From: Methylomonas rapida
GTDB lineage: Bacteria; Pseudomonadota; Gammaproteobacteria; Methylococcales; Methylomonadaceae
Direction of reading: 5' to 3'
Assembly: GCF_024360925.2 (NCBI RefSeq)
Contig: NZ_CP113517.1
Location: forward strand, 124,001 to 188,000
DNA length: 64,000 nucleotides
The notes under the pieces are model-generated. The model was not told where the DNA came from. It worked only from the letters and a program-made list of their open reading frames with translations, and did not search any database. Of the stretch, positions 1-64,000 are shown piece by piece (within the stretch, counting starts at the first letter, position 1; the number at the start of each line of letters is the position of its first letter). Position numbers and translations under genes: made by a program.

Positions 1-245
1 AGCAAGGTTTCCGCCGACGGCTTTTTGCCGTCCAGGGATTGCCCGTTGGCGTCGATCAGCATGATGTCGTCGCGTTGCAGGTGGCCTTTATGCCGGCCCG
101 ACACGGTGATGGCGATGTTGCCGTCGGCTAGGCGTGCGGAAAAATTGCCGCTGGTGGCCGGCACCCAGCCTTTGCTGTCGATGAAGCGCCCGGCGGCGAT
201 CAATGCGTCGGCCTTGCTATAAAATTCGTCGGTTTTCAAGGTCAT
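1..245 (-). CDS. mtnB: Methylthioribulose-1-phosphate dehydratase, N-terminal part (cut by window edge)
   Basis: Only the first 81 codons are present; the rest lies beyond base 1. The predicted protein begins MTLKTDEFYSKADALIAAGR and continues through GWVPATSGNFSAR and a V-S-G-R-H-K-G segment. This is the N-terminal pattern of class II aldolase-fold proteins of the MtnB type. MtnB dehydrates methylthioribulose-1-phosphate in the methionine salvage pathway and uses zinc. Other class II aldolases (fuculose or ribulose phosphate aldolases) share the S-G-N-x-S motif, so a related sugar-phosphate enzyme is possible, but W-V-P-A-T-S-G-N-F-S favours MtnB. Transcription runs towards the window edge, away from rnpB. 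Confidence 0.75.
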   Translation of the reverse strand, partial: MTLKTDEFYSKADALIAAGRFIDSKGWVPATSGNFSARLADGNIAITVSGRHKGHLQRDDIMLIDANGQSLDGKKPSAETL

Positions 246-280
246 GAGGGGTGGTTTTGCGGAATGCAAAAGAAAGAAAA

Positions 281-630
281 GCGAGTTGGCCTGTAAGCCG
301 GGTTCTGTCGAGAACAGCCATTCATCTAGGCGCTTGGTCACCCAAGCGCTCAAGCAATCTACCCAGGCGCCGCGCGGGCCACGCGTATGCGCCTCTATTT
401 GATCTTGCTCCGGGTGGGGTTTTCCCTGCCACGCCTGTTACCAGTCGCGCGGTGCGCTCTTACCGCACCATTTCACCCTTACCGGGCCGTTGCCGGCCAG
501 GCGGTATATTTTCTGCGGCACTTTCCGTAGGCTCACGCCTCCCAGGCATTACCTGGCACCCTGCCCTATGGAGCCCGGACTTTCCTCCCTCCCACTGATG
601 CAGGACGGCGGCTGTTCGGCCAACTCTGCT
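281..630 (-). ncRNA. rnpB: RNase P RNA (M1 RNA, bacterial type A)
   Basis: On the minus strand the conserved RNase P RNA landmarks occur in order. First is a 5' segment ending GGAGGGAGGAAAGTCCGGGC, then the CACAG/AGGGCAGGGTGCCAGG region, the GGTAAGGGTGAAA and GTAAGAGCGCACCG cores, and last GACAGAACCCGGCTTA near the 3' end. The 5' GTTGGCC and 3' GGCCAAC pair as the P1 helix and set the ends to within a few bases. Length is about 350 nt, normal for gammaproteobacteria. It is the catalytic RNA that matures tRNA 5' ends. Open frames across this stretch on both strands are accidental. Confidence 0.96.
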
Positions 631-634
631 GGCG

Positions 635-640
635 ATTATA
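635..640 (-). promoter_or_regulatory. -10 box of rnpB promoter
   Basis: A perfect TATAAT hexamer on the minus strand lies a few bases upstream of the expected 5' end of RNase P RNA, at the right distance for a sigma-70 start near 628. No good -35 hexamer is visible at 16-18 bases spacing. Confidence 0.6.
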
Positions 641-736
641 CAGAAGTTCAAAAGCAAAAGGGGGGAGGAAATGCAGGACAGGGGAACGGGCGCTGTACGG
701 GAAAAAATGAAGCCTTTTGCTCCGGAACGTATCGGA

Positions 737-760
737 GTGCAATAGCATCAGCTATTGCAC
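737..760. repeat. Short hairpin repeat, GTGCRATAGC palindrome family (copy 1)
   Basis: The arms GTGCAATAGC and GCTATTGCAC form a perfect 10-bp stem around the loop ATCA. Related hairpins preceded by GGAGTGCGAT lie at 15976-15998 and 54509-54531, so this is a small dispersed repeat. The gene-free stretch 641-825 between rnpB and the CBS-pair gene holds nothing else recognisable. Confidence 0.55.
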
Positions 761-825
761 GGGTTTGAATGCGACGCAAGCGACAGTCGATGTCTATCGA
801 TATACGTCGTTACCAGCAAAGGGGA

Positions 826-1287
826 TTAGCCTTGAGCTTCGCTGATCTTTTTTTCACGTTCTTCGCGGGCATGCTCCAGTTTGGCGAAGATTCTCAAAAT
901 GTCGGTGGCGGACAGGATGCCGACCAGTTTGTTGTTTTCCACTACTGGCAACGCGCCAATGCGGTGTTCCGCCATCATTCCGGCGGCTTCTGATAACAGG
1001 GTTTCTGGCGTGACGGTATACACGCCGCGATGCATGATGTGGGCGACCTTTTGCGATACCACGTGTAACTGGGTGTTGTCCTTGTTGGCTTCGACGGCGT
1101 TGGAATTGCTTTTGGGGCCCAAGGCTTTGTACAAATCACGGTCGGAAACGATGCCGACCAGCTTGCCTTTCTCGACCACGGGCAGGTGGCGAATTTTTTC
1201 GTAGTGGATCAAAAAGAAAACCCGATCGATCAAATCACCGGGTTCAACGGTAAATACTTTGCTGGTCATCAACTCGGCGACGCGCAT
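826..1287 (-). CDS. CBS-domain-pair protein (153 aa)
   Basis: The protein is essentially two CBS domains in tandem. Domain 1 (about residues 1-65) has MRVAELMTSKVFTVEPGD and ends in V-G-I-V-S-D-R-D. Domain 2 (about 78-140) has A-H-I-M-H-R-G-V-Y-T-V-T-P and ends in V-G-I-L-S-A-T-D-I. Such Bateman modules bind adenosine nucleotides and usually act as energy or redox sensors; the partner cannot be told here. The start was chosen because GGAGAG lies 6 bases upstream of this ATG; an upstream in-frame start would add 26 unrelated residues. It stands alone, just downstream of rsmI on the same strand. Confidence 0.85.
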   Translation of the reverse strand: MRVAELMTSKVFTVEPGDLIDRVFFLIHYEKIRHLPVVEKGKLVGIVSDRDLYKALGPKSNSNAVEANKDNTQLHVVSQKVAHIMHRGVYTVTPETLLSEAAGMMAEHRIGALPVVENNKLVGILSATDILRIFAKLEHAREEREKKISEAQG

Positions 1288-1395
1288 GCTGTTCTCTCCT
1301 GAATAAAAAATAGCCGCACAGAATAAGTAAATCGGGCCTGCTTGACAAGAACGGAGTTGAGCCAAAAATCCCGTTTGAAGTGCGGCGCCTTGCCG

Positions 1396-2241
1396 TCAGT
1401 GGCTTTGTTGCATGTCCAGGGCGGCTTGATACAGCAGTTTTTTGCGCTGGCCAGTGATTTCGGTTGCTAACGCCACCGCGGATTTTATCGAGCATTCCTG
1501 CAACAGCAGGCGCAAGATTCTGAGCTGTTCGTCACTGACGGCGTCATCATCGGATGTGACTGGGTTGCCGGCGACGATGACGACGAATTCCCCCTTGCGC
1601 ATGTTCTCGTCGCTTTGCACGCGCTGTAAGGCGTCCGCCAATGGCGCTTTGAGAATGGTTTCATGCAGTTTGGTGATTTCGCGGGCGATCACAATCTCGT
1701 GCTCGGCGGGGAAAATCTGCGACAGATCTTCCAGCGCGGCTTGAATGCGGTGGCTGGACTCATAAAAGGCCCACGTCGAACAGTCCTTGAGTTTGCCCTG
1801 AAAGAAATTTTTTCGCGCGGAAGACGTGCGCGGCAGAAAGCCTTCGAAGGTAAAGCGGGTGACAGGCAGGCCGGACACCGACAGGGCTGCGATCAACGCG
1901 CAGGCACCGGGAATCGGCGAGACCTCCAGTCCTTCCTGCCGAGCGAGTTTCACCAGCGGCAAGCCGGGATCGCTGAGCAAGGGGGTTCCTGCATCGGAAA
2001 CCAGCGCTATCGACTGGCCCGCCTTGATTTTGTCCACCAGGCCTTGCGAGGCCTTGTCTTCGTTATGTTGGTGCAGTGATACCAAGGGTTTGTTGATGCC
2101 ATAATGCTGCAGCAGCATCTTGACGTGGCGGGTATCCTCGGCGGCGATCAAGTCGACTTGTTTCAGCACCTCGAGCGCGCGAAAGCTGAAATCCGCCAGA
2201 TTACCTATTGGTGTGGCAACCACGTATAATTTCCCGGACAT
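1396..2241 (-). CDS. rsmI: 16S rRNA (cytidine-1402-2'-O)-methyltransferase RsmI
   Basis: The N-terminus G-K-L-Y-V-V-A-T-P-I-G-N-L is the RsmI signature. It is followed by A-A-E-D-T-R-H, a tetrapyrrole-methylase-type S-D-A-G-T-P-L-L-S-D-P-G loop around residue 85, and P-I-P-G-A. About 281 aa, normal length. It methylates the 2'-O of C1402 in 16S rRNA using SAM. Translation may instead begin at a TTG three codons upstream, which is closer to the GGAGGG sequence; the ATG used here is 12 bases from it. It is divergent from lpoA with only 24 bases between starts, the arrangement known from E. coli (yraL/yraM). Confidence 0.95.
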   Translation of the reverse strand: MSGKLYVVATPIGNLADFSFRALEVLKQVDLIAAEDTRHVKMLLQHYGINKPLVSLHQHNEDKASQGLVDKIKAGQSIALVSDAGTPLLSDPGLPLVKLARQEGLEVSPIPGACALIAALSVSGLPVTRFTFEGFLPRTSSARKNFFQGKLKDCSTWAFYESSHRIQAALEDLSQIFPAEHEIVIAREITKLHETILKAPLADALQRVQSDENMRKGEFVVIVAGNPVTSDDDAVSDEQLRILRLLLQECSIKSAVALATEITGQRKKLLYQAALDMQQSH

Positions 2242-2265
2242 CTGTATCAAAAGCCCTCCGCCGCA

Positions 2266-4076
2266 ATGTCTGATTCTGAGTATTTCATTATGCCCCGTCG
2301 CTTGGGGCTTTGCTGGATTTTTGCCATGGTGTTGCTGGCGTCATGCAGCAGCGAGCCGGTAAAAGATACCGCGCAAGGGGAAACCCCATACCAGCGCCGG
2401 CAAGCCCAAGTGGCCAAGCCAGCGGTGAAAAGTTATGGCTTGAAGGACGATAAAGGCAGTCGGCGTTTATTGAATGCCGAAACCTTGGTTCAGTCCGGAG
2501 ATAGTCAAGCGGCCCAGGCCGAACTGGATTTGATCAATCAGGCCGAATTGTCACCGGAGCAGCGTGGCAAATTCAATTTACTGGGCGCGCAGATTGTACT
2601 CAGCATGGGCGATGCCGAGCAGGCGTTGCAGCAATTACGGCAGATCCGTCCTGCATTGCTGGCGCAGCCGGATAAGATCACTTATTACCAGTCGCTGGCG
2701 TTCGCTCATTCTTTGATGGGTGATGCGCTGCTGGCCGTCAGCGCCCGGCTCAAACTGGATAATCTGTTGCAAAAGCCCGAACAACGGCAAGCCAATATTT
2801 CCGCCATCATCGACATGCTCAGCATGCTGCCCGAGGCAACGTTGATAGGGCAGCCGGAGCTGGCCGGCGAATTGAAGGGCTGGATGGCTTTGGCCAAAAT
2901 CCTGAAACAGCGTAATCAGGCCGGCGTCGACATCAACGAACGCATTCAGCAATGGCGTTTCGATTACCCAGGACATGCCGCCAACGCCGAGTTTTTGCAA
3001 GCCTATTTGGCCGTGCCGGTCGCGGCCGATCAAAGCGAGGAAGCCAGCCCGGAAACGGCCACCCCGGTAAGCGAAGCCGGCCTGTTGGCCGTGTTGCTAC
3101 CGGCTTCCGGGCCCTACGCGCCGGCCGGCAAAGCCATCAGGCAAGGTCTGGAAGCCGCCTACCGGCTCGCCGCCAGCACCACTGCTCGTTTGCCGCTGAA
3201 GTTTTACGATAGTGCGCAAGATGACATCGTCAGCGTTTACCAGCAGGCCGTGGCCGAGGGCGCCAAACAAGTGATCGGGCCGCTGGTCAAAGAACAAATT
3301 CAGGCATTGGCGGCGAGCGCCGACTTGAGCGTGCCGGTGCTGGCGCTGAATCACGTGGAAAATCTGAGTCAAACCCATTTGTATCAATTCGGCCTGAGTC
3401 CGCTGGACGAAACCGAAGCACTGGCGACCAAGGCGCAACGCGACGGTCGCCGGAGCGCGCTGGTGCTGGTGCCCAACACTTCGCAAGGCCAGCGCATCGG
3501 CAATTATCTGATGTCGTCCTGGCAGAGCAAGGGCGGAACCGTTGCCGGCATCCAGAATTATGACCCCAAACAACACGACATCGGCGCTATGTTGAATCAG
3601 CTGATCGCGTCTTCCGCCTATCCCTCCGGCCAGACGCCGCCGCGCGCGATCTTGCTGAGCGCCAACGACGATGCCGCCCGCGAGCTGGCGCCGCAACTCA
3701 AATATCATCAAACCGACGACATCGCCGTCTACGCGATGCCGACCATTTATGCAGGCCGGCCCAGCCCTGTTCAGGATGCCGAGTTGGGTTCCTTCAGTTT
3801 TTGCGACATGCCGTGGCTGTTTGAGGACTATTATGCCGGCGCGTTGAGCCAGTCGGCGTTACGTGAGAGTCTGCGCGGGCTGTCGGATGCGCAGACCCGG
3901 CTGGTGGCGCTGGGTATCGATGCCTACAATCTGCTGGAGCATTTGCCTGAATTGGCCAGCACGCCTTATGCCGGGGCGACCGGCCGCTTGGGTTTGAATG
4001 GCGAAAATCGCATCACCCGCCAGCTGGTTTGCGCCCAATTCAAGGGCGGTGTCCCGGTAGCCAGTGGTTTTGCCGA

Positions 4077-4080
<4 letters not shown>
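2266..4080 (+). CDS. lpoA: Penicillin-binding protein activator LpoA (outer-membrane lipoprotein)
   Basis: 604 aa. An N-terminal lipoprotein signal has the hydrophobic stretch C-W-I-F-A-M-V-L-L-A-S-C, where the Cys would be lipidated. Then comes a helical TPR-like region (about 60-230) and a C-terminal domain with a periplasmic-binding-protein fold (about 260-600, starting L-L-A-V-L-L-P-A-S-G-P-Y). This is LpoA architecture. LpoA stimulates the transpeptidase PBP1a from the outer membrane. An in-frame ATG at 2290 gives a shorter, more typical signal peptide (M-P-R-R-L-G) and may be the true start; neither ATG has a strong ribosome site. It overlaps yraN by ATGA. Confidence 0.9.
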
Positions 4081-5043
<963 letters not shown>

Positions 5044-5130
5044 TTCTTTGTCGCCTTCTCCTTTATGCCCTGCGGGTGAAGCGGGAGAAGGAGTTATCTT
5101 GACTTTACGGCACCTTCCGTCGGCAGCCGG
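5044..5130. repeat. Intergenic repeat with CTTCTCC / GGAGAAGG arms (family with TTTACG tail, copy 1)
   Basis: The arms CCTTCTCCTTTA and GGGAGAAGGAG around GCGGGTGAAGC form an imperfect hairpin, followed by TTGACTTTACGGC. Similar arrangements at 19028-19139 and 37484-37580 share the pyrimidine-rich arms and a TTTTACGAC tail. It lies between the convergent diaA and S8-peptidase genes. No coding signal is seen in 5044-5207. Confidence 0.45.
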
Positions 5131-5207
5131 AACCAGCCCCCCCCAAGGAGGGATCGAAGCTTGCCATCCACGGCACTGGTACAGCTTGCGGCCAATTTCC
5201 CTCGAAC

Positions 5208-6698
5208 TCAGCCTTTGCGCCGGGTGAAAGCACCAAAGCCGGCCAGCGCGCTGGCAAACAAGTAAAACGCGCCGGGTAAGGGCACGGGCGCTGCCGGGAT
5301 TGGCGTCATGTGCCAGGCCAGAGCGTAATCCCAATTAAAGTTGGCGGTTTGGCCAGATTTGACCAATAACTCGTAACTATGGCCCATCGCCAGGGCGACC
5401 CACAGGTTTTCACTGTTGTCGATGTCGCTATTCGAGAAGGCGGTCGTGCTTTGAGTGGTGACGTCGAACAATTCCAAATCGAGGTCATGCAAGGTGGCGG
5501 TCAAATTGCTATCGTTGGAAATACCGATGTTCCATACCAGGGACGCCGCCAAATTTAAATCCGTTGCCGCGTCGAATTTGTAGGTGGCCGTTTTGTTGCT
5601 GCCTTGACCGCCGCCAAACGCGCCATCGTAATCGAAACCCGATAAATCAATCCTTCCGCCTCCCGTATGATCATCTTCGGCGCTGCCTTGTTCGCCGGCG
5701 GCAATGATTTGATAGCTGTGCAAGACGTTCAATTGGCCGGCGCCGAACCGGTCGTCCAGGCCATTCTGGGTGGCATGGCCGCCGCTTCGGTAATCGGTGA
5801 TATTGGCGTTCGTAGAGCTGTTGTCCGTCACGCGATCGGCGCCCGCCATCAGGGCGGCCTTAACGGTTTCCGCGCGCTCGGCGTTATAAATCGTGCCAAC
5901 CCCGGAAACGGTGCTGGAGCCATGGGACAGGCTCGAACCGCCAGCATGTCCCGTTTCGACCAATAAGGCCGACGCAGCCGCGACTAGCGGCGTGGCGGCG
6001 CTCGTCGTGGATTGTGGCGCGACGAGATCCGGACGCGTCCTGCCGGCGGTATAGACGCTGTCAACCGCATCGGCGCCGCGATCCTGTCCGCCATCGGTCC
6101 TGCCTACGGCGATGACGTTGTAAGCGCTGCCGAGTAGTGGATTGACACTGAGCCCATTGGCCATGCCGACCACCTGGATATATTCATTGCGCTGCACTTC
6201 GCGGTCTGCCAAGCGCAGTATCTTGCCGCTGTCGCTTGGGGTGTTGCCGTTGCCGACCCAGCTATGGTTGGCGATTCTGCTGGCATTGACAGGCGCCGAC
6301 ACCGTATTGGCGACAAGGCTGCCGATCCAGTTGTTCGTTTCGTAACTGGTAATGGTGTCGATGCCGTAGGCCATCGCCGAGTTGCCATAAAAGCGGGCGC
6401 CTACGCTGGTTGCATGGCCAGAAGCCGAAGTGCTGGCGGGGCCGGGGAAAAGAAAGGTTTTACCTGAAAATTGAGGGTTGTCGGTATCCGGCGCGTAGAC
6501 CGGATAGGACGGGTCGGCATAAGCCACCGAGGAGGCTTCGACCTGAGCCACATGGACGCCGGCACCGGTCGGCGTATTGCCGCCCAATTGATCGACCAAT
6601 GCGGTATAGCCAATATCGTCTTTGTAATCCGCAAAAACAGCTTGTGTCCAGCATAAGGCCGGCAGAGCGTACAGCCAGTATTTTTTAGTCATTCTCAT
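5208..6698 (-). CDS. Exported subtilisin-like (S8) protein with C-terminal sorting tail
   Basis: 496 aa. An N-terminal signal peptide (K-K-Y-W-L-Y-A-L-P-A-L, cleavage likely after A-V-F-A near residue 23) precedes a divergent S8 domain. His95 lies in S-G-H-A-T-S-V-G, equivalent to the usual H-G-T-H-V-A-G. Ser233 lies in T-T-S-A-A-T-P-L-V-A-A, equivalent to G-T-S-M-A-T-P-H-V-A-G. The position of the catalytic Asp is Glu54 in V-A-Q-V-E-A-S. A beta-rich region follows (about 350-460). The C-terminus has V-P-L-P-G-A, a hydrophobic stretch and R-R-K-G, resembling a PEP-CTERM-type sorting signal. AAGGA lies 5 bases before the chosen ATG. No operon partner. Confidence 0.75.
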   Translation of the reverse strand: MRMTKKYWLYALPALCWTQAVFADYKDDIGYTALVDQLGGNTPTGAGVHVAQVEASSVAYADPSYPVYAPDTDNPQFSGKTFLFPGPASTSASGHATSVGARFYGNSAMAYGIDTITSYETNNWIGSLVANTVSAPVNASRIANHSWVGNGNTPSDSGKILRLADREVQRNEYIQVVGMANGLSVNPLLGSAYNVIAVGRTDGGQDRGADAVDSVYTAGRTRPDLVAPQSTTSAATPLVAAASALLVETGHAGGSSLSHGSSTVSGVGTIYNAERAETVKAALMAGADRVTDNSSTNANITDYRSGGHATQNGLDDRFGAGQLNVLHSYQIIAAGEQGSAEDDHTGGGRIDLSGFDYDGAFGGGQGSNKTATYKFDAATDLNLAASLVWNIGISNDSNLTATLHDLDLELFDVTTQSTTAFSNSDIDNSENLWVALAMGHSYELLVKSGQTANFNWDYALAWHMTPIPAAPVPLPGAFYLFASALAGFGAFTRRKG

Positions 6699-7112
6699 CG
6701 TATCCTTCGAAAAATCATGCATCAGGTAAGTTGCCGAATTGGTCGGCGCGGGCTTAATTCGGCCCGGCATCGGCAAGCATGAATCATGCCCGCGGTTCAA
6801 GGTGTGGTTTTTACGAATGACTTGACGGCGAATTAGGTTATTTGCCAGTCATCGGTGCGTGATTTGACGCAGACACGCATTTAATCCCATCTTATGTTTC
6901 GCATAACGGAGGATTGCTTATCTTTATCTAGCGCAATATGTGGGCGGCTTGCTGCTGGCTTTGTATCACCGCATCGGCGAGTGACTGGTTAAGGAGTGGC
7001 ATGTTTAATGAGAAGTGAATTCTAGTGGTGAAAACAATGGGCTGAGCTTGTTGGTGTTAGCCACTTCGATTTGACCGCAACGCCTCACGCCAATACCATG
7101 CCCGAGATAACA
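6699..7112. other. Gene-free stretch upstream of the restriction island
   Basis: No convincing reading frame, tRNA or repeat is visible here. It must hold the minus-strand promoter of the S8-like gene and perhaps a plus-strand promoter for mod, but I could not pick clear hexamers. Confidence 0.4.
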
Positions 7113-7140
7113 CCCTCCCCACTTGGAGGGTTACTTTTTT
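7113..7140 (+). terminator. Terminator-like hairpin before mod
   Basis: CCCTCC and GGAGGG pair around the loop CCACTT and are followed by TTACTTTTTT. It stands 65 bases upstream of the mod start with no gene ending just before it on the plus strand. It may therefore be a remnant, a boundary of the island, or an attenuator. Confidence 0.5.
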
Positions 7141-7204
7141 GTAGCGGCTTGAACAAACCAGCATAAACAACAACCCAGCCGAACCGATTATTGAAAAAGG
7201 ATTT

Positions 7205-10200
7205 ATGAGCAACACCGACAAATACCGCAATCGCCTGATTAACCTGCTGAAAGAGCTGTTTCAACTCGACCAGCCGGAGCTGGATTTTGGCTTTTACAAA
7301 ATCATGCACGCCAAAAGCGTGCAAATCAGCCGTTTCCTGGAAGACGATTTGCTCGACGTGATTAAGGATGCGTTTGGCGAAGTCGACGAACAACGGCTGG
7401 CGGAAGCAAAAGCTCGGTACAAAGCGGCAATCGAACAAGCCAAGAAATTCGGCGCGCCCGATCCGGAACAAACCGACGGCGTCAAAGAAGCCAAGGCCCA
7501 ATACGAGCAAGCCAAAGATGGCGGCAATGCCGAGAGCGAAATTTACGATCACTTGTACCGCTTCTTCGAACGCTATTACGACAATGGCGATTTCATGTCG
7601 CGCCGTTATTACGCCCGCGAAAGCGACAGCCGCGCCGCGCCCTATGCGGTGCCTTACGACGGCCGCGAGGTGTATCTGCATTGGGCTAACAAAGACCAGT
7701 ACTACATCAAAAGCAGCGAGTACTTGAGCAATTACAGTTTCGACCTCAACGAAGCGATACGCCAGCAAGCGCAAACCGGCAAAACGCCAGGACTGGAACA
7801 ATTCGCCAGCCACGATGAACAGCCGCTAAAAGTACATTTCCGCATCGTCGATGCCAGCGAAGGCGAGCATGGCAACATCAAAGCCACTGCCAATCAAAAG
7901 CGCTTTTTTTTGATTCATGCCGCCAAGCCGGTCGAGTTGCTCCCATTCCCACGGGATGAGGAGGACCGTAGGGTGGATAAGCGCAGCGCATCCACCGATA
8001 CCGAAGGGCTCATGGTGGATGCGGCTAACGCCTTATCCACCCTACACATCAACTTCGAATACCGCACCGATCCCGACAAAACCGGCCAGGACGCCAAATG
8101 GCAGGAAACCCGGCTGCAACAAGCAGAAGCGGCGATTATCCAAGCCTTGCAGGACCTGAAAGCCAGCGCATTTTTGCAAGCCCTGCAAACCCCGGCGCCG
8201 ACCGACAGCAAGAACAAACGCACATTGTTGGGAAAGTACCTGCAAAAATACGCGGCCCGCAACACCATGGATTATTTCATCCATAAAGACTTGGGCGGCT
8301 TTTTACGGCGCGAGCTGGATTTTTACATCAAGAACGAAATCATGCGCCTGGACGACATCGACAACGCCGATGCGCCGCAAGTGCAAAGCTACCTAAGCAA
8401 AATCCGTGTGCTGCGTAAAATTGCCCAGCAATTGATCGCCTTTTTGGCGCAACTGGAAGAATTTCAGAAAAAGCTGTGGCTGAAAAAGAAATTCGTCACC
8501 GAATGCCACTACTGCATCACGCTGGATCGTATCGACGCCAAGTTTTACCCGGAAATCGCCGCCAACGACCACCAACGCGACGAATGGGTCAAATTGTTTG
8601 CCATCAATGAGATTGCCGGTGATTTAGCTACGCCAAGTTACAGCGAACCGCTCACAGTTGAGTTTCTCGCCGCCAATCCGTATTTGCTTGTCGATACCAC
8701 GTTGTTCAGCGCAGACTTCGAACAACGGTTATTGTCGGAAATACCCAATCTGGACGCGCAATGCGACGGCGTATTGATTCATTCGGAAAATTTTCAGGCT
8801 TTGGGCTTGATGCAGGAAAAATACCGTGAACAAGTGAAGTGTATTTATATTGATCCGCCGTATAACACCGATGGCGATGGTTTTGCCTATAAAGATAGTT
8901 ACCAGCATTCGAGCTGGTTATCGAATATCCATAGCCGATTAGCTTTAGCAAAATCCTTGCAAGCTGTTGATAGCAGCATTTCCGTTTCTATCGACGATAA
9001 CGAGATGGTTAATTTATCCCTGTTGTTATCGTCGCTATATGGCGATGCTTGCAAAATAGCCGATCTAATCTGGCAAAAGCGATATTCCCCAGATATTCGC
9101 AAGGCAATTAGCGATGCACACGAATATATACTGGTTTACGCAACTGATCCTTCAGAATTCAAGGCAAAGCGAAATTTATTGCCTTTAGGAAATGACCAAA
9201 TCAAACAGTTTTCTAACCCGGATAATGATCCTCGGGGACCTTGGAAGTCAGATAATTTTACGGCGCCTGGTTTCCGACCCAACCAAATGTATGAAATAGA
9301 AACACCCGACGGTCGCAAACTTACACCACCGCCGGGACGCTGTTGGATGGTTACACAGGAAAATTATGAAAAATTAAAAGACGATAAACGTCTTATTTTC
9401 GGCAAAGATGGCTCCGGTCGTCCTGCGGTAAAACGCTTTTTGCATGAAATGGAAGGCATGGTCCCTTGGACATGGTGGGACCATCAATCTTCCGGACATT
9501 CCCAAGAAGGCTTAAAGGAAGGCAGCGATCTTTTTTCCAGAGAAGGCGCGTTTTCTACGCAAAAACCGACCCGAATGATTCAAAAACTACTGCATATCAC
9601 GACTTCGCAATCGGCGAATGTCTTTGACTTTTTTGCTGGTTCGGGTACAACCGCTCACGCCACTATCAATCTCAACCGACAAGACAAAGGGAATCGCAAA
9701 TATATTTTGGTCGAACAAAACGACTACTTCAATACCGTCCTAAAACCCCGCATCCAAAAAGTCGTCTATTCCAAAGACTGGAAAGACGGCAAGCCGGTGT
9801 CCCGCGAAGGCATCAGCCATTGCTTCAAAACTCTGCGTTTGGAAAGCTACGAAGACGTGCTGAACAATCTGGTGTTCAGGCAAGACGACGCCCGCGAGCG
9901 CGCCTTGGACAACAACCCGGAACTGCGCCGCGACTATCTGCTGAACTATTTTCTGGACGTGGAAACCCAGGACAGCCAAAGCCTGCTGAACATCGCCGCG
10001 TTTCGCGATCCGTTCGCTTACCAAATGTGGATCAAAAAGCCGGGTAGCGAATCGCAAACCCTACAAAGCGTGGATTTGGTCGAAACCTTCAACTGGTTGA
10101 TCGGTTTGTGGGTATCGCACATGGCCGCGCCGCAAGGTTTTTCCGCTGAATTCGTCCGCGAAACCGACCCGGATTTGCCGCAAGACCAAAATACCCGCTT

Positions 10201-10627
10201 GCGTTGTACGCGGTTGAAACCGGTGGCCGATGCCGGTGGATGCGCTGCGCTTATCCACCCTACGAAGGATGACAATGGTAGGGTGGATAAGGCGATAGCC
10301 GCATCCACCACGCCCCCAAACCACGACCAAGCGCACTATTGGTTTCGCTTGGTCGAAGGCTATACCTTGAAAGTGCCGGGCGACCCGTCGTCGAAAATCC
10401 CGACCTTGATCGTCTGGCGCAAACTCACCACCGACCCGGAAAAAGACAGCGCGGTACTGCAAACCTATCTGCTGGATAAATTGCAGATTTCGCCGCGCGA
10501 ACAAAACTACGGCGCCATTTACGTCAACGGCAGCCATACCCTGCCCAATCCGGTGATCGAAAGCGAACAAATCAAAGTGCGTTTGATCGAAGAAGCCTTT
10601 CATGCGGCGATGTGGTCCGGGGAATAA
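7205..10627 (+). CDS. Type III-like site-specific DNA adenine methyltransferase (Mod subunit), with two in-frame repeat insertions
   Basis: 1140 aa. Motif IV D-P-P-Y-N-T is at about residue 550 and motif I F-A-G-S-G-T-T at about 809. That order (IV before I) is the beta-class N6-adenine arrangement of Type III Mod proteins. About 500 residues precede the catalytic part, longer than classical Mod (about 600-650 aa overall), so this belongs to a large-Mod branch. AAAGGA lies just upstream of the ATG. Mod would recognise the site and methylate it, and together with Res form the nuclease. Bases 7968-8045 (exactly 26 codons) and 10235-10309 are copies of a palindromic repeat read through in frame. 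They encode stretches such as R-R-V-D-K-R-S-A-S-T-D and A-A-L-I-H-P-T-K-D-D. Whether the enzyme still works cannot be told. Confidence 0.9.
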   Translation: MSNTDKYRNRLINLLKELFQLDQPELDFGFYKIMHAKSVQISRFLEDDLLDVIKDAFGEVDEQRLAEAKARYKAAIEQAKKFGAPDPEQTDGVKEAKAQYEQAKDGGNAESEIYDHLYRFFERYYDNGDFMSRRYYARESDSRAAPYAVPYDGREVYLHWANKDQYYIKSSEYLSNYSFDLNEAIRQQAQTGKTPGLEQFASHDEQPLKVHFRIVDASEGEHGNIKATANQKRFFLIHAAKPVELLPFPRDEEDRRVDKRSASTDTEGLMVDAANALSTLHINFEYRTDPDKTGQDAKWQETRLQQAEAAIIQALQDLKASAFLQALQTPAPTDSKNKRTLLGKYLQKYAARNTMDYFIHKDLGGFLRRELDFYIKNEIMRLDDIDNADAPQVQSYLSKIRVLRKIAQQLIAFLAQLEEFQKKLWLKKKFVTECHYCITLDRIDAKFYPEIAANDHQRDEWVKLFAINEIAGDLATPSYSEPLTVEFLAANPYLLVDTTLFSADFEQRLLSEIPNLDAQCDGVLIHSENFQALGLMQEKYREQVKCIYIDPPYNTDGDGFAYKDSYQHSSWLSNIHSRLALAKSLQAVDSSISVSIDDNEMVNLSLLLSSLYGDACKIADLIWQKRYSPDIRKAISDAHEYILVYATDPSEFKAKRNLLPLGNDQIKQFSNPDNDPRGPWKSDNFTAPGFRPNQMYEIETPDGRKLTPPPGRCWMVTQENYEKLKDDKRLIFGKDGSGRPAVKRFLHEMEGMVPWTWWDHQSSGHSQEGLKEGSDLFSREGAFSTQKPTRMIQKLLHITTSQSANVFDFFAGSGTTAHATINLNRQDKGNRKYILVEQNDYFNTVLKPRIQKVVYSKDWKDGKPVSREGISHCFKTLRLESYEDVLNNLVFRQDDARERALDNNPELRRDYLLNYFLDVETQDSQSLLNIAAFRDPFAYQMWIKKPGSESQTLQSVDLVETFNWLIGLWVSHMAAPQGFSAEFVRETDPDLPQDQNTRLRCTRLKPVADAGGCAALIHPTKDDNGRVDKAIAASTTPPNHDQAHYWFRLVEGYTLKVPGDPSSKIPTLIVWRKLTTDPEKDSAVLQTYLLDKLQISPREQNYGAIYVNGSHTLPNPVIESEQIKVRLIEEAFHAAMWSGE
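7968..8045. repeat. REPIN-like palindromic repeat, copy A, inside mod
   Basis: Begins GTAGGGTGGATAAGCGCAGC, continues to GCATCCACC, and after a 16-base spacer returns as the inverse unit ending CTTATCCACCCTAC. It is 78 bp, a multiple of three, and has no stop in the mod frame. The same unit pair occurs at 10235-10309, 11336-11402 and 11950-12023. Confidence 0.9.
10235..10309. repeat. REPIN-like palindromic repeat, copy B, inside mod
   Basis: The two units are arranged the other way round from copy A. GGTGGATGCGCTGCGCTTAT...CCCTAC comes first, a 14-base spacer follows, then GTAGGGTGGATAAGGCGATA...CATCCACC. It is 75 bp and read in frame by mod near residue 1012. Confidence 0.9.
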
Positions 10628-10630
10628 GGC

Positions 10631-11167
10631 ATGAACGCTAGGCCGTCTTCCACGGTAAAGAAAATCGTCATCATCGCCGGACCGAATGGCGCGGGTAAGA
10701 CGACCTTTGCCCGCGAGTTTTTACCCAACGAGGCGCATTGCCCGGTGTTCATCAACGCCGATTTGATCGCCGCCGGTTTGTCGCCGTTTGCGCCGGAAGC
10801 GGCTGCCATCAAAGCCGGCCGCTTGATGCTGCAAAGCATTGAAGAGCATGTTGCCAGAGGCGACAGCTTTGCCTTGGAAACCACCTTGAGCGGCTTGCAT
10901 TACGCCAGGGTCATTCCGCAATGGCGGGTGGCCGGTTATGTGGTGAAACTGATTTTTCTGGAACTGCCGAACACGGAAACCGCCATTGCCCGCGTCGCCG
11001 CGCGGGTAGCGCAAGGCGGTCACAACATCCCCGCCGAAACCATACTCCGCCGCTTCGAATCCGGTCGGCGCAATTTTCATCAAACCTACAAAGCCTTGGT
11101 TGATGTCTGGCTGCATTTCGATAATGCCGGCGATCAACCGCAATTGTTGGACTGGAGCGAATCATGA
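10631..11167 (+). CDS. Zeta-toxin-like P-loop kinase
   Basis: 178 aa. Walker A G-P-N-G-A-G-K-T-T at 17-25, then N-A-D-L-I-A-A-G-L (about 43) and A-L-E-T-T-L-S-G (about 79) are the arrangement of zeta-toxin/UDP-GlcNAc-kinase-like proteins. Zeta toxins phosphorylate peptidoglycan precursors, but many short chromosomal members have unproven activity. The gene starts four bases after mod ends and overlaps the next small gene by ATGA, so mod, this gene and the small gene are probably co-transcribed. A role in stabilising or guarding the restriction module is inference from position only. Confidence 0.8.
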   Translation: MNARPSSTVKKIVIIAGPNGAGKTTFAREFLPNEAHCPVFINADLIAAGLSPFAPEAAAIKAGRLMLQSIEEHVARGDSFALETTLSGLHYARVIPQWRVAGYVVKLIFLELPNTETAIARVAARVAQGGHNIPAETILRRFESGRRNFHQTYKALVDVWLHFDNAGDQPQLLDWSES

Positions 11168-11382
11168 ACACGCAACCTTTGAATCAAGCCAAAGACGAAG
11201 ACGCCCGCCAGGTCGAAATCGCTTTACGCCGCGCCGCGCAAAAAGCACGGCAGCTGGCCGCGCAAACCGATACGCCGCTGGTGGTGGTACGGAATGGGCA
11301 ATTGCTGGTTGAGCATGTAACGGCTCAGGATACGATGGATGCGCTACGCTTATCCACCCTACGAACTGTTGATTCAAGGTAG
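11164..11382 (+). CDS. Small protein paired with the zeta-like kinase (possible antitoxin), C-terminus rewritten by repeat
   Basis: 72 aa. Starts in an ATGA overlap with the kinase. The helical, charged N-terminal half (E-D-A-R-Q-V-E-I-A-L-R-R-A) followed by L-V-V-V-R-N-G-Q-L-L-V resembles the short proteins commonly encoded after such kinases. The last ~15 residues (D-A-L-R-L-S-T-L-R) are translated from repeat copy C, so the original C-terminus was probably replaced. Antitoxin function is only suggested by size and position. Confidence 0.6.
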   Translation: MNTQPLNQAKDEDARQVEIALRRAAQKARQLAAQTDTPLVVVRNGQLLVEHVTAQDTMDALRLSTLRTVDSR

Positions 11383-11402
11383 GGTGGATAAGCGCATCCA
11401 CC
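11336..11402. repeat. REPIN-like palindromic repeat, copy C, upstream of RAYT
   Basis: TGGATGCGCTACGCTTATCC..CCTAC, a spacer of about 16 bases, then GTAGGGTGGATAAGCGCATC..CACC. Same orientation as copy B. It overlaps the end of the small gene and stops 20 bases before the RAYT start. Confidence 0.9.
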
Positions 11403-11422
11403 AAACCAAAGCAATTACACTC

Positions 11423-11944
11423 ATGAGCGAATACCGCCGCATCTTTGTCCCTGGAGGCCACTACTTTTTTACCGTGGTGACTTATCTCCGCCGCCCCGTT
11501 TTTTCCGAGTTTGCTAATGTCGAAGTTTTGCGGGCCGCATTCAAACAGGTGATGGCGGCGAAACCCTTTGAGATCGAGGCCATTGTGATCTTACCCGACC
11601 ATCTGCATTGCCTTTGGCGCCTGCCTTTAGGAGACGCGGATTTTTCCGGTCGTTGGCGGGAAATCAAAAAATATGTTTCCAAACGGATCGGCGGCGAAGG
11701 CAAACGGACAGGCGAGCGCGACGTTTGGCAACGGCGGTTTTGGGACCATCTCATCCGGGACGAAGAGGATTGGCGGCGACATGTGGATTACGTTCATTTC
11801 AATCCGGTTAAACATGGGCTGGCGACTGCGCCGAGCGATTGGCCGTATTCCTCGTTTAGAAAATTCGTTGCAGCCGGTTTGTATGATGCCGGTTGGGCTT
11901 CCGGTGGATTGCCGGACAACATAAAAGACTTGCACTGCGAATGA
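11423..11944 (+). CDS. REP-associated tyrosine transposase (RAYT, Y1/HUH family)
   Basis: 173 aa. The start M-S-E-Y-R-R-I-F-V-P-G-G-H-Y-F-F-T-V is typical of RAYTs. The HUH metal site is His60/His62 in L-P-D-H-L-H-C-L-W, and the nucleophile is probably Tyr123 in H-V-D-Y-V-H-F-N-P-V-K-H-G-L. All key residues are present and the frame is intact, so it may be active. RAYTs nick single-stranded REP hairpins and are thought to spread REP/REPIN repeats. It is flanked on both sides by copies of the palindrome (C and D), the usual REPtron layout, and sits between the mod-kinase genes and res. Confidence 0.95.
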   Translation: MSEYRRIFVPGGHYFFTVVTYLRRPVFSEFANVEVLRAAFKQVMAAKPFEIEAIVILPDHLHCLWRLPLGDADFSGRWREIKKYVSKRIGGEGKRTGERDVWQRRFWDHLIRDEEDWRRHVDYVHFNPVKHGLATAPSDWPYSSFRKFVAAGLYDAGWASGGLPDNIKDLHCE

Positions 11945-11949
11945 TTAAG

Positions 11950-12023
11950 GTAGGGTGGATAAACGCTAGCGCATCCACCAAATTTGCCTTCCATGGTGGA
12001 TGCGCTGCGCTTATCCACCCTAC
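11950..12023. repeat. REPIN-like palindromic repeat, copy D, downstream of RAYT
   Basis: GTAGGGTGGATAAACGCTAG..ATCCACC, a 15-base spacer, then GGTGGATGCGCTGCGCTTAT..CCCTAC. Same arrangement as copy A. It fills the gap between RAYT and res, ending 14 bases before the res start. Confidence 0.9.
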
Positions 12024-12037
12024 ATTGAGACGATTTA

Positions 12038-15000
12038 ATGGCTGTAAAACCCAAAGCCGCCAAGGTTGGCGGCAAAAAGAAATCCGGGCAAACCTTGGCG
12101 TTTGCCGACAAGTTGGTATTGAACCAGTGGATCATGGAATTGTTGGGCGTCGATACGTTTGCCGATCATCAAGACGGCAAGCGCCGCGTCCGTCCGATGC
12201 AAATGCTCGCCAAGTTGCTGCGCGACTGCAAGGAAGGTCTGGAGAGCGACAACCTGCATTATTTTTACCAGCAACTGAAAAGCCATTGGCAACCGACGGC
12301 AACGCTTAATCCGAATGCTTTGCTAGGTTACGAGCAAAACATTGTCGCGCATACCTTATGGCTGAACGAAGGCCGCGAGCGGCCCATCGAATGGAAGTAT
12401 TACCAATGGCTGTCGCTGTTGTTTGCCGAGATTTATCTGCATCAATACTTTACTGACCGTGAGCGATTGCTGGAGCAATTAAACGATTACGTCCGCCGGT
12501 TTAACGCGCATTGGCAAGCCAAGGAATTTAACACCGGCATCGGCGAATACACGCTGGAAGACTTGAACAAGTTGTGTCTGCAAAACGCCACAGGTTCCGG
12601 TAAAACGCTGTTGATGCATATCAATTACCGTCAATTTGCCCACTATGCCACCGAAGCCGGTCAGCATGATTTAGTGACGCGCACCTTGTTGATTACCCCT
12701 AACGAAGGCTTGAGCAATCAGCACGAACAAGAGCTGAAACAAAGCGGTATCGAAGTCGCACGCCTGGTGCTGGATAACAACGACATTGGCAGTACAACCA
12801 ACATTTTCAGTAGTGGTTACGGTCATTTGAGTCGAGTCGATTTCATCGAAATTACCAAGTTAGGCGATAAAGATGGCCCCAATACTATTGCCACCCGTAA
12901 CTTGGGCGACCGTAACCTGATTCTGGTGGACGAAGGCCATCGGGGCATGGGTAAGTCCGAGGAAGAAGGCTGGATGAAGCAACGCGAGCGCTTGGTGGAA
13001 AAAGGCTTTGCCTTCGAGTATTCCGCTACATTCAAGGAAGCGGTGAAAGCTGCCAATAATGCCAAGATCGAGGAAAGCTACGCCAAGGCAGTGCTGTTCG
13101 ATTATTCCTATCGCTATTTCTACGAGGATGGTTACGGTAAGGATTACCGCATCTTCAATATCCCCAAGTCGCAAGCCGAGCATGAGTTTTTGTATTTGTC
13201 GGCGTGTTTGTTGAGCTTTTACCAACAGTTGCGTTTGTATCGCGAACGTAAGTCGCAATATGCGGCCTACAACCTGGAAAAACCGTTGTGGGTGTTTGTT
13301 GGTTCGAGCGTTTCCAAAGCGTCGGCAACAACCGGCAGCGACCAGGAAACGGTTTCCGACATTGTCCGTGTATTGAGTTTTATTGCCCAGTTTCTTGCCG
13401 AGCCGCAACAAGCCATTAAAACGGTAGCGACGCTGCTGAACGAAAATGCGACATCGACCGGTTTGATCGATAACAAAGGCCACGATATTTTTCACGGCGC
13501 ATTTTTGTTTTTACGTGAGCGTTTGCGTAAGGGCGAATCGGTCAGTGAGATTCATACCGACATTCTTGCTACCCTGTTCAATAACCGGGCGGGCGGCCAA
13601 TTACATGTCTGGCGTTTAAAAGGCGACAGCGGTGAATTGGTACTGAAAGCCGGTCATGGCGACAGTTATTTCGGCTTGATCAATGTCGGCGATGCCTTGG
13701 GGTTATCGAAACATATTCAAGAAACCTGTCCGCAGATCGTTGTGGATGACAGTGACTTTGTTGCTGCCCAGTTTGCCAGCATCAAAGAATCATCCTCGCC
13801 GATCAATCTGTTGATTGGTGCCAAAAAGTTTGTCGAAGGCTGGGATTGTTGGCGGGTCTCCACCTTGGGCTTGATGCGTGTCGGCCGTAGCGAGGGTTCG
13901 CAAATCATTCAGTTGTTCGGTCGTGGTGTGCGTTTGAAGGGTTACGAATGGTCGTTAAAACGTTCGCGCGCGGCCACCCCTGCGAAGCAACCTGAATACA
14001 TTCACTATATCGAAACTCTGAATGTGTTCGGCGTACAGGCCGACTTCATGGAGAAATTTCGTGACTTCCTGGAAGATGAAGGTCTGCCGGCCAATGATCG
14101 TAAGGAAGTGTTCCAGATTCCGATGAATGTGACTTACGATTTTGGCCACAAGTTGAAGGTGTTACGCCCCAAGCTGAAAAAAGCCGATGGCCGCGAATAT
14201 AGCTTTACCCGCGACGGCGCCATGCCGTTGTTTGGCAGCGTGCCCGACGTCATGCGCAAGAGTCGGATCGAGGTCGATTGGTATCCAAAAATTCAGGCGA
14301 TTGTCGCTCGGCCTGTCGATGCCGGCGCCGCAGCAGCCGTGAACGTCAACGAGGCAGTGTTTTCCGACGAACAGATTGCCTTTTTGGACATCAGCAAGCT
14401 GTATTTCGATCTGGAGCAATACAAAGCCAGGGAAAGTTTATACAGCCTGATTATCACGCCGCAAGCCATTCCCGGTTTGTTGAAGCGTACTGATTGGTAT
14501 GTGTTATTGGTACCCAAGCACCTATTGGGGATGAACAGCTTTGCCAATGTCAGGGTGTGGAACCAGATCGCCCTGGAGCTGTTGAAAAAATACAGCAAGC
14601 GCTTTTATCTGCATTGCGTTGACGAATTTATTCGGCCGAGGTTGCAATACCGCGATTTGGAGAGTGGCGACAGCAATTTGCCCACTGACTCCGAGTCTTA
14701 TCAATTAATTGTCGATGCCACCGAACAGCAACTGATTGATGACATCGAAAAGCTGAAGGCCGAAGTTGCAGCGAACTGGCAATCCAAAACACCCAAGTTG
14801 ATTGAAGCGGGTCAGTTAAAAGCCATCGTATTGAGCCATCATTTATACCAACCCTTGCTGTATGCCGAGCGCGGTTGTCCGATTACGATTGCTCCGGTAT
14901 CCCTGAACGACAGCGAAAAGAACTTTGTGGTCGATCTGATGGCTTGGCTGGAAACCAATGAAGCCAAGCTGTTGGAAAGCAAAACGTCGATATTCCTGCT

Positions 15001-15412
15001 GAGGAATAAGTCACGCGGCAGTGGTATCGGTTTTTTCGAGGCCGGTAATTTCTACCCGGATTTCATTCTGTGGGCAGTCAAGGGCGATCAGCAAGTGGTG
15101 GCCTTCATCGAGCCGCACGGTATTGCTCATGAGGGACCGGAGCACCCGAAAGTGCAGTTTCACAAGACGATTAAGGATATCGAGCAGCGCTTAGCCGATA
15201 AAGACAATATCCGCTTGGAAAGCTTTATCGTTACGCCTACGCGTTTCCAACTGGTTGAAGCGATGGGGTATGATCGGGAATATTGGGAAGAGAGGCATGT
15301 ATTGTTTATGGATCTGCCGGCTTATATCAATACCCTGATGGGTAATGTTGTCGGCAATGATTATAGGTGTTCGAGATTTTCCAGAACACTTACGTTTCGG
15401 TGTAACGAATAA
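12038..15412 (+). CDS. Type III-like restriction enzyme, Res subunit (SF2 helicase-nuclease)
   Basis: 1124 aa. Walker A A-T-G-S-G-K-T-L-L at about 185, DEAH-like box L-V-D-E-G-H-R at about 296, and helicase motif VI-like Q-L-F-G-R-G-V-R-L at about 626-634 show an SF2 translocase. Near the C-terminus Y-P-D-F-I-L-W (about 1004) followed by V-V-A-F-I-E-P-H-G (about 1020) marks a PD-(D/E)XK nuclease, with His where Lys is usual. It pairs with mod at 7205, now separated by the kinase, small gene and RAYT. Translation may rely on a weak site, because repeat D occupies the leader. The last ~20 residues look unlike the rest of the protein. Confidence 0.9.
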   Translation: MAVKPKAAKVGGKKKSGQTLAFADKLVLNQWIMELLGVDTFADHQDGKRRVRPMQMLAKLLRDCKEGLESDNLHYFYQQLKSHWQPTATLNPNALLGYEQNIVAHTLWLNEGRERPIEWKYYQWLSLLFAEIYLHQYFTDRERLLEQLNDYVRRFNAHWQAKEFNTGIGEYTLEDLNKLCLQNATGSGKTLLMHINYRQFAHYATEAGQHDLVTRTLLITPNEGLSNQHEQELKQSGIEVARLVLDNNDIGSTTNIFSSGYGHLSRVDFIEITKLGDKDGPNTIATRNLGDRNLILVDEGHRGMGKSEEEGWMKQRERLVEKGFAFEYSATFKEAVKAANNAKIEESYAKAVLFDYSYRYFYEDGYGKDYRIFNIPKSQAEHEFLYLSACLLSFYQQLRLYRERKSQYAAYNLEKPLWVFVGSSVSKASATTGSDQETVSDIVRVLSFIAQFLAEPQQAIKTVATLLNENATSTGLIDNKGHDIFHGAFLFLRERLRKGESVSEIHTDILATLFNNRAGGQLHVWRLKGDSGELVLKAGHGDSYFGLINVGDALGLSKHIQETCPQIVVDDSDFVAAQFASIKESSSPINLLIGAKKFVEGWDCWRVSTLGLMRVGRSEGSQIIQLFGRGVRLKGYEWSLKRSRAATPAKQPEYIHYIETLNVFGVQADFMEKFRDFLEDEGLPANDRKEVFQIPMNVTYDFGHKLKVLRPKLKKADGREYSFTRDGAMPLFGSVPDVMRKSRIEVDWYPKIQAIVARPVDAGAAAAVNVNEAVFSDEQIAFLDISKLYFDLEQYKARESLYSLIITPQAIPGLLKRTDWYVLLVPKHLLGMNSFANVRVWNQIALELLKKYSKRFYLHCVDEFIRPRLQYRDLESGDSNLPTDSESYQLIVDATEQQLIDDIEKLKAEVAANWQSKTPKLIEAGQLKAIVLSHHLYQPLLYAERGCPITIAPVSLNDSEKNFVVDLMAWLETNEAKLLESKTSIFLLRNKSRGSGIGFFEAGNFYPDFILWAVKGDQQVVAFIEPHGIAHEGPEHPKVQFHKTIKDIEQRLADKDNIRLESFIVTPTRFQLVEAMGYDREYWEERHVLFMDLPAYINTLMGNVVGNDYRCSRFSRTLTFRCNE

Positions 15413-15772
15413 TGCTCGCTACCGGAGGAGTAAGGCATCGAAATGCCTGCGTTCAGCTTGGAACAGTTCTGCACAACGATCAGTTTGCCGGAAACCAACA
15501 CGAGGTCAAAATCGCCGCAGCCCATTCCTTGAGACAGTTTGCTGAACAATGGCGAGCAAATCTGGGCGAGCTTGTGTATCAAAATACACTTTCTGATTTG
15601 TCGCTTGCCTGATGGATAGGTAGTGATTTGTGAGATTAATGATTAACCGCATCAGTCCTAGCTCGACTAGCAATGTGCTTTGAGTCTCTCTGCGCTTATG
15701 ATGTCCAGGATTGTTTTTTCACTTTAGCTATTTTTAAAGCCGCAATTAAATCGGTAACACATTGATTTAATT

Positions 15773-15849
15773 TGGTCGGAGTGAGAGGATTCGAACCTCC
15801 GGCCCCTGCCTCCCGAAGGCAGTGCTCTACCAAGCTGAGCTACACTCCG
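15773..15849 (-). tRNA. tRNA-Pro (anticodon CGG)
   Basis: A full cloverleaf on the minus strand: acceptor CGGAGTG/CACTCCG, D-arm AGCTCAGCTTGGTAGAGC, anticodon stem CTGCC/GGCAG with loop TTCGGGA (anticodon CGG), T-arm GGAGGTTCGAATCCTCT, discriminator A and an encoded CCA. It reads CCG codons. It lies near the end of the restriction island. The surrounding gene-free sequence 15613-15772 shows nothing else. Confidence 0.96.
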
Positions 15850-15975
15850 ATGGTTTCCTGGGATGGAAAGCCAGCCCATTTTAACAAAAGCTCCGGCAAA
15901 TTTTCATCTCTGTCGCAAGCGATGACGGGATAAATCGGGAAAAACCGAAGCTTTTCACGCCAAAATTGCCGGGGA

Positions 15976-15998
15976 GTGCGATTGCTTTAACTATCGCA
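15976..15998. repeat. Short hairpin repeat, GTGCGAT family (copy 2)
   Basis: GTGCGATTGC-TTTA-ACTATCGCA pairs imperfectly and matches the hairpins at 737-760 and 54509-54531, including the preceding GGGGA/GGGA. Confidence 0.5.
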
Positions 15999-16002
15999 AA
16001 AG

Positions 16003-16082
16003 GTAGGTTGGGCTGAAGGTAAAAGGTAATGAAGCCCAATATTTTGATTCTGTTGGGCTTCGCCGTGCTCCGTTCAACCTAG
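16003..16082. repeat. REP-like inverted repeat GTAGGTTGGGC / CAACCTA
   Basis: The ends GTAGGTTGGGC and TTCAACCTAG and the internal AAGCCCAA/TTGGGCTT are mutually inverted, giving a two-hairpin element between tRNA-Pro and the asparaginase gene. The GTAG..CTA ends are shared with the other palindromes of this window, but the inner sequence differs. Confidence 0.55.
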
Positions 16083-16135
16083 ACATTGTTTTTGTGACAT
16101 CTACTATAGCAGGGCATGGGCGTTAAGTTGAATCC

Positions 16136-17146
16136 TCAGGGTTTTTCCCTGGCGACGTCCTGTTCCAGAAAAGTGTCGATCGTTTGGCTGTCGTTGAAAT
16201 GGGCGAAAGCCAGCGCCAGTTTGGCGTAGGCGGTTTCCAGTGAGGTGTTCCAGATCATCTTGGCGCCGTGGCTCAATATGTCACGGGTGGAGCTGTAGGC
16301 CGCGTCCGATTGAAGCGAGGGGGCCAGATACAAAGGTATGTTGGCTTCCCGGCAGCGCTGGCTGAAGTCGATCAGGCTGTGCTGCGGCCCCCATTGCCGC
16401 GAGACGCAGGCCGTGCCGGAGTGATAGAGGTCGTGCAGCACGGCGTCCACGCCATGTAGGTGGTAATCGGCGTAGTTCATGCCGGGGTAGGGGCGCAGCA
16501 AGAGTATGCGGGCAAATTGGTTTTTTAACGTATGGGTCGGGGCTTCGGGCGGCGGGAGCGGATGCAACTGCCTGAATTTCCCGTCGGCATAACTCAGGTA
16601 TGCTCTGGATTGCACGCTGATGAAGTCGCCACTGAGCGGCAGACAGGAACTCAGGCGGGTGCCGATATGCACATGCATGGTTTGCTCAGGATTTTGATAC
16701 GGCACGAACACGCCGGCTTCCTGCTTTTGCAGGATGTAATCGACCGCGCAGATGAAGTTTTTCAGGCCGTTGGCTTCAGGATTATCCAGCGGCAAATTGC
16801 TGGAGACCAGTAGCAGCGGAATCTTCAGGTGGTTGAAATAAACGCCGAACGCCGCGGCGGTAAAGGCCAGGGTATCGGTGCCGTGGGTGACGATGATGCC
16901 GTCGAAATCAGCCAGCTCTTCGGTTTCTATCGCAGCAATGACTTGCTGCCAAAACGTGGGGTGCAGGTTTTCGCTGAGGATTTGTATCGGCTGCAGCGTT
17001 TTGAAGCGAACCCGCGCCTGTGCCGGATGGCATTGTTGAAACAGCTGAATCAGCTTGAAACCGGCAGTGGCGCGGGTGTCTATGGTGCCGTTTTCCACTT
17101 GCGAGCCTATGGTGCCACCGGTAAAAACCAATAATATGTTCGTCAT
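16136..17146 (-). CDS. L-asparaginase (type I-like)
   Basis: 336 aa. The N-terminus I-L-L-V-F-T-G-G-T-I-G-S carries the first catalytic Thr (F-T-G-G-T-I), and V-T-H-G-T-D-T-L (about residue 90) carries the second Thr-Asp pair. These are the two asparaginase signatures. The enzyme hydrolyses asparagine to aspartate and ammonia. No signal peptide is seen, so it is probably cytoplasmic, like AnsA. The start was set at the ATG directly before T-N-I-L-L-V-F; upstream in-frame codons give an unrelated extension. Divergent from folA, 50 bases apart. Confidence 0.9.
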   Translation of the reverse strand: MTNILLVFTGGTIGSQVENGTIDTRATAGFKLIQLFQQCHPAQARVRFKTLQPIQILSENLHPTFWQQVIAAIETEELADFDGIIVTHGTDTLAFTAAAFGVYFNHLKIPLLLVSSNLPLDNPEANGLKNFICAVDYILQKQEAGVFVPYQNPEQTMHVHIGTRLSSCLPLSGDFISVQSRAYLSYADGKFRQLHPLPPPEAPTHTLKNQFARILLLRPYPGMNYADYHLHGVDAVLHDLYHSGTACVSRQWGPQHSLIDFSQRCREANIPLYLAPSLQSDAAYSSTRDILSHGAKMIWNTSLETAYAKLALAFAHFNDSQTIDTFLEQDVAREKP

Positions 17147-17196
17147 AAAATAGTAAGATGAGCGCCTTTGCGTAAGGCGCATCTTAATCTGAAACC

Positions 17197-17724
17197 ATGA
17201 AAATTTCATTGATCGTGGCGATGGCCAGCAACCGTGTCATCGGTTTGAATGGCCGGATGCCGTGGCATCTGTCGGCCGATTTACAACGTTTCAAACACAT
17301 CACGCTGGGCTCGCCCATTCTGATGGGGCGTATAACCTTCGAGGCGATCGGACGGCCGTTGCCGGGACGGGAGAATCTGGTCATCAGTCGCAATGCCGAT
17401 TACCGGCAGGACGGCTGTCAGGTGTTTACCACGATAGACGGCGCGCTCGAGTATGCGAAAAGTTGCGAGGAATTGTTCGTGATCGGCGGCGCCACGCTGT
17501 ACGAGGCTTTGTTGCCGGCGGCGGACTATTTGTATTTGACCTTGATCGAGCGCGATTTCGACGGCGACACTTTTTTTCCGGAAATCGATTACGGCGCCTG
17601 GCGCGAGCTCAGCCAAGAGGTGGTCGAAGACGACCCGCGAGTCGATTATCGCTATCGGTTTTTAAAGCTGGAAAACCTGTATAAGGAACGAACATCGAAT
17701 AACCTATGCAAATATTCGGGGTAG
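17197..17724 (+). CDS. folA: Dihydrofolate reductase
   Basis: 175 aa. M-K-I-S-L-I-V-A-M-A-S-N-R-V-I-G, then M-P-W-H-L-S-A-D-L-Q-R-F-K (Asp27 equivalent of E. coli), I-L-M-G-R-I-T-F-E-A-I-G-R-P-L-P-G-R and V-I-G-G-A are all DHFR hallmarks. It reduces dihydrofolate with NADPH for thymidylate and one-carbon metabolism. The final ~15 residues (E-R-T-S-N-N-L-C-K-Y-S-G) run into a palindromic repeat whose first bases supply the TAG stop. A 7-bp hairpin (GCGCCTT/AAGGCGC, 17162-17180) lies in the leader. Confidence 0.96.
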   Translation: MKISLIVAMASNRVIGLNGRMPWHLSADLQRFKHITLGSPILMGRITFEAIGRPLPGRENLVISRNADYRQDGCQVFTTIDGALEYAKSCEELFVIGGATLYEALLPAADYLYLTLIERDFDGDTFFPEIDYGAWRELSQEVVEDDPRVDYRYRFLKLENLYKERTSNNLCKYSG

Positions 17725-17765
17725 GTGCGGATTTATCCGCACAGTGCGAATGAATTCGCACCTAC
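17721..17765. repeat. Double-hairpin repeat bounded by GTAG/CTAC, supplies folA stop codon
   Basis: Two perfect hairpins stand side by side: GTGCGGAT-TT-ATCCGCAC (17725-17742) and GTGCGAAT-GA-ATTCGCAC (17745-17762). GTAG precedes them and CTAC follows. The TAG at 17722-17724 is the folA stop. It may double as a transcript end for folA, although no T-run follows. Confidence 0.75.
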
Positions 17766-17856
17766 CAATGCCGAGATTATTTCTCGCACATTCCTAAGCA
17801 TCCAATTCAAACGTTTAAGTGATGGTAAAAAGGCTGGTGCGGGCTTAAAATCGGCC

Positions 17857-17875
17857 TTTGTCATAAAACTGTCAT
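17857..17875 (+). promoter_or_regulatory. Pho box (PhoB site) of the pst operon
   Basis: TTTGTCATAAAACTGTCAT matches the two direct 7-mers (CTGTCAT/TTGTCAT) separated by 4 bases that PhoB binds. A CATACT -10-like hexamer follows about 10 bases on and pstS begins 71 bases downstream. This implies induction by phosphate starvation. Confidence 0.85.
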
Positions 17876-17946
17876 ATTCGCTTCATACTATTGTCACGCT
17901 CAAAGGGCAGTATTGCTTCTGGTTTAAACATTGATTGGGAAAGAAT

Positions 17947-18936
17947 ATGAAAAAAACATTTCAGCTGAAGTCGCTCATTTGGGGATTTGGCTTTGTGTCT
18001 TCCGCGTTTATGGCAAGCGGTGTTGCGGCCGCGCCTGCTGCGGTTGATCCCGCATTAACGGAATATGCCCCTGCCAGCGGCGTGTCGGGCAATATTTCCA
18101 GCGTCGGTTCCGATACGCTGGCCAACCTGATGACCCTGTGGGCGGAAGAGTTTGGCAAACTGTATCCCAACGTCAATATCCAGATTCAAGCGGCCGGCTC
18201 TTCAACCGCGCCGCCGGCTTTGACCGAAGGTACCTCTAACCTGGGGCCGATGAGCCGGAAAATGAAAGACAACGAAATCGACGATTTCGAAAGCAAGCAC
18301 GGTTACAAACCGACCGCGATTCCGGTGGCGATCGACGCACTGGCGGTCTTCGTCAACAAGGACAATCCGGTCAAGGGCCTGAGCATTCCGCAAGTGGATG
18401 CGATCATGTCGTCCACCCGCAAATGCGGCCACGCCACCGACATCACCACATGGGGCGAAGCCGGGCTGACTGGCGGCTGGGCCGGCAAACCGATTCAATT
18501 GTACGGCCGTAACTCGGTATCAGGCACCTACGGTTTCTTCAAGGACGAAGCCTTGTGCAAGGGCGACTTCAAAAACAACGTCAACGAGCAACCCGGTTCG
18601 GCTTCGGTGGTGCAAGCGGTTACCACCTCCAGCAATGGTATCGGTTATTCCGGTATCGGTTACTCGACTTCGGGTGTAAAAGCGATTCCGCTCGCGGCCA
18701 AAGAAGGTGCGCCGTTCGTCGATCCGACCGCCGAAAACGCGATTTCCGGTACTTATCCGCTGTCCCGCTTTTTGTATATCTACGTCAACAAAAAGCCCAA
18801 CGATCCTTTGGCGCCGTTGGAAAAAGAGTTCATCAAGATGGTGTTGTCTAAAACCGGCCAGCAAGTCGTCGTGAAAGACGGGTACATTCCATTGCCGGCC
18901 AAGGCCGCGGAAAAAGCCTTGGGCATGATTCAATGA
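17947..18936 (+). CDS. pstS: Phosphate ABC transporter, periplasmic binding protein PstS
   Basis: 329 aa. A signal peptide ([11 protein letters not shown], cleavage near A-A-A about residue 28) is followed by [19 protein letters not shown] and R-N-S-V-S-G-T-Y, which form the phosphate-binding loops of PstS. GGGAAAG stands before the ATG. It delivers phosphate to PstCA. First gene of a Pho-box operon. The gap to pstC is nearly 400 bases and contains a repeat hairpin, which may make pstS the most abundant product. Confidence 0.95.
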
Positions 18937-19027
18937 TCATCATTTAAGGACGAGTGATACAGGGAATGCTTGGCATGGATGCTTTCAAGGAATTTGTCTC
19001 AAAATCAATCTGAAATCGAATGGTTAA

Positions 19028-19139
19028 AGCCCCCTCTCCTCGCGGGAGAGGGCGGGGGTGAGGGGAATAAAATGTACACACCTTATTTATATCCCCTCCT
19101 AACCTTCTCCCGGCCGGAGAAGGCACTGTTTTGACTTTT
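19028..19139. repeat. Intergenic repeat with CCCTCTCC / GGAGAGGG arms (TTTTACGAC family, copy 2)
   Basis: CCCCTCTCCTCGCGGGAGAG makes a strong hairpin, followed by CCTTCTCCCGGCCGGAGAAG making a second, and TTGACTTTTACGACGCCC as tail. It lies between pstS and pstC in the 393-base gap; the rest of the gap shows no gene. The same tail ends the copies at 5044 and 37484. Confidence 0.6.
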
Positions 19140-19329
19140 ACGACGCCCTCCATCAGAAGAGGAAGCAGATCGGCAATTAGTCCGGTTTTACGCTTTGCTG
19201 AACAGTTATGGGTTGATTTTGTGAATCTGCTGAAGCCGATGAATTACCCGGGTGATTTGTCGGCTTTTTTATACTTAACACCCTTGTCCGAAAGGCAAGG
19301 GCGGCACGTATCATTACTACCATTTTGCT

Positions 19330-21609
19330 ATGTCAGAGACTCAATCATCCCCAGCGAAATCCACGCTGTTGCAGCTTTCCTCGAGCGATGCCTACCAGCG
19401 CTGGCGGCTGTTGAAGGATAGGCTGGTGGCGCATGCCGTCGTGGTTGGCGGCCTGGGCATCATATTCGCGATCGTGTTGATCTTCTTTTATTTGCTCTAC
19501 GTGGTGTTTCCGCTGTTGTTGCCTGCCCATGCGGAAGCCGTCAGCCAGTATGACGCTCCTGAACCGGCGCTGGGCGGCACCGTATTTCTATCGATGGAAG
19601 AGCAAAACGAGGTGGGGGTGCGTTTCACCGATGCCGGCAAAGCGATATTTTTTGCCGTCGCCGATGGCCGCGTGATCAAAACCAATGATTTGCCGGTCCC
19701 AGCGGGCGTTCAGGTGGTCAGCTATGCCCATGGCGGCGTGGACAAAGGGGTGATCGTTTATGGTTTGTCCGATGGCCGCGCGCTGGTGGTCAAGCATGAT
19801 TACAAGCTGTCCTATCCCGGTGGCAAGCGGCTGATCACGCCATCTATCAGCTATCCGATGGGCGCGGAGCCGATAGTCATCGATGGCAATGGGCAGGCGT
19901 TGAGCAAGATCACGGTAAAGGTGGGGGCAGATCAAAGCAGTTTTCTGGCCAAAACCGCGGACAACCGCTTGCTGTTGGTGTCGCTCAGTAAAAAGGAGTC
20001 GATGTTCGACGACGAAGTCAGCTGGGAACGCACCGAAGCCATGCTGGACATGATAGGGGCCGATGTCGATTTCATGTTGCTGGATAAAGAGTTGCGCAAC
20101 CTTTACGTGGCCAGCAGTACGGGCGATCTGGCCGTGGTCGATATTTCCGACAAGAGTCAGCCCGTCATCAAGCACAAGCTCACTGTGCTGCAGCACGGTG
20201 TGCAAATCACCAGCATGGAGTTTCTGAACGGCGACATTTCCGTGCTGATCGGCGATAGTTCGGGCGAATTGGCGCAGTGGACCATCGTGCGCGACAAACA
20301 AAACCGCTATAGCGTGCAAAAGTTGCGTTCGTTCAAGGTGGGCGATGCATCGGTGGTAACCATCAATCCGGAACAGCGGCGCAAGGGGCTGCTGGTCGCG
20401 GATGCCAGCGGTAACATCGGTATTTACAACACCACGGCCGAGCGCGAATTGATCAAGGCGCAAGTGGTGAATGGTAAACCGGTGGCGGCGACCTTGTCGC
20501 CAAGAGCCAATGCGTTGTTGATGCAAGCCGGGGACGGCAAGATTCAGTACTGGAAGGTCGAAAACGAGCATCCGGAAGTGTCCTGGTCTTCGCTATGGGG
20601 CAAAGTCTGGTACGAAAGCTATTCGGAGCCGGCTTATATCTGGCAGTCTTCCGCCGCCAGCAACGATTTCGAACCGAAAATGAGTCTGACCCCTTTGGTA
20701 TTCGGCACCTTGAAGGCGTCGTTTTACGCGATGCTGGTCGCGATACCCTTGGCCTTGTTTGGCGCGATTTACACGGGCTATTTCATGGCGCCGGGCATCC
20801 GCCAGTACGTCAAGCCGGGCATCGAAATCATGGGCGCTTTGCCGACCGTGATTTTGGGCTTTCTGGCGGGTTTGTGGCTGGCGCCGTTCGTTGAAATGCA
20901 TTTGACCGCGATTTTCGCGCTGCTGATGATCGTACCGTTGGGGGTGATGGTTTTTGCTTACTACTGGCAAATGCTGCCGAAAACCTACCGCAACAAGATT
21001 CCAGACGGCTGGGATGCGTTGGTACTGATACCGGTCATCATTGTCAGCAGCTGGCTGGCGTTTGTGTTTAGCCCTTATATCGAAACCTGGTGTTTTGGCG
21101 GTGATTTGCGTACCTGGATGCGAACGGAATTTGGCATCGGTTACGACCAGCGCAATACCTTGGTGGTCGGTTTGGCGATGGGCTTTGCGGTGATTCCGAT
21201 GGTGTTTTCGATTGCCGAAGACGCCATTTTCAGCGTGCCAAAGCATCTGTCCACCGGTTCATTGGCCCTGGGCGCAACGCCCTGGCAAACGCTGTCCAAA
21301 GTGGTGATTTTGACCGCGAGCCCCGGCATATTCTCGGCGGTGATGATAGGGCTGGGCCGCGCGGTGGGTGAAACCATGATCGTGCTGATGGCGACCGGCA
21401 ACACCCCGGTAATGGATATCAGCATCTTCCAAGGCCTGCGGACCTTGTCGGCCAACATCGCCGTCGAAATGCCCGAATCCGAAGTCGATAGTACCCACTA
21501 TAGGGTCTTGTTCCTGGCGGCTTTGGTGCTGTTCATGTTCACGTTTATCGTCAATTCCCTGGCGGAATTGATTCGTCAGAATCTGAGACAAAAATACAGT
21601 TCGTTATGA
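19330..21609 (+). CDS. pstC: Phosphate ABC transporter permease PstC (long form)
   Basis: 759 aa, much longer than E. coli PstC (319 aa). One membrane segment (about 37-62) is followed by a large beta-rich extracytoplasmic domain (about 70-440, repeated V-x-V-x-D-x-S/G patterns suggesting a propeller). A typical PstC permease domain with several membrane segments follows (about 455-750). It contains the ATPase-coupling loop G-S-L-A-L-G-A-T-P-W-Q-T. Long PstC forms are known in Pseudomonas relatives. It forms the channel with PstA, whose start overlaps its stop. Confidence 0.92.
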   Translation: MSETQSSPAKSTLLQLSSSDAYQRWRLLKDRLVAHAVVVGGLGIIFAIVLIFFYLLYVVFPLLLPAHAEAVSQYDAPEPALGGTVFLSMEEQNEVGVRFTDAGKAIFFAVADGRVIKTNDLPVPAGVQVVSYAHGGVDKGVIVYGLSDGRALVVKHDYKLSYPGGKRLITPSISYPMGAEPIVIDGNGQALSKITVKVGADQSSFLAKTADNRLLLVSLSKKESMFDDEVSWERTEAMLDMIGADVDFMLLDKELRNLYVASSTGDLAVVDISDKSQPVIKHKLTVLQHGVQITSMEFLNGDISVLIGDSSGELAQWTIVRDKQNRYSVQKLRSFKVGDASVVTINPEQRRKGLLVADASGNIGIYNTTAERELIKAQVVNGKPVAATLSPRANALLMQAGDGKIQYWKVENEHPEVSWSSLWGKVWYESYSEPAYIWQSSAASNDFEPKMSLTPLVFGTLKASFYAMLVAIPLALFGAIYTGYFMAPGIRQYVKPGIEIMGALPTVILGFLAGLWLAPFVEMHLTAIFALLMIVPLGVMVFAYYWQMLPKTYRNKIPDGWDALVLIPVIIVSSWLAFVFSPYIETWCFGGDLRTWMRTEFGIGYDQRNTLVVGLAMGFAVIPMVFSIAEDAIFSVPKHLSTGSLALGATPWQTLSKVVILTASPGIFSAVMIGLGRAVGETMIVLMATGNTPVMDISIFQGLRTLSANIAVEMPESEVDSTHYRVLFLAALVLFMFTFIVNSLAELIRQNLRQKYSSL

Positions 21610-23261
21610 TGAAAGCATGGTTTAAAAGCGGTTCGCCGTGGATCTGGATGACCGCGGGCGCGGTCAGCATCAATTTGTTGCTGGTCTTGTGCTTGCTGAT
21701 ACTGATCGCGATCCGTGGGCTTGGCCATTTCTGGCCGGCCGACATCGTCGAATATCACTATCAGGATAAATCCGGTCAGGACAGCGTGATCATCGGCGAA
21801 CAGGTCGATGAATCGTTGTTGCACGAAGCTCAAGCCAGGGCGGCCGGTCACGAGGTATTGAATGGCGCCGAGTATCTGCTGCAGTTTTTAATCAAGACCG
21901 GTAACCGGGATTTATACGGTAGCGATTTTCGTTGGATACAAGACCAGTATGTTCGCAGTAAAGATACGCCTGACGATCTGATCGCCATCGAGCGTCGTGA
22001 ATGGGGCAATTTTTACGGACGTTTACGCGCGGTCAAACAAGATGGCGGGGTGATCGCCGAAGGCGAGCAGGCTTGGCCCGTGGCGCAAGAAAAATTGGCC
22101 GCTGATCTGGCGCTTTTCGCTCAGATCAAAGCATTGCAAAATGACGACGTCGGCAGCATTAACTACGATTTGGAACGTTTGCGATTGAAGCAGCGCGCAC
22201 TGGAACTGAAAAATCAGTGGGACGACGCTAAAAAACAGGCGTTTGCCGAACAAAAAGCGGCCTACGAACAGGAATATAAAGTCATTCAAGAAAAACTGGC
22301 AGAGTTGAACAAGGAAATCAAACGTTACAGTCTGGTGGTCGTGGAGGCGGGCGGGCGCGAAATCACGGTGCCGCTGCATCGCGTCGTGAAACTGACACGG
22401 CCGAACGCGATGAATGTATTCGATAAATCCATCGAATATGTCAAAAATTTCTCGACTTTCGTCAGTGATGAACCGCGCGAAGCCAACACCGAAGGCGGAA
22501 TTTTTCCGGCCATTTTCGGCACGGTATTGATGGTGATGCTGATGGCGGTGGTCGTGACGCCCTTTGGCGTGATTGCGGCGGTTTATCTGCGGGAATATGC
22601 TCAGCAAGGCGTGGTGACTCGGATCATCCGCATCGCGGTCAACAACTTGGCCGGGGTGCCGTCTATCGTCTACGGCGTATTTGGCTTGGGTTTTTTCGTT
22701 TATATCATCGGCGGCAGCATCGATAAGTTGTTTTATCCGGAAGCCGCGCCGGCCCCGGTGTTTGGTACGCCGGGTTTGTTGTGGGCGTCGTTGACTTTAG
22801 CCTTGCTGACTTTGCCGGTCGTGATCGTCGCCACCGAAGAAGGCTTGTCGCGGATACCCAAATCGATACGCGAAGGCAGCCTGGCCTTGGGCGCGACCAA
22901 AGCCGAAACCCTCTGGCGTACCGTGTTGCCGATGGCCAGCCCCGCGATCATGACGGGCCTGATCCTGGCGGTGGCCCGCGCGGCGGGTGAAGTGGCGCCG
23001 TTGATGCTGGTGGGCGTGGTCAAGCTGGCGCCTACCTTGCCGTTGGACGGTAACTTCCCTTACCTGCATTTGGACAGAAAATTCATGCATTTGGGTTTTC
23101 ATATCTACGACGTCGGCTTTCAAAGTCCCAACGTCGAAGCTGCCAGGCCATTGGTTTACGCCACTTCGCTGCTATTGGTTATGGTCATCATCGGCTTGAA
23201 CATGTTTGCGATCGCCATTCGTAACAATCTCCGAGAAAAATATCGCGCACTGGAAAATTAA
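21606..23261 (+). CDS. pstA: Phosphate ABC transporter permease PstA (long form)
   Basis: 551 aa, longer than E. coli PstA (296 aa). A membrane segment near residues 12-38 is followed by a periplasmic helical and coiled region (about 45-270, rich in K/E/Q), then the permease domain (about 290-545) with the coupling loop G-S-L-A-L-G-A-T-K-A-E-T. Its ATG overlaps the pstC stop; a second ATG three bases on is also possible. The extra domain mirrors that of PstC, so the two probably form a shared periplasmic structure. Confidence 0.92.
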   Translation: MMKAWFKSGSPWIWMTAGAVSINLLLVLCLLILIAIRGLGHFWPADIVEYHYQDKSGQDSVIIGEQVDESLLHEAQARAAGHEVLNGAEYLLQFLIKTGNRDLYGSDFRWIQDQYVRSKDTPDDLIAIERREWGNFYGRLRAVKQDGGVIAEGEQAWPVAQEKLAADLALFAQIKALQNDDVGSINYDLERLRLKQRALELKNQWDDAKKQAFAEQKAAYEQEYKVIQEKLAELNKEIKRYSLVVVEAGGREITVPLHRVVKLTRPNAMNVFDKSIEYVKNFSTFVSDEPREANTEGGIFPAIFGTVLMVMLMAVVVTPFGVIAAVYLREYAQQGVVTRIIRIAVNNLAGVPSIVYGVFGLGFFVYIIGGSIDKLFYPEAAPAPVFGTPGLLWASLTLALLTLPVVIVATEEGLSRIPKSIREGSLALGATKAETLWRTVLPMASPAIMTGLILAVARAAGEVAPLMLVGVVKLAPTLPLDGNFPYLHLDRKFMHLGFHIYDVGFQSPNVEAARPLVYATSLLLVMVIIGLNMFAIAIRNNLREKYRALEN

Positions 23262-23297
23262 CGTTGTTCTTCAACACGACACGTTTGGAAAAACACA

Positions 23298-24131
23298 ATG
23301 ACAACTGAAGTAAGAAAAACGCATGCCATTGACATCAATGCGCTGAATCGTTCGGACAAGAAAAGTCAGGAAAATTTCGATACTTGTATTAGCGTACAGA
23401 ATCTGAACCTGTTTTACGGCAACAAACAGGCTCTGCACAACGTCTCGATGAACATGCCGCGCAAGAAGGTCACGGCCTATATCGGTCCCAGCGGCTGCGG
23501 CAAATCCACGTTGCTGCGCTGTATCAACCGCATGAACGATTTGGTCGATGGCGTCCGTATCGAAGGCAAAATCTTGTTGGATGGCGACGACATTTACGAC
23601 AAGAACGTCAATGTCGCCGCCTTGCGCCGCCGCGTCGGGATGGTGTTTCAAAAACCCAATCCGTTTCCTAAGAGCATCTACGAAAATGTCGCCTATGGAC
23701 TGCGCATTCAGGGCATCAACGACAGGCGCATCCTGGACGAAATCGTCGAAAAATCGCTGCGGGGTGCCGCGTTATGGGACGAGGTCAAAAACCGCCTGAA
23801 CGACAATGCCTTGGGCATGTCCGGCGGCCAGCAGCAACGCTTGGTGATCGCCAGGGCGATCGCGATCGAGCCGGAAGTGATTTTGCTGGACGAGCCGGCT
23901 TCGGCGCTGGACCCGATTTCGACCTTGAAAATCGAAGAACTGATCGATGAGTTGAAAGAAAAATACACGATCGTCATCGTCACCCACAACATGCAGCAAG
24001 CGGCGCGGGTGTCCGATTACACCGCGTTCATGTACATGGGTGAATTGATTGAATTTGGTGATACCAGCGAATTGTTCACCAACCCCGCCAAAAAACAAAC
24101 CGAAGATTACATTACCGGTCGCTACGGTTAA
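23298..24131 (+). CDS. pstB: Phosphate ABC transporter ATPase PstB
   Basis: 277 aa. Walker [10 protein letters not shown] (about 61-69), Q-loop [12 protein letters not shown] signature M-S-G-G-Q-Q-Q-R and Walker [12 protein letters not shown] are all intact. Q-K-P-N-P-F-P is distinctive for PstB. It powers PstCA. An N-terminal extension of about 30 residues precedes the usual start. It lies 36 bases after pstA and 11 before phoU. Confidence 0.96.
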
Positions 24132-24142
24132 GGAGAACAGCC

Positions 24143-24862
24143 ATGGATAACAGTATCATCAAACAGCATATTTCCCGCCAGTTCAACAATGAAATGGAAG
24201 ATATCCGCAACAAAGTATTGACGATGGGCGGATTGGTCGAACAGCAAGTCGATCTGGCGACCAAGGCTTTCATGAGTTATGACATCGAAAGCGCGGAAAA
24301 AGTGATACAGCAGGATCAATTGGTCAATGCACTGGAAAAGGACATCGATCACGAATGCACCGAGATCATGGCCAAGCGTCAGCCGGCGGCCTTTGATTTG
24401 CGGATGTTGATCGCGACCCTGAAAATCATAACCGACCTGGAGCGCATCGGCGACGAGGCGGCCCGTATCGCCAAGATGACCATGCGCCTGGAAGGGGCGG
24501 ATTATTATCAGGACAAATACTACGAAATCGAGCATTTGCTGGAATTGGTCAGGGACATGCTGAATGGGTCGCTGGACGCCTATGCACGCACCGATACCGA
24601 GGAAGTGATTGCGATTACCGCGCAAGACAGCAAGGTCGACCGTGAGTACACCAGCATCATGCGGCAATTGATCACCCAGATGATGGAAGACCCGCGCAAC
24701 ATCACCCGCGCGCTGGATATGCTGTGGACAGCCAGGGCCCTGGAGCGCATCGGCGATCACGCCTGCAATGTCTGCGAGCAAGTGATCTACATGGTCAAAG
24801 GCAAGGATGTCCGGCACGTCAGCCGGGAAGAACTGGAGAATATGGTCAAAACCGAGCGTTGA
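24143..24862 (+). CDS. phoU: Phosphate signalling regulator PhoU
   Basis: 239 aa, all-helical, with two PhoU repeats. Each carries an E/D-rich metal-binding motif (D-L-E-R-I-G-D-E-A-A and A-L-E-R-I-G-D-H-A-C). PhoU couples PstSCAB to the PhoR/PhoB two-component system and represses the Pho regulon when phosphate is plentiful. AAGGAGAA precedes the ATG. Its TGA stop coincides with the first bases of a CACGAAA element, which separates it from the convergent erg24 gene. Confidence 0.96.
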   Translation: MDNSIIKQHISRQFNNEMEDIRNKVLTMGGLVEQQVDLATKAFMSYDIESAEKVIQQDQLVNALEKDIDHECTEIMAKRQPAAFDLRMLIATLKIITDLERIGDEAARIAKMTMRLEGADYYQDKYYEIEHLLELVRDMLNGSLDAYARTDTEEVIAITAQDSKVDREYTSIMRQLITQMMEDPRNITRALDMLWTARALERIGDHACNVCEQVIYMVKGKDVRHVSREELENMVKTER

Positions 24863-25029
24863 ACCTAGAAATATCATTTTGTCCACGAAACACACGAAAA
24901 TCACGAAAAGTTTCAAGCAGTTATCTCACCTAAGAACAGCACCGAACTGGTGAGCCGACAAGCCTCATAACGCAATGATTTCTTTCGTGTATTTCGTGCT
25001 TTTCGTGGACTTGCTGCGGTTTTAAGGTT
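24862..25029. repeat. CACGAAA element, copy 1 (between phoU and erg24)
   Basis: A 168-bp element with inverted ends (AACCTAGAAA and TTTTAAGGTT) and internal inverted arms of the type TCCACGAAACACACGAAAAT / TTCGTGTATTTCGTGCTTTT. The core contains ACCGAACTGGTGAGCCGACA. Copies occur at 29126-29298 and 46170-46341, a partial copy at 26998-27040 and a longer variant at 54378-54681. Both neighbouring genes end at its edges: TGA of phoU at one end and TGA of erg24 at the other. It may fold as a bidirectional transcript end. Confidence 0.8.
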
Positions 25030-26312
25030 CAGTAGAGTTTGGGCACGATTCGCCACGGCACCCGTGAGCGGTAGCGTAGCCAATCCTCGCCGTACTTCGC
25101 CAGGCACATGGCATCGTCTCGCCGCTCCCGATGCAGCAGCAGAATGGTGAAGTAGAGCATATGGAAATAAGGCAGAGGGCTGCCGAAAGCGGCCGGCAGG
25201 CACCAGGAAAGTGCGATCAGCAAATCGCCGAAGTAATTCATGTGTCGCGCAAGGCCCCACCAGCCCGAGGTCAGCAACAACGAGCCCCGGTTTGTCTTGA
25301 TGTATTCGGCCGGGCGGCCCCAGACGGCTCGGTTCGGATCGCGCCGGAAATGGTGTTTCTGGATGTTGGCACCGCGAAATATCGCATAGCCGGTCAGGTT
25401 CAAAATCAGGATGGCTGCAGTTCCCCAGACAGGAAGGTCATGGGTGTGGTTGACCAGATATTGAGCTTGTAGCGTATAGGTGAAGGGCAGCCAGACCAGA
25501 TCGCCCCAGCATAGCATCCAGCCGAATTTTTCATGCTTGATGTCCCATGTCGTCAGCACGGCTTCTTCGTGGATAAAGTAGTCGATCAGGTAAGCGCTTT
25601 GAAAGCCGACCACCAGCAGCATCGGCACGCTCACGACGCCATGAAGTTCATATTGTTTGGCCGCCATCGACAGATTCATGAGCATCCAGAAGATCATGCC
25701 CGGACGAGCTTCGCAGAAGAGCTTCAGGTCGAGGGAACCTATCCGCGGATTGAGCGCCGTACCCATGAAGTAGTCATACAAGGGCCGTCCCGTCGGCCTC
25801 TCCCAATCCGCGCCCCGCAGTCCCCAAAAATAAAGAAAGCCGGCGAAGGCGAACGTAAAGATATTGACCGTGCCGAGCAGCGGACCGAGCTGGTCATACA
25901 AGACCGTGGCATCCAGCCAGCCCAAAGCCAGCAGAGTGGCTACCAAGCCCAGTGTGAACAGGAAGGAAAACATGCCGTTCATCCGGTAGTCGAGCCGGCT
26001 GCCATCGGGTAATGCCATGCCCTGTACGGTCTGGCCGGGAGCCCAAACCTGCAAGGCCGCCTGGAGCAGGAACCACGCGCCGTAGAGGCTCGCAGCTTCC
26101 CAGGTGGGAGGCGAGACGTGGGCGAAAAATTGCTGCCAGGACGCGGTATCGGTGGGAAACACCAAGCGGCCTTGATAATAGGTGACGCAAATCCAGAGGT
26201 AATACACTAGCGGCGGCAAGGCCACCATCAGCACGAGCCAGGAAAGGCCGAAACCGTATTTTTGCCGCACAGCATCCACGGCGCGGGTTGTCATCAAATC
26301 TTGATCGTCCAT
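25029..26312 (-). CDS. ERG4/ERG24-family sterol reductase (delta-14-sterol reductase type)
   Basis: 427 aa polytopic membrane protein with about eight or nine hydrophobic segments. The family signature L-L-T-S-G-W-W-G-L-A-R-H-M-N-Y-F-G-D is present, and the C-terminus C-L-A-K-Y-G-E-D-W, Y-R-S-R-V-P-W-R-I-V-P matches fungal, plant and animal C14/C24/C7 sterol reductases. Family members use NADPH to reduce a sterol double bond. Homologues exist in sterol-making methanotrophs and in Coxiella. Substrate position (C14, C24 or other) cannot be read from sequence. It follows the ERG2-like gene by 20 bases, so the two are surely co-transcribed. The 3' end touches a CACGAAA element. Confidence 0.9.
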   Translation of the reverse strand: MDDQDLMTTRAVDAVRQKYGFGLSWLVLMVALPPLVYYLWICVTYYQGRLVFPTDTASWQQFFAHVSPPTWEAASLYGAWFLLQAALQVWAPGQTVQGMALPDGSRLDYRMNGMFSFLFTLGLVATLLALGWLDATVLYDQLGPLLGTVNIFTFAFAGFLYFWGLRGADWERPTGRPLYDYFMGTALNPRIGSLDLKLFCEARPGMIFWMLMNLSMAAKQYELHGVVSVPMLLVVGFQSAYLIDYFIHEEAVLTTWDIKHEKFGWMLCWGDLVWLPFTYTLQAQYLVNHTHDLPVWGTAAILILNLTGYAIFRGANIQKHHFRRDPNRAVWGRPAEYIKTNRGSLLLTSGWWGLARHMNYFGDLLIALSWCLPAAFGSPLPYFHMLYFTILLLHRERRDDAMCLAKYGEDWLRYRSRVPWRIVPKLY

Positions 26313-26332
26313 TGGTCACCCTTTTGACCGCT

Positions 26333-26902
26333 TTAGAATTTTCGATTGATCATCAGTTCGCGTAGCGCCATTTTGCCGTACGTCCATACCGTCTCGGCCA
26401 GCGTCGTTCCGTCGACAGCGCTGAATACAACGTCGCCAAGGATCAGCGGGAAGGCGGCGGGGATAAAACCTCTGCCATATTCCAGCATCCAGGCTGAGTC
26501 TGGTATTTTGAAACCATTGACCTTGCCGCGTTCGAGGACGGTATGATCGCCCGGACGAACGACTTCGCGCACCCCGCAATGGTTTGGCCGGTAAGTCCAG
26601 ATTTCACCGGCCATCAGAAAATCATGGATATCCATGCGGTAGCGCCCGGAGAAGCCTTCCGTGCCGACCGGCGTCCCGAAGATGAGCAGATATTCGCTGA
26701 AAGAAGCGTGGAGTATGGTCATTACCCCGGTAGCGCCCGCCGTCAGACTAAAAAGCCAGCGCCGGGGCTGGCTGGCGTCGATATGGGCGGGGTAGGCCTT
26801 GGCGCAGGCTTCCACCACGGTTTTGACCATGTCTTCGTGGGGTTTGCCCATTCCTTGCAAGGCGATGGCTTGCAGCGTCTCGATGTCGAACACATAGCGC
26901 AT
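26333..26902 (-). CDS. ERG2 / sigma-1-receptor family protein (sterol C8 isomerase type)
   Basis: 189 aa. Strong stretch-by-stretch resemblance to ERG2 and the sigma-1 receptor: H-A-S-F-S-E-Y-L-L-I-F-G-T-P-V-G-T-E-G-F (65-84), S-G-R-Y (85-88), D-x-x-D-F-L-M-A-G (91-99), P-D-S-A-W-M-L-E-Y-G-R-G-F-I-P (134-148) and a C-terminal helical D-V-V-F-S. Asp94 and Glu141 correspond to the two acidic residues of the ligand/active site (Asp126 and Glu172 in human sigma-1). The N-terminal membrane helix of the eukaryotic proteins is absent. Yeast ERG2 moves the C8 double bond to C7. GGTGGA precedes this ATG. Paired with the ERG24-like gene. Confidence 0.88.
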   Translation of the reverse strand: MRYVFDIETLQAIALQGMGKPHEDMVKTVVEACAKAYPAHIDASQPRRWLFSLTAGATGVMTILHASFSEYLLIFGTPVGTEGFSGRYRMDIHDFLMAGEIWTYRPNHCGVREVVRPGDHTVLERGKVNGFKIPDSAWMLEYGRGFIPAAFPLILGDVVFSAVDGTTLAETVWTYGKMALRELMINRKF

Positions 26903-26936
26903 AAATTCCACCCGCGTGAGACTGAGAGGTTTTTTA

Positions 26937-26979
26937 ACAAGTCAGGATGACTTGTACTCTTTTCAAATCAGGATGACAA
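26937..26979 (-). promoter_or_regulatory. Promoter with overlapping palindromic operator of the erg2-erg24 operon
   Basis: On the minus strand TTGTCA (26974-26979), a 17-base spacer and TACAAG (26951-26956) form a sigma-70 promoter. The perfect palindrome ACAAGTCA-GGA-TGACTTGT (26937-26955) covers the -10 box and likely start. A degenerate second copy (AATCAGGATGACAAG) overlies the -35 box. This is the layout of a repressor such as a TetR-type regulator. No regulator gene is adjacent. Confidence 0.55.
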
Positions 26980-26997
26980 GAATAACGCGCAACGTTA

Positions 26998-27040
26998 ATC
27001 CCAAAAACGGCAGTAAGTCCACGAAAAGCACGAAATAAAT
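26998..27040. repeat. Truncated CACGAAA element
   Basis: CCCAAAAACGGCAGTAAGTC and CACGAAAAGCACGAAAT match one terminus of the element at 29126-29298, after which the match ends. It lies in the 304-base gap between the divergently placed erg2 start and the pit stop; the rest of the gap (27041-27206) shows no gene. Confidence 0.65.
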
Positions 27041-27206
27041 CCATGCCTTATCAGCTTTATGCCTTCACCTATTGGATGGTAGCATTCGAGATGATGGCTG
27101 TTTGAAAGCTGGCGCGGGCCGGTTGACGGTTTTTGGGAATTGGGTTTGACATTGGCAATCGATGCCAACCCAGATGCATGGCGAAGGTGTCGATCAAATC
27201 ATGACG

Positions 27207-28319
27207 TTAGCGTAACAAAGGCAATAAACTGACCATTATCCAGGCAATGCCGCCCGCTGCCGGAATCGTTAGAATCCAGGCCCAGACGATTCTTTCGATG
27301 ACGGAAAGTTTGAGCGAGTGGGGGTTTTTCGCAAAGCCTACGCCCATGATCGCCGTGGAAATGCTATGCGTGGTGGAAACCGGCATGCCGAAATGGGCGG
27401 CGGCCACCAGAATGGTCGCCGAACTGGTTTCCGCGGCGAAACCGTTGATAGGATGCAGTTTGACCATTTTATGGCCAAGGGTCTTGATGATGCGCCAGCC
27501 GCCGACCGCGGTGCCAAGCGCCATCACAAAGGCGCAAGTCAACACAATCCAGGTATCTATGTCCTTTTCCCCGCCATCCGGCCGCAAGAATCCAGCCCAT
27601 TGCGGCAACTGATCCAGCGAACCGGTGCTATTGGCGGTAAAAATGGCCAGCGCGATGATGCCCATGGTTTTTTGTGCGTCATTGCTCCCATGCGCGAATC
27701 CCATGTAACCGGCCGACAACAGTTGCGCCTTGCCAAATACGACGTTGATCCATTTTGGCCGCGAGATGCGCGCGGCCAGACCGCCGGCGGAATTCATGCC
27801 GCTGATGACGGCCATCAACAGGCCCATGATCAAAATGCCCAGCAAGAAGCCCGCAACCGGCGAGCTAACCATGGGGATGACCACTTTCCACAGCAGGCCT
27901 TTACTCTGAGTCCAGACATCCGCGGTTTTTGACCATATCAGGACATGAGGGTTGTTGTGACCGGCGGCCAGCGCGGCGCCACACAAGCCGCCGATCAAGG
28001 CGTGACTGGAGGAAGAGGGCATTCCGGATGCCCAGGTAATCAGGTTCCAGATGATGGCGCCGGTCAGCGCGCAGATCAAAACTTCGGAGGTGATATCCAC
28101 CAGACTGGTATCGACCAGTCCGGAGGAAATGGTTTTGGCGACGGCAGTGCCGGATAAAGCCCCGACCAGATTGGTGGCGGCGGCGAGGATGACGGCCTGG
28201 ATGGGCGTCAGTACCTTGGTGGCGACGACTGTGGCGATAGAGTTGGCGGTGTCATGAAAGCCGTTGACGAACTCGAATATCAGCGCCACCAGAATGACCA
28301 GAAAAAGCAATGTCAGCAT
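27207..28319 (-). CDS. pit: Low-affinity inorganic phosphate transporter (PiT family)
   Basis: 370 aa membrane protein. It has both PiT signatures: F-V-N-G-F-H-D-T-A-N-S-I-A-T near the N-terminus and Y-M-G-F-A-H-G-S-N-D-A-Q-K-T in the second half. G-F-H-D-x-A-N and A-H-G-x-N-D are the phosphate/cation sites. It imports metal-phosphate complexes, driven by protons or sodium. CAGGA stands before the ATG chosen; the longer frame adds an implausible hydrophilic leader. It follows a DUF47 gene by 11 bases, the standard pairing of a PhoU-like protein with Pit. Confidence 0.93.
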   Translation of the reverse strand: MLTLLFLVILVALIFEFVNGFHDTANSIATVVATKVLTPIQAVILAAATNLVGALSGTAVAKTISSGLVDTSLVDITSEVLICALTGAIIWNLITWASGMPSSSSHALIGGLCGAALAAGHNNPHVLIWSKTADVWTQSKGLLWKVVIPMVSSPVAGFLLGILIMGLLMAVISGMNSAGGLAARISRPKWINVVFGKAQLLSAGYMGFAHGSNDAQKTMGIIALAIFTANSTGSLDQLPQWAGFLRPDGGEKDIDTWIVLTCAFVMALGTAVGGWRIIKTLGHKMVKLHPINGFAAETSSATILVAAAHFGMPVSTTHSISTAIMGVGFAKNPHSLKLSVIERIVWAWILTIPAAGGIAWIMVSLLPLLR

Positions 28320-28330
28320 GAAAAATCCTG

Positions 28331-28960
28331 TTATGAATTTTTTAAGACAATGTGATAAACGACATTGCCGGCATCGCGACAACGATCAATGGCTTTTTCC
28401 AGGATTTCAAACAAATTCATCTTGACCAGATAGCGGATGGGGTCGGATTCGTTGGCATAAACGTCCCGATACAAATCCAGTATTTGGTTGTCAGCCTCGG
28501 CTTCGATAGCCTGCAACTGATCGTTCAATTTTTTCACCTTGTCCAAATCCATGCCTTTGCGCAACTGGCCGACCATTTGCTCTAAAACTTGGCAGGCTTG
28601 TTCGAGCATGCGCGCGCGGCTGATGAAATCCACGTCGCCTATGCGTTCCAAGGCCAGCGTATAGCGCTCGGCAAACTTTTCCACCACTTTGGGGATTTTG
28701 TACAGCGCGTTATTGAGGGCTTCAATATCCTCGCGGTCCAGCACCGTCACGAAAGTATTGACCAGTTCCTCGCTGATTTGGCCGAATAAATCTTTTTCCC
28801 GGCGACGGGCCTGTTTAAACTTGTCCAGTGATTGTTGAGTAGCTGGCGAACCTAGAAGCTCTATCAATGCACCGGCCGACGAACACGCGGACTCCGCACT
28901 GGCTTCGAGTAAACCGTAGAATTTATCGCCTTTGCCGAAGATGGTTTGCAATGAGAACAT
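28331..28960 (-). CDS. DUF47/PhoU-like protein (YkaA family)
   Basis: 209 aa, helical, with M-F-S-L-Q-T-I-F-G-K-G-D-K-F-Y at the start and repeated heptad-like stretches (E-D-I-E-A-L-N-N-A-L-Y-K-I, V-Y-A-N-E-S-D-P). This is the TIGR00153/DUF47 pattern found upstream of pit genes in many bacteria, where it is thought to control Pit activity as PhoU does for Pst. First gene of a two-gene operon with pit. Confidence 0.88.
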   Translation of the reverse strand: MFSLQTIFGKGDKFYGLLEASAESACSSAGALIELLGSPATQQSLDKFKQARRREKDLFGQISEELVNTFVTVLDREDIEALNNALYKIPKVVEKFAERYTLALERIGDVDFISRARMLEQACQVLEQMVGQLRKGMDLDKVKKLNDQLQAIEAEADNQILDLYRDVYANESDPIRYLVKMNLFEILEKAIDRCRDAGNVVYHIVLKNS

Positions 28961-29125
28961 CGTGTTTCCTTATTTTTAGCTATCAGCTATGAGTTAGCAG
29001 GGCTAAATATTGTATAACAGCATGATGTCATATGCAGACGATGTCGGCTAAATAGATTGCTGATTAGCCGCGCCGGGCTCCGACGGAGTTATGTTCTCCG
29101 GGGGAAATGGTGCATTAATGCAGTG

Positions 29126-29298
29126 TTGAACCCCAAACCGGCAGCAAGTCCACGAAAAGCACGAAATACACGAAAGAAATCATTGCGTTATGAGGCTTGT
29201 CGGCTCACCAGTTCGGTGCGGTTCTTTGGTGGATAACGGTTTGAAATTTTTGGTGATTTTCGTGTATTTCGTGGGCCAAATGATTTTTCTAGGTTGAA
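29126..29298. repeat. CACGAAA element, copy 2
   Basis: In reverse orientation to copy 1. Ends TTGAACCCC and TCTAGGTTGAA, arms TCCACGAAAAGCACGAAATA and GATTTTCGTGTATTTCGTGG, core GCTTGTCGGCTCACCAGTTC. It lies in the 426-base gap between the start of the DUF47 gene and the end of the methyltransferase gene. The remainder of that gap shows no gene. Confidence 0.8.
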
Positions 29299-29386
29299 TA
29301 AATCAGTGGCTACTTATGGACCTGGCTATCGAGGCACACTGGAACAAGGAGGCCGCGACGCTTTTGTCCGGTGATTGTGACAAGGA

Positions 29387-30004
29387 TTATTTTACCGCTC
29401 TGATCAACTTGATCATGTCGCTGCTGGTGGGGTCGACAAGAATGCTTTTAAATGGACAGGCTTGCACGTTTTTGACCGTTTGGCGATTGATGTTGGCCCC
29501 CACTAGCCGAACCATCAGCGGATTGAGCAGATTCATCAGCTTGGCCATCATTTTATTGGAGCTCAAGACGTGCTCCAATAAAAGCAGCTGGCCGCCGGGT
29601 TTCAACACCCGGTATATTTCCTTCAAGCCTTTCCGGGGTTGGGGTACCGAGCAAAACACAAAGCTGGCGATGACGGTATCGAAGCTATTATCGGCATAAG
29701 CCAAGGATTGCACGTCCATCAAATCCAGATGCACGTCCAATTGCTTGCGTTCGCGTTTGCGCTTGGCTTGTTCGAGCATTTTCGGGCTGAAATCGATGGC
29801 GGTCATGCGGGCCCGGTCCGGATAAAACGCAAAATTCTTACCGGTACCGACACCCACTTCCAGCACATGTTCGCCCTGGACTTGCGCCCACAGCCTTTTT
29901 CGCAGGCGGCGGAAAATCAGGCCTTCCAGAAAGCCCTCCAGACTATCGAACCAGGGCGCCAGCCTGTCGTAGCGATGGCGGATTTTGTCGCCGCTGACCG
30001 ACAT
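29387..30004 (-). CDS. Class I SAM-dependent methyltransferase (UbiE-like)
   Basis: 205 aa. Motif I V-L-E-V-G-V-G-T-G-K-N (about 43-53), D-F-S-P-K-M-L-E-Q-A (about 70), F-D-T-V-I-A-S-F-V-F-C-S-V (about 105) and Y-R-V-L-K-P-G-G (about 128) make it a UbiE/COQ5-type methyltransferase. The early R-Y-D-R-L-A-P-W-F-D also fits UbiE relatives. The substrate is unknown, perhaps a quinone or phospholipid. The start ATG overlaps the region just after the Tim44-domain gene stop. Confidence 0.82.
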   Translation of the reverse strand: MSVSGDKIRHRYDRLAPWFDSLEGFLEGLIFRRLRKRLWAQVQGEHVLEVGVGTGKNFAFYPDRARMTAIDFSPKMLEQAKRKRERKQLDVHLDLMDVQSLAYADNSFDTVIASFVFCSVPQPRKGLKEIYRVLKPGGQLLLLEHVLSSNKMMAKLMNLLNPLMVRLVGANINRQTVKNVQACPFKSILVDPTSSDMIKLIRAVK

Positions 30005-30006
30005 GC

Positions 30007-30948
30007 TTACATGTCCAGCTGTTGGATGCCGTCCAGGAACCACTTGGTTTGCTGGCTACTCACCGGTTTGATGAAATGCCAAACCTCGCGCACCTGATCG
30101 GTATCGCCATCGTCTTCGCGCATGATGCAGTCGAACAATACGACCGCTTCCAGTTCATTGCCCACTTCGCGTACTTCCAGCAATTCCGGATTGACTTTCA
30201 GCACTTCGGTTTTGTTGTTGCCGCCCGACGAGCGAAATTGATCCTGAATTTCGGCGAAGACCTTGTCGGTGGTCAAGCCGCGGATCGCCGCCAGATCGCC
30301 CTTGTCCCAGGCGGTCTGCAAGTAGCGAAACGCACTTTCGGCGCCTGCCAAAAAGGCGGCCTGATCGAAGCCGGCAGGTATTTGCATGGCTGGCGCAGCG
30401 GAAACTTGCGCGTTTTTGCCGAACATGACGTCGGTGTTGAAGCCAGAGGCGCTTGAGTCCGTTGGTGGAGCGGCGGTGTAATTGGCTTCGCTACCGTTGT
30501 CGGTGTAACTGGACCGGCCATACGCGGTATTGGCCGCCGGCTGATTTTGTCTAGCTTTGGAGGCAAACAAGCGGTACAGCAAATAGGCGATACCGGCGAA
30601 TAACAGCATATCCATCAGATTGAGATTTTCAAAGGCGCCACCGAAGAACAATGAGCCTAATAAACCGCCCAGAGCCAGTCCGCCCAGCATGCCCATCAAA
30701 CCGCCGCGATTGGCCCAGCTTTGCCGGGCAGCCTGATTTTGTGTCGCGGCTTGTTGTTGACTGGCCGAACGGGTGGGTTGACTGGTTGGGCCTGGTGAAG
30801 TCGAACGTTGATAAGGCGTGCTGTAACTGGGCCGGCTGCCGAAGGACTTACCGCCACCCATGCGCTTGGCCTGGGCCTCTTGAATACCTGCCATCATCAG
30901 CGTCAACGCAAGGATCAGTGTCGTCAGAATATGGATTTTTCTCTTCAT
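30007..30948 (-). CDS. Tim44-like-domain membrane protein
   Basis: 313 aa. A signal peptide (I-L-T-T-L-I-L-A-L-T-L-M-M-A-G, cleavage near A-Q-A) is followed by a low-complexity S/Q/P/T-rich region (about 35-75). Then come G-G-L-A-L-G-G-L-L-G-S-L-F-F-G-G and a membrane segment (about 110-128), and a C-terminal Tim44-like domain (about 195-313) with L-T-T-D-K-V-F-A-E-I and R-E-V-W-H-F-I-K-P. Such proteins are common near ubiquinone or cytochrome genes, but their role is unproven. Confidence 0.82.
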   Translation of the reverse strand: MKRKIHILTTLILALTLMMAGIQEAQAKRMGGGKSFGSRPSYSTPYQRSTSPGPTSQPTRSASQQQAATQNQAARQSWANRGGLMGMLGGLALGGLLGSLFFGGAFENLNLMDMLLFAGIAYLLYRLFASKARQNQPAANTAYGRSSYTDNGSEANYTAAPPTDSSASGFNTDVMFGKNAQVSAAPAMQIPAGFDQAAFLAGAESAFRYLQTAWDKGDLAAIRGLTTDKVFAEIQDQFRSSGGNNKTEVLKVNPELLEVREVGNELEAVVLFDCIMREDDGDTDQVREVWHFIKPVSSQQTKWFLDGIQQLDM

Positions 30949-31089
30949 GGTGTTGTGTGCCTTTTATGAAAAAGTCTTGACTAATTTTAGGGTGCAATCG
31001 GCAATTTCAAGTAGAATAGCCGTTCGCTAAGCTCTCTACAACCGCCGTCTTGCCTTTAAGACAAACTCACAGACAATCCGATTGACCGA

Positions 31090-31479
31090 ATGGTTGCATA
31101 CCCACGTTTATTTTTGGTGCTGTTGTTAGTAGTGCTGCAGGTTGCGGCGCCGCTGGTGCATGCCCATGTCGATGACATCGGCGCCAAGCGGGGTTTGCAC
31201 TTGCACGAATTCGAGGCCTTGCATCTAAAAGCCGATGCCTTGTTTTCGGCCGCCGACGATTATTTCGCCGCGGTGCAATCGGCCATCGTCGAAGTCGGGG
31301 CGGCCATCAAAATCCAGCAAACCGAGCAGAGTGATGCGCCGGTTTATTGTCTGAATGGCGATTTGCCGGCATTGCCGGAACAACCCGTGCTCGATGCGAT
31401 CAACTTCTCGCCGCATCGGCTGGAACGCATCACCGAGCCCTTCCTCGATCAGTATCCCTCGCGCGCGCCTCCCGCCTGA
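31090..31479 (+). CDS. Small exported His-containing protein, first gene of the metal-efflux operon
   Basis: 129 aa. A clear signal peptide (L-F-L-V-L-L-L-V-V-L-Q-V-A-A-P, cleavage near V-H-A) leaves a mature N-terminus with several His residues (H-V-D-D, G-L-H-L-H-E-F-E-A-L-H-L). No family was recognised. It lies 118 bases before the outer-membrane factor gene on the same strand, so a periplasmic metal-binding or sensing role is a reasonable guess, but only a guess. Confidence 0.65.
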   Translation: MVAYPRLFLVLLLVVLQVAAPLVHAHVDDIGAKRGLHLHEFEALHLKADALFSAADDYFAAVQSAIVEVGAAIKIQQTEQSDAPVYCLNGDLPALPEQPVLDAINFSPHRLERITEPFLDQYPSRAPPA

Positions 31480-31597
31480 CCCCGTATCGACCGACCTGAG
31501 CGATGCTGGCCATCGTTTCTTCATGTTCGATACGTCTCCAAAAACCACTGACCGAAATTGACGGTCTTTTCTTAGTTTCATTGTTTTGGAGCCCAAT

Positions 31598-32911
31598 ATG
31601 ACAGGCTATCGTCATATTAAATATTGTTTGCCGCTGCTGTGGTGGTCGGTGAATCCTTGCCTGGCAGAGGAATTAATGCTGTCCCCCCCCGCGCATGAGC
31701 AGATTCCGCTGGCAAAAAATGCGGGCGAGTTGGTCATAGAGCATTTGGACCCGATCGACGTCGATCCGCAACTGAACTTGGCGCAATTACTCGAACAAAC
31801 CCTGGAAAAATATCCCGATCGCTTGATCAACGAAGCCTTGCAGCAGGAAGCGGAAGCGCTGAAGGAACGCGGCGACAGTTGGCTGGCGGGCTCGACGGCG
31901 TTGGTTTTGGATTATGCCGACGACACCGTCGGTAGCGATAGAGGGTCCAGGGAGGCTTCGGCCAATGTGGAATTTACCGTCTGGAATTGGGGGCAACGTT
32001 CCGCCGCGCAAGACGTGGCCGAGCGCGCCCAGGTGGCGGCCGGCAAGCAATCGAATGCGGTCAAATGGGAAGTGGCGCGCTTGCTGCGTGAGGCCTTATG
32101 GGATATGGCTCTGGCGGAAAATCGCCTGCAACTGGCCCGCAATACCATGCAAATCTCCGCACAATTGCTGGGCAAGGTGCGGCGCCGGGTGGAATTGGGA
32201 GATTTGCCGCGTGCGGACTTGTTGTTGGCGGAGAGCGATCACTTGCAAAACCAAGCCTTGCTCACACAGGCGGAAGCTGAACTGATGCACAGCCGTAAGA
32301 GCTACGCCAGCCTGACCCAGACCACTCGCATTCCGGCTAGTTATCAGGAGACATTGAGTGCGGTCCAAAGCATCCAGCCTGACCATCCGCTGCTGGAAGC
32401 CATCAATGCGCTAATCGCGCGCAAGCAGGCGATGGTCGAATGGACAAAAACCACCGACTCCATCAATCAGCCGAAAGTCAGCATAGGCGCCAAAACCACT
32501 CGCGACCAGCGTGGTGGCAGCGATGATCAAAGCACCAATATCGGCGTGGTCATTCCGTTTGGCCACAGCACTTACGATGCGCCGGAGATCGCCGCCGCGC
32601 ATCTGGAGTTGAATCAGGTCTTGGCGCAACGTGAACATTTGCAGCGCCAGCTGGAGAAAAACCTGCATGAAGCCGAGCACGTGCTGGAAGTGAACCGGGC
32701 TGAGCTGAAGATCGCCACGCAAATGAAAGACATTGCCGAACAGCACTTGAAGATGATGGAAATCAGCTTCGAGTCTGGCGAAATCAACTTGCTCGATTTG
32801 CTGAAAATTCAGGCCCGCAGTCTGGAGGCGATTAGAAATGCCAAGGAACAGGAAGTGAAGTTGCAGCGTAATGTTGCCCTCTATAACCAAGCAGTTGGAG
32901 TCTTGCCATGA
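31598..32911 (+). CDS. Outer-membrane efflux protein (TolC/CzcC family)
   Basis: 437 aa. A signal peptide ending near C-L-A-E-E is followed by two long helical repeats with the TolC-type pattern (L-A-Q-L-L-E-Q-T-L-E and later A-Q-R-E-H-L-Q-R-Q-L-E, S-F-E-S-G-E-I-N-L-L-D-L-L-K). It is the outer-membrane channel of a tripartite metal efflux pump. The start is the ATG within ATATGACAGG, 12 bases after an alternative ATG lacking a better ribosome site. The stop overlaps the adaptor start. Confidence 0.88.
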   Translation: MTGYRHIKYCLPLLWWSVNPCLAEELMLSPPAHEQIPLAKNAGELVIEHLDPIDVDPQLNLAQLLEQTLEKYPDRLINEALQQEAEALKERGDSWLAGSTALVLDYADDTVGSDRGSREASANVEFTVWNWGQRSAAQDVAERAQVAAGKQSNAVKWEVARLLREALWDMALAENRLQLARNTMQISAQLLGKVRRRVELGDLPRADLLLAESDHLQNQALLTQAEAELMHSRKSYASLTQTTRIPASYQETLSAVQSIQPDHPLLEAINALIARKQAMVEWTKTTDSINQPKVSIGAKTTRDQRGGSDDQSTNIGVVIPFGHSTYDAPEIAAAHLELNQVLAQREHLQRQLEKNLHEAEHVLEVNRAELKIATQMKDIAEQHLKMMEISFESGEINLLDLLKIQARSLEAIRNAKEQEVKLQRNVALYNQAVGVLP

Positions 32912-33999
32912 GAAAAATTGTTTTGATTGTCTTATTGGCAAGCATGCTGAACGTTTCGGCGGAAGACATGCAAATCCGCATGACCCCGGAACAGATCGAT
33001 AATTTGGCGATCAAGCTGGGGCCAGTGATAGCCAGCCAAAAAATCCCCTTGTTTTCGGCACCGGCTACCGTGGTGGCACCGGCCAATCGCGATGTGTTGC
33101 TCAGCACCTCGCAGCCCGGTTTATTGACTCGCTTGAGCGCCAACATCGGCGACAAGGTCGAAAAAGGCCAGATGGTGGCACAAATTCAAAGCCCCGAGCT
33201 CGTGGCTTTGCAGCAACAGTTCCTGACCGCGCAGAGCGAACTCAACCTGGTGGGCTTGGAGCTCAAGCGTGACAAAAAATTGTTGGAAGAAGGCGTCATC
33301 GCCGAACGACGTTGGCAAGAAACCCAGGCGATGCACGGCAGCAAGGCCGCGCGCGGCAATGAGGCTCGTCAATTGCTAGGCATGGCCGGCATGTCGAAAG
33401 CCGAAATCGATGCGCTCGGCAAAAGCCATACGCTGTCCAGCACGCTGAACATAAGAGCCCCCATCAATGGCGTGGTGCTGGAGCGCCTGGCAACCTTGGG
33501 TACGCGCCTGGATCTGCAAGCACCGCTATACCGGATCGCGGATTTGTCCGAGCTATGGCTGGAAATCAATATCCCGCAGGAAAAATTGCATGCCGTTCGC
33601 ATCGGCGATCGCGTGCAAGTGACGGACTCCGATGTCCAAGCGATCATCAGCCTGCTGGGACAAAGCGTGGATCAAAGCAACCAGACCGTCATGGCGCGCG
33701 CGGTTGTCCAAGGCAAGCCCGAACACTTACGGATCGGACAACACCTCAATGTGCAACTGATGCAGGATGGCCGGCAAGCGGGTTTTTTGGTGCCCAATAC
33801 CGCCATCGCGCAAAACGCCGGCCATAGTTATGTGTTCGTGCGTAACCCGGAGGGCTTTGCGGTTACCGAAGTGACGGTGATCGGCAAACAAGGACAGGAG
33901 TCGATGATCACGGGGCCGATTGCCGAAAATCAAGCCATTGCCGTGCAGGGTGCGGTGGCTTTGAAGGCCAACTGGCTGGGTTTGGGAGGCGATGACTGA
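32908..33999 (+). CDS. RND efflux periplasmic adaptor (CzcB/CusB-like)
   Basis: 363 aa. Signal peptide M-R-K-I-V-L-I-V-L-L-A-S. A lipoyl/barrel-sandwich half (V-V-A-P-A-N-R-D-V-L-L-S...N-I-G-D-K-V-E-K-G-Q) is followed by a helical hairpin (about 95-160), the second barrel half (I-R-A-P-I-N-G-V-V-L-E-R) and beta-barrel domains. It links the inner-membrane pump with the outer-membrane channel. ATGA overlap with the preceding gene and TGATG overlap with the pump gene show one operon. Confidence 0.9.
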   Translation: MRKIVLIVLLASMLNVSAEDMQIRMTPEQIDNLAIKLGPVIASQKIPLFSAPATVVAPANRDVLLSTSQPGLLTRLSANIGDKVEKGQMVAQIQSPELVALQQQFLTAQSELNLVGLELKRDKKLLEEGVIAERRWQETQAMHGSKAARGNEARQLLGMAGMSKAEIDALGKSHTLSSTLNIRAPINGVVLERLATLGTRLDLQAPLYRIADLSELWLEINIPQEKLHAVRIGDRVQVTDSDVQAIISLLGQSVDQSNQTVMARAVVQGKPEHLRIGQHLNVQLMQDGRQAGFLVPNTAIAQNAGHSYVFVRNPEGFAVTEVTVIGKQGQESMITGPIAENQAIAVQGAVALKANWLGLGGDD

Positions 34000-36900
34000 T
34001 GGCCGCGTTGATACGTTTTGCGCTATCGCAGCGCTTGATGATTTGTTTGATGATGCTGGTATTGGTGGGTGGTGGTTATCATGCTTTCAAAAACATTCCT
34101 ATCGACGCCTTCCCAGAGGTCTCGCCGACGCAAGTCAAGATCATCGTCAAAGCCGACGGGATGACGCCGGAGGAAGTCGAATCGCGCATCACTGCGCCGA
34201 TAGAAGTCGAATTGCTGGGGATTCCACATCAAACCATGCTGCGATCGTTGGCCAAATACGCGATTACCGACATTACACTGGATTTCGAGGAGGGCACGGA
34301 TATTTATTGGGCCCGGCAACAGGTCACCGAGCGCTTGAATGGCATCTGGGGCAATCTTCCCGCCGGCGTGGAAGGCGGCATTGCGCCGATGACGACGCCC
34401 TTGGGGGAAATGTTCATGTTCTCTGTCGAAGGCGGCGATTTGAGCTTGATGGATCGGCGCAATCTGCTCGATTGGGTGATTCGGCCGGTATTGCGCACCG
34501 TGCCCGGCGTAGCCGATGTCAACTCGTTGGGCGGTTTGGTGCGCAGTTTCGAAGTCGTGCCCGACAATGTAAGGATGGCTGCTCGCGGTATAGGCATGAA
34601 TCAATTGATCGCGGCCTTGCAAAACAACAATCGTAACGATGGCGCAGGCCGCCTGACCGAAGGCGAAGAGGCATTGATCGTGCGGGCGGAAGGGCGGATC
34701 AAGGACGAGCGGGATGTCAGAGCCATCGTCGTCAGCCAAAACAAAGGCCTGCCAATCCGCATAGAAGACATTGCAGAAGTCAAGATCGGCGCGTTGACGC
34801 GCTATGGCGCGGTCAGCAAGGACGGCCAGGGCGAAGCCGTGACCGGCGTGATTTTGAGTTTGCGCGGCGCCAATGCCAGGCAAACCGTCGAGTTGATCGA
34901 AGCCAAGCTGGCGGACCTGCAAGCGACATTGCCGCAAGGCGTCAGCATCAAGGTGTTTTATAACCGCGGCGTGCTGGTCAATAAAGCCGTCAATACCGTG
35001 ACCAAGGCGCTATTCGAGGCGATTGGGCTAGTGGTGATTTTATTGATTTTGTTTTTGGGCGATTTGCGGGCGGCGCTGACCGTGGCCTTGGCGTTGCCGA
35101 TGGCGGCCTTGATTACCTTCATTTTGATGTATGCGTTTGATATGTCCGCCAACCTGATGAGCCTGGGTGGCCTTGCGATTGCGATCGGCATGCTGGTCGA
35201 TGGCGCCGTCGTGGTGGTGGAAAACATCATCACGCAACTGGCGGATCATGAACGGGCGCAGCGCCTGCCGCGTTTGCACATGATTTATCGGGCAACCCGC
35301 GAAGTCGCGGTGCCGGTGACCTCGGGGATATTGATCATCGTCATCGTGTTTTTGCCACTACTGACCCTGCAAGGGCTGGAAGGCAAATTGTTCGGCCCCG
35401 TGGCGTTGACGATCGTGTTTGCGTTGAGCGGATCGTTGATATTGTCGTTGAGCGTGATCCCGGTGTTGGCGTCGTTTCTGCTCAAGCATGTCTCGCATGA
35501 AGAACCCTGGCTGCCGCGGCATTTGCAGCGTATCTATCAACCCTTGCTGATTTGGTGTCTGGGCAACGGTAAAAAAATATTCACTATTGCCGGCGGACTG
35601 TTGCTATTGACGCTGCTGGTGTTCACGCAGATCGGCAGTACCTTCATGCCGACGATGGATGAAGGCGACATCATCGTGCAGTTGGAGAAATTGCCGTCGA
35701 TTACGCTGCAGGATTCGGTGGAACTGGATCTGCAAGTGCAAAAAAACATCCTGGACCATATTCCCGAAGTCGAAACCGTGGTGTCCAGGGTCGGTACCGA
35801 CGAATTGGGTCTGGACCCGATGGGCTTGAATGAAACCGACACGTTTTTGATTTTGAAGCCCAAGGAACAATGGCGATTCGCCAGCAAGGAGGCGTTGATC
35901 GATGCGATTCGTGGCATCATGCCCCACACACCGGGCATCGCCTTTGGCTTTACCCAGCCGATCGAAATGCGGGTATCGGAAATGTTGACCGGAACCCGCG
36001 GCGACGTCGCCATAAAATTATTCGGCAACGACTTGGATGTGCTGAATCATAAGGGTGAAGAAATCGAGGCCTTGTTGCGCAGCATAGCTGGCGCCAGTGA
36101 CGTATTCATGCGCAAGAACGAGGGCATGCAGTTCCTGCAGCTGACGATCGATAGGCAGGCGGCGGGACGCCTTGGCCTGGATGGCGATAGCATAGAAAAC
36201 ATGCTGCGGGCGCAGATCGAAGGCGTCCAGCTTGGCATCGTGCAGGAAGGCGCAAAGCGCACACCATTGTTGCTACGAGGACAAAGCAACACGGCCGATT
36301 TCGCCAGTCTGCAGATCACCTTGCCCAATGGCGAACACGTGCCGATTACCGCGCTGGCGAAAATACGGCAGGTGGAAGGCGTGGTATCCATCGGCCGGGA
36401 GAAAGGACAACGTTTCGTCGTGATTCGCAGCAACGTGGAAGGCCGCGATTTGGTCGGTTTCGTCGACGAAGCGCGCAAATTGGTCGCGGAAAAAGTCGAA
36501 TTGCCGACGGGTTATCACGTCGAATTCGGCGGGCAGTTTGAAAATCAGCAACGCGCCGCCGCCCGTTTGTCGCTGGTCATTCCGGTGTCGCTCGGCTTGA
36601 TTTTCCTGTTGCTGTTTTCTACGTTTGGTTCGGTCAGGCAGGCCGTGCTGGTGCTGTCCAATATTCCGCTGGCGATGATAGGCGGGGTGTTTGCGCTATG
36701 GATGTCAGGAGAATATCTGTCGGTGCCGGCTTCGGTGGGCTTCATTGCCTTGCTGGGTATCGCGGTCTTGAATGGCGTGGTGATGGTCAGTTATTTCAAT
36801 CAACTTTGCGCCAGTGGCATGCCCGTTTCCAGGGTCGTCGTCGTGGGATCGATGCGGCGTCTGCGGCCGGTATTGATGACGGCCAGCATCGCGGCTTTCG

Positions 36901-37061
36901 GCTTGATACCGATGCTGTTTGCATCGGGGCCAGGCTCCGAGATTCAGCGGCCGTTGGCAATTGTCGTCACGGGCGGCCTGGTGTCCTCGACCTGTTTGAC
37001 GCTGATCTTGTTGCCCATTTTGTATCAATTGTTCGGTCAAACCAGTGAGGAGGCCGTATGA
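33999..37061 (+). CDS. Heavy-metal RND efflux pump (CzcA/CusA family)
   Basis: 1020 aa with the RND layout: TM1 at about 12-30, a large periplasmic loop, TM2-6, a second loop (about 520-830) and TM8-12. R-Q-Q-V-T-E-R-L, P-L-G-E-M-F and the TM4 segment A-I-A-I-G-M-L-V-D-G-A-V-V-V-V-E-N (about 390-407) place it in the heavy-metal (HME) branch. The Asp and Glu of proton relay are present. The first Asp of the CzcA DFG motif is replaced (A-I-G), so it is not a classic Zn/Co/Cd CzcA, and it also lacks the CusA V-D-A-A signature. The metal remains open. Confidence 0.92.
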   Translation: MAALIRFALSQRLMICLMMLVLVGGGYHAFKNIPIDAFPEVSPTQVKIIVKADGMTPEEVESRITAPIEVELLGIPHQTMLRSLAKYAITDITLDFEEGTDIYWARQQVTERLNGIWGNLPAGVEGGIAPMTTPLGEMFMFSVEGGDLSLMDRRNLLDWVIRPVLRTVPGVADVNSLGGLVRSFEVVPDNVRMAARGIGMNQLIAALQNNNRNDGAGRLTEGEEALIVRAEGRIKDERDVRAIVVSQNKGLPIRIEDIAEVKIGALTRYGAVSKDGQGEAVTGVILSLRGANARQTVELIEAKLADLQATLPQGVSIKVFYNRGVLVNKAVNTVTKALFEAIGLVVILLILFLGDLRAALTVALALPMAALITFILMYAFDMSANLMSLGGLAIAIGMLVDGAVVVVENIITQLADHERAQRLPRLHMIYRATREVAVPVTSGILIIVIVFLPLLTLQGLEGKLFGPVALTIVFALSGSLILSLSVIPVLASFLLKHVSHEEPWLPRHLQRIYQPLLIWCLGNGKKIFTIAGGLLLLTLLVFTQIGSTFMPTMDEGDIIVQLEKLPSITLQDSVELDLQVQKNILDHIPEVETVVSRVGTDELGLDPMGLNETDTFLILKPKEQWRFASKEALIDAIRGIMPHTPGIAFGFTQPIEMRVSEMLTGTRGDVAIKLFGNDLDVLNHKGEEIEALLRSIAGASDVFMRKNEGMQFLQLTIDRQAAGRLGLDGDSIENMLRAQIEGVQLGIVQEGAKRTPLLLRGQSNTADFASLQITLPNGEHVPITALAKIRQVEGVVSIGREKGQRFVVIRSNVEGRDLVGFVDEARKLVAEKVELPTGYHVEFGGQFENQQRAAARLSLVIPVSLGLIFLLLFSTFGSVRQAVLVLSNIPLAMIGGVFALWMSGEYLSVPASVGFIALLGIAVLNGVVMVSYFNQLCASGMPVSRVVVVGSMRRLRPVLMTASIAAFGLIPMLFASGPGSEIQRPLAIVVTGGLVSSTCLTLILLPILYQLFGQTSEEAV

Positions 37062-37363
37062 CGCATGAAACATTTCTGGTAACTATTAATGTTTCTTTGG
37101 CCCTGGAAGAGGCCATGGTCGATTGTTTGTTGACTTTTGAAAGCGCGCAAGGCTTTTCCAGCTTTCCGGTCAATGCCCACGATCACCGCAACCGGGGCTT
37201 GTCGGTGGCCGAGCAGGTCACCGGCAGGCAACGGAAAATGCGTTTTCAGATGTATATCGGTAAAGAACAGCTCGCCGAATTGGTGGACAAACTCAAGGCC
37301 GAGTTCAGTGGCACCGGTTTGCATTACTGGATCGTGCCGGTGCTTGAACACGGCGAGATTTGA
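37058..37363 (+). CDS. DUF3240 family protein
   Basis: 101 aa. Starts in a GTATGA overlap with the pump gene. It resembles the DUF3240 proteins encoded after HME-RND pumps: L-V-T-I-N-V-S-L-A-L-E-E-A-M-V-D-C-L-L, Q-V-T-G-R-Q-R-K-M-R-F-Q-M-Y, H-Y-W-I-V-P-V-L-E-H-G-E-I. The spacing of strands and helices suggests a small PII/CutA-like alpha-beta fold, which is inference. A metal-sensing or pump-modulating role is likely but unproven. A related domain is fused in the gene at 37678. Confidence 0.82.
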   Translation: MTHETFLVTINVSLALEEAMVDCLLTFESAQGFSSFPVNAHDHRNRGLSVAEQVTGRQRKMRFQMYIGKEQLAELVDKLKAEFSGTGLHYWIVPVLEHGEI

Positions 37364-37483
37364 TTTATTTTTAATGGCTATTAAAGTTGAATGCAACTAT
37401 CTTATTAAGCGTTTAAGATACCGGCATTAAAAACGCCGCTGTGCGTCCTCTCGCACAGCTTTACCGGACGGGCGAAACAATTC

Positions 37484-37580
37484 CTTCTACCGTCGGGAGA
37501 AGGTTGGGATGAAGGGATATAAGTCAGTTTTACATTATTTATTTCCCTCACTCCAAGCGGGAGGGGGCTTTTACGACAAC
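37484..37580. repeat. Intergenic repeat with CCTTCT..GGAGAAGG arms (TTTTACGAC family, copy 3)
   Basis: CCTTCTACCGTCGGGAGAAG forms a hairpin, CCCTCACTCCAAGCGGGAGG a second, and CTTTTACGACAACCTCC follows. It lies between the DUF3240 gene and the RRM-like fusion gene. The surrounding 37364-37483 and 37581-37677 show no gene. Confidence 0.55.
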
Positions 37581-37677
37581 CTCCAGTGGGCGAGGCAGCA
37601 AAATGTGGAATTTATTTTTAAGCAAATCCTTGATAACACGCGGCCAGAGTAACCGATTTCGATGAAGGGCGGATACG

Positions 37678-38406
37678 ATGAATATTTTTTTAAGAAGAAT
37701 TCCTGCCAATACCCAGCATGTCGAAATTTCGGAGTTCGTCAGTCCCGCGCTTAACAACGGTTTGTTCAGAAAGCCGAGTCGCATTCTGAATATCGAAATT
37801 CTGGCATTGCGCGACATTCGAGTCGATTCCATCGAATACCATGGCCTGGTGACGCTGGATTCGGACTGGGCGGTTAAGCGTGCGGTCAACGGGCTCAGAA
37901 ATCGCCGCTTGAATGGGCGCTATGTGGTGGTTCGGCCTTATTTTCATCGCAGCTGGACTAATGATCCACGGCAGCATTCCCAGATTAATGCCGCCGATTT
38001 CGTCGAAAAACGGCAAGGTGACCGGCGCAGAGGTAAATATTTGGAAGTCATCAAAAATGTGTCGGATCAATTCAATACGGAGGACGATTTTTTCAAATCC
38101 GTCAATCATCAACCGGTTCAGATCACTTTTATCGTCCCGGCGCAGATCGAAATGGCGGTGGCCGAGTGCTTCGTCGGTTTCGAATTGGAAAAGGCCGCTG
38201 CGAAGGCGCAGCCGGACGATGCGATCGACTATCGCATTACTCGATTTTTGACCGAGCTGGAAGGGCCCGAGAAAAAGTCTCGTCGCTTTCAAATCTATAG
38301 TACCCGGCCCGTACTGGCGGAACTATTGGAAAAGCTCAGAAGCGAGTTTGCCCAAAACAACATTTATTACTGGATCACGCCGGTCATCGAGTTTGGCGTG
38401 ATCTAA
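37678..38406 (+). CDS. RRM-like domain fused to a DUF3240-like domain
   Basis: 242 aa, two parts. Residues 1-95 resemble an RNA-recognition motif: strand 1 N-I-F-L-R-R-I-P (RNP2-like), helix V-E-I-S-E-F-V-S, strand I-L-N-I-E-I-L-A-L, strand E-Y-H-G-L-V-T-L (RNP1-like), then A-V-N-G-L-R-N-R-R-L-N-G-R-Y-V-V-V-R-P-Y. A basic linker (R-Q-G-D-R-R-R-G-K) follows. Residues about 145-242 parallel the DUF3240 protein just upstream (S-R-R-F-Q-I-Y, L-A-E-L-L-E-K-L-R-S-E-F, Y-Y-W-I-T-P-V-I-E-F-G-V-I). Function unknown; it could couple metal sensing to RNA binding. Confidence 0.72.
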   Translation: MNIFLRRIPANTQHVEISEFVSPALNNGLFRKPSRILNIEILALRDIRVDSIEYHGLVTLDSDWAVKRAVNGLRNRRLNGRYVVVRPYFHRSWTNDPRQHSQINAADFVEKRQGDRRRGKYLEVIKNVSDQFNTEDDFFKSVNHQPVQITFIVPAQIEMAVAECFVGFELEKAAAKAQPDDAIDYRITRFLTELEGPEKKSRRFQIYSTRPVLAELLEKLRSEFAQNNIYYWITPVIEFGVI

Positions 38407-38427
38407 CATCATGGAAGCCTATTCTTA

Positions 38428-38862
38428 GTGATACTTTTCATTAGAAAAATTCCGGCGAGCAGCAAACTCAGCGACCTCATCGAGTTCGTCGAGCCTGCCA
38501 TTAAGGGAGGATTATTCCGACGAGCGGGTGCGATCATCAATGTCCGGATTCTGGCTTTGCGTGATGTTCGCTTGAGGACTGTCGAATTTCATGGCCTGGT
38601 TACCATAGAGCCCGATGCGGTAGCCTTGAAGGCAATCAAAAAGTTGAAGGGCCGGCGTTTCAAGGGCAAATTTGTCATTGTCAGGCAATATTTTCAGCGC
38701 GATTGGCATAACGACTTACGCCAGCCTCATCAGGCCAGGGCTGGACTGCAGGAACGTGAACGGCGGGTTGCCGACAGACGGCGCGGCAAGGATCTGGAGT
38801 TTATCGAGGATATTTCCGACTACTTCAGCAGCAGTGGGGATTTCGTGCGCAGAGGCCTATGA
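38428..38862 (+). CDS. Stand-alone RRM-like protein, paralogue of the preceding gene's N-terminal domain
   Basis: 144 aa, GTG start. I-L-F-I-R-K-I-P, L-R-T-V-E-F-H-G-L-V-T-I, A-I-K-K-L-K-G-R-R-F-K-G-K and V-I-V-R-Q-Y-F-Q-R-D-W match residues 1-100 of the fusion protein almost position by position, then the basic linker E-R-R-V-A-D-R-R-R-G-K-D-L-E. The DUF3240-like half is absent. It is 21 bases downstream of the fusion gene, so the two are co-transcribed and probably arose by duplication. A GGAAG lies about 12 bases upstream of the GTG. Confidence 0.7.
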   Translation: MILFIRKIPASSKLSDLIEFVEPAIKGGLFRRAGAIINVRILALRDVRLRTVEFHGLVTIEPDAVALKAIKKLKGRRFKGKFVIVRQYFQRDWHNDLRQPHQARAGLQERERRVADRRRGKDLEFIEDISDYFSSSGDFVRRGL

Positions 38863-38921
38863 GTTAGGCCGAGCATGCGAGCAGCAACCGCCGATCGGGC
38901 CATTGCTGCTCGAAAAGCCTG

Positions 38922-39245
38922 TTATTTTTCCAGTAATTCGAGTTTGCCTGGTTTGCCGTTCCAGTCGTCGGCATCGGGCATGGCGTCCTTCACTTCGGTA
39001 ATCGAAGGCCAAACTTTGGCCAGTTCGGCATTCAGGGCGATGAATTGTTGTTGATCTTCAGGCACTTCATCTTCCGCGTAAATGGCGTTGGCAGGGCACT
39101 CAGGTTCGCACAGGGTGCAGTCGATGCATTCGTCCGGATCGATAACCAAAAAATTCGGGCCTTCATGAAAGCAATCGACTGGGCAGACGTCAACACAGTC
39201 GGTGAATTTGCATTTGATACAGTTCTCGGTGATTACAAAAGCCAT
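38922..39245 (-). CDS. fdxA: 7Fe ferredoxin (FdxA type)
   Basis: 107 aa. [17 protein letters not shown] followed by V-D-V-C-P-V-D-C-F, then [12 protein letters not shown], is the arrangement of the [3Fe-4S][4Fe-4S] ferredoxins of the FdxA family. A low-potential electron carrier. AGGTTGGAAGAACACC places a good ribosome site before this ATG. It is separated from the upstream fusA gene by a hairpin, so probably has its own promoter. Confidence 0.95.
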
Positions 39246-39311
39246 GGTGTTCTTCCAGGTTAGGTGATGGAACAAGCCTCCTTGGGTGCGGAAGCTTTTT
39301 GGTTGAAGGAT

Positions 39312-39329
39312 ACCGCCGTTTTCGGCGGT
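39312..39329. terminator. GC-rich hairpin between fusA and fdxA
   Basis: ACCGCCG-TTTT-CGGCGGT is a perfect 7-bp stem 65 bases past the fusA stop. It lacks a T-run on the minus strand, so termination strength is uncertain. Confidence 0.45.
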
Positions 39330-39393
39330 TGGCTATTTTCAGAGTAAGCGCAAGGCTCGAAGACCGGCATCGGCCTTCGAGCTCATGGATCGT

Positions 39394-41499
39394 TTACTTG
39401 TTTTTATTGCGCTCGTTCACTTCCTTGATGACTTCGTCAGCCACGTTTTTCGGACATGGGCTGTAGTGCGAGAACTCCATCGAGAACTGACCGCGACCGG
39501 AAGTCATGGTGCGCAGATCGCCGATATAGCCGAACATGTCGCTCAGCGGTACGTCGGCTTTGATGCGGACGCCGGTGACGCCTGGATCTTGCGATTTGAT
39601 CATGCCGCGGCGGCGGTTCAAGTCGCCGATCACGTCGCCTACATGAGCTTCAGGTGTGAACACGTCGACTTTCATGATCGGCTCCAGCAATTGCGGAGCG
39701 GCTTTCGGGATCGACTGGCGATACGCGGCACGGGCGGCGATTTCGAAGGCGATGGATGACGAGTCGACCGCGTGGAACGCACCGTCGGTCAGGTTGACCT
39801 TGAAGTCCAAGCAAGGGAAGCCGGCCAATACACCTTTGTCGATACTGGCTTTGAAGCCTTTTTCGACCGCTGGCCAGTATTCGCGTGGCACGTTACCGCC
39901 CACGACGCTGGACTCGAACTGGAAGCCGCTGCCTGGTTCGCCTGGTTCGATGATGTAGTTGATTTTCGCGTATTGACCAGAACCACCGGATTGTTTTTTG
40001 TGAGTGTATTCGTCTTCGACGCGCTTGGTGATGGTTTCGCGGTAAGCCACCTGCGGTTTGCCGACGTTCACTTCGACGCCGTGGGTCCGTTTCAGGATGT
40101 CCACTTTGATGTCCAGGTGCAGCTCGCCCATGCCTTTGATGATGGTTTCGCCGGATTCCTGGTCGGTTTCGACGCGGAACGATGGGTCTTCTGCCACCAT
40201 TTTGCCAATCGCAATACCCATTTTCTCGTTGCTGCCCTTGTCTTTCGGCGAAATCGCGATCGAGATGACGGGGTCGGGGAATACCATCGGCTCCAGCGTG
40301 GCTGGCTTGTCAGGGTCGCACAAGGTATGGCCGGTTTGCACGCTTTTCAAACCGATCAGGGCCACGATGTCGCCGGCTTGCGCGGTTTCGATTTCCGAAC
40401 GATTGTCGGCATGCATTTCCACCATCCGGCCAACCCGTTCGGTTTTGCCGGTAAAGGTATTCAATACGGTATCGCCTTTTTTCAGCTTGCCGGAATAGAT
40501 ACGCACGAAGTTCAGCGCGCCGAAACGGTCGTCCATGATTTTGAACACCAGGCCACGGAACGGACGTTCTGGATCGACGATCGCATGTTGACCGGTTGGA
40601 ACGCCTTCGATGTCGGTTTCTGGCTGCGGGTTGACTTCGGTTGGATTCGGCAAATAGTCCACGACGCCGTCCAGCACCAATTGCACGCCTTTGTTTTTGA
40701 ACGAAGAGCCACAATAGGTCGGGAAGAAGTCCATCGCAATGGTGCCCTTGCGGATGCAGCGTTTGATTTCTTCGATGGTGGGCTCTTCGCCTTCCAGATA
40801 TTTCTCCATGATCTCGTCGTCCTGGTCCGCGACTTGGTCGATCAGTTTCGCGCGCCATTCTTCGACTTGCTCAACCATGTCGGCGGGCACGTCCTGGATT
40901 TCGTATTTCAATGGATCGCCAGAGTTGTCCCAGATCCAGGCTTTACGGGTCAACAGGTCGACAACGCCGGAGAATTCGTCTTCGCGGCCAATAGGCAGGG
41001 TCATCACGACAGGTTTCGCGCCCAATACGTCTTCGACCTGCTTGACCACGCGGAAGAAGTCCGCGCCCAAACGGTCGAGTTTGTTGACGTAAATCAGTCG
41101 CGAGACTTTGGAGTCGTTCGCGTAGCGCCAGTTGGTTTCGGATTGTGGTTCAACGCCGCCGGAACCGCAAAATACGCCGATACCGCCGTCCAAAACTTTC
41201 AATGAACGATACACTTCGATGGTAAAGTCAACGTGACCCGGGGTGTCGATGATATTGAAACGGTGCGGTTGAAATTGGTTTTTGCTGCCGGCCCAATGAC
41301 AGGTGGTGGCGGCCGATTGAATGGTGATGCCGCGTTCCGCTTCCTGTTCCATGAAGTCCATGGTTGATTCGCCTTCGTGAACTTCGCCGAGCTTATGGAT
41401 TTTACCGGTCAGTTTCAAAATCCGTTCGGTGGTGGTGGTTTTGCCGGCATCGACGTGCGCGAAGATGCCGATGTTTCTATAAAGCGATAGATCAGTCAT
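39394..41499 (-). CDS. fusA2: Elongation factor G, second-type paralogue
   Basis: 701 aa. G1 [10 protein letters not shown]2 [12 protein letters not shown]3 [10 protein letters not shown]4 N-K-L-D-R-L-G-A are intact, with domains II-V complete (C-terminus F-S-H-Y-S-P-C-P). Start [13 protein letters not shown] and [11 protein letters not shown] match the EF-G group encoded away from the str operon in gammaproteobacteria. No ribosomal protein gene is adjacent. It should support translocation or ribosome recycling; the division of labour with the main EF-G cannot be told. Confidence 0.92.
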
Positions 41500-41625
41500 G
41501 GTTGTACTCTAAATGGAGATGAAAACGTTTTAACCCTCGGCACCATTGCCGCAGCTTTCTTCACAGACTATGTCAATGAAAAATCCACCCATTCTACCCG
41601 AAAATCAAAAAAAACAGAATGTCAA

Positions 41626-42573
41626 TTATGGGGCGGATTTTTCTTGGCGGTCTGCCTGAATTTTCAGTTCACGTAATTTCATCAACGCATAGAGTGTCTG
41701 CAAAGCCGGACAAGAAACCCGATGTCGCTGAGCCGCGCGTGCCGCGTTACCCAGAATGGCTTCGGTCTCCATCGCCTGCCCGCGCTCGAAATCCAGCAGC
41801 ATGCTGGTTCTATAGGGCGGCATTGCATAGGTATTTTGAATGTTGCTTTCGACGATGTCCTCCGGCAGAACGTGCCCGCAGGCCGCGGCGATGTCGCAAA
41901 CTTCCTGCATGATGCGGCGCACCAAGGCTTCCTGGTTTTGCAGGATGTCCAGCGTCGGCAGGCCGCCGGATAACACGGACAGGGGATTGAACGGCGCATT
42001 CCAGACGCATTTTTGCCAACGACTGCTGACGATGTCCTCGCTGAGCGTGCATTCGATACCGGCTCGCAAGAAGAGTTGCTGTAAATGCCGGGTTTTTTCA
42101 GACACACTACCTGGCAGATTGCCCAGCGTCAGCTTGCCGTAGGACAGATGATGAATGTCGGCCGGCGCCAGACGATTGCAACAGATAAAGGCCAGGCCGC
42201 TGACCAGCTCATTATCGGGAAAGGCGGTTTGCAGTTCGGCTTCGATGTCGACGCCGTTCTGGATGAACACGATTGAGGTGTTTGCCTGAACCGCATCGCG
42301 TATCAGGGCGACCCGGTCGACGTCGGGAGTCACTTTGCTGCACAAGATCAGATAATCCGCCTCGCCTGAAAACTCGCGGCTATGGCGCAAAACCTGGGTG
42401 GGCAGGAATTGCCAGTGGCCCAACGCATAGCTGTTGATCCGATAGCCTTGTTGGCTAACGACATCGTAATCCGAGCGGCAAACCACCGACACCTCTGCGC
42501 CGGCCTTGGCCAGCAAGGCGCCATAAAAGCCACCGATGGCGCCCGCGCCTGCGATCAGTATCCTGTCGCTCAT
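41626..42573 (-). CDS. panE: 2-dehydropantoate 2-reductase (ketopantoate reductase)
   Basis: 315 aa. N-terminal Rossmann motif I-L-I-A-G-A-G-A-I-G-G-F-Y-G (about 5-18). V-F-I-Q-N-G-V-D-I-E-A (about 97), R-W-Q-K-C-V-W-N-A-P-F-N-P-L (Lys of catalysis) and M-L-L-D-F-E-R-G-Q-A-M-E-T-E are the PanE/ApbA family marks. It makes pantoate for coenzyme A with NADPH. Its ATG shares a base with the hda stop (TGATG), so the two genes are translated in tandem. Confidence 0.92.
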   Translation of the reverse strand: MSDRILIAGAGAIGGFYGALLAKAGAEVSVVCRSDYDVVSQQGYRINSYALGHWQFLPTQVLRHSREFSGEADYLILCSKVTPDVDRVALIRDAVQANTSIVFIQNGVDIEAELQTAFPDNELVSGLAFICCNRLAPADIHHLSYGKLTLGNLPGSVSEKTRHLQQLFLRAGIECTLSEDIVSSRWQKCVWNAPFNPLSVLSGGLPTLDILQNQEALVRRIMQEVCDIAAACGHVLPEDIVESNIQNTYAMPPYRTSMLLDFERGQAMETEAILGNAARAAQRHRVSCPALQTLYALMKLRELKIQADRQEKSAP

Positions 42574-43268
42574 CACTGCTCTGCCAGAATCTGCTTCAAG
42601 AACGGCACCGTCAGCTTGCGTTGCGCCGCCAGCGTGGCGCGGTCGATTTTTTCCAGCAACAGCCACATGGCCGGCAGGTCGTGCACGTAATGATTCAGCA
42701 AAAAACGCCCGACCTTGGGCGGAATGTCAAAGCCGAGATAATGCGCTTTGAAGGTCATCGCGTCGATCAATTGATCGTCGCGCAAGGGCTGGATTTTCAG
42801 CGTCAAACCCCAGCTCATGCGGGTTTTCAAATCGGGTAGTTCGTAGGGCAGATATTTGGGAGGGCAGTCGGCGGCCAGAAGCAGCTTGTGATTGTTTTGC
42901 CGGTGGCTGTTGTAAAACGCAAAAAGCGCGCTTTCCCATTCGGCATGGCCGGCGATGTTCTGGACGTCGTCGAAACAGACCAATTCCATGTCCTCCAGGC
43001 CTTCCAATAACTTCGGAGAAGGCGGTTCGTCGTGGGCGAAGGCCAGGAAAAAAGGGTCCTTGCCTTCGGTCTTGGCTTGCTGGCAACAGGCTTGCAACAA
43101 ATGGCTCTTGCCGCTGCCGCTTTCTCCCCACAGGTAAATTTGCTGTTCCGCGCCGTCGCCGGCCATGGCCAGCAATTGATTGACGATTTCCGCGTTGTCG
43201 CCAGGATAAAAACTGGCAAAGGTCAGATTGGTCTGAAATTCAAACTGCAACGGAAGCTGCGTGCTCAT
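42573..43268 (-). CDS. hda: DnaA regulatory inactivator Hda
   Basis: 231 aa. The N-terminal Q-L-P-L-Q-F is a beta-clamp-binding motif. A DnaA-like AAA+ core follows: W-G-E-S-G-S-G-K-S-H (Walker A), L-V-C-F-D-D-V-Q-N-I-A-G (Walker B region), K-T-R-M-S-W-G-L (sensor area). Hda with the clamp stimulates ATP hydrolysis by DnaA to prevent re-initiation. The chosen ATG gives the clamp motif its usual place at the extreme N-terminus. It follows the DUF2069 gene by 11 bases. Confidence 0.94.
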   Translation of the reverse strand: MSTQLPLQFEFQTNLTFASFYPGDNAEIVNQLLAMAGDGAEQQIYLWGESGSGKSHLLQACCQQAKTEGKDPFFLAFAHDEPPSPKLLEGLEDMELVCFDDVQNIAGHAEWESALFAFYNSHRQNNHKLLLAADCPPKYLPYELPDLKTRMSWGLTLKIQPLRDDQLIDAMTFKAHYLGFDIPPKVGRFLLNHYVHDLPAMWLLLEKIDRATLAAQRKLTVPFLKQILAEQ

Positions 43269-43279
43269 GGCGATCAGGC

Positions 43280-43618
43280 TTACTCGGCCTTGTAAACGTA
43301 AAAGCCGGCACCGAAACACAACAACAGGCTGAAGACGATTTCCAGCAAGGCGTAGGGGCGCAAGATTGGATCGACATAGGCTTCGATCACGCCATGAATG
43401 AAGTAAGGCAAACTCAGGTAGCTCATCCAGGTGCAGCTTTTCAGATTCTGGTTCAAAAAACCCTTGAACGGCAACAATAGTGGGCCGACGCCGATGAGCA
43501 ACAGCACGGCCGTCGGGAATCGGGCCGATGGCGAGATTAAGGTAGGCCAGGCCATCAGCAAAAAAAACAAGCCGAAAAATCCAATCAAGGCGGCGTAGTA
43601 AAAATGGATTCGTTGCAT
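43280..43618 (-). CDS. DUF2069-type small membrane protein
   Basis: 112 aa with four hydrophobic segments (Y-Y-A-A-L-I-G-F-F-G-L-F-F, T-A-V-L-L-L-I-G-V-G-P-L-L-L-P, L-S-L-P-Y-F-I-H-G-V-I-E-A, L-L-E-I-V-F-S-L-L-L-C-F-G). The L-P-Y-F-x-H-G-V-x-E-A-Y motif and position just before hda fit DUF2069. Function unknown. Confidence 0.78.
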   Translation of the reverse strand: MQRIHFYYAALIGFFGLFFLLMAWPTLISPSARFPTAVLLLIGVGPLLLPFKGFLNQNLKSCTWMSYLSLPYFIHGVIEAYVDPILRPYALLEIVFSLLLCFGAGFYVYKAE

Positions 43619-43785
43619 GTGGTTGCGTCGGAAAATAGCCGCCGGTCGGCGGGAATGGCCGTTATTATCACAAACTATGTCAAAGAATGCTGGATTCCAT
43701 GATCGATGCCGCGAAGGAAAAACTTGCCCGCTTGGCGAAAAAAGGCTTATCGTCCGGGTTTTGGATTCGTAGAGAGGATGTCGTC

Positions 43786-44352
43786 ATGATCAAGCGCCTT
43801 TTCTGTACCGCCATTGCCGGCTTATGCAGTTTTTCGGCATTAGCCGCCGACAGCTATACCATCGATAGCCGGCATACTTTTCCCAGCTTTGAGATCGATC
43901 ATCTGGGCTTTTCGACCCAACGCGGCCGTTTCGATGAAACCAGCGGCAAGGTAAACCTGGATGTCGCCGCCGGCAAGGGCAGCATCGAGGTCACCGTCAA
44001 TATGAAATCCATCAGCACCGGCTTGGCGGAACTGGAAGAGCATCTGCGTGGCCCCGAGTTTTTCGATGTGGCTCGCTATCCCACGATGACCTTCAAATCC
44101 GATCGACTCGGTTTCGCCGGCGACAAGCTGATCGGCGCGGACGGTACCCTGACCCTGCATGGTGTCAGCAAACCGGTGCATTTGAAGATAGCTCATTTCC
44201 ACTGCGGCATGAACCCAATCAAGATGGCGCCTGCCTGCGGCGCCGATGCGGTGACGACCATCAAGCGCTCGGATTTCGGCATCGATAAATTCGTGCCCAT
44301 GGTGGGCGATGAAGTCAAGATCCTGATTCAGGTCGAAGCAAGCAAGGATTAG
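43786..44352 (+). CDS. YceI family periplasmic protein
   Basis: 188 aa. A signal peptide (M-I-K-R-L-F-C-T-A-I-A-G, cleavage near A-L-A-A) is followed by a YceI lipocalin-like barrel: Y-T-I-D-S-R-H-T-F-P-S-F-E, L-R-G-P-E-F-F-D-V-A-R-Y-P-T-M-T-F-K-S, L-T-L-H-G-V-S-K-P-V. YceI proteins bind isoprenoid quinones or similar lipids. GAGAGG precedes the chosen ATG; the longer frame would prepend 33 residues that spoil the signal peptide. Confidence 0.92.
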   Translation: MIKRLFCTAIAGLCSFSALAADSYTIDSRHTFPSFEIDHLGFSTQRGRFDETSGKVNLDVAAGKGSIEVTVNMKSISTGLAELEEHLRGPEFFDVARYPTMTFKSDRLGFAGDKLIGADGTLTLHGVSKPVHLKIAHFHCGMNPIKMAPACGADAVTTIKRSDFGIDKFVPMVGDEVKILIQVEASKD

Positions 44353-44434
44353 CGCGGGACTCGGTTCCCGTTGTGCTCGTGTTGGGGCAGGTTGTGTGCT
44401 TGATCGGAAAGCTTTTGGGCTTGGTTTAAACGGC

Positions 44435-46072
44435 TCAAACCAGCTGTATCCGGTTCCGGCCGTTATTTTTAGCGATATACAACGCAGCGTCCACCCGTTT
44501 CATGGCGGATTCGAGTTGGTCGTCGCTTTTCAATAACGTGACACCGATGCTGACGGTGATGCGAATCGATCCGGCATCGGTGGCGATCACCTCGTTTTCG
44601 ATGCCCAGGCGCAAGCGTTCCGCCGCGATCAGCGCATTTTCGGCATCCCGATTCGGAACGATGACGCAAAATTCCTCGCCGCCAATCCGGCCGATGATGT
44701 CGATCTGCCGTAACCGGGTTTGCGCATAGAGGGCGACATGCGATAACACGGCGTCGCCGGCGGTATGTCCATAGCTGTCGTTGACGTGCTTGAAAAAGTC
44801 GATGTCCAGCATCATCAAAGCCGAGGCTTGCCGGGTGCGCTGAACCCGCATCAATTCGTTACGCAACTGGTCGCTGAAATGACGCCGATTGGCTATGCCG
44901 GTCAAGGCATCCGTGGTTGCCAGTCTCAATAGGTCGTTTTCTTTGTTCTTGTTTTCGATGGCCCGCATGATGATTTCGATAATCGTGTGCAGCAAATCGG
45001 AGTCGGCTTTGCCAAGCTTCAAGTTTCGCCTGCCCGAGGCCAGCACCAACATGAATTTATCGCCATCTGCCCTGGCGGTGGATGCGCCGAGCAGGGTTTT
45101 GCTGTGCAAGGTTTTTAAAATCGTCTTTTGCATCGTTTGATTTTCCGCCGAGGTTTTGCGGTCGGGCCAATACCAAATGCCGTTATGATCTCTTTGGGAT
45201 TGCAGCCAGGCTTGGCATTTCTCCGCCAGCGCGGGTATCGCGGACAATAGCGAGGGAGATTCCGCGGGAAAACGCCATTCGATCGGGCAGCGGGTGTTAT
45301 TCTGTGGGGCGCAATTCAGCAAATAGCAGTGGTTGGCCCTGGACTGGCACGCCAGCAATTGCAGCGCCCATTGAATGTTGCTCTCGATGTTTTCCTGGCT
45401 ATGCTGAATGAAATGCCGCGATAAATTGCTGGTCATGGCTTCAAGTTTCAAGCGGCTATCCAGTAGGCGCAGGATGTAAACCAATACCAGAACGATGAAT
45501 AGAAACATAAGGGCCGCAACGCCAAGAGATAGCTGCGTGCTGCGGCGAATTTGGTTTTGGATGGTGTTCTTGTAAGCGGTAATATGTTCCTGTAATCGAG
45601 TCAGGCCGGCGGAATAGATTTTCTTGTCCTTTTCATAGTCCGGACTAAACAGGATTTCGCTGGCTTGGCGGAGTTGGCCTTTGCTGGCCAGGCGCAGGGC
45701 TTGCAACTCCAGGTCGATTAAATTCAGATTGGCTTCGCGGGTGGCTTCCAAGGCTTCTTGGGCGTCTGGAAACAAGGCAAGGGTGTTTTGTAGCGCCAGA
45801 TCCAGTTTTGGGACGCAGGCATGATAACGAACTTCCCAGTATTGTTTGCCGGTAAAGGCCGCCATTCGCGCGGACATCGTCAAGACTTCGTCGAAATAGA
45901 GAATGGCGTCCGCGTGTTGTTGAAGCTGGGTGGTCTTTTCTTGCGTGTGCTGGTAAGACGAAAAAGCTTTGAAAATCAGCAGCGATAGGCCGATGAACAG
46001 CAGGACGGCGAAAAGAATCAGTAACCGGAAGCGGGGTTCGGCCAGAACGGATTGCATTTTGTCGTTTGTCAT
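44435..46072 (-). CDS. Membrane-bound diguanylate cyclase (GGDEF)
   Basis: 545 aa. Two membrane helices (about 18-38 and 175-200) flank a periplasmic helical sensor region. A cytoplasmic region (about 225-370) follows, perhaps GAF-like, then a GGDEF domain (about 385-545) with D-A-L-T-G-I-A-N-R-R, D-I-D-F-F-K-H-V-N-D-S-Y-G-H and the active-site G-G-E-E-F. No R-x-x-D inhibitory site is apparent just before it (R-Q-I-D is 5 residues upstream of G-R-I-G-G, so check). It makes c-di-GMP. Divergent from the HD-GYP gene at 46407. Confidence 0.9.
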   Translation of the reverse strand: MTNDKMQSVLAEPRFRLLILFAVLLFIGLSLLIFKAFSSYQHTQEKTTQLQQHADAILYFDEVLTMSARMAAFTGKQYWEVRYHACVPKLDLALQNTLALFPDAQEALEATREANLNLIDLELQALRLASKGQLRQASEILFSPDYEKDKKIYSAGLTRLQEHITAYKNTIQNQIRRSTQLSLGVAALMFLFIVLVLVYILRLLDSRLKLEAMTSNLSRHFIQHSQENIESNIQWALQLLACQSRANHCYLLNCAPQNNTRCPIEWRFPAESPSLLSAIPALAEKCQAWLQSQRDHNGIWYWPDRKTSAENQTMQKTILKTLHSKTLLGASTARADGDKFMLVLASGRRNLKLGKADSDLLHTIIEIIMRAIENKNKENDLLRLATTDALTGIANRRHFSDQLRNELMRVQRTRQASALMMLDIDFFKHVNDSYGHTAGDAVLSHVALYAQTRLRQIDIIGRIGGEEFCVIVPNRDAENALIAAERLRLGIENEVIATDAGSIRITVSIGVTLLKSDDQLESAMKRVDAALYIAKNNGRNRIQLV

Positions 46073-46169
46073 GAGCATGCCCCGATTGAATATACTGCCA
46101 GGCACAGTGGCGACAGTCGGTTGACTGCATGTGCATGACTCGTGTTTTCTATCAGCAAGCCATCCTGTT

Positions 46170-46341
46170 TATCCTAGAAAAAATCATTTGGTCCACGAAG
46201 CACACGAAAATCACGAAAAGTTTCAAACAGTTATCACCCCAAAGAGCCGCACCGAACAGGTGAATCGACAAACTTCATAACGCAATGATTTCTTTCGTGT
46301 GTTTCGTGATTTTCGTGGAATTACTGCCGTTTTTAGGTTTA
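46170..46341. repeat. CACGAAA element, copy 3 (between two c-di-GMP genes)
   Basis: ATCCTAGAAAAAATCATTTG and TTTTTAGGTTTA ends, arms TCCACGAAGCACACGAAAAT and TTTCGTGTGTTTCGTGATTT, core CACCGAACAGGTGAATCGAC. Same orientation as copy 1. It occupies most of the 334-base gap between the divergent starts of the cyclase and HD-GYP genes, so both promoters must lie close to their starts or within the element. Confidence 0.8.
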
Positions 46342-46406
46342 TTGGAAATCGAGTGAATGCTAGCAGAGGCAAGCTGTTATCGGCAACATAGGCGGTTAAC
46401 CCAGGC

Positions 46407-47612
46407 ATGATCAAAAAAATTGAAGTGTCAGACCTTCGCGTCGGTATGTATATACACGACCTCAATCGTGCGTGGGTGGAGCATCCTTTTTTGCGCAATC
46501 GCTTTTTGTTGCAATCAGAGCGCGATATCGAGCGCATTCTTGAGCTGGAACTCCATGAAGTCTACATCGACACCGAGTTGGGGCGGGATGCGCCGGCCGC
46601 GCGGCCAAACGACGAGGTGGAGCGAATCCTGCACGACAGGCTGCATGATCTGGGCCGGACGCTCAAGCGTATGGCGCCGCAAATTTCGATGCAGGAGGAA
46701 ATTCGCCAAGCCAGGCATGTCGTCAAGGAAGCCCATGTGATGGTACACGACATCTTGCAGGATTGCCGTTTGGGCAAACAGGTCGAATTGGAAAAAACCC
46801 GGCCTATCGTCACCTCGATCACGGAGTCGATTTTTCGTAATCCCGATGCCATCGTCAGTTTGCTCAGACTGAAGCAGGCGGACCAATACACTTATCAGCA
46901 TTCGGTAGCGGTGGGGACTTTGCTGATCAGCTTTTGTCGGGCCTTGGGCATAGCGCGCGGGGAGATCGAGTTGGCGGGAATCGGCGGCTTGTTGCACGAC
47001 ATCGGTAAAATGAAGGTGCCTGCGGATATCCTGAACAAGCCCGGTAAGCTCACCGATAGCGAGTTTGGCGTGATGAAGACGCACGTCGAGCAAGGTCGCT
47101 TGCTACTGCAGGATACACGCGGTATCTCGCCCATTTCGATCAACATCGCCGCGGAGCATCACGAGCATTACGACGGTTCGGGCTATCCCCGGGGCTTGAA
47201 AGGCGACCAGATCAGTCAATATGGACAAATGGCCGCTATCGTCGATTTTTACGACGCCTTGACCTCTCAGCGGATTTATCACCCGAGCACCGAACCAACC
47301 GCTGTGTTGAAGCAATTACTGGAAGGCGGCGACAAGCATTTCGCGATGCCGCTGGTACATAGCTTCATTCGCACGGTTGGCATTTACCCGGTCGGCACGC
47401 TGGTGAAACTGGAAAACGACGACTTGGCCGTGGTCGTCGAGCAGCACCATGAAGATTTGTTGCATCCCAAAGTCAAATCCATCTTCAACTGCCGGCTGCA
47501 CAGTTTCATCCGGCCAAAGGATTACGACTTGTCCAAGCCTGGCTGCCATCAGCGTATCGTTCGTTTCGAAACGCCTTCCCGCTGGCGCATCGATCCTGCG
47601 GCTTATCTCTAG
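46407..47612 (+). CDS. HD-GYP cyclic-di-GMP phosphodiesterase with DUF3391
   Basis: 401 aa. N-terminal DUF3391 (I-K-K-I-E-V-S-D-L-R-V-G-M-Y-I, about 1-120), then an HD-GYP domain with H-S-V-A-V-G, L-L-H-D-I-G-K-M-K-V-P, H-V-E-Q-G, E-H-H-E-H-Y-D-G-S-G-Y-P-R-G-L and D-F-Y-D-A-L-T-S. All metal ligands and the GYP tripeptide are intact, so it should hydrolyse c-di-GMP. It is the opposite activity to the divergent cyclase. Confidence 0.94.
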   Translation: MIKKIEVSDLRVGMYIHDLNRAWVEHPFLRNRFLLQSERDIERILELELHEVYIDTELGRDAPAARPNDEVERILHDRLHDLGRTLKRMAPQISMQEEIRQARHVVKEAHVMVHDILQDCRLGKQVELEKTRPIVTSITESIFRNPDAIVSLLRLKQADQYTYQHSVAVGTLLISFCRALGIARGEIELAGIGGLLHDIGKMKVPADILNKPGKLTDSEFGVMKTHVEQGRLLLQDTRGISPISINIAAEHHEHYDGSGYPRGLKGDQISQYGQMAAIVDFYDALTSQRIYHPSTEPTAVLKQLLEGGDKHFAMPLVHSFIRTVGIYPVGTLVKLENDDLAVVVEQHHEDLLHPKVKSIFNCRLHSFIRPKDYDLSKPGCHQRIVRFETPSRWRIDPAAYL

Positions 47613-47636
47613 TTTTCCGGGGCAGGTTGCGACCGG

Positions 47637-48167
47637 TTAGCGCATCTTCGAAACGATATGCAGCCTTTCGCCGTCGACGACGAATCGGCCATAGCCCTGG
47701 TGATGAATGGTTTTGGGATCGGTTTGTCTGGGGTCGAGCCAGGCTTGCACCACTTCCAGCACAAAAAGGTTGAATCTAGCGACCAAACTGCTATCGACCA
47801 CCCGGCATTCCAGGTTGACAAAACATTCGGCTATCAACGGCGCACAGACCTGTTGAGCCGTTACCGGCGTCAAACCGAAGCTGCGGAATTTATCGACGTT
47901 TCGTCCGGATACGTTGCCAATGGCGACGACTTTTTCAGCCAATTCGACGGCGGGGATTGCGATGACGCATTCCTGCGTGGCGTTCAGCGCCGTGAAGCTG
48001 AAATCGTCGCTGCTGACCACGCAAGCCAATAAAGGTGGCTCGAATTCCACCATCATATGCCACGACAGCGTCATCACATTGCGGCGATTCTGATCGGCCG
48101 TGGTCAGCAATACCACGGGGCCAGGTTCCAGTAATTGATACACGTCTGCTAGCGGCAATGCTTTCAT
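47637..48167 (-). CDS. Flavin reductase-like FMN-binding split-barrel protein
   Basis: 176 aa. L-L-E-P-G-P-V-V-L-L-T-T, R-N-V-M-T-L-S-W-H-M-M-V-E-F-E-P-P-L-L, A-L-N-A-T-Q-E-C-V-I-A-I-P and G-N-V-S-G-R-N-V-D-K-F fit the flavin reductase-like (FMN split barrel) fold. Substrate unknown. The start was put at M-K-A-L-P-L-A-D; the frame continues upstream by 37 residues that look like an accidental extension, though an alternative exported form cannot be excluded. Divergent from fetA. Confidence 0.82.
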   Translation of the reverse strand: MKALPLADVYQLLEPGPVVLLTTADQNRRNVMTLSWHMMVEFEPPLLACVVSSDDFSFTALNATQECVIAIPAVELAEKVVAIGNVSGRNVDKFRSFGLTPVTAQQVCAPLIAECFVNLECRVVDSSLVARFNLFVLEVVQAWLDPRQTDPKTIHHQGYGRFVVDGERLHIVSKMR

Positions 48168-48293
48168 GGCGGTTTGATGCGTTTGACTCGTCAGTACAGA
48201 GTGTAGACCCGAGCAGGCGAACTGTCCAAACGCGGCAAAAGCCGCGAGAAGCTTTACAATGCCATTCAAATCCTTCATTTTTGCGATTCATCG

Positions 48294-48962
48294 ATGCAGC
48301 CTATTATTCGATTCGATCAGGTATCGGTTACGGTTCAGGAAAAAACGCTCCTGTCTCGCGTGAGTTTTTCGCTTTATCCAGGGCAAAAAGCCGTGTTGGC
48401 CGGAAAATCCGGCGCCGGCAAAAGCAGTGTCCTCAGAACCTTGCTGGGGCTACACACGATCACGGCCGGCACGGTTTATTTTCAGGAACAGCCGTTGTCT
48501 GCACAATCCATTCAAGCCATTCGGGCTTGTACCGCGTATATCGGCCAAGAGCCGGTGCTGGGCGCCGAAAACGTGCGCGATGCCTTGTTGCTGCCTTTTC
48601 AATTCAAGGCCCATCGCGACCGGCGGCCGTCCGAGAGCCAAATCATCGAGGTGTTGCGGTGTCTCAAATTGTCACCGGAATTATTGGGGCGTGACAGCCG
48701 CCGTATTTCCGGCGGTGAAAAACAGCGTATTGCCCTGGCGCGTGGCTTGTTGCTGGGCAAAACCGTCTATTTGCTGGATGAAGTCACCAGCGCCTTGGAT
48801 GCGGAAAGCAAACAGGCGGTCTTCGAGGTTTTTGCCGAGCCGCGATTCACCGTGCTGGCGGTGGCGCACGACAGGGAGTGGCTGCGGCGCAGCGACGCCG
48901 TTTTTTCAATCGAAGCGGGGCATCTGACCCGGTTGGGTGAACATGGAAACACTGGATATTGA
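48294..48962 (+). CDS. fetA: ABC transporter ATPase, FetA/YbbL type
   Basis: 222 aa. Walker A A-G-K-S-G-A-G-K-S-S (about 36-45), signature I-S-G-G-E-K-Q-R, Walker B V-Y-L-L-D-E-V-T-S-A-L-D. The unusual D-E-V-T-S-A-L-D and the following permease of the FetB type identify the FetAB pair. In E. coli this pair is linked to iron export and resistance to oxidative stress. The 3' end overlaps fetB by 20 bases. Confidence 0.86.
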   Translation: MQPIIRFDQVSVTVQEKTLLSRVSFSLYPGQKAVLAGKSGAGKSSVLRTLLGLHTITAGTVYFQEQPLSAQSIQAIRACTAYIGQEPVLGAENVRDALLLPFQFKAHRDRRPSESQIIEVLRCLKLSPELLGRDSRRISGGEKQRIALARGLLLGKTVYLLDEVTSALDAESKQAVFEVFAEPRFTVLAVAHDREWLRRSDAVFSIEAGHLTRLGEHGNTGY

Positions 48963-49734
48963 TCTGACGCGGTTGGGGCTGCTGTACGTCTTTTGTCTGT
49001 TGCCTTGGTCCTTGTTATGGCTGCTCGGAGTCGGCTTGACCCGCGACATCGGTGTCGGCATTGTGCGCATGACCTTGCAATTGGGCCTGGTCGGGATTTA
49101 TCTGAAAACCTTGTTCACGTTGAACGATCCTTGGCTCAACGCCTTGTGGATGCTGGTCATGTTGATCGTGGCCGACCTCAGCATTCTGAAGCGCTCCGGT
49201 TTAAAGGCGCGTTATTTTGCGTTGTCATCGTTCAGTGCGATCGCGGTTAGCATCTTGCTGTCGACCGCTTATCTGGTTTTCCTGGTGATCCGGCCGAGCG
49301 AGGTGCATGATGCCCGTTATCTGATACCGTTGGCGGGCATGATCTTGGGGAATTGCATGCAGGGTAACGTCATCGCTTTGGAGCGGTTTTTCAACGCCTT
49401 GCGGCACAACCAGCAGGAATACGCCACATTTTTATTGCTGGGCGCCAATCGATGGGAAGCGGTACGGCCTTATTTCCGGCAGGCCGTCAAAGCCGCCATC
49501 AATCCCAGTATCGCCAACATGGCCACGATGGGTCTGGTGTCACTGCCGGGCATGATGACGGGGCAGATCCTGGGTGGCAGCGAGCCATGGGTGGCGGTGA
49601 AATACCAAATTGCGATCATGATTTGCATCTTTGCCAGCACCACGCTGGGCATATTGTTCAACTTGGGATTGAGCTTGAAAATCGCCTTCAACGAGTTCGA
49701 TGTGCTGAAAGAAGGCGTGATAGACGGACGGTGA
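48943..49734 (+). CDS. fetB: ABC transporter permease, FetB/YbbM type
   Basis: 263 aa membrane protein with about six or seven hydrophobic segments. I-R-M-T-L-Q-L-G-L-V-G-I-Y, P-L-A-G-M-I-L-G-N-C-M, L-L-G-A-N-R-W-E-A and M-G-L-V-S-L-P-G-M-M-T-G-Q-I-L-G-G are FetB hallmarks. Start at the ATG inside the end of fetA; a GTG two codons earlier is possible. It partners FetA. Confidence 0.88.
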   Translation: METLDIDLTRLGLLYVFCLLPWSLLWLLGVGLTRDIGVGIVRMTLQLGLVGIYLKTLFTLNDPWLNALWMLVMLIVADLSILKRSGLKARYFALSSFSAIAVSILLSTAYLVFLVIRPSEVHDARYLIPLAGMILGNCMQGNVIALERFFNALRHNQQEYATFLLLGANRWEAVRPYFRQAVKAAINPSIANMATMGLVSLPGMMTGQILGGSEPWVAVKYQIAIMICIFASTTLGILFNLGLSLKIAFNEFDVLKEGVIDGR

Positions 49735-49829
49735 GGCAGTAATCATCAGGTACGGGGCCGCAATGACATGTTGGGCGTTTTCGCGATAGCAAAATGCCAA
49801 CGCAAATTGAAGTCATTGGGGGTGGCCGG

Positions 49830-50648
49830 TCATTTTTTCGGCAATTTGACCAGCGCCCTCAGGCGATCGCCAAGTGCTTTGTCATTGTTGGCACCTGTGG
49901 GGTTTTCGGTCGGTATGCTGCGGAGCAGCGCCAGTTCCTCGCGGCGCTTTTGTTCGACCAGATTTTTGATGCGTTGTCTCTGGACGCTGGTGATTTCCAG
50001 GCGTATGAAATCGCTATCCTTGCGCAGCATGAAGCGGGCGATTTCATCCAGCAGTTCGTCGTTGACGTCCTCGGGCGCAAAGGCCTTTTTGTAGGCGTTG
50101 AAGTTTTCGTGATTGTTGATCAGCAGGTGGATTTTCGAGTTGTCATAGTCCACCTCAAAACGGAAACGCACCGGAATCCTGCGCGTTATCGTGAAGACCG
50201 CGCTGGGTATGGCGCTACGACCGTCCAGTAACTTCCAGTCGAAGTGGACATTGCGGGAGGTCAAAAAAGCCACTTCGCGTTCTATGCGGTTTTGCCCTTC
50301 CAGGTTGTAACTGAACGAGCCGAAACCGACGCAGAAGAAACGCACATTGATTTGCATCAGGCGATCGACGTCGGCGAAACCACCGTGATTGTCCGTGTAT
50401 ATCTTGTAATCCTGCTGTTTCATCTGGCCGAATTGCGGGTACTGGTTGCTATATTCCTCCACCACGACCGCGTGCTCGAGGAAATTCAGATATTCCACCA
50501 GCTCCTGCATGAACTTGAACGCTTTTTGCATCGCCGGCAGGATAGCCGCGCGATAACGGTCTTCGCGTTGTTTTTGCAGGTTGGTCTGAGACTCTTGCAG
50601 CTTTTGTTTTTCAGCCGCTTCCTGCTTGAGCTGATCGAGAATGCCCAT
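49830..50648 (-). CDS. Uncharacterised cytoplasmic protein with N-terminal coiled coil (272 aa)
   Basis: No family recognised. Residues 1-35 are charged and helical (Q-L-K-Q-E-A-A-E-K-Q-K-L-Q-E). The middle (about 60-200) alternates strands and helices, with Y-P-Q-F-G-Q-M-K-Q-Q-D-Y-K and R-R-I-P-V-R-F-R-F-E-V-D-Y-D. The C-terminal part is helical and basic (Q-R-Q-R-I-K-N-L-V-E-Q-K-R-R-E-E). No signal peptide or membrane segment. It stands alone between fetB and the ABC-F gene. Confidence 0.8.
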   Translation of the reverse strand: MGILDQLKQEAAEKQKLQESQTNLQKQREDRYRAAILPAMQKAFKFMQELVEYLNFLEHAVVVEEYSNQYPQFGQMKQQDYKIYTDNHGGFADVDRLMQINVRFFCVGFGSFSYNLEGQNRIEREVAFLTSRNVHFDWKLLDGRSAIPSAVFTITRRIPVRFRFEVDYDNSKIHLLINNHENFNAYKKAFAPEDVNDELLDEIARFMLRKDSDFIRLEITSVQRQRIKNLVEQKRREELALLRSIPTENPTGANNDKALGDRLRALVKLPKK

Positions 50649-51012
50649 GTTGGAGCCTATTATTCAGATAGGGATGGTATGGCATTGTAAAGCAACCGCA
50701 GAGAGTTGCATCGTCTTCTGTGTGCAGGTAAAAGGCTTTTACGCCCAAGAGACTCCAGGATTTTCGGCCCATATACGTGGCAACCAACGTAAAACAAGCC
50801 AACAAGCGTAGGGCGGAAGCCGTCAGGCGTTCCGCCAGCAGGGCTGCGGTAGATAAATGCACGCGGGGTAGACGGATAGGCGCGATAGGCCCTTGAAACA
50901 ATACCCATTCCTCGAAAATCATCGCACCCGCAAAAGCGTCCCGCGATAAAATCTTGCCTCAGCGCTCGGTCGTTTACCGAAGCCATCCATTGAAGACTGT
51001 ATCCCAACCACC
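50649..51012. other. Gene-free stretch with a REP-like hairpin
   Basis: Contains one palindrome, GTAGGGCGGAAGCCGTCAGG followed by CGTTCCGCC (50808-50836), sharing the GTAGGG start with the REPINs of the restriction island but a different stem. Overlapping minus-strand frames here look accidental. The promoter of the ABC-F gene should lie near the end. Confidence 0.5.
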
Positions 51013-52902
51013 ATGCTCAATTTCAAAAACATCGCCATACGCCGCGGCAGCCGCTTATTATTCAGCGGGGCTTCGTTCATCATTCATAACGGCCAGAAGA
51101 TTGGTTTGACCGGGGCCAACGGCGCCGGCAAGTCCAGTTTGTTTGCGATGCTGCGCGGGGAGCTGCATGCCGACGAGGGCGAATTTTCGATGCCGCCCAA
51201 TCTGGAAGTGGCGCATGTCGCGCAGGAAACGCCGCCTTTGCCATGTGCCGCGATCGATTATGTATTGGATGGCGACCGTGAATTGAGGCAACTGCAACAA
51301 CGCTTGGCCGAGGCGGAGGCGGCGCACGACGGCATCAGGCTAGCCGAATTGCATGCCGCACTGGATCATGTCGGCGGCTATACCGCCCAAGCACGCGCTT
51401 CACGATTATTGAATGGTTTGGGTTTTACGACCGCGCAAGAACAGCTGCCCGTCAGTTCGTTTTCCGGCGGCTGGCGCATGCGTTTGAATCTGGCGCAGGC
51501 GCTGATGTGCCGTTCCGATGTGCTGCTGCTGGACGAGCCGACCAACCATCTGGATTTGGATGCGGTGATCTATTTGCAGGATTGGCTGTGCAAATATCCC
51601 GGCACGCTGTTATTGATTTCGCACGACCGCGATTTCCTCGATGCCATCACCGACCACATCGTGCATATCGAGCAGGGCAAGGCCGAGATTTACACTGGCA
51701 ATTATTCCGATTTCGAACGCATGCGCGCCGAAAAGCTGGCGCAACAGCAAACGGCTTACGAGAAACAGCAACGCGAGATTGCCCATATACAGAGTTTCGT
51801 CGATCGTTTCAAGGCCAAGGCCACCAAGGCTCGGCAGGCGCAAAGCCGAATCAAGGCCTTGGAGCGCATGGAAATCATCGCCCAGGCTCACATCGATTCG
51901 CCATTCGGTTTCAGCTTTCCACCGCCGAAGAAAATGCCCAACCCGCTACTCAAAATCGAGGAGGCCGATATTGGCTATGGCGACAAGGTCGTGATCAAAA
52001 ACGCTGCGTTGTCGATTTCGCCGGGCGATCGCATCGGTTTGCTGGGACCGAACGGCGCTGGCAAGTCCAGCCTGATCAAAGTGCTGGCAGGGCAAATGAC
52101 GGCCTTGAGCGGAAAATTGCAAACCGCGCAGGATTTGAACATCGGCTATTTTGCACAGCATCAGCTGGAATTGCTCAGGCTGGATGAAAGCCCGTTGTGG
52201 CATCTGCAACAGCTCGACAAACAGGCCACTGAAAAGGATTTGCGCAATTTCCTGGGCGGTTTCGATTTCAGGGGCGATAAGGTCAACGACCCGGTCGGAC
52301 CGTTTTCCGGCGGCGAAAAAGCCAGGCTGGTGCTGGCGTTATTGGTTTATCAAAATCCTAATTTGCTGCTGCTGGACGAGCCGACCAATCATTTGGACCT
52401 GGAAATGCGCCATGCCTTGAGCGTAGCCTTGCAGGAATACGAAGGCGCCATTGTCGTGGTTTCACACGACAGGCATTTACTGCGTTCGGTGACGGACCAA
52501 TTGCTGTTGGTGGCAGACGGCAAAATACAGCCTTTCGACGGCGATTTGGAGGATTACAAACAATGGCTGGCCGAGCAGAAAAAATCAGCCGATGAAACGG
52601 TGACGAGCGGGGAGACCGCGAACAGCGTTTCCCGCAAGGATCAGCGTAAACTGGACGCCGAACGCCGGCAGCGTCTGAAGCCCTTGCTGGACGCGGTGAA
52701 AAAAGCCGAAGCCGCGGTGGAGAAATATCACAAACAGCAGCAGGCGTTGGAGCAGCAACTGGCCGACCCGGCTATCTATGACGACGCAAACAAGGAACAA
52801 TTGAAGAAACTGTTGAGTCTGAAAAACCAGGTCGATAACGCGCTGGAACAGGCCGAACTCGACTGGATGACTGCCGAAGAAAACCTGTCACAAGCGGAGT
52901 AA
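51013..52902 (+). CDS. yheS: ABC-F family ATPase (YheS type)
   Basis: 629 aa, two ABC domains without membrane segments. First: G-A-N-G-A-G-K-S-S (about 35), F-S-G-G-W-R-M-R, L-L-L-D-E-P-T-N-H-L-D. Linker rich in charged residues. Second: G-P-N-G-A-G-K-S-S (about 345), F-S-G-G-E-K-A-R, L-L-L-D-E-P-T-N-H-L-D. C-terminal coiled coil (about 545-625). S-G-G-W-R-M-R and the start M-L-N-F-K-N-I-A-I-R-R-G match YheS. ABC-F proteins act at the ribosomal E site to relieve stalling. Confidence 0.93.
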   Translation: MLNFKNIAIRRGSRLLFSGASFIIHNGQKIGLTGANGAGKSSLFAMLRGELHADEGEFSMPPNLEVAHVAQETPPLPCAAIDYVLDGDRELRQLQQRLAEAEAAHDGIRLAELHAALDHVGGYTAQARASRLLNGLGFTTAQEQLPVSSFSGGWRMRLNLAQALMCRSDVLLLDEPTNHLDLDAVIYLQDWLCKYPGTLLLISHDRDFLDAITDHIVHIEQGKAEIYTGNYSDFERMRAEKLAQQQTAYEKQQREIAHIQSFVDRFKAKATKARQAQSRIKALERMEIIAQAHIDSPFGFSFPPPKKMPNPLLKIEEADIGYGDKVVIKNAALSISPGDRIGLLGPNGAGKSSLIKVLAGQMTALSGKLQTAQDLNIGYFAQHQLELLRLDESPLWHLQQLDKQATEKDLRNFLGGFDFRGDKVNDPVGPFSGGEKARLVLALLVYQNPNLLLLDEPTNHLDLEMRHALSVALQEYEGAIVVVSHDRHLLRSVTDQLLLVADGKIQPFDGDLEDYKQWLAEQKKSADETVTSGETANSVSRKDQRKLDAERRQRLKPLLDAVKKAEAAVEKYHKQQQALEQQLADPAIYDDANKEQLKKLLSLKNQVDNALEQAELDWMTAEENLSQAE

Positions 52903-52904
52903 AC

Positions 52905-53417
52905 ATGTACGAATTGGTTTTGCTGTTTTTTCAAATCACCATTTTCAAGAAGGGGCCGCAGGACGTGCCGGTGTCCGCGTTTGTATTGAAGCTGTTGTTG
53001 CCGGTTTACGTGGCGGTCAATTATCTGATTTTGCTGATGAACGGCGCGCTGTCCACGGCGCTGCTGCAGATTTTGGCCGATTTCGCGATGATCCTGCTGT
53101 TTTGCTGGCCGCTGTTGTATGTTGCCGGCAAAAGCCATCGCTTCCCGCAAACCCTGGCGGCGATGATAGGCACCGACATCGTCCTCAGTTTCCTGGCCTT
53201 GCCGGCGATTGCCACCTTGAATACGCAGGCCAACGATCTGGCCTACTTTTCGATGCTGACGCTGGTGTTGTGGCGCTGGCTGGTGACTGGGCATATCATG
53301 AAGCACGCGCTGGATAGATCCTTGTTTTTCGCTTTGGGCTTGGCGCTTTTGTATATCATGTTGTCCTCGCAGGTGATGGCCGCGCTGTTTCCCGAGATCG
53401 TCAGCAATCCAGAATGA
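52905..53417 (+). CDS. Small integral membrane protein after yheS (170 aa)
   Basis: Five or so hydrophobic segments (P-V-Y-V-A-V-N-Y-L-I-L-L-M, I-L-A-D-F-A-M-I-L-L-F-C-W-P-L-L-Y, I-V-L-S-F-L-A-L-P-A-I, M-L-T-L-V-L-W-R-W-L, L-F-F-A-L-G-L-A-L-L-Y-I). No family recognised with certainty. It starts two bases after yheS and is followed by uspA within 7 bases, so the three are one transcript. Confidence 0.78.
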   Translation: MYELVLLFFQITIFKKGPQDVPVSAFVLKLLLPVYVAVNYLILLMNGALSTALLQILADFAMILLFCWPLLYVAGKSHRFPQTLAAMIGTDIVLSFLALPAIATLNTQANDLAYFSMLTLVLWRWLVTGHIMKHALDRSLFFALGLALLYIMLSSQVMAALFPEIVSNPE

Positions 53418-53424
53418 GGTGGAG

Positions 53425-53865
53425 ATGAATAGCTATAAACACATTTTATTGGCCGTGGACTTTTCCGAACACGGCAAACAGGTGTCGAGCAAAGCGCGGC
53501 AACTGGCCGAGCAAAACCAGGCCAAATTAAGCCTGGTGCATGTGGTCGAAAATCTGCCGATCACCGATGCCGCGTACGGTCCGATCCCCTTCGATGTCGA
53601 TCTGACCCAGGAATGGCTGGATGCCTCCAAAAAGCGGCTGGCCGATTTCGGCGCCGAAATCGGCGTGCCCGAGCAACGGCAATGGCTGGAAATGGGCAGC
53701 GCGAAACTGGAAATCGTTCGCGTGGCCGAAGAAAACGAGGTCGATCTGATCGTGGTCGGCTCGCATGGTCGCCACGGTCTGGCCTTGTTGCTGGGTTCCA
53801 CGGCCGATGGCGTGTTGCATCATGCCAAATGCGACGTGCTGGCGGTACGCTTGAAAGATGATTGA
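53425..53865 (+). CDS. uspA: Universal stress protein UspA family
   Basis: 146 aa. Y-K-H-I-L-L-A-V-D-F-S-E-H-G at the start and the ATP-binding-type G-S-H-G-R-H-G-L-A-L-L-L-G-S-T-A-D-G-V-L at the end are UspA marks. GAGGTGGAG directly precedes this ATG. The end overlaps cobU by 8 bases, tying a stress protein to the cobalamin cluster. Confidence 0.92.
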   Translation: MNSYKHILLAVDFSEHGKQVSSKARQLAEQNQAKLSLVHVVENLPITDAAYGPIPFDVDLTQEWLDASKKRLADFGAEIGVPEQRQWLEMGSAKLEIVRVAEENEVDLIVVGSHGRHGLALLLGSTADGVLHHAKCDVLAVRLKDD

Positions 53866-54379
53866 GCTGGTACTGGGCGGCGCGCGTTCCGGCAAGAGCC
53901 GTTATGCCGAACGGCAAGCCATCGCCGCCAATTTACCGGTGACCTATGTGGCGACGGCCGAAGCCGGTGATGACGAAATGCATCGACGTATCCAGCATCA
54001 TAGGCAGCGCCGGCCCGGAAATTGGCGGACGCTGGAAGAACCGATTCAATTGGCCGAAATCATCCGGCAGCATGCCAGCCCCGATACTTGTCTGTTGGTG
54101 GATTGTCTGACGCTGTGGCTCAGTAACGTGTTGTTCGATAGGCAGGGTAATCTGCAGGAAAGCTTGTTCGAAACCCAACGAGCCGCCTTGCTGGACGCCT
54201 TGAGCCAATGTAAAGGTCCCGTGATCATGGTCAGCAACGAAGTGGGCATGGGCGTCGTGGCCGCCGATCCCTTAACCCGTCGTTTCGTCGACGAAGCGGG
54301 TTTTTTGCATCAAGCCCTGGCCCAACTGTGCGATAGCGTGGTCTGGGTGGTCGCGGGTTTGCCGCAAAAACTCAAATAA
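53858..54379 (+). CDS. cobU: Adenosylcobinamide kinase / guanylyltransferase
   Basis: 173 aa. P-loop L-G-G-A-R-S-G-K-S (6-14), Y-V-A-T-A-E-A-G-D-D-E-M, H-R-x-R-R-P, D-C-L-T-L-W-L-S-N and V-S-N-E-V-G-M-G-V-V identify CobU/CobP. It phosphorylates adenosylcobinamide and transfers GMP to it. The TAA stop runs straight into the CACGAAA element variant (AAACCTAAAAA). Confidence 0.95.
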   Translation: MIELVLGGARSGKSRYAERQAIAANLPVTYVATAEAGDDEMHRRIQHHRQRRPGNWRTLEEPIQLAEIIRQHASPDTCLLVDCLTLWLSNVLFDRQGNLQESLFETQRAALLDALSQCKGPVIMVSNEVGMGVVAADPLTRRFVDEAGFLHQALAQLCDSVVWVVAGLPQKLK

Positions 54380-54681
54380 ACCTAAAAACATCAATAGCCC
54401 ACGAAATACACGAAGGCAGGCAATGGGGGCTCTGAAAGTCATAATGAATCAAGCGGCGGAACACTTGGAAAAAGCTAACGCTTTTTCACTCCAACATCAC
54501 GCGGGGGAGTGCGATGGCTTTAGCTATCGCATTCAGTGCAAATCTTTCCGGCTTGCTCGTTTTCTCCCGGTAGAGGTGACTTTCTTTTTACGGGGTGTTG
54601 CGGCACTTTCATGATCGTTCTTCGCCTGAGCTCAGGACAGGTTTTGTGTATTTCGTGGACCAACATCTTTTCCCAGGATAA
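54378..54681. repeat. CACGAAA element, expanded variant (copy 4) between cobU and cobT
   Basis: Ends AAACCTAAAAACATC and TTTTCCCAGGAT resemble the termini of the other copies, with arms CCCACGAAATACACGAAGG and TTGTGTATTTCGTGGACC. The interior is different and about 130 bp longer. It includes a GTGCGATGGC-TTTA-GCTATCGCA hairpin (54509-54531) of the family seen at 737 and 15976. No gene is supported in it, although a short frame from 54423 exists. The right end touches the cobT start. Confidence 0.6.
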
Positions 54682-55722
54682 ATGAAAGCTCTATTTGCCC
54701 AGATTGCCGCCCCGGATGCGGTGTTTGCACAGCGCGCGCTGGCCAGACAAACCCAACTGACCAAGCCGCCTGGGTCGTTGGGTCTGCTGGAACAGTTGGC
54801 GGTCAGGTTGGCCGCGATGCAGCGCCGCGACGATCCCAGTTTGGAAAACATTCATATCAGCATTTTCGCCGCCGATCATGGTATCGCCGATGAAGGCGTT
54901 TCCGCGTTTCCGCAAGCCGTGACGATCGAAATGGTGAAAAACTTCGTTGCCGGCGGGGCCGCGGTCAATGTGTTGGCCAGACAGGCGCAAGCCTATTTTG
55001 AGGTGGTCGACGTAGGCTTGCGTCAAACCGTCGATTTGCCGGGCGTGGTAACGCAGCGCGCGGGTTGTGGTACCGAAAATTTCAAAATCAAACCGGCCAT
55101 GACGGCCGAGCAATTGGTTACGGCACTGAATGCCGGCCAAGCGGCGGTCGGGCGGGCGCTTGCCAACCAAGCCGATGTCTTCATCGGCGGCGAAATGGGT
55201 ATTGCCAATACCACCAGTGCCAGTGCCATTGCGGCCGCGTTGTTGGATGTGAGCGTTCGCGACATTACTGGCGCAGGCACTGGCCTGAGTCCTGAGCAAA
55301 TCGGCATCAAGGCAGTGATCATCGAGCAAGCGTTGCAATTGCATGGGGCGGCATTGAACACGCCGCTGGCGATTTTGCAACATGTGGGTGGTTTTGAGAT
55401 CGCGGCGCTGACCGCGGCTTATATCCATGCGGCGCAGCGGGGCTTGCCGGTATTGGTGGATGGCTTCATCTGTAGCGTGGCGGCCTTGCTGGCGGTCAGG
55501 GTCAATCCGGACTGTGGCGCCTGGTTTTTTTATGGTCACCGTTCCGAGGAAAAAGGCCATAAAATAGTGTTGGACGCGCTGGCCGCCGAACCGATTCTCG
55601 ATCTGAAGATGCGTCTAGGCGAAGCCAGCGGCGCGGTGATGGCCGTTCCGATTTTGCAGATGGCGTGTCGCCTGCATAATGAAATGGCCACTTTTTCTCA
55701 AGCAAACATAACAACAGGATAA
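54682..55722 (+). CDS. cobT: Nicotinate-nucleotide--dimethylbenzimidazole phosphoribosyltransferase
   Basis: 346 aa. L-T-K-P-P-G-S-L-G-L-L-E, A-D-H-G-I-A-D-E-G-V-S-A-F-P, G-G-A-A-V-N-V-L, E-M-G-I-A-N-T-T-S-A-S-A, G-A-G-T-G and the catalytic-region L-D-L-K-M-R-L-G-E-A-S-G-A are all CobT motifs. It activates dimethylbenzimidazole (made by BluB, also encoded here) to alpha-ribazole phosphate for the lower ligand of B12. Confidence 0.96.
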   Translation: MKALFAQIAAPDAVFAQRALARQTQLTKPPGSLGLLEQLAVRLAAMQRRDDPSLENIHISIFAADHGIADEGVSAFPQAVTIEMVKNFVAGGAAVNVLARQAQAYFEVVDVGLRQTVDLPGVVTQRAGCGTENFKIKPAMTAEQLVTALNAGQAAVGRALANQADVFIGGEMGIANTTSASAIAAALLDVSVRDITGAGTGLSPEQIGIKAVIIEQALQLHGAALNTPLAILQHVGGFEIAALTAAYIHAAQRGLPVLVDGFICSVAALLAVRVNPDCGAWFFYGHRSEEKGHKIVLDALAAEPILDLKMRLGEASGAVMAVPILQMACRLHNEMATFSQANITTG

Positions 55723-55728
55723 TAAAAA

Positions 55729-56142
55729 ATGCTTGGACACTTAGAAAGTTACGACGAACGCTGCCAAACCGGCGTGGTAAAGCACGATGGCAAATTTTAC
55801 GAATTTCATCTGGATCAATGGACTTCACAGCAGCCGCCCAAGGAAGGCGATGATGTCGATTTCGTCGAAGAAAATGGCGAAATTACCGAGATTGGTCCCG
55901 TCGGCGCTTATCTGGTGGATAGCCAGCCGGTAAAAAGCCGCATCGTCGCGGCTTTGCTGGGGGTGGTTTTGGGCGCGATCGGCCTGCATCGGATGTATCT
56001 GGGCTTTTGGGGCCTGGGCATCACGCAAATCATTGTAACTTTTATAACCGGCGGCTTTGGTGTAGTCTGGGGCTTTATCGAGGGCGTTTTGATATTTACC
56101 GGCCATATCAACAAAGACGCCAAAGGCCGGTTCCTGAAATAA
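55729..56142 (+). CDS. TM2-domain membrane protein with N-terminal OB-like segment
   Basis: 137 aa. Residues 1-58 (H-L-E-S-Y-D-E-R-C-Q-T-G-V-V-K, D-G-K-F-Y-E-F-H, G-D-D-V-D-F-V-E) have the look of a small cold-shock/OB-type barrel. Residues 68-130 form a TM2 domain with two membrane helices and the G-L-H-R-M-Y-L-G-F-W-G-L-G motif. GGATAATAAAA precedes the ATG. It sits inside the cobalamin cluster, but its link to B12 is unknown. Confidence 0.8.
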   Translation: MLGHLESYDERCQTGVVKHDGKFYEFHLDQWTSQQPPKEGDDVDFVEENGEITEIGPVGAYLVDSQPVKSRIVAALLGVVLGAIGLHRMYLGFWGLGITQIIVTFITGGFGVVWGFIEGVLIFTGHINKDAKGRFLK

Positions 56143-56153
56143 TCGGGCAACAT

Positions 56154-56190
56154 GGTACAAGGTCAAACAGACCTTGTGCCCTTTAACTTT
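56154..56190 (+). terminator. Rho-independent terminator after the TM2 gene
   Basis: GGTACAAGGTC and GACCTTGTGCC pair over 11 bp (one G-T) around AAACA and are followed by CTTTAACTTTT. It would end transcription between the TM2 gene and cobS. Confidence 0.7.
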
Positions 56191-56195
56191 TCAAC

Positions 56196-56918
56196 ATGGA
56201 TTCATTTCTAATCGCACTGCAGTTTTTGACGCGTATTCCGGTCAGCCGATCCTTGCCTCACGATGATGCGGCAGTGGGGCGTTCGGTACTTTATTATCCC
56301 GTGGTGGGTTTTTTGCTTGGACTGGTGCTGAGCGGCCTGGCGTTGGCCTTGGCAGCGGGGCCGGACATGGTGGCCGCGGCAGTGGTGTTGACGGCTTGGG
56401 TCTGGCTGACCGGAGGCTTGCATCTGGACGGTCTGGCCGACTGCGCCGATGCGTGCGTGGGCGGCTTGGGTGATCGACAGCGCAGTTTGGCGATCATGAA
56501 GGATCCTGCGGCTGGGCCGATTGCGGTGGTGGTTTTGCTGTTAGTGTTATTGCTGAAATGGGCTGCCGTACTGGCGTTGTTGCAGCAGAACAATTTCATT
56601 TGTTTGCTGGCCGCGCCCATACTCGGCCGTAGCGCGGTGTTATTGCTGATGCTGTCCACGCCTTATGTCAGAACGAATGGCGTGGCCGAGAAGATGACGC
56701 AACATTTTCCGTTCGTCGAAGCTCGTTGGGTGGTGGTCATTTCGCTGGTTTTTGTCGGTGTGCTGATGGGTTGGGCCAATGTGCTGTTGGCGGGCGTGCT
56801 GTTGTTATGGTTGCGCTATGCCGCGTTGGTTCGTTTGGGCGGCGTAACCGGCGATGTGTATGGCGCGGCCGTCGAGTTAATCGAAACCGCCGCGCTGCTG
56901 GCGGTGGTTTTATTGTGA
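56196..56918 (+). CDS. cobS: Cobalamin synthase (adenosylcobinamide-GDP ribazoletransferase)
   Basis: 240 aa membrane protein. L-I-A-L-Q-F-L-T-R-I-P-V, Y-Y-P-V-V-G-F-L-L-G, G-G-L-H-L-D-G-L-A-D-C-A-D-A and I-M-K-D-P-A-A-G-P are CobS signatures (the D-G-L-A-D and K-D motifs bind metal/substrate). It joins adenosylcobinamide-GDP with alpha-ribazole (phosphate). The stop overlaps the bluB GTG start (GTGA). Confidence 0.95.
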   Translation: MDSFLIALQFLTRIPVSRSLPHDDAAVGRSVLYYPVVGFLLGLVLSGLALALAAGPDMVAAAVVLTAWVWLTGGLHLDGLADCADACVGGLGDRQRSLAIMKDPAAGPIAVVVLLLVLLLKWAAVLALLQQNNFICLLAAPILGRSAVLLLMLSTPYVRTNGVAEKMTQHFPFVEARWVVVISLVFVGVLMGWANVLLAGVLLLWLRYAALVRLGGVTGDVYGAAVELIETAALLAVVLL

Positions 56919-57565
56919 ATACTCATCGCTTCAGCGACCAGGAATTGGCCGGCGTCTACCGTGCCATTGCCGAACGCCGCGATATGCGCCATTTTTTGCC
57001 CGATCCGATTGACCCCGAGACGCTTACGCGACTGCTCAACGCCGCGCATCAAGCCGGTAGCGTTGGCTTGATGCAGCCGTGGCGTTTCATTCGCATTACC
57101 GATAACGCATTGCGCGGTCGCATCCATGAACTGGTGGAGGCGGAACGTCGCCTGACCGCCACCGCGCTGGCACAGCGTCACGATGAATTCATGCGCTTGA
57201 AAGTCGAGGGCATACGCGACTCTGCCGAGTTGTTGGTCGTTGCCTTACCCGATCAGCGCGAAAAGCATGTTTTCGGTCGACGTACCTTGCCAGAGATGGA
57301 TCTGGCCTCGGCGGCCTGCGCGATTCAAAATTTGTGGCTGGCGGCGCGCGCGGAAGGCTTGGGGATGGGCTGGGTCTCGCTGTTCGATCCAGCCGCCTTG
57401 GCCGAGCTGTTGCAGATGCCGTCGGGTAGCCGGCCGATTGCGATCTTGTGTCTCGGGCACGTCGCCGAGTTTTATCCCAAACCGATGCTGGAACTGGAAA
57501 ATTGGGCCGTGCCGCAACCCTTGTCAGCGATGGTTTTCGAGAACGGCTGGCGCGATGATTCCTAA
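56915..57565 (+). CDS. bluB: 5,6-dimethylbenzimidazole synthase BluB
   Basis: 216 aa, nitroreductase-like fold. [25 protein letters not shown] equivalent here [34 protein letters not shown] match BluB. It makes the lower ligand base from FMNH2 and oxygen. GTG start translationally coupled to cobS. The 3' end overlaps cobQ by 11 bases. It implies aerobic synthesis of the lower ligand. Confidence 0.93.
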
Positions 57566-59024
57566 AGCGCTGATGGTGCAGGGCACCACGTCCGATGCCG
57601 GCAAAAGCACCTTGGTCACGGCCATTTGCCGCTATTACCGCCGGCAAAACATCGCCGTGGCGCCGTTCAAGCCTCAGAACATGGCGCTGAATAGCGCCGT
57701 CACGATCGACGGCGGCGAAATCGGTCGCGCCCAGGCCGTACAGGCGGCCGCCTGCGGTTTGCCAGCGCATAGCGACATGAATCCGGTGTTGTTGAAGCCC
57801 AATACCGATACCACAGCGCAAGTCATCATTCATGGCCAGGTCTTGCAAAACCAATCGGCCAACCAGTACCACGATTACAAAAAGGTCGCCAAACAGGCGG
57901 TATTGGCTTCCTGGGCGCGCTTGAACAGCCAGTATCAAGCCGTCATCGTCGAAGGGGCTGGCAGTCCGGCCGAGATCAATTTGCGTGCTGGCGACATCGC
58001 CAACATGGGCTTTGCCGAAGCGGTCGATTGTCCGGTGATATTGGTTGCCGACATCGACCGCGGTGGCGTGTTCGCACATATCGTCGGCACGTTGGCGTTG
58101 TTGTCCGCCTCGGAGCGCAAGCGGGTGATAGGCTTTGTGATCAACCGCTTTCGTGGCGACATGGCCTTGTTGCAGTCGGGGCTGGATTGGCTGGAACAGG
58201 AAACCGGCAAGCCGGTGCTGGCGGTGTTGCCCTATCTGCATGATTTGTATCTGGAGGCAGAGGATGCCTTGTCCAGTCGTCATGCCCACCAGGCTGGCGA
58301 GCAGGCTTTCAGGGTGGTCGTGCCGCATCTGCCGAGCTTCAGCAACCACACCGATTTTGACCCGTTGCAATTGCATCCCAGCGTGGACGTGCATTTCGCC
58401 AAGCATCCGGATCATGTCAATGGCGCGGATTTGATCGTATTGCCAGGCAGCAAGTCAGTCCGCAGCGATTTAATTCGGCTAAGACAGCAAGGTTGGGAGG
58501 GTTTCCTGCACAGGCATTTGCGCTACGGCGGCAAAGTGCTGGGCATTTGCGGCGGTTTCCAAATGCTCGGCCGGGCGATACACGACCCGCACGGCGTCGA
58601 AGGCGAATCGGGCAGCGCCGAGGGCTTGGGCGTGTTGGACATGGAAACGACCTTGCATACTGCTAAATGCCTGCGTCAAGTCAAGGGGCTATTTGCGGAA
58701 AAAGCGGTGGCCGTGCAAGGTTATGAAATCCACATGGGCATCAGTCAGGGGGCGGCTTTGTCCAGACCGTTGTTCAAATTGGCCGATAGGGACGATGGCG
58801 CGATTTCGGCGGACGATCAAGTGGCGGGCAGTTACGTGCATGGCTTGTTCGACGTTCCCGAAGCCTGCGACGCCTTGCTGGCGTGGGCCGGCCACACACA
58901 GCGCCAGGCCGTGGATTTTCATGCCCTGCGCGAGGCCGGCATCGATCGCATCGCCGATGCCTGGGCCGAACATTGTGACTTTGCCAAACTGGATGCGGCG
59001 TTGTCGGCGTTCTATGGCGCGTGA
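57555..59024 (+). CDS. cobQ: Cobyric acid synthase CobQ
   Basis: 489 aa. N-terminal synthetase domain with [14 protein letters not shown] (P-loop), [11 protein letters not shown] and [10 protein letters not shown]. The C-terminal class I glutamine amidotransferase-like domain has [11 protein letters not shown] (nucleophile Cys) and [10 protein letters not shown]. It amidates adenosylcobyrinic acid a,c-diamide. The start overlaps the end of bluB. Length is typical. The upstream corrin-ring genes are not in this window. Confidence 0.95.
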
Positions 59025-59028
59025 AAAT

Positions 59029-60192
59029 CTATGGGTTGCTGGCTACCTGCTGCCGGTAGGCGCTTTTGATGGCTTGCGCCAGCTCGTGCACCGCCATCGC
59101 ATAATGCGTGCTTTGGTTGTAGCGGGTGATGACGTAAAAATTGGGGTATCCCAGCAGATATTGGTCCTGGTCCGCATGCCTGAGCCACAACAAACGCAAG
59201 GGCTCGTTGCACTGGCAGTCTGTCGTTGGCATCAAGCCCGCTTGCTGTAAGGTGCTGAGCGGATATTGTTTGTCCAGACCCGGTTCCAGCGTGGCGACGG
59301 ACGGATTGCCGCGTATCGGCGACACGACGGGTTGCCCAGGCTTCCAGCCGTGCTTGGCAAAGTAATTGGCCACGCTGCCAATGCTGTCTTCCGGATTCCA
59401 CAGGTCGCGCTTGCCGTCGCCATTGAAATCCACCGCCCATTCCAGGAAGCTGCTGGGCATGAATTGCCCCAAGCCCATCGCGCCGGCAAAGGAGCCGACG
59501 GGTTTGGCCGGATCGAGGCCTTCGCCGCGCGACATCACCAGAAAATTTTCCAGTTCGCCGCGGAAATAATCGCCCCGGCGTTGATAATCGAAAGCCAGCG
59601 TGGTCAACGCATCGATGATCCTATGATTGCCGACGAAGCTGCCGAATGTGGTTTCGACGGCCATGATGCCCAGGATGTATTCGTCTGGCACACCGTATTG
59701 CTGGCTGGCGCGCTGCAAGGTGGCCTGATGGCGCTGCCAGAAATCGACGCCGGCGTTGATGTGTCTGGCATCGAGAAACTTGGCGCGGTAACGCGACCAA
59801 CTGCCCTTGCCGGGTTTGCCGCCCAGGCTTTGATCGGACTTGGCCAGATAATCCAGCGTCCACTGTTTCCGCTTGGCTTGGGAAAACAGGCCGTTCAAAT
59901 AGTCGCGTTCGAAGCCATGTTTCTGCACCATGACGTCGATGAACCGTTGCAAGGCCGGATAGCCGGCGTAGTCGCCGGTGATCGAGCTTGCCCGGTAAGC
60001 GCCGATGCTGGTCAGCGGGCGCAAGTACGGGGTGGCGGTTCTGGCTTGGCTGGGCGCCGCTTGCTGGGTTGGACCGCTGCGGGCGCGGTTGAAATTCTGC
60101 TCGGTTTTTTCCGGCGACGTAGCGCAGCCGGCAAAAAACAACAGCGTCAGACCAAGAGCCAGACGATTTGAAAAAGAGACTACTGCTTTCAT
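59029..60192 (-). CDS. mltB: Membrane-bound lytic murein transglycosylase B
   Basis: 387 aa. Lipoprotein signal L-G-L-T-L-L-F-F-A-G-C with the lipobox Cys at about 23, an S/Q-rich linker, then the MltB catalytic domain. I-M-A-V-E-T-T-F-G (catalytic Glu), A-M-G-L-G-Q-F-M-P-S-S and D-F-N-G-D-G-K-R-D-L-W (Ca-binding-like loop) are diagnostic. It cleaves peptidoglycan strands. Convergent with cobQ with only four bases between stops; pilU lies just upstream on the same strand. Confidence 0.94.
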   Translation of the reverse strand: MKAVVSFSNRLALGLTLLFFAGCATSPEKTEQNFNRARSGPTQQAAPSQARTATPYLRPLTSIGAYRASSITGDYAGYPALQRFIDVMVQKHGFERDYLNGLFSQAKRKQWTLDYLAKSDQSLGGKPGKGSWSRYRAKFLDARHINAGVDFWQRHQATLQRASQQYGVPDEYILGIMAVETTFGSFVGNHRIIDALTTLAFDYQRRGDYFRGELENFLVMSRGEGLDPAKPVGSFAGAMGLGQFMPSSFLEWAVDFNGDGKRDLWNPEDSIGSVANYFAKHGWKPGQPVVSPIRGNPSVATLEPGLDKQYPLSTLQQAGLMPTTDCQCNEPLRLLWLRHADQDQYLLGYPNFYVITRYNQSTHYAMAVHELAQAIKSAYRQQVASNP

Positions 60193-60198
60193 GCTCGG

Positions 60199-61332
60199 TT
60201 ATTTATACAGGCTGCCACCGTCTTCGTCGGTTTCGGTCAGCCTCATTTCGTCGTTATCGAAATTCGCGTTTTCAGCGCCCAGTTTGATCATCAACCTGAC
60301 TTCGTTGCGGGAGTCGGCGGCATTCAAGGCGTCTTCATAGCTGATCTTGCCGGCGGTGTACAAGTCGTACAAGGCCTGGTCGAAGGTTTGCATGCCATGC
60401 TCGCGCGAGTTTTTCATCAATTCCTTCAGTTTATGCACTTCGCCCTTGCGGATCAAATCGGAAACCAACGGCGTGTTCAGCAGGATTTCGATCGCCGGAT
60501 AACGGCCCTTGCCATCGGTACGCTTGACCAGTTGTTGGGCAACGATGCCGCGCAGGTTAAGCGATAAATCCATGAAGATTTGACTGTGCATGTCTTCCGG
60601 GAAGAAATGCAGAATCCGATCCAGCGCCTGGTTGGCGTTGTTGGCGTGCAGGGTGCATAAGCATAAGTGGCCAGTCTCGGAGAAGGTGATCGCATGCTGC
60701 ATGGTTTCCTTGGTGCGGACCTCGCCGATCAGAATCACGTCCGGCGCTTGGCGCAGGGTGTTTTTCAGCGCCACTTCGTAAGACTCGGTATCCAAGCCCA
60801 CCTCGCGCTGGGTGATGATGCAACCCAGATGCGGGTGCACGAACTCGATGGGGTCTTCTATCGTGATGATATGGCCGTTGCTGTTCTCGTTACGGTGGCG
60901 TATCAAGGCCGCCAGCGAGGTCGATTTACCGGTGCCGGTGGCGCCGACGAACAATACCAGGCCGCGTTTGTACATGATCAGTTCTTTCAGAACGGGCGGC
61001 AAGTGCAGTTCTTCCGAGGTCGGAACGGTGGTTTCGATGCGGCGCAGCACCATGCCGGCGGCATCGCGTTGGGTAAAGGCGCTGACACGGAAGCGGCCCA
61101 GGCCTTCCACGCCCAAGGCAAACTGACATTCCTTGGTATGTTCGAATTCGTCCTTATGCCGTTGATCCATGATGCTGAGCACCACGCGCATCGCTTGATC
61201 GGAGTTCAGCACGTTTTTGGAAACTTCAACGACTTTGCCGTCGATTTTCATGCACGGCGGTTTGCCGGCGGTGATGAATAAATCCGAGGCCTTTTTTTCC
61301 ACCATCAAGGCCAATAATGCTTTGAAATCCAT
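60199..61332 (-). CDS. pilU: Twitching motility ATPase PilU
   Basis: 377 aa, secretion-type AAA ATPase. Walker A G-A-T-G-T-G-K-S-T (about 130), Asp box I-I-T-I-E-D-P-I-E-F-V-H, Walker B-like D-V-I-L-I-G-E-V-R, His box T-G-H-L-C-L-C-T-L-H-A-N-N. The C-terminal acidic tail (T-E-T-D-E-D-G-G) and the order pilT-pilU indicate PilU, the PilT-dependent retraction helper of type IV pili. 15 bases after pilT. Confidence 0.92.
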   Translation of the reverse strand: MDFKALLALMVEKKASDLFITAGKPPCMKIDGKVVEVSKNVLNSDQAMRVVLSIMDQRHKDEFEHTKECQFALGVEGLGRFRVSAFTQRDAAGMVLRRIETTVPTSEELHLPPVLKELIMYKRGLVLFVGATGTGKSTSLAALIRHRNENSNGHIITIEDPIEFVHPHLGCIITQREVGLDTESYEVALKNTLRQAPDVILIGEVRTKETMQHAITFSETGHLCLCTLHANNANQALDRILHFFPEDMHSQIFMDLSLNLRGIVAQQLVKRTDGKGRYPAIEILLNTPLVSDLIRKGEVHKLKELMKNSREHGMQTFDQALYDLYTAGKISYEDALNAADSRNEVRLMIKLGAENANFDNDEMRLTETDEDGGSLYK

Positions 61333-61347
61333 GACAGGCTCCTGAAG

Positions 61348-62385
61348 TTAACGGAACAAATCTTTGTTGACGGCTTTGACCATGGCCGATTTGGCGGTGA
61401 TCAAGCCCTTGTCGACCATTTCTTTTAAATTTTGATCCAGGGTCTGCATGCCGTCCTTGCGGCCGGTCTGGATTGCCGAATACATTTGCGCGACCTTGGC
61501 TTCCCGGATCAGATTGCGGATCGCCGCAGTGCCGACCATGATTTCGTGGGCGGCAATCCGGCCACCGCCGACTTTTTTCAGCAGTGTTTGCGAGATGACG
61601 GCCTGCAAGGATTCAGACAGCATCGAGCGGATCATGTCTTTTTCCGCGGCTGGGAACACGTCGATGATACGGTCTATGGTTTTCGCCGCCGAGGTGGTGT
61701 GCAGGGTGCCGAACACCAAGTGGCCGGTTTCCGCCGCGGTCAGGGCCAGACGGATGGTTTCCAGGTCCCGCATCTCGCCGACCAGGATGATGTCCGGATC
61801 TTCCCTCAGCGCCGAGCGCAAGGCTTCGTTGAAGCCGAGGGTGTCCCGGTGCACCTCGCGTTGGTTGACCAGGCATTTCTGGCTTTCATGCACGAACTCG
61901 ATCGGATCTTCGACCGTCAGGATGTGGGCATAATCGTTGGTATTGATATGGTTGATCATCGCCGCCAGCGTGGTGGATTTACCGGAACCGGTCGGACCGG
62001 TCACCAGAATCAGGCCGCGCGGCTTGGTGCAGAGCTCTTCGAAAAATTTCGGCGCCCCCAGTTCTTCCAGCGTCAAGACCTTGGAAGGAATGGTCCTGAA
62101 CACAGCGCCCGCGCCTCTGTCCTGATTGAACGCGTTGACACGAAAGCGGGCGACGCCGGGCAGGGCGAAGGAAAAGTCGGTTTCCAGGAATTCCTCGTAA
62201 TCGCGGCGCTGCTTGTCGTTCATGATGTCATAGATCAGCGCATGGACTTCCTTGTGATCCAAGGCCGGGATATTGATGCGACGGATATCGCCGTCGACCC
62301 GAATCATGGGAGGTAAACCGGCGGACAAATGCAAGTCCGAGGCTTTGTTTTTAACGGAAAAAGTCAATAATTCGGCGATGTCCAT
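61348..62385 (-). CDS. pilT: Type IV pilus retraction ATPase PilT
   Basis: 345 aa. M-D-I-A-E-L-L, S-D-L-H-L-S-A-G-L-P-P-M-I-R-V-D-G, Walker A G-P-T-G-S-G-K-S-T (about 131-139), I-L-T-V-E-D-P-I-E-F-V-H, D-I-I-L-V-G-E-M-R-D-L-E-T and the C-terminal A-I-R-N-L-I-R-E (the PilT AIRNLIRE motif) are all present. It depolymerises pilin for twitching motility. Confidence 0.96.
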   Translation of the reverse strand: MDIAELLTFSVKNKASDLHLSAGLPPMIRVDGDIRRINIPALDHKEVHALIYDIMNDKQRRDYEEFLETDFSFALPGVARFRVNAFNQDRGAGAVFRTIPSKVLTLEELGAPKFFEELCTKPRGLILVTGPTGSGKSTTLAAMINHINTNDYAHILTVEDPIEFVHESQKCLVNQREVHRDTLGFNEALRSALREDPDIILVGEMRDLETIRLALTAAETGHLVFGTLHTTSAAKTIDRIIDVFPAAEKDMIRSMLSESLQAVISQTLLKKVGGGRIAAHEIMVGTAAIRNLIREAKVAQMYSAIQTGRKDGMQTLDQNLKEMVDKGLITAKSAMVKAVNKDLFR

Positions 62386-62507
62386 GACTCAATTACCAGG
62401 GGTTGAAGTGAAAACAAGTGGGGAAGCATAGTACAGGATTGTCGTTGATCTTGCCGGCGATAGGCGTTGGCGAGTCGAAACGTCTCGATAACGCGAAAGT
62501 AGCTGCG

Positions 62508-62849
62508 TCAGCGAAGTTCACGGCGCTGCGCGCATTGGATGCAGTAATTGGCATAAGGCAATGCCGCCAGGCGCTCTTTTCTAATCGGTTCGCCGCAGAG
62601 CAAGCAAATGCCGTAGGTGCCGGCGTCGATTCGGGAAATGGCCTGCTTGATTTTTTCCACTTCGGCGCGGGTCGTGTTGCCTAGCGCATCCAACACCTCG
62701 TCGTTTTCGGCTTCGACGGCTTGTTCGGAAAAATCCTGATCCAGGGGCTTGTCGATATGTTTGACGTCATCGGTGATTTTGCCCAAACGGTCGTCCAGTT
62801 CTTCCAGCATCTCCAGCAGATGATTGCGCACGTCTTGATATTCTTTCAT
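62508..62849 (-). CDS. DksA/TraR-type zinc-finger protein
   Basis: 113 aa. A helical N-terminal hairpin (L-E-M-L-E-E-L-D-D-R-L-G-K-I-T-D-D-V) is followed by a C4 zinc finger: C-L-L-C-G-E-P-I-R-K-E-R-L-A-A-L-P-Y-A and Y-C-I-Q-C-A. It is smaller than E. coli DksA (151 aa) and lacks its typical D-x-x-D-x-A tip, so it is probably a secondary family member. Such proteins bind RNA polymerase through its secondary channel. The start M-K-E-Y-Q-D has a GGAGACC upstream. Confidence 0.85.
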   Translation of the reverse strand: MKEYQDVRNHLLEMLEELDDRLGKITDDVKHIDKPLDQDFSEQAVEAENDEVLDALGNTTRAEVEKIKQAISRIDAGTYGICLLCGEPIRKERLAALPYANYCIQCAQRRELR

Positions 62850-63040
62850 GTAAGGTCTCCGCAGCAAGGCTGCCTATTGCGTGATGGCGCCCATTCCAAT
62901 GGCGTTTCGAGCGTAGGGTTCTTATACAATGAAGCGGGCACAGGCGCAATATCGAAGCCCCAAGGCTGTGACATGGCGCAAGCGTATCGAGGTATGTCAG
63001 ACTATACTCGACTTTAACTCATCAGCATTGGGAGCACGGC

Positions 63041-64000
63041 ATGGGCAAGATACTCGTCAAAAACTCTATCGTCGAGCTCGACGGCGACGAAATGACCCGC
63101 ATCATTTGGCGTTTCATCAAGGACGCGCTGATTCTGCCCTATCTGGATTTGCCCATAGAATATTATGATTTGGGCATGGAAAACCGCGATGCCACCGATG
63201 ACCAGGTGACGATAGAAGCCGCTCATGCCATCAAGAGGCACGGCGTCGGCATCAAATGCGCCACGATCACCCCTGATGAAGCCCGTGTCGCCGAGTTTGG
63301 CTTGAAGAAGATGTACAAGTCGCCCAACGGTACGATACGCAACATCCTCGATGGCACCGTGTTCCGCGAGCCCATCATTTGCAAAAACGTGCCGCGTCTG
63401 GTGCCGAATTGGACCCAGCCTATCTGCATCGGCCGCCATGCCTTCGGCGATCAGTATCGCGCCACCGATTTCGTGACACAAGGCAAGGGCACGCTGAAAA
63501 TCAGCTTTACCCCGGACGATGGCGGCCCCGAGCTGTCTTACGAGGTTTACCATTTCGAGGGCGACGGCGTGGCGTTGGCGATGTACAACACCGACGAGTC
63601 CATCGCCGGCTTTGCCCGCAGTTGCTTCAATGTGGCCCTGGATCGCGGCTGGCCTTTGTACCTGTCTACCAAGAACACGATCCTGAAAAAATATGATGGC
63701 CGCTTCAAGGACATCTTCGAGGCAATCTACCACGCCGAATTCAAACCGCTATTCGCCGCCAAAGGCATCGTCTATGAACACAAATTGATCGACGACATGG
63801 TGGCTTCGGCGCTGAAATGGAATGGGGCTTTCGTCTGGGCCTGCAAGAATTACGACGGGGATGTGCAATCGGACACGGTGGCGCAAGGTTTCGGCTCGTT
63901 GGGGCTGATGACGTCGGTATTGGTGACGCCGGACGGCAAGATCCTGGAGGCCGAAGCCGCTCACGGCACCGTTACGCGGCATTATCGCCAGCATCAGCAA
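63041..64000 (+). CDS. icd: NADP-dependent isocitrate dehydrogenase (eukaryote-like type), partial
   Basis: 320 codons present; the 3' end is beyond the window. [54 protein letters not shown] and [10 protein letters not shown] are those of the homodimeric IDH1/IDH2-like type rather than the E. coli Icd type. It converts isocitrate to 2-oxoglutarate. GGGAGCACGGC precedes the ATG. Confidence 0.95.

What the first reader, a model, noticed from the sequence alone, without database searches (positions are those of the whole stretch)
26333..26902. Bacterial ERG2 / sigma-1-receptor homologue
The 189-aa protein matches eukaryotic ERG2 and the sigma-1 receptor through nearly its whole length, including GTPxGTEGxSGRY and the two acidic ligand residues (Asp94, Glu141). 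It lacks the N-terminal membrane anchor. ERG2 proteins are otherwise a eukaryotic hallmark, and bacterial sterol C8 isomerases are barely described. It may let the cell make delta-7 sterols, or act on another terpenoid.
Basis: partly seen in the sequence, partly recalled or inferred. Interest (0 to 1): 0.85.

Follow-up and report, generated by a model that had tools for sequence, protein, structure and literature searches.

The report
Methanotroph ERG2-type sterol isomerase gene
A methane-eating bacterium carries a close relative of the yeast sterol-editing enzyme ERG2 and of the human sigma-1 receptor, right beside a sterol reductase gene, so it may make a second kind of sterol; the gene is real, but such a gene has already been mentioned in print for a related genus.

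Summary
26333-26902 encodes 189 aa matching Pfam ERG2_Sigma1R almost end to end (E 1.4e-51). Its AlphaFold2 model (pLDDT 91.8) matches sigma-1 receptor structures (TMq 0.91-0.93). The motif and D94/E141 are present; the N-terminal anchor is absent. Twenty bases downstream lies a C-14 sterol reductase, ERG24. The genome also encodes CYP51-ferredoxin, oxidosqualene cyclase, squalene epoxidase and 8,14-Bsr. Best reading: a C-8 (delta8 to delta7) sterol isomerase acting after ERG24, on a branch beside 8,14-Bsr. Activity and product are not shown. 'Eukaryotic hallmark' is wrong: 41 bacterial genome loci encode relatives, 16 of 41 with ERG24 directly downstream. Lee et al. 2026 (PMC13277303) already state that Methylotuvimicrobium has a C-14 reductase and a C-8 isomerase. 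Added here: the pair in three further genera of the family and in other phyla, its presence in 1 of 37 held genomes of this genus, a shift of one acidic residue that splits the family, and yeast ERG2 grouping with mostly myxobacterial sequences (sparse eukaryote sampling).

The parts
26333..26902 (-). ERG2/sigma-1-family protein, 189 aa, probable C-8 sterol isomerase
   Evidence: PF04622 E 1.4e-51; sigma-1 PDB sequences E 2e-32 to 5e-30; model pLDDT 91.8 matches sigma-1 structures TMq 0.91-0.93
25029..26312 (-). C-14 sterol reductase (ERG24/MaSR1 type), 427 aa, directly downstream with a 20-nt gap
   Evidence: PF01222 E 2e-123; PDB 4quv E 2.8e-262, residues 1-427 on 1-427
26907..26913 (-). GGGTGGA, ribosome-binding-like sequence 4 nt before the ERG2 ATG
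   Evidence: read by eye from the sequence; not tested
26316..26323 (-). AAGGGTGA, ribosome-binding-like sequence before the ERG24 ATG, inside the 20-nt gap
   Evidence: read by eye from the sequence; not tested

Best explanation
The gene encodes an ERG2-type sterol C-8 isomerase that works with ERG24 from one two-gene unit. Inferred route: oxidosqualene cyclase makes lanosterol; CYP51-ferredoxin removes the C-14 methyl and leaves delta8,14; ERG24 (25029-26312) reduces delta14, leaving delta8; ERG2 (26333-26902) moves delta8 to delta7. 8,14-Bsr, encoded elsewhere in the same genome, would compete for the delta8,14 intermediate and give the delta8(14) sterol usual in methanotrophs. Shown by computation: family, fold, adjacency, open frames, presence of the other genes. 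Inferred from the family: sterol binding in the barrel, with two buried carboxylates (E141, D94) handling protonation at C-9 and proton loss at C-7. Inferred: co-transcription, and membrane contact through the C-terminal helices without the eukaryotic N-terminal anchor. The substrate may be a 4,4-dimethyl sterol, since neither of the genome's two Rieske hits looks like SdmA; this step is weak.
For: Family and fold. ERG24 directly downstream on the same strand in 10 of 10 ERG2-bearing genomes of this bacterial family: the window and nine others (ERG24 84-88% identical). In the 41 loci of the genome collection ERG24 is directly downstream in 16: 9 Methylococcales and 7 from Planctomycetota, Myxococcota, Rokuibacteriota and Acidobacteriota. 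All 10 of 10 ERG2-bearing family genomes also encode 8,14-Bsr and oxidosqualene cyclase. Own sterol cluster: CYP51-ferredoxin (PDB 6mcw E 5e-227), OSC (TIGR01787 689 bits against a cut-off of 323), SE. The 8,14-Bsr homologue carries Y37, Y43, Y78, Y80, D133, D136 at the numbers given in PMC13277303. No EBP-type isomerase (PF05241) in this genome or in the two Methylotuvimicrobium/Methylomicrobium genomes tested, so ERG2 is the only candidate of a known kind. E82 of GTEG, kept in 10 of 10 yeasts and 156 of 161 bacterial rows, is G in 7 of 7 vertebrate sigma-1 rows; mammalian sigma-1 is reported to lack isomerase activity (PMC4106346, passage).
Against: No activity, product or expression is shown. 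The D94 arrangement is that of sigma-1, which is not an isomerase; yeast ERG2 rows have F there and an acid at 92 (10 of 10). E82 is not a clean marker: L023, whose locus holds ERG24, CYP51 and OSC, has Q82, and L047, L048 and P0107 have T, L040 R. PMC4919349 (passages) lists one sterol for M. alcaliphilum, which reads in its table as a delta8 4,4-dimethyl sterol, not delta7; the table has no delta8(14) or delta7 column. 25 of 41 loci have no ERG24 directly downstream (several contigs are short). TIGR03463, the OSC model, scores 645 against a cut-off of 851.
Confidence: 0.75

Rival explanations
1. Sterol-binding, non-catalytic protein: like sigma-1, it binds the ERG24 product or stabilises ERG24, without moving the double bond.
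For: D94/E141 arrangement as in sigma-1; mammalian sigma-1 reported without isomerase activity (PMC4106346 passage); tight pairing with a membrane reductase.
Against: Keeps GTEG with E82 as in yeast ERG2, which is G in 7 of 7 vertebrate sigma-1 rows, though E82 also varies in 5 bacterial rows; no EBP in the genome to do the isomerase step.
Confidence: 0.13
2. Sterol isomerase of another regiochemistry, for example delta8 to delta8(14), giving the methanotroph sterol by a second route.
For: Methanotroph sterols are delta8(14) (PMC13277303); the same paper discusses C-8 isomerase orthologues as possible makers of delta8(14) in eukaryotes.
Against: An 8,14-Bsr homologue is present in 10 of 10 ERG2-bearing genomes, so the route would be redundant.
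Confidence: 0.07
3. Enzyme for another terpenoid (for example a hopanoid).
For: The genome also has a squalene-hopene-cyclase-like gene (C1:832601).
Against: Pairing with ERG24 and co-occurrence with OSC in 10 of 10 genomes; PF04622 occurs in only 10 of 237 genomes of the family.
Confidence: 0.03

Closest known systems
Methylotuvimicrobium C-14 reductase and C-8 isomerase (Lee, Giner, Welander 2026, PMC13277303; outline, passages, results part 1 and discussion seen)
   Same: Same two enzymes in related methanotrophs that also carry 8,14-Bsr; the pathway split is stated there. M. buryatense locus L018 has the pair in the same order, ERG2 80% and ERG24 84% identical.
   Different: In the text I saw, that paper names only Methylotuvimicrobium; here the pair is in a species of another genus, with no shared flanking genes.
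Yeast ERG2 C-8 sterol isomerase
   Same: Same family; 34% identity over 188 columns (P0243); GTEG with E82 kept.
   Different: Yeast has an N-terminal hydrophobic stretch (by eye) and an acid at position 92 with F at 94.
Vertebrate sigma-1 receptor (PDB 5hk1, 6djz, 7w2b)
   Same: Same fold, TMq 0.91-0.93; D94 and E141 match D126 and E172; 36% identity to Xenopus over 185 columns.
   Different: No N-terminal helix; keeps E82 of GTEG; lies beside a sterol reductase gene.
MaSR1, PDB 4quv
   Same: The partner gene is a full-length homologue (E 2.8e-262).
   Different: Partner only; not the ERG2 protein.
Enhygromyxa salina ERG2-like proteins (L032, L052)
   Same: Bacterial members, 43% identity for L032; E. 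salina makes cholesta-7,24-dienol (PMC10202945).
   Different: Yeast-like acid arrangement (AEDYF); no ERG24 found in the locus; the genomes also hold EBP-family hits, so which protein isomerises there is open.

Membership tests
PF04622 ERG2_Sigma1R | Full-length profile match above the curated cut-off | tested here: met
   175.3 bits vs 21, profile 21-209 of 210
PF04622 ERG2_Sigma1R | Sigma-1-type cupin-like barrel with two C-terminal helices | tested here: met
   Model pLDDT 91.8, helices 147-162 and 165-186; sigma-1 chains are the first 42 PDB rows
ERG2 C-8 sterol isomerase (function) | GTEG motif with E82, kept in yeasts and G in vertebrate sigma-1 | tested here: met
   GTPVGTEG in the window protein; column counts. 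That E82 is catalytic is my inference, and 5 bacterial rows lack it
ERG2 C-8 sterol isomerase (function) | Yeast-type acid at position 92 (ADDYF) | tested here: not met
   Window protein has I92 and D94, as sigma-1; 153 of 161 bacterial rows have D94
ERG2 C-8 sterol isomerase (function) | Genome encodes the makers of the expected substrate (OSC, CYP51, ERG24) | tested here: met
ERG2 C-8 sterol isomerase (function) | Delta8 to delta7 activity | not testable with these tools
   needs reconstitution or a knockout
Sigma-1 receptor | Acidic pair D126/E172 | tested here: met
   D94, E141
Sigma-1 receptor | N-terminal transmembrane helix | tested here: not met
   residue 2 aligns with Xenopus 35; the listed open frame starts only 3 codons further up

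The most novel reading that the evidence does not exclude
The ERG2 family is a bacterial invention with two catalytic layouts. In one, the second acid sits at position 94 (methanotrophs, Planctomycetota, Rokuibacteriota, many Myxococcota; also sigma-1); in the other it sits two residues earlier, on what should be the same face of the strand (a mostly myxobacterial branch and yeasts). Yeast ERG2 would come from the second bacterial group, and methanotrophs with the ERG2-ERG24 pair would make delta7 sterols beside delta8(14) sterols, so delta7 sterols in sediments need not be eukaryotic.
Probability: 0.3. Interest if true: 0.75.

Novelty: new member of a known kind. Interest (0 to 1): 0.45.

Why it matters
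If active, the protein gives methanotrophs delta7 sterols, a product absent from the columns of the methanotroph table that I saw in PMC4919349 (passages). It would also be an anchor-free bacterial model of the ERG2/sigma-1 fold, useful for asking how an isomerase became a drug-binding receptor. The pair makes one question directly testable: two known enzymes (ERG24 + ERG2) versus one bacterial enzyme (8,14-Bsr) acting on the same intermediate in the same cell.

Tried and rejected
Mobile element bounded by repeats: the pair is flanked by TTTCGTG-type repeats, but these are dispersed in the window (15 matches vs 0.03 expected), so they do not mark the pair.

Shared neighbourhood: open frames of 120 aa or more around the pair were compared between 10 loci (L013-L021, L071) and window 14001-40000 at over 40% identity. 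Flanks are shared only among L014, L018, L019 and L071; L021 and the window share two frames, at window 16139-17721, 7 kb or more from the pair; nothing else. Several contigs are short. In 19 same-genus phoU loci fetched (of 36 other genomes with a PhoU match) no ERG24 follows phoU in the stretch held, up to 1.5 kb, only about 250 bases in L089. This suits transfer or repeated loss; I could not tell them apart.

E. salina as functional proof: its genomes also have EBP-family hits, so its delta7 sterol cannot be credited to ERG2.

One eukaryotic clade: with three rows dropped (L053, L044, L040, all long-branched) the AU test gave p 0.035 against holding the 13 eukaryotic rows together. The group was tested after seeing the first tree and the eukaryotes were only vertebrates and yeasts, so I treat it as a hint. 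The display step of that script failed; no second tree was read.

SdmA and ERG3: PF00355 gave two hits in the genome, a 104-aa Rieske ferredoxin-like protein and a bc1-type Rieske protein beside cytochrome b; that SdmA is a Rieske oxygenase is recalled. PF04116 gave two hits, which match best a model of the ornithine-lipid hydroxylase OlsE, far below its cut-off, so no ERG3 was recognised. The FAD protein beside CYP51 was called DHCR24-like by me from memory; Pfam shows only FAD_binding_4 and no sterol reductase was named.

Methylomonas is my guess, from the genus size and from PMC13277303, where M. lenta makes sterols and M. methanica does not; 8,14-Bsr occurs in 2 of 37 genomes of this genus.

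A note of mine gave four of the 8,14-Bsr residues one number too low; one search corrected it.

Papers searched with no hit used: PMC12004948 (no isomerase passage), PMC12398221 and PMC2478713 (passages).

Full report
Observation. Pfam gives one family, ERG2_Sigma1R, E 1.4e-51, residues 2-186 on profile positions 21-209 of 210. NCBIfam gives none for this protein. The four PDB sequences matched at E up to 1 are all sigma-1 receptors, E 2e-32 to 5e-30. The model built from 31 sequences has mean pLDDT 91.8 and pTM 0.89. Of the 50 PDB rows shown, the first 42 are human or Xenopus sigma-1 receptor, TMq 0.91-0.93, rmsd 1.5 to 1.9 A; the other 8 are cupin-type proteins with TMq 0.40-0.43.

Residues. 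I aligned 161 bacterial rows (the window protein; 119 of the 163 hits, of which 120 were listed and P0002, the window's own near-copy, was left out; and the 41 loci), 7 vertebrate and 10 yeast rows. The hits and the loci partly stand for the same organisms, and the metagenome rows are taken as bacterial without further proof, so the counts are not independent events. E141 is E in 159 of 161 bacterial rows (a gap in one, D in one), 7 of 7 vertebrates and 10 of 10 yeasts; E70 is E in all. D94 is D in 153 of 161 bacterial rows and 7 of 7 vertebrates but F in 10 of 10 yeasts and in 8 bacterial rows: L032, L033, L034, L042, L045, L047, L048 and L052. All eight, and all ten yeasts, have D at 92. Residues 92 and 94 lie on one predicted strand, 90-98, so they should face the same way; that one acid has moved by two residues along the strand is my inference. 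E82 in GTEG is E in 156 of 161 bacterial rows and 10 of 10 yeasts and G in 7 of 7 vertebrates; the five exceptions are P0107, L023, L040, L047 and L048, and L023 lies beside ERG24, CYP51 and OSC, which speaks against E82 being indispensable.

Surroundings. The next gene on the same strand, 20 nt on, is a C-14 sterol reductase: PF01222 E 2e-123, and PDB 4quv, Delta(14)-sterol reductase, E 2.8e-262 from end to end. Both genes have ribosome-binding-like sequences (by eye). On one side lie genes that I read as pstC, pstA, pstB and phoU, on the other strand (PhoU; ABC permease and ATPase domains for pstA and pstB, no Pfam hit at 1e-5 for pstC); on the other side a PHO4 transporter gene.

The rest of the pathway. 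The genome is one contig of 4,592,903 bases. A cluster at C1:4.476-4.488 Mb encodes a FAD-binding protein, a P450-ferredoxin fusion, a 200-aa protein, a squalene/oxidosqualene cyclase and squalene epoxidase. The fusion's best PDB match is Cytochrome P450 51, E 5e-227, over residues 40-565. The cyclase scores 689 bits with TIGR01787 and 645 with the OSC model TIGR03463 (cut-off 851) against 244 with the hopene cyclase model. They are followed by an MMPL-family protein, a phosphonate-type periplasmic binding protein and a TPR protein, which resemble the BstABC sterol transporters (recalled; PMC10942540 seen in the search listing only). The 200-aa protein has Y37, Y43, Y78, Y80, D133 and D136, the six positions studied in 8,14-Bsr of M. 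capsulatus (PMC13277303, results part 1). So this genome can be expected to hold both ways of dealing with the delta8,14 intermediate.

Distribution. PF04622 occurs in 10 of 237 genomes of the family, in 4 of 29 genera. The window's genome is the only one listed from its genus, of which 37 genomes were searched. ERG24 directly follows ERG2 in all 10, and all 10 have 8,14-Bsr and OSC homologues. In the genome collection 41 loci encode relatives: Methylococcales, Myxococcota, Planctomycetota, Rokuibacteriota, Acidobacteriota, Hydrogenedentota, Bdellovibrionota and unassigned bacteria. ERG24 directly follows in 16 of 41 (L013-L021, L023-L028, L030; in L020 only 222 aa of it were matched), lies elsewhere in the locus in 2 (L034, L045), and is not found in 23, several of them short contigs. 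One genus of the four holds M. buryatense (G175, same place as L018), so three further genera carry the pair.

Tree. The ten methanotroph rows form one starred branch (100/100). Seven yeast rows sit with eight bacterial rows on a starred branch (98/90); these eight are exactly the eight rows with F94, six labelled Myxococcota other than L034 (Pseudomonadota MAG) being joined by the two E. salina rows, also Myxococcota. The motif columns are part of the alignment, so tree and motif are not independent. Vertebrate sigma-1 sits near them with weak support (86/49). L053 is very long and its place is unsure.

What is in print. PMC13277303 (outline, passages, results part 1, discussion; [quoted passage not shown] PMC10202945 (parts 1 and 2 of 6 and passages) reports cholesterol in E. 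salina and a C-8 isomerisation homologue in a Calothrix cluster. PMC10152446 (passages) names an EBP homologue in Nannocystis. PMC4919349 (passages) does not name ERG2 among its search queries. In the listings and the passages read I saw no report of a biochemical test of a bacterial ERG2-family protein; supplements were not open to me, and most subscription papers are not in the library.

Verdict. A real, open, well-conserved bacterial ERG2-family gene beside ERG24. Most likely a C-8 sterol isomerase. A new member of a known kind: the precedent in a related genus is in print, the activity is not shown.

Noticed in passing
L043:4190, L046:10001, L049:4926, L050:446: Four Hydrogenedentes ERG2-like proteins follow an N-terminal hydrophobic stretch ending in ITGC or LAGC (three) or CTGC (L043), lipobox-like by eye, so the barrel may ride on a lipid anchor instead of a helix. 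No ERG24, OSC or CYP51 hit in those loci.
   Followed up: partly
window 24884-25007, 27020-27035, 29151-29273, 46194-46317, 54400-54657: Dispersed TTTCGTGnnTTTCGTG repeats, 15 matches with up to 1 mismatch against 0.03 expected, mostly as facing pairs.
   Followed up: partly
L053:10001-10597: Bdellovibrionota ERG2-like protein with a signal-peptide-like N-terminus (by eye), a very long branch and no E at the E141 column.
   Followed up: no
L034 and L045: ERG2, CYP51 and ERG24 lie in one locus in two bacterial MAGs with the yeast-like acid arrangement.
   Followed up: no
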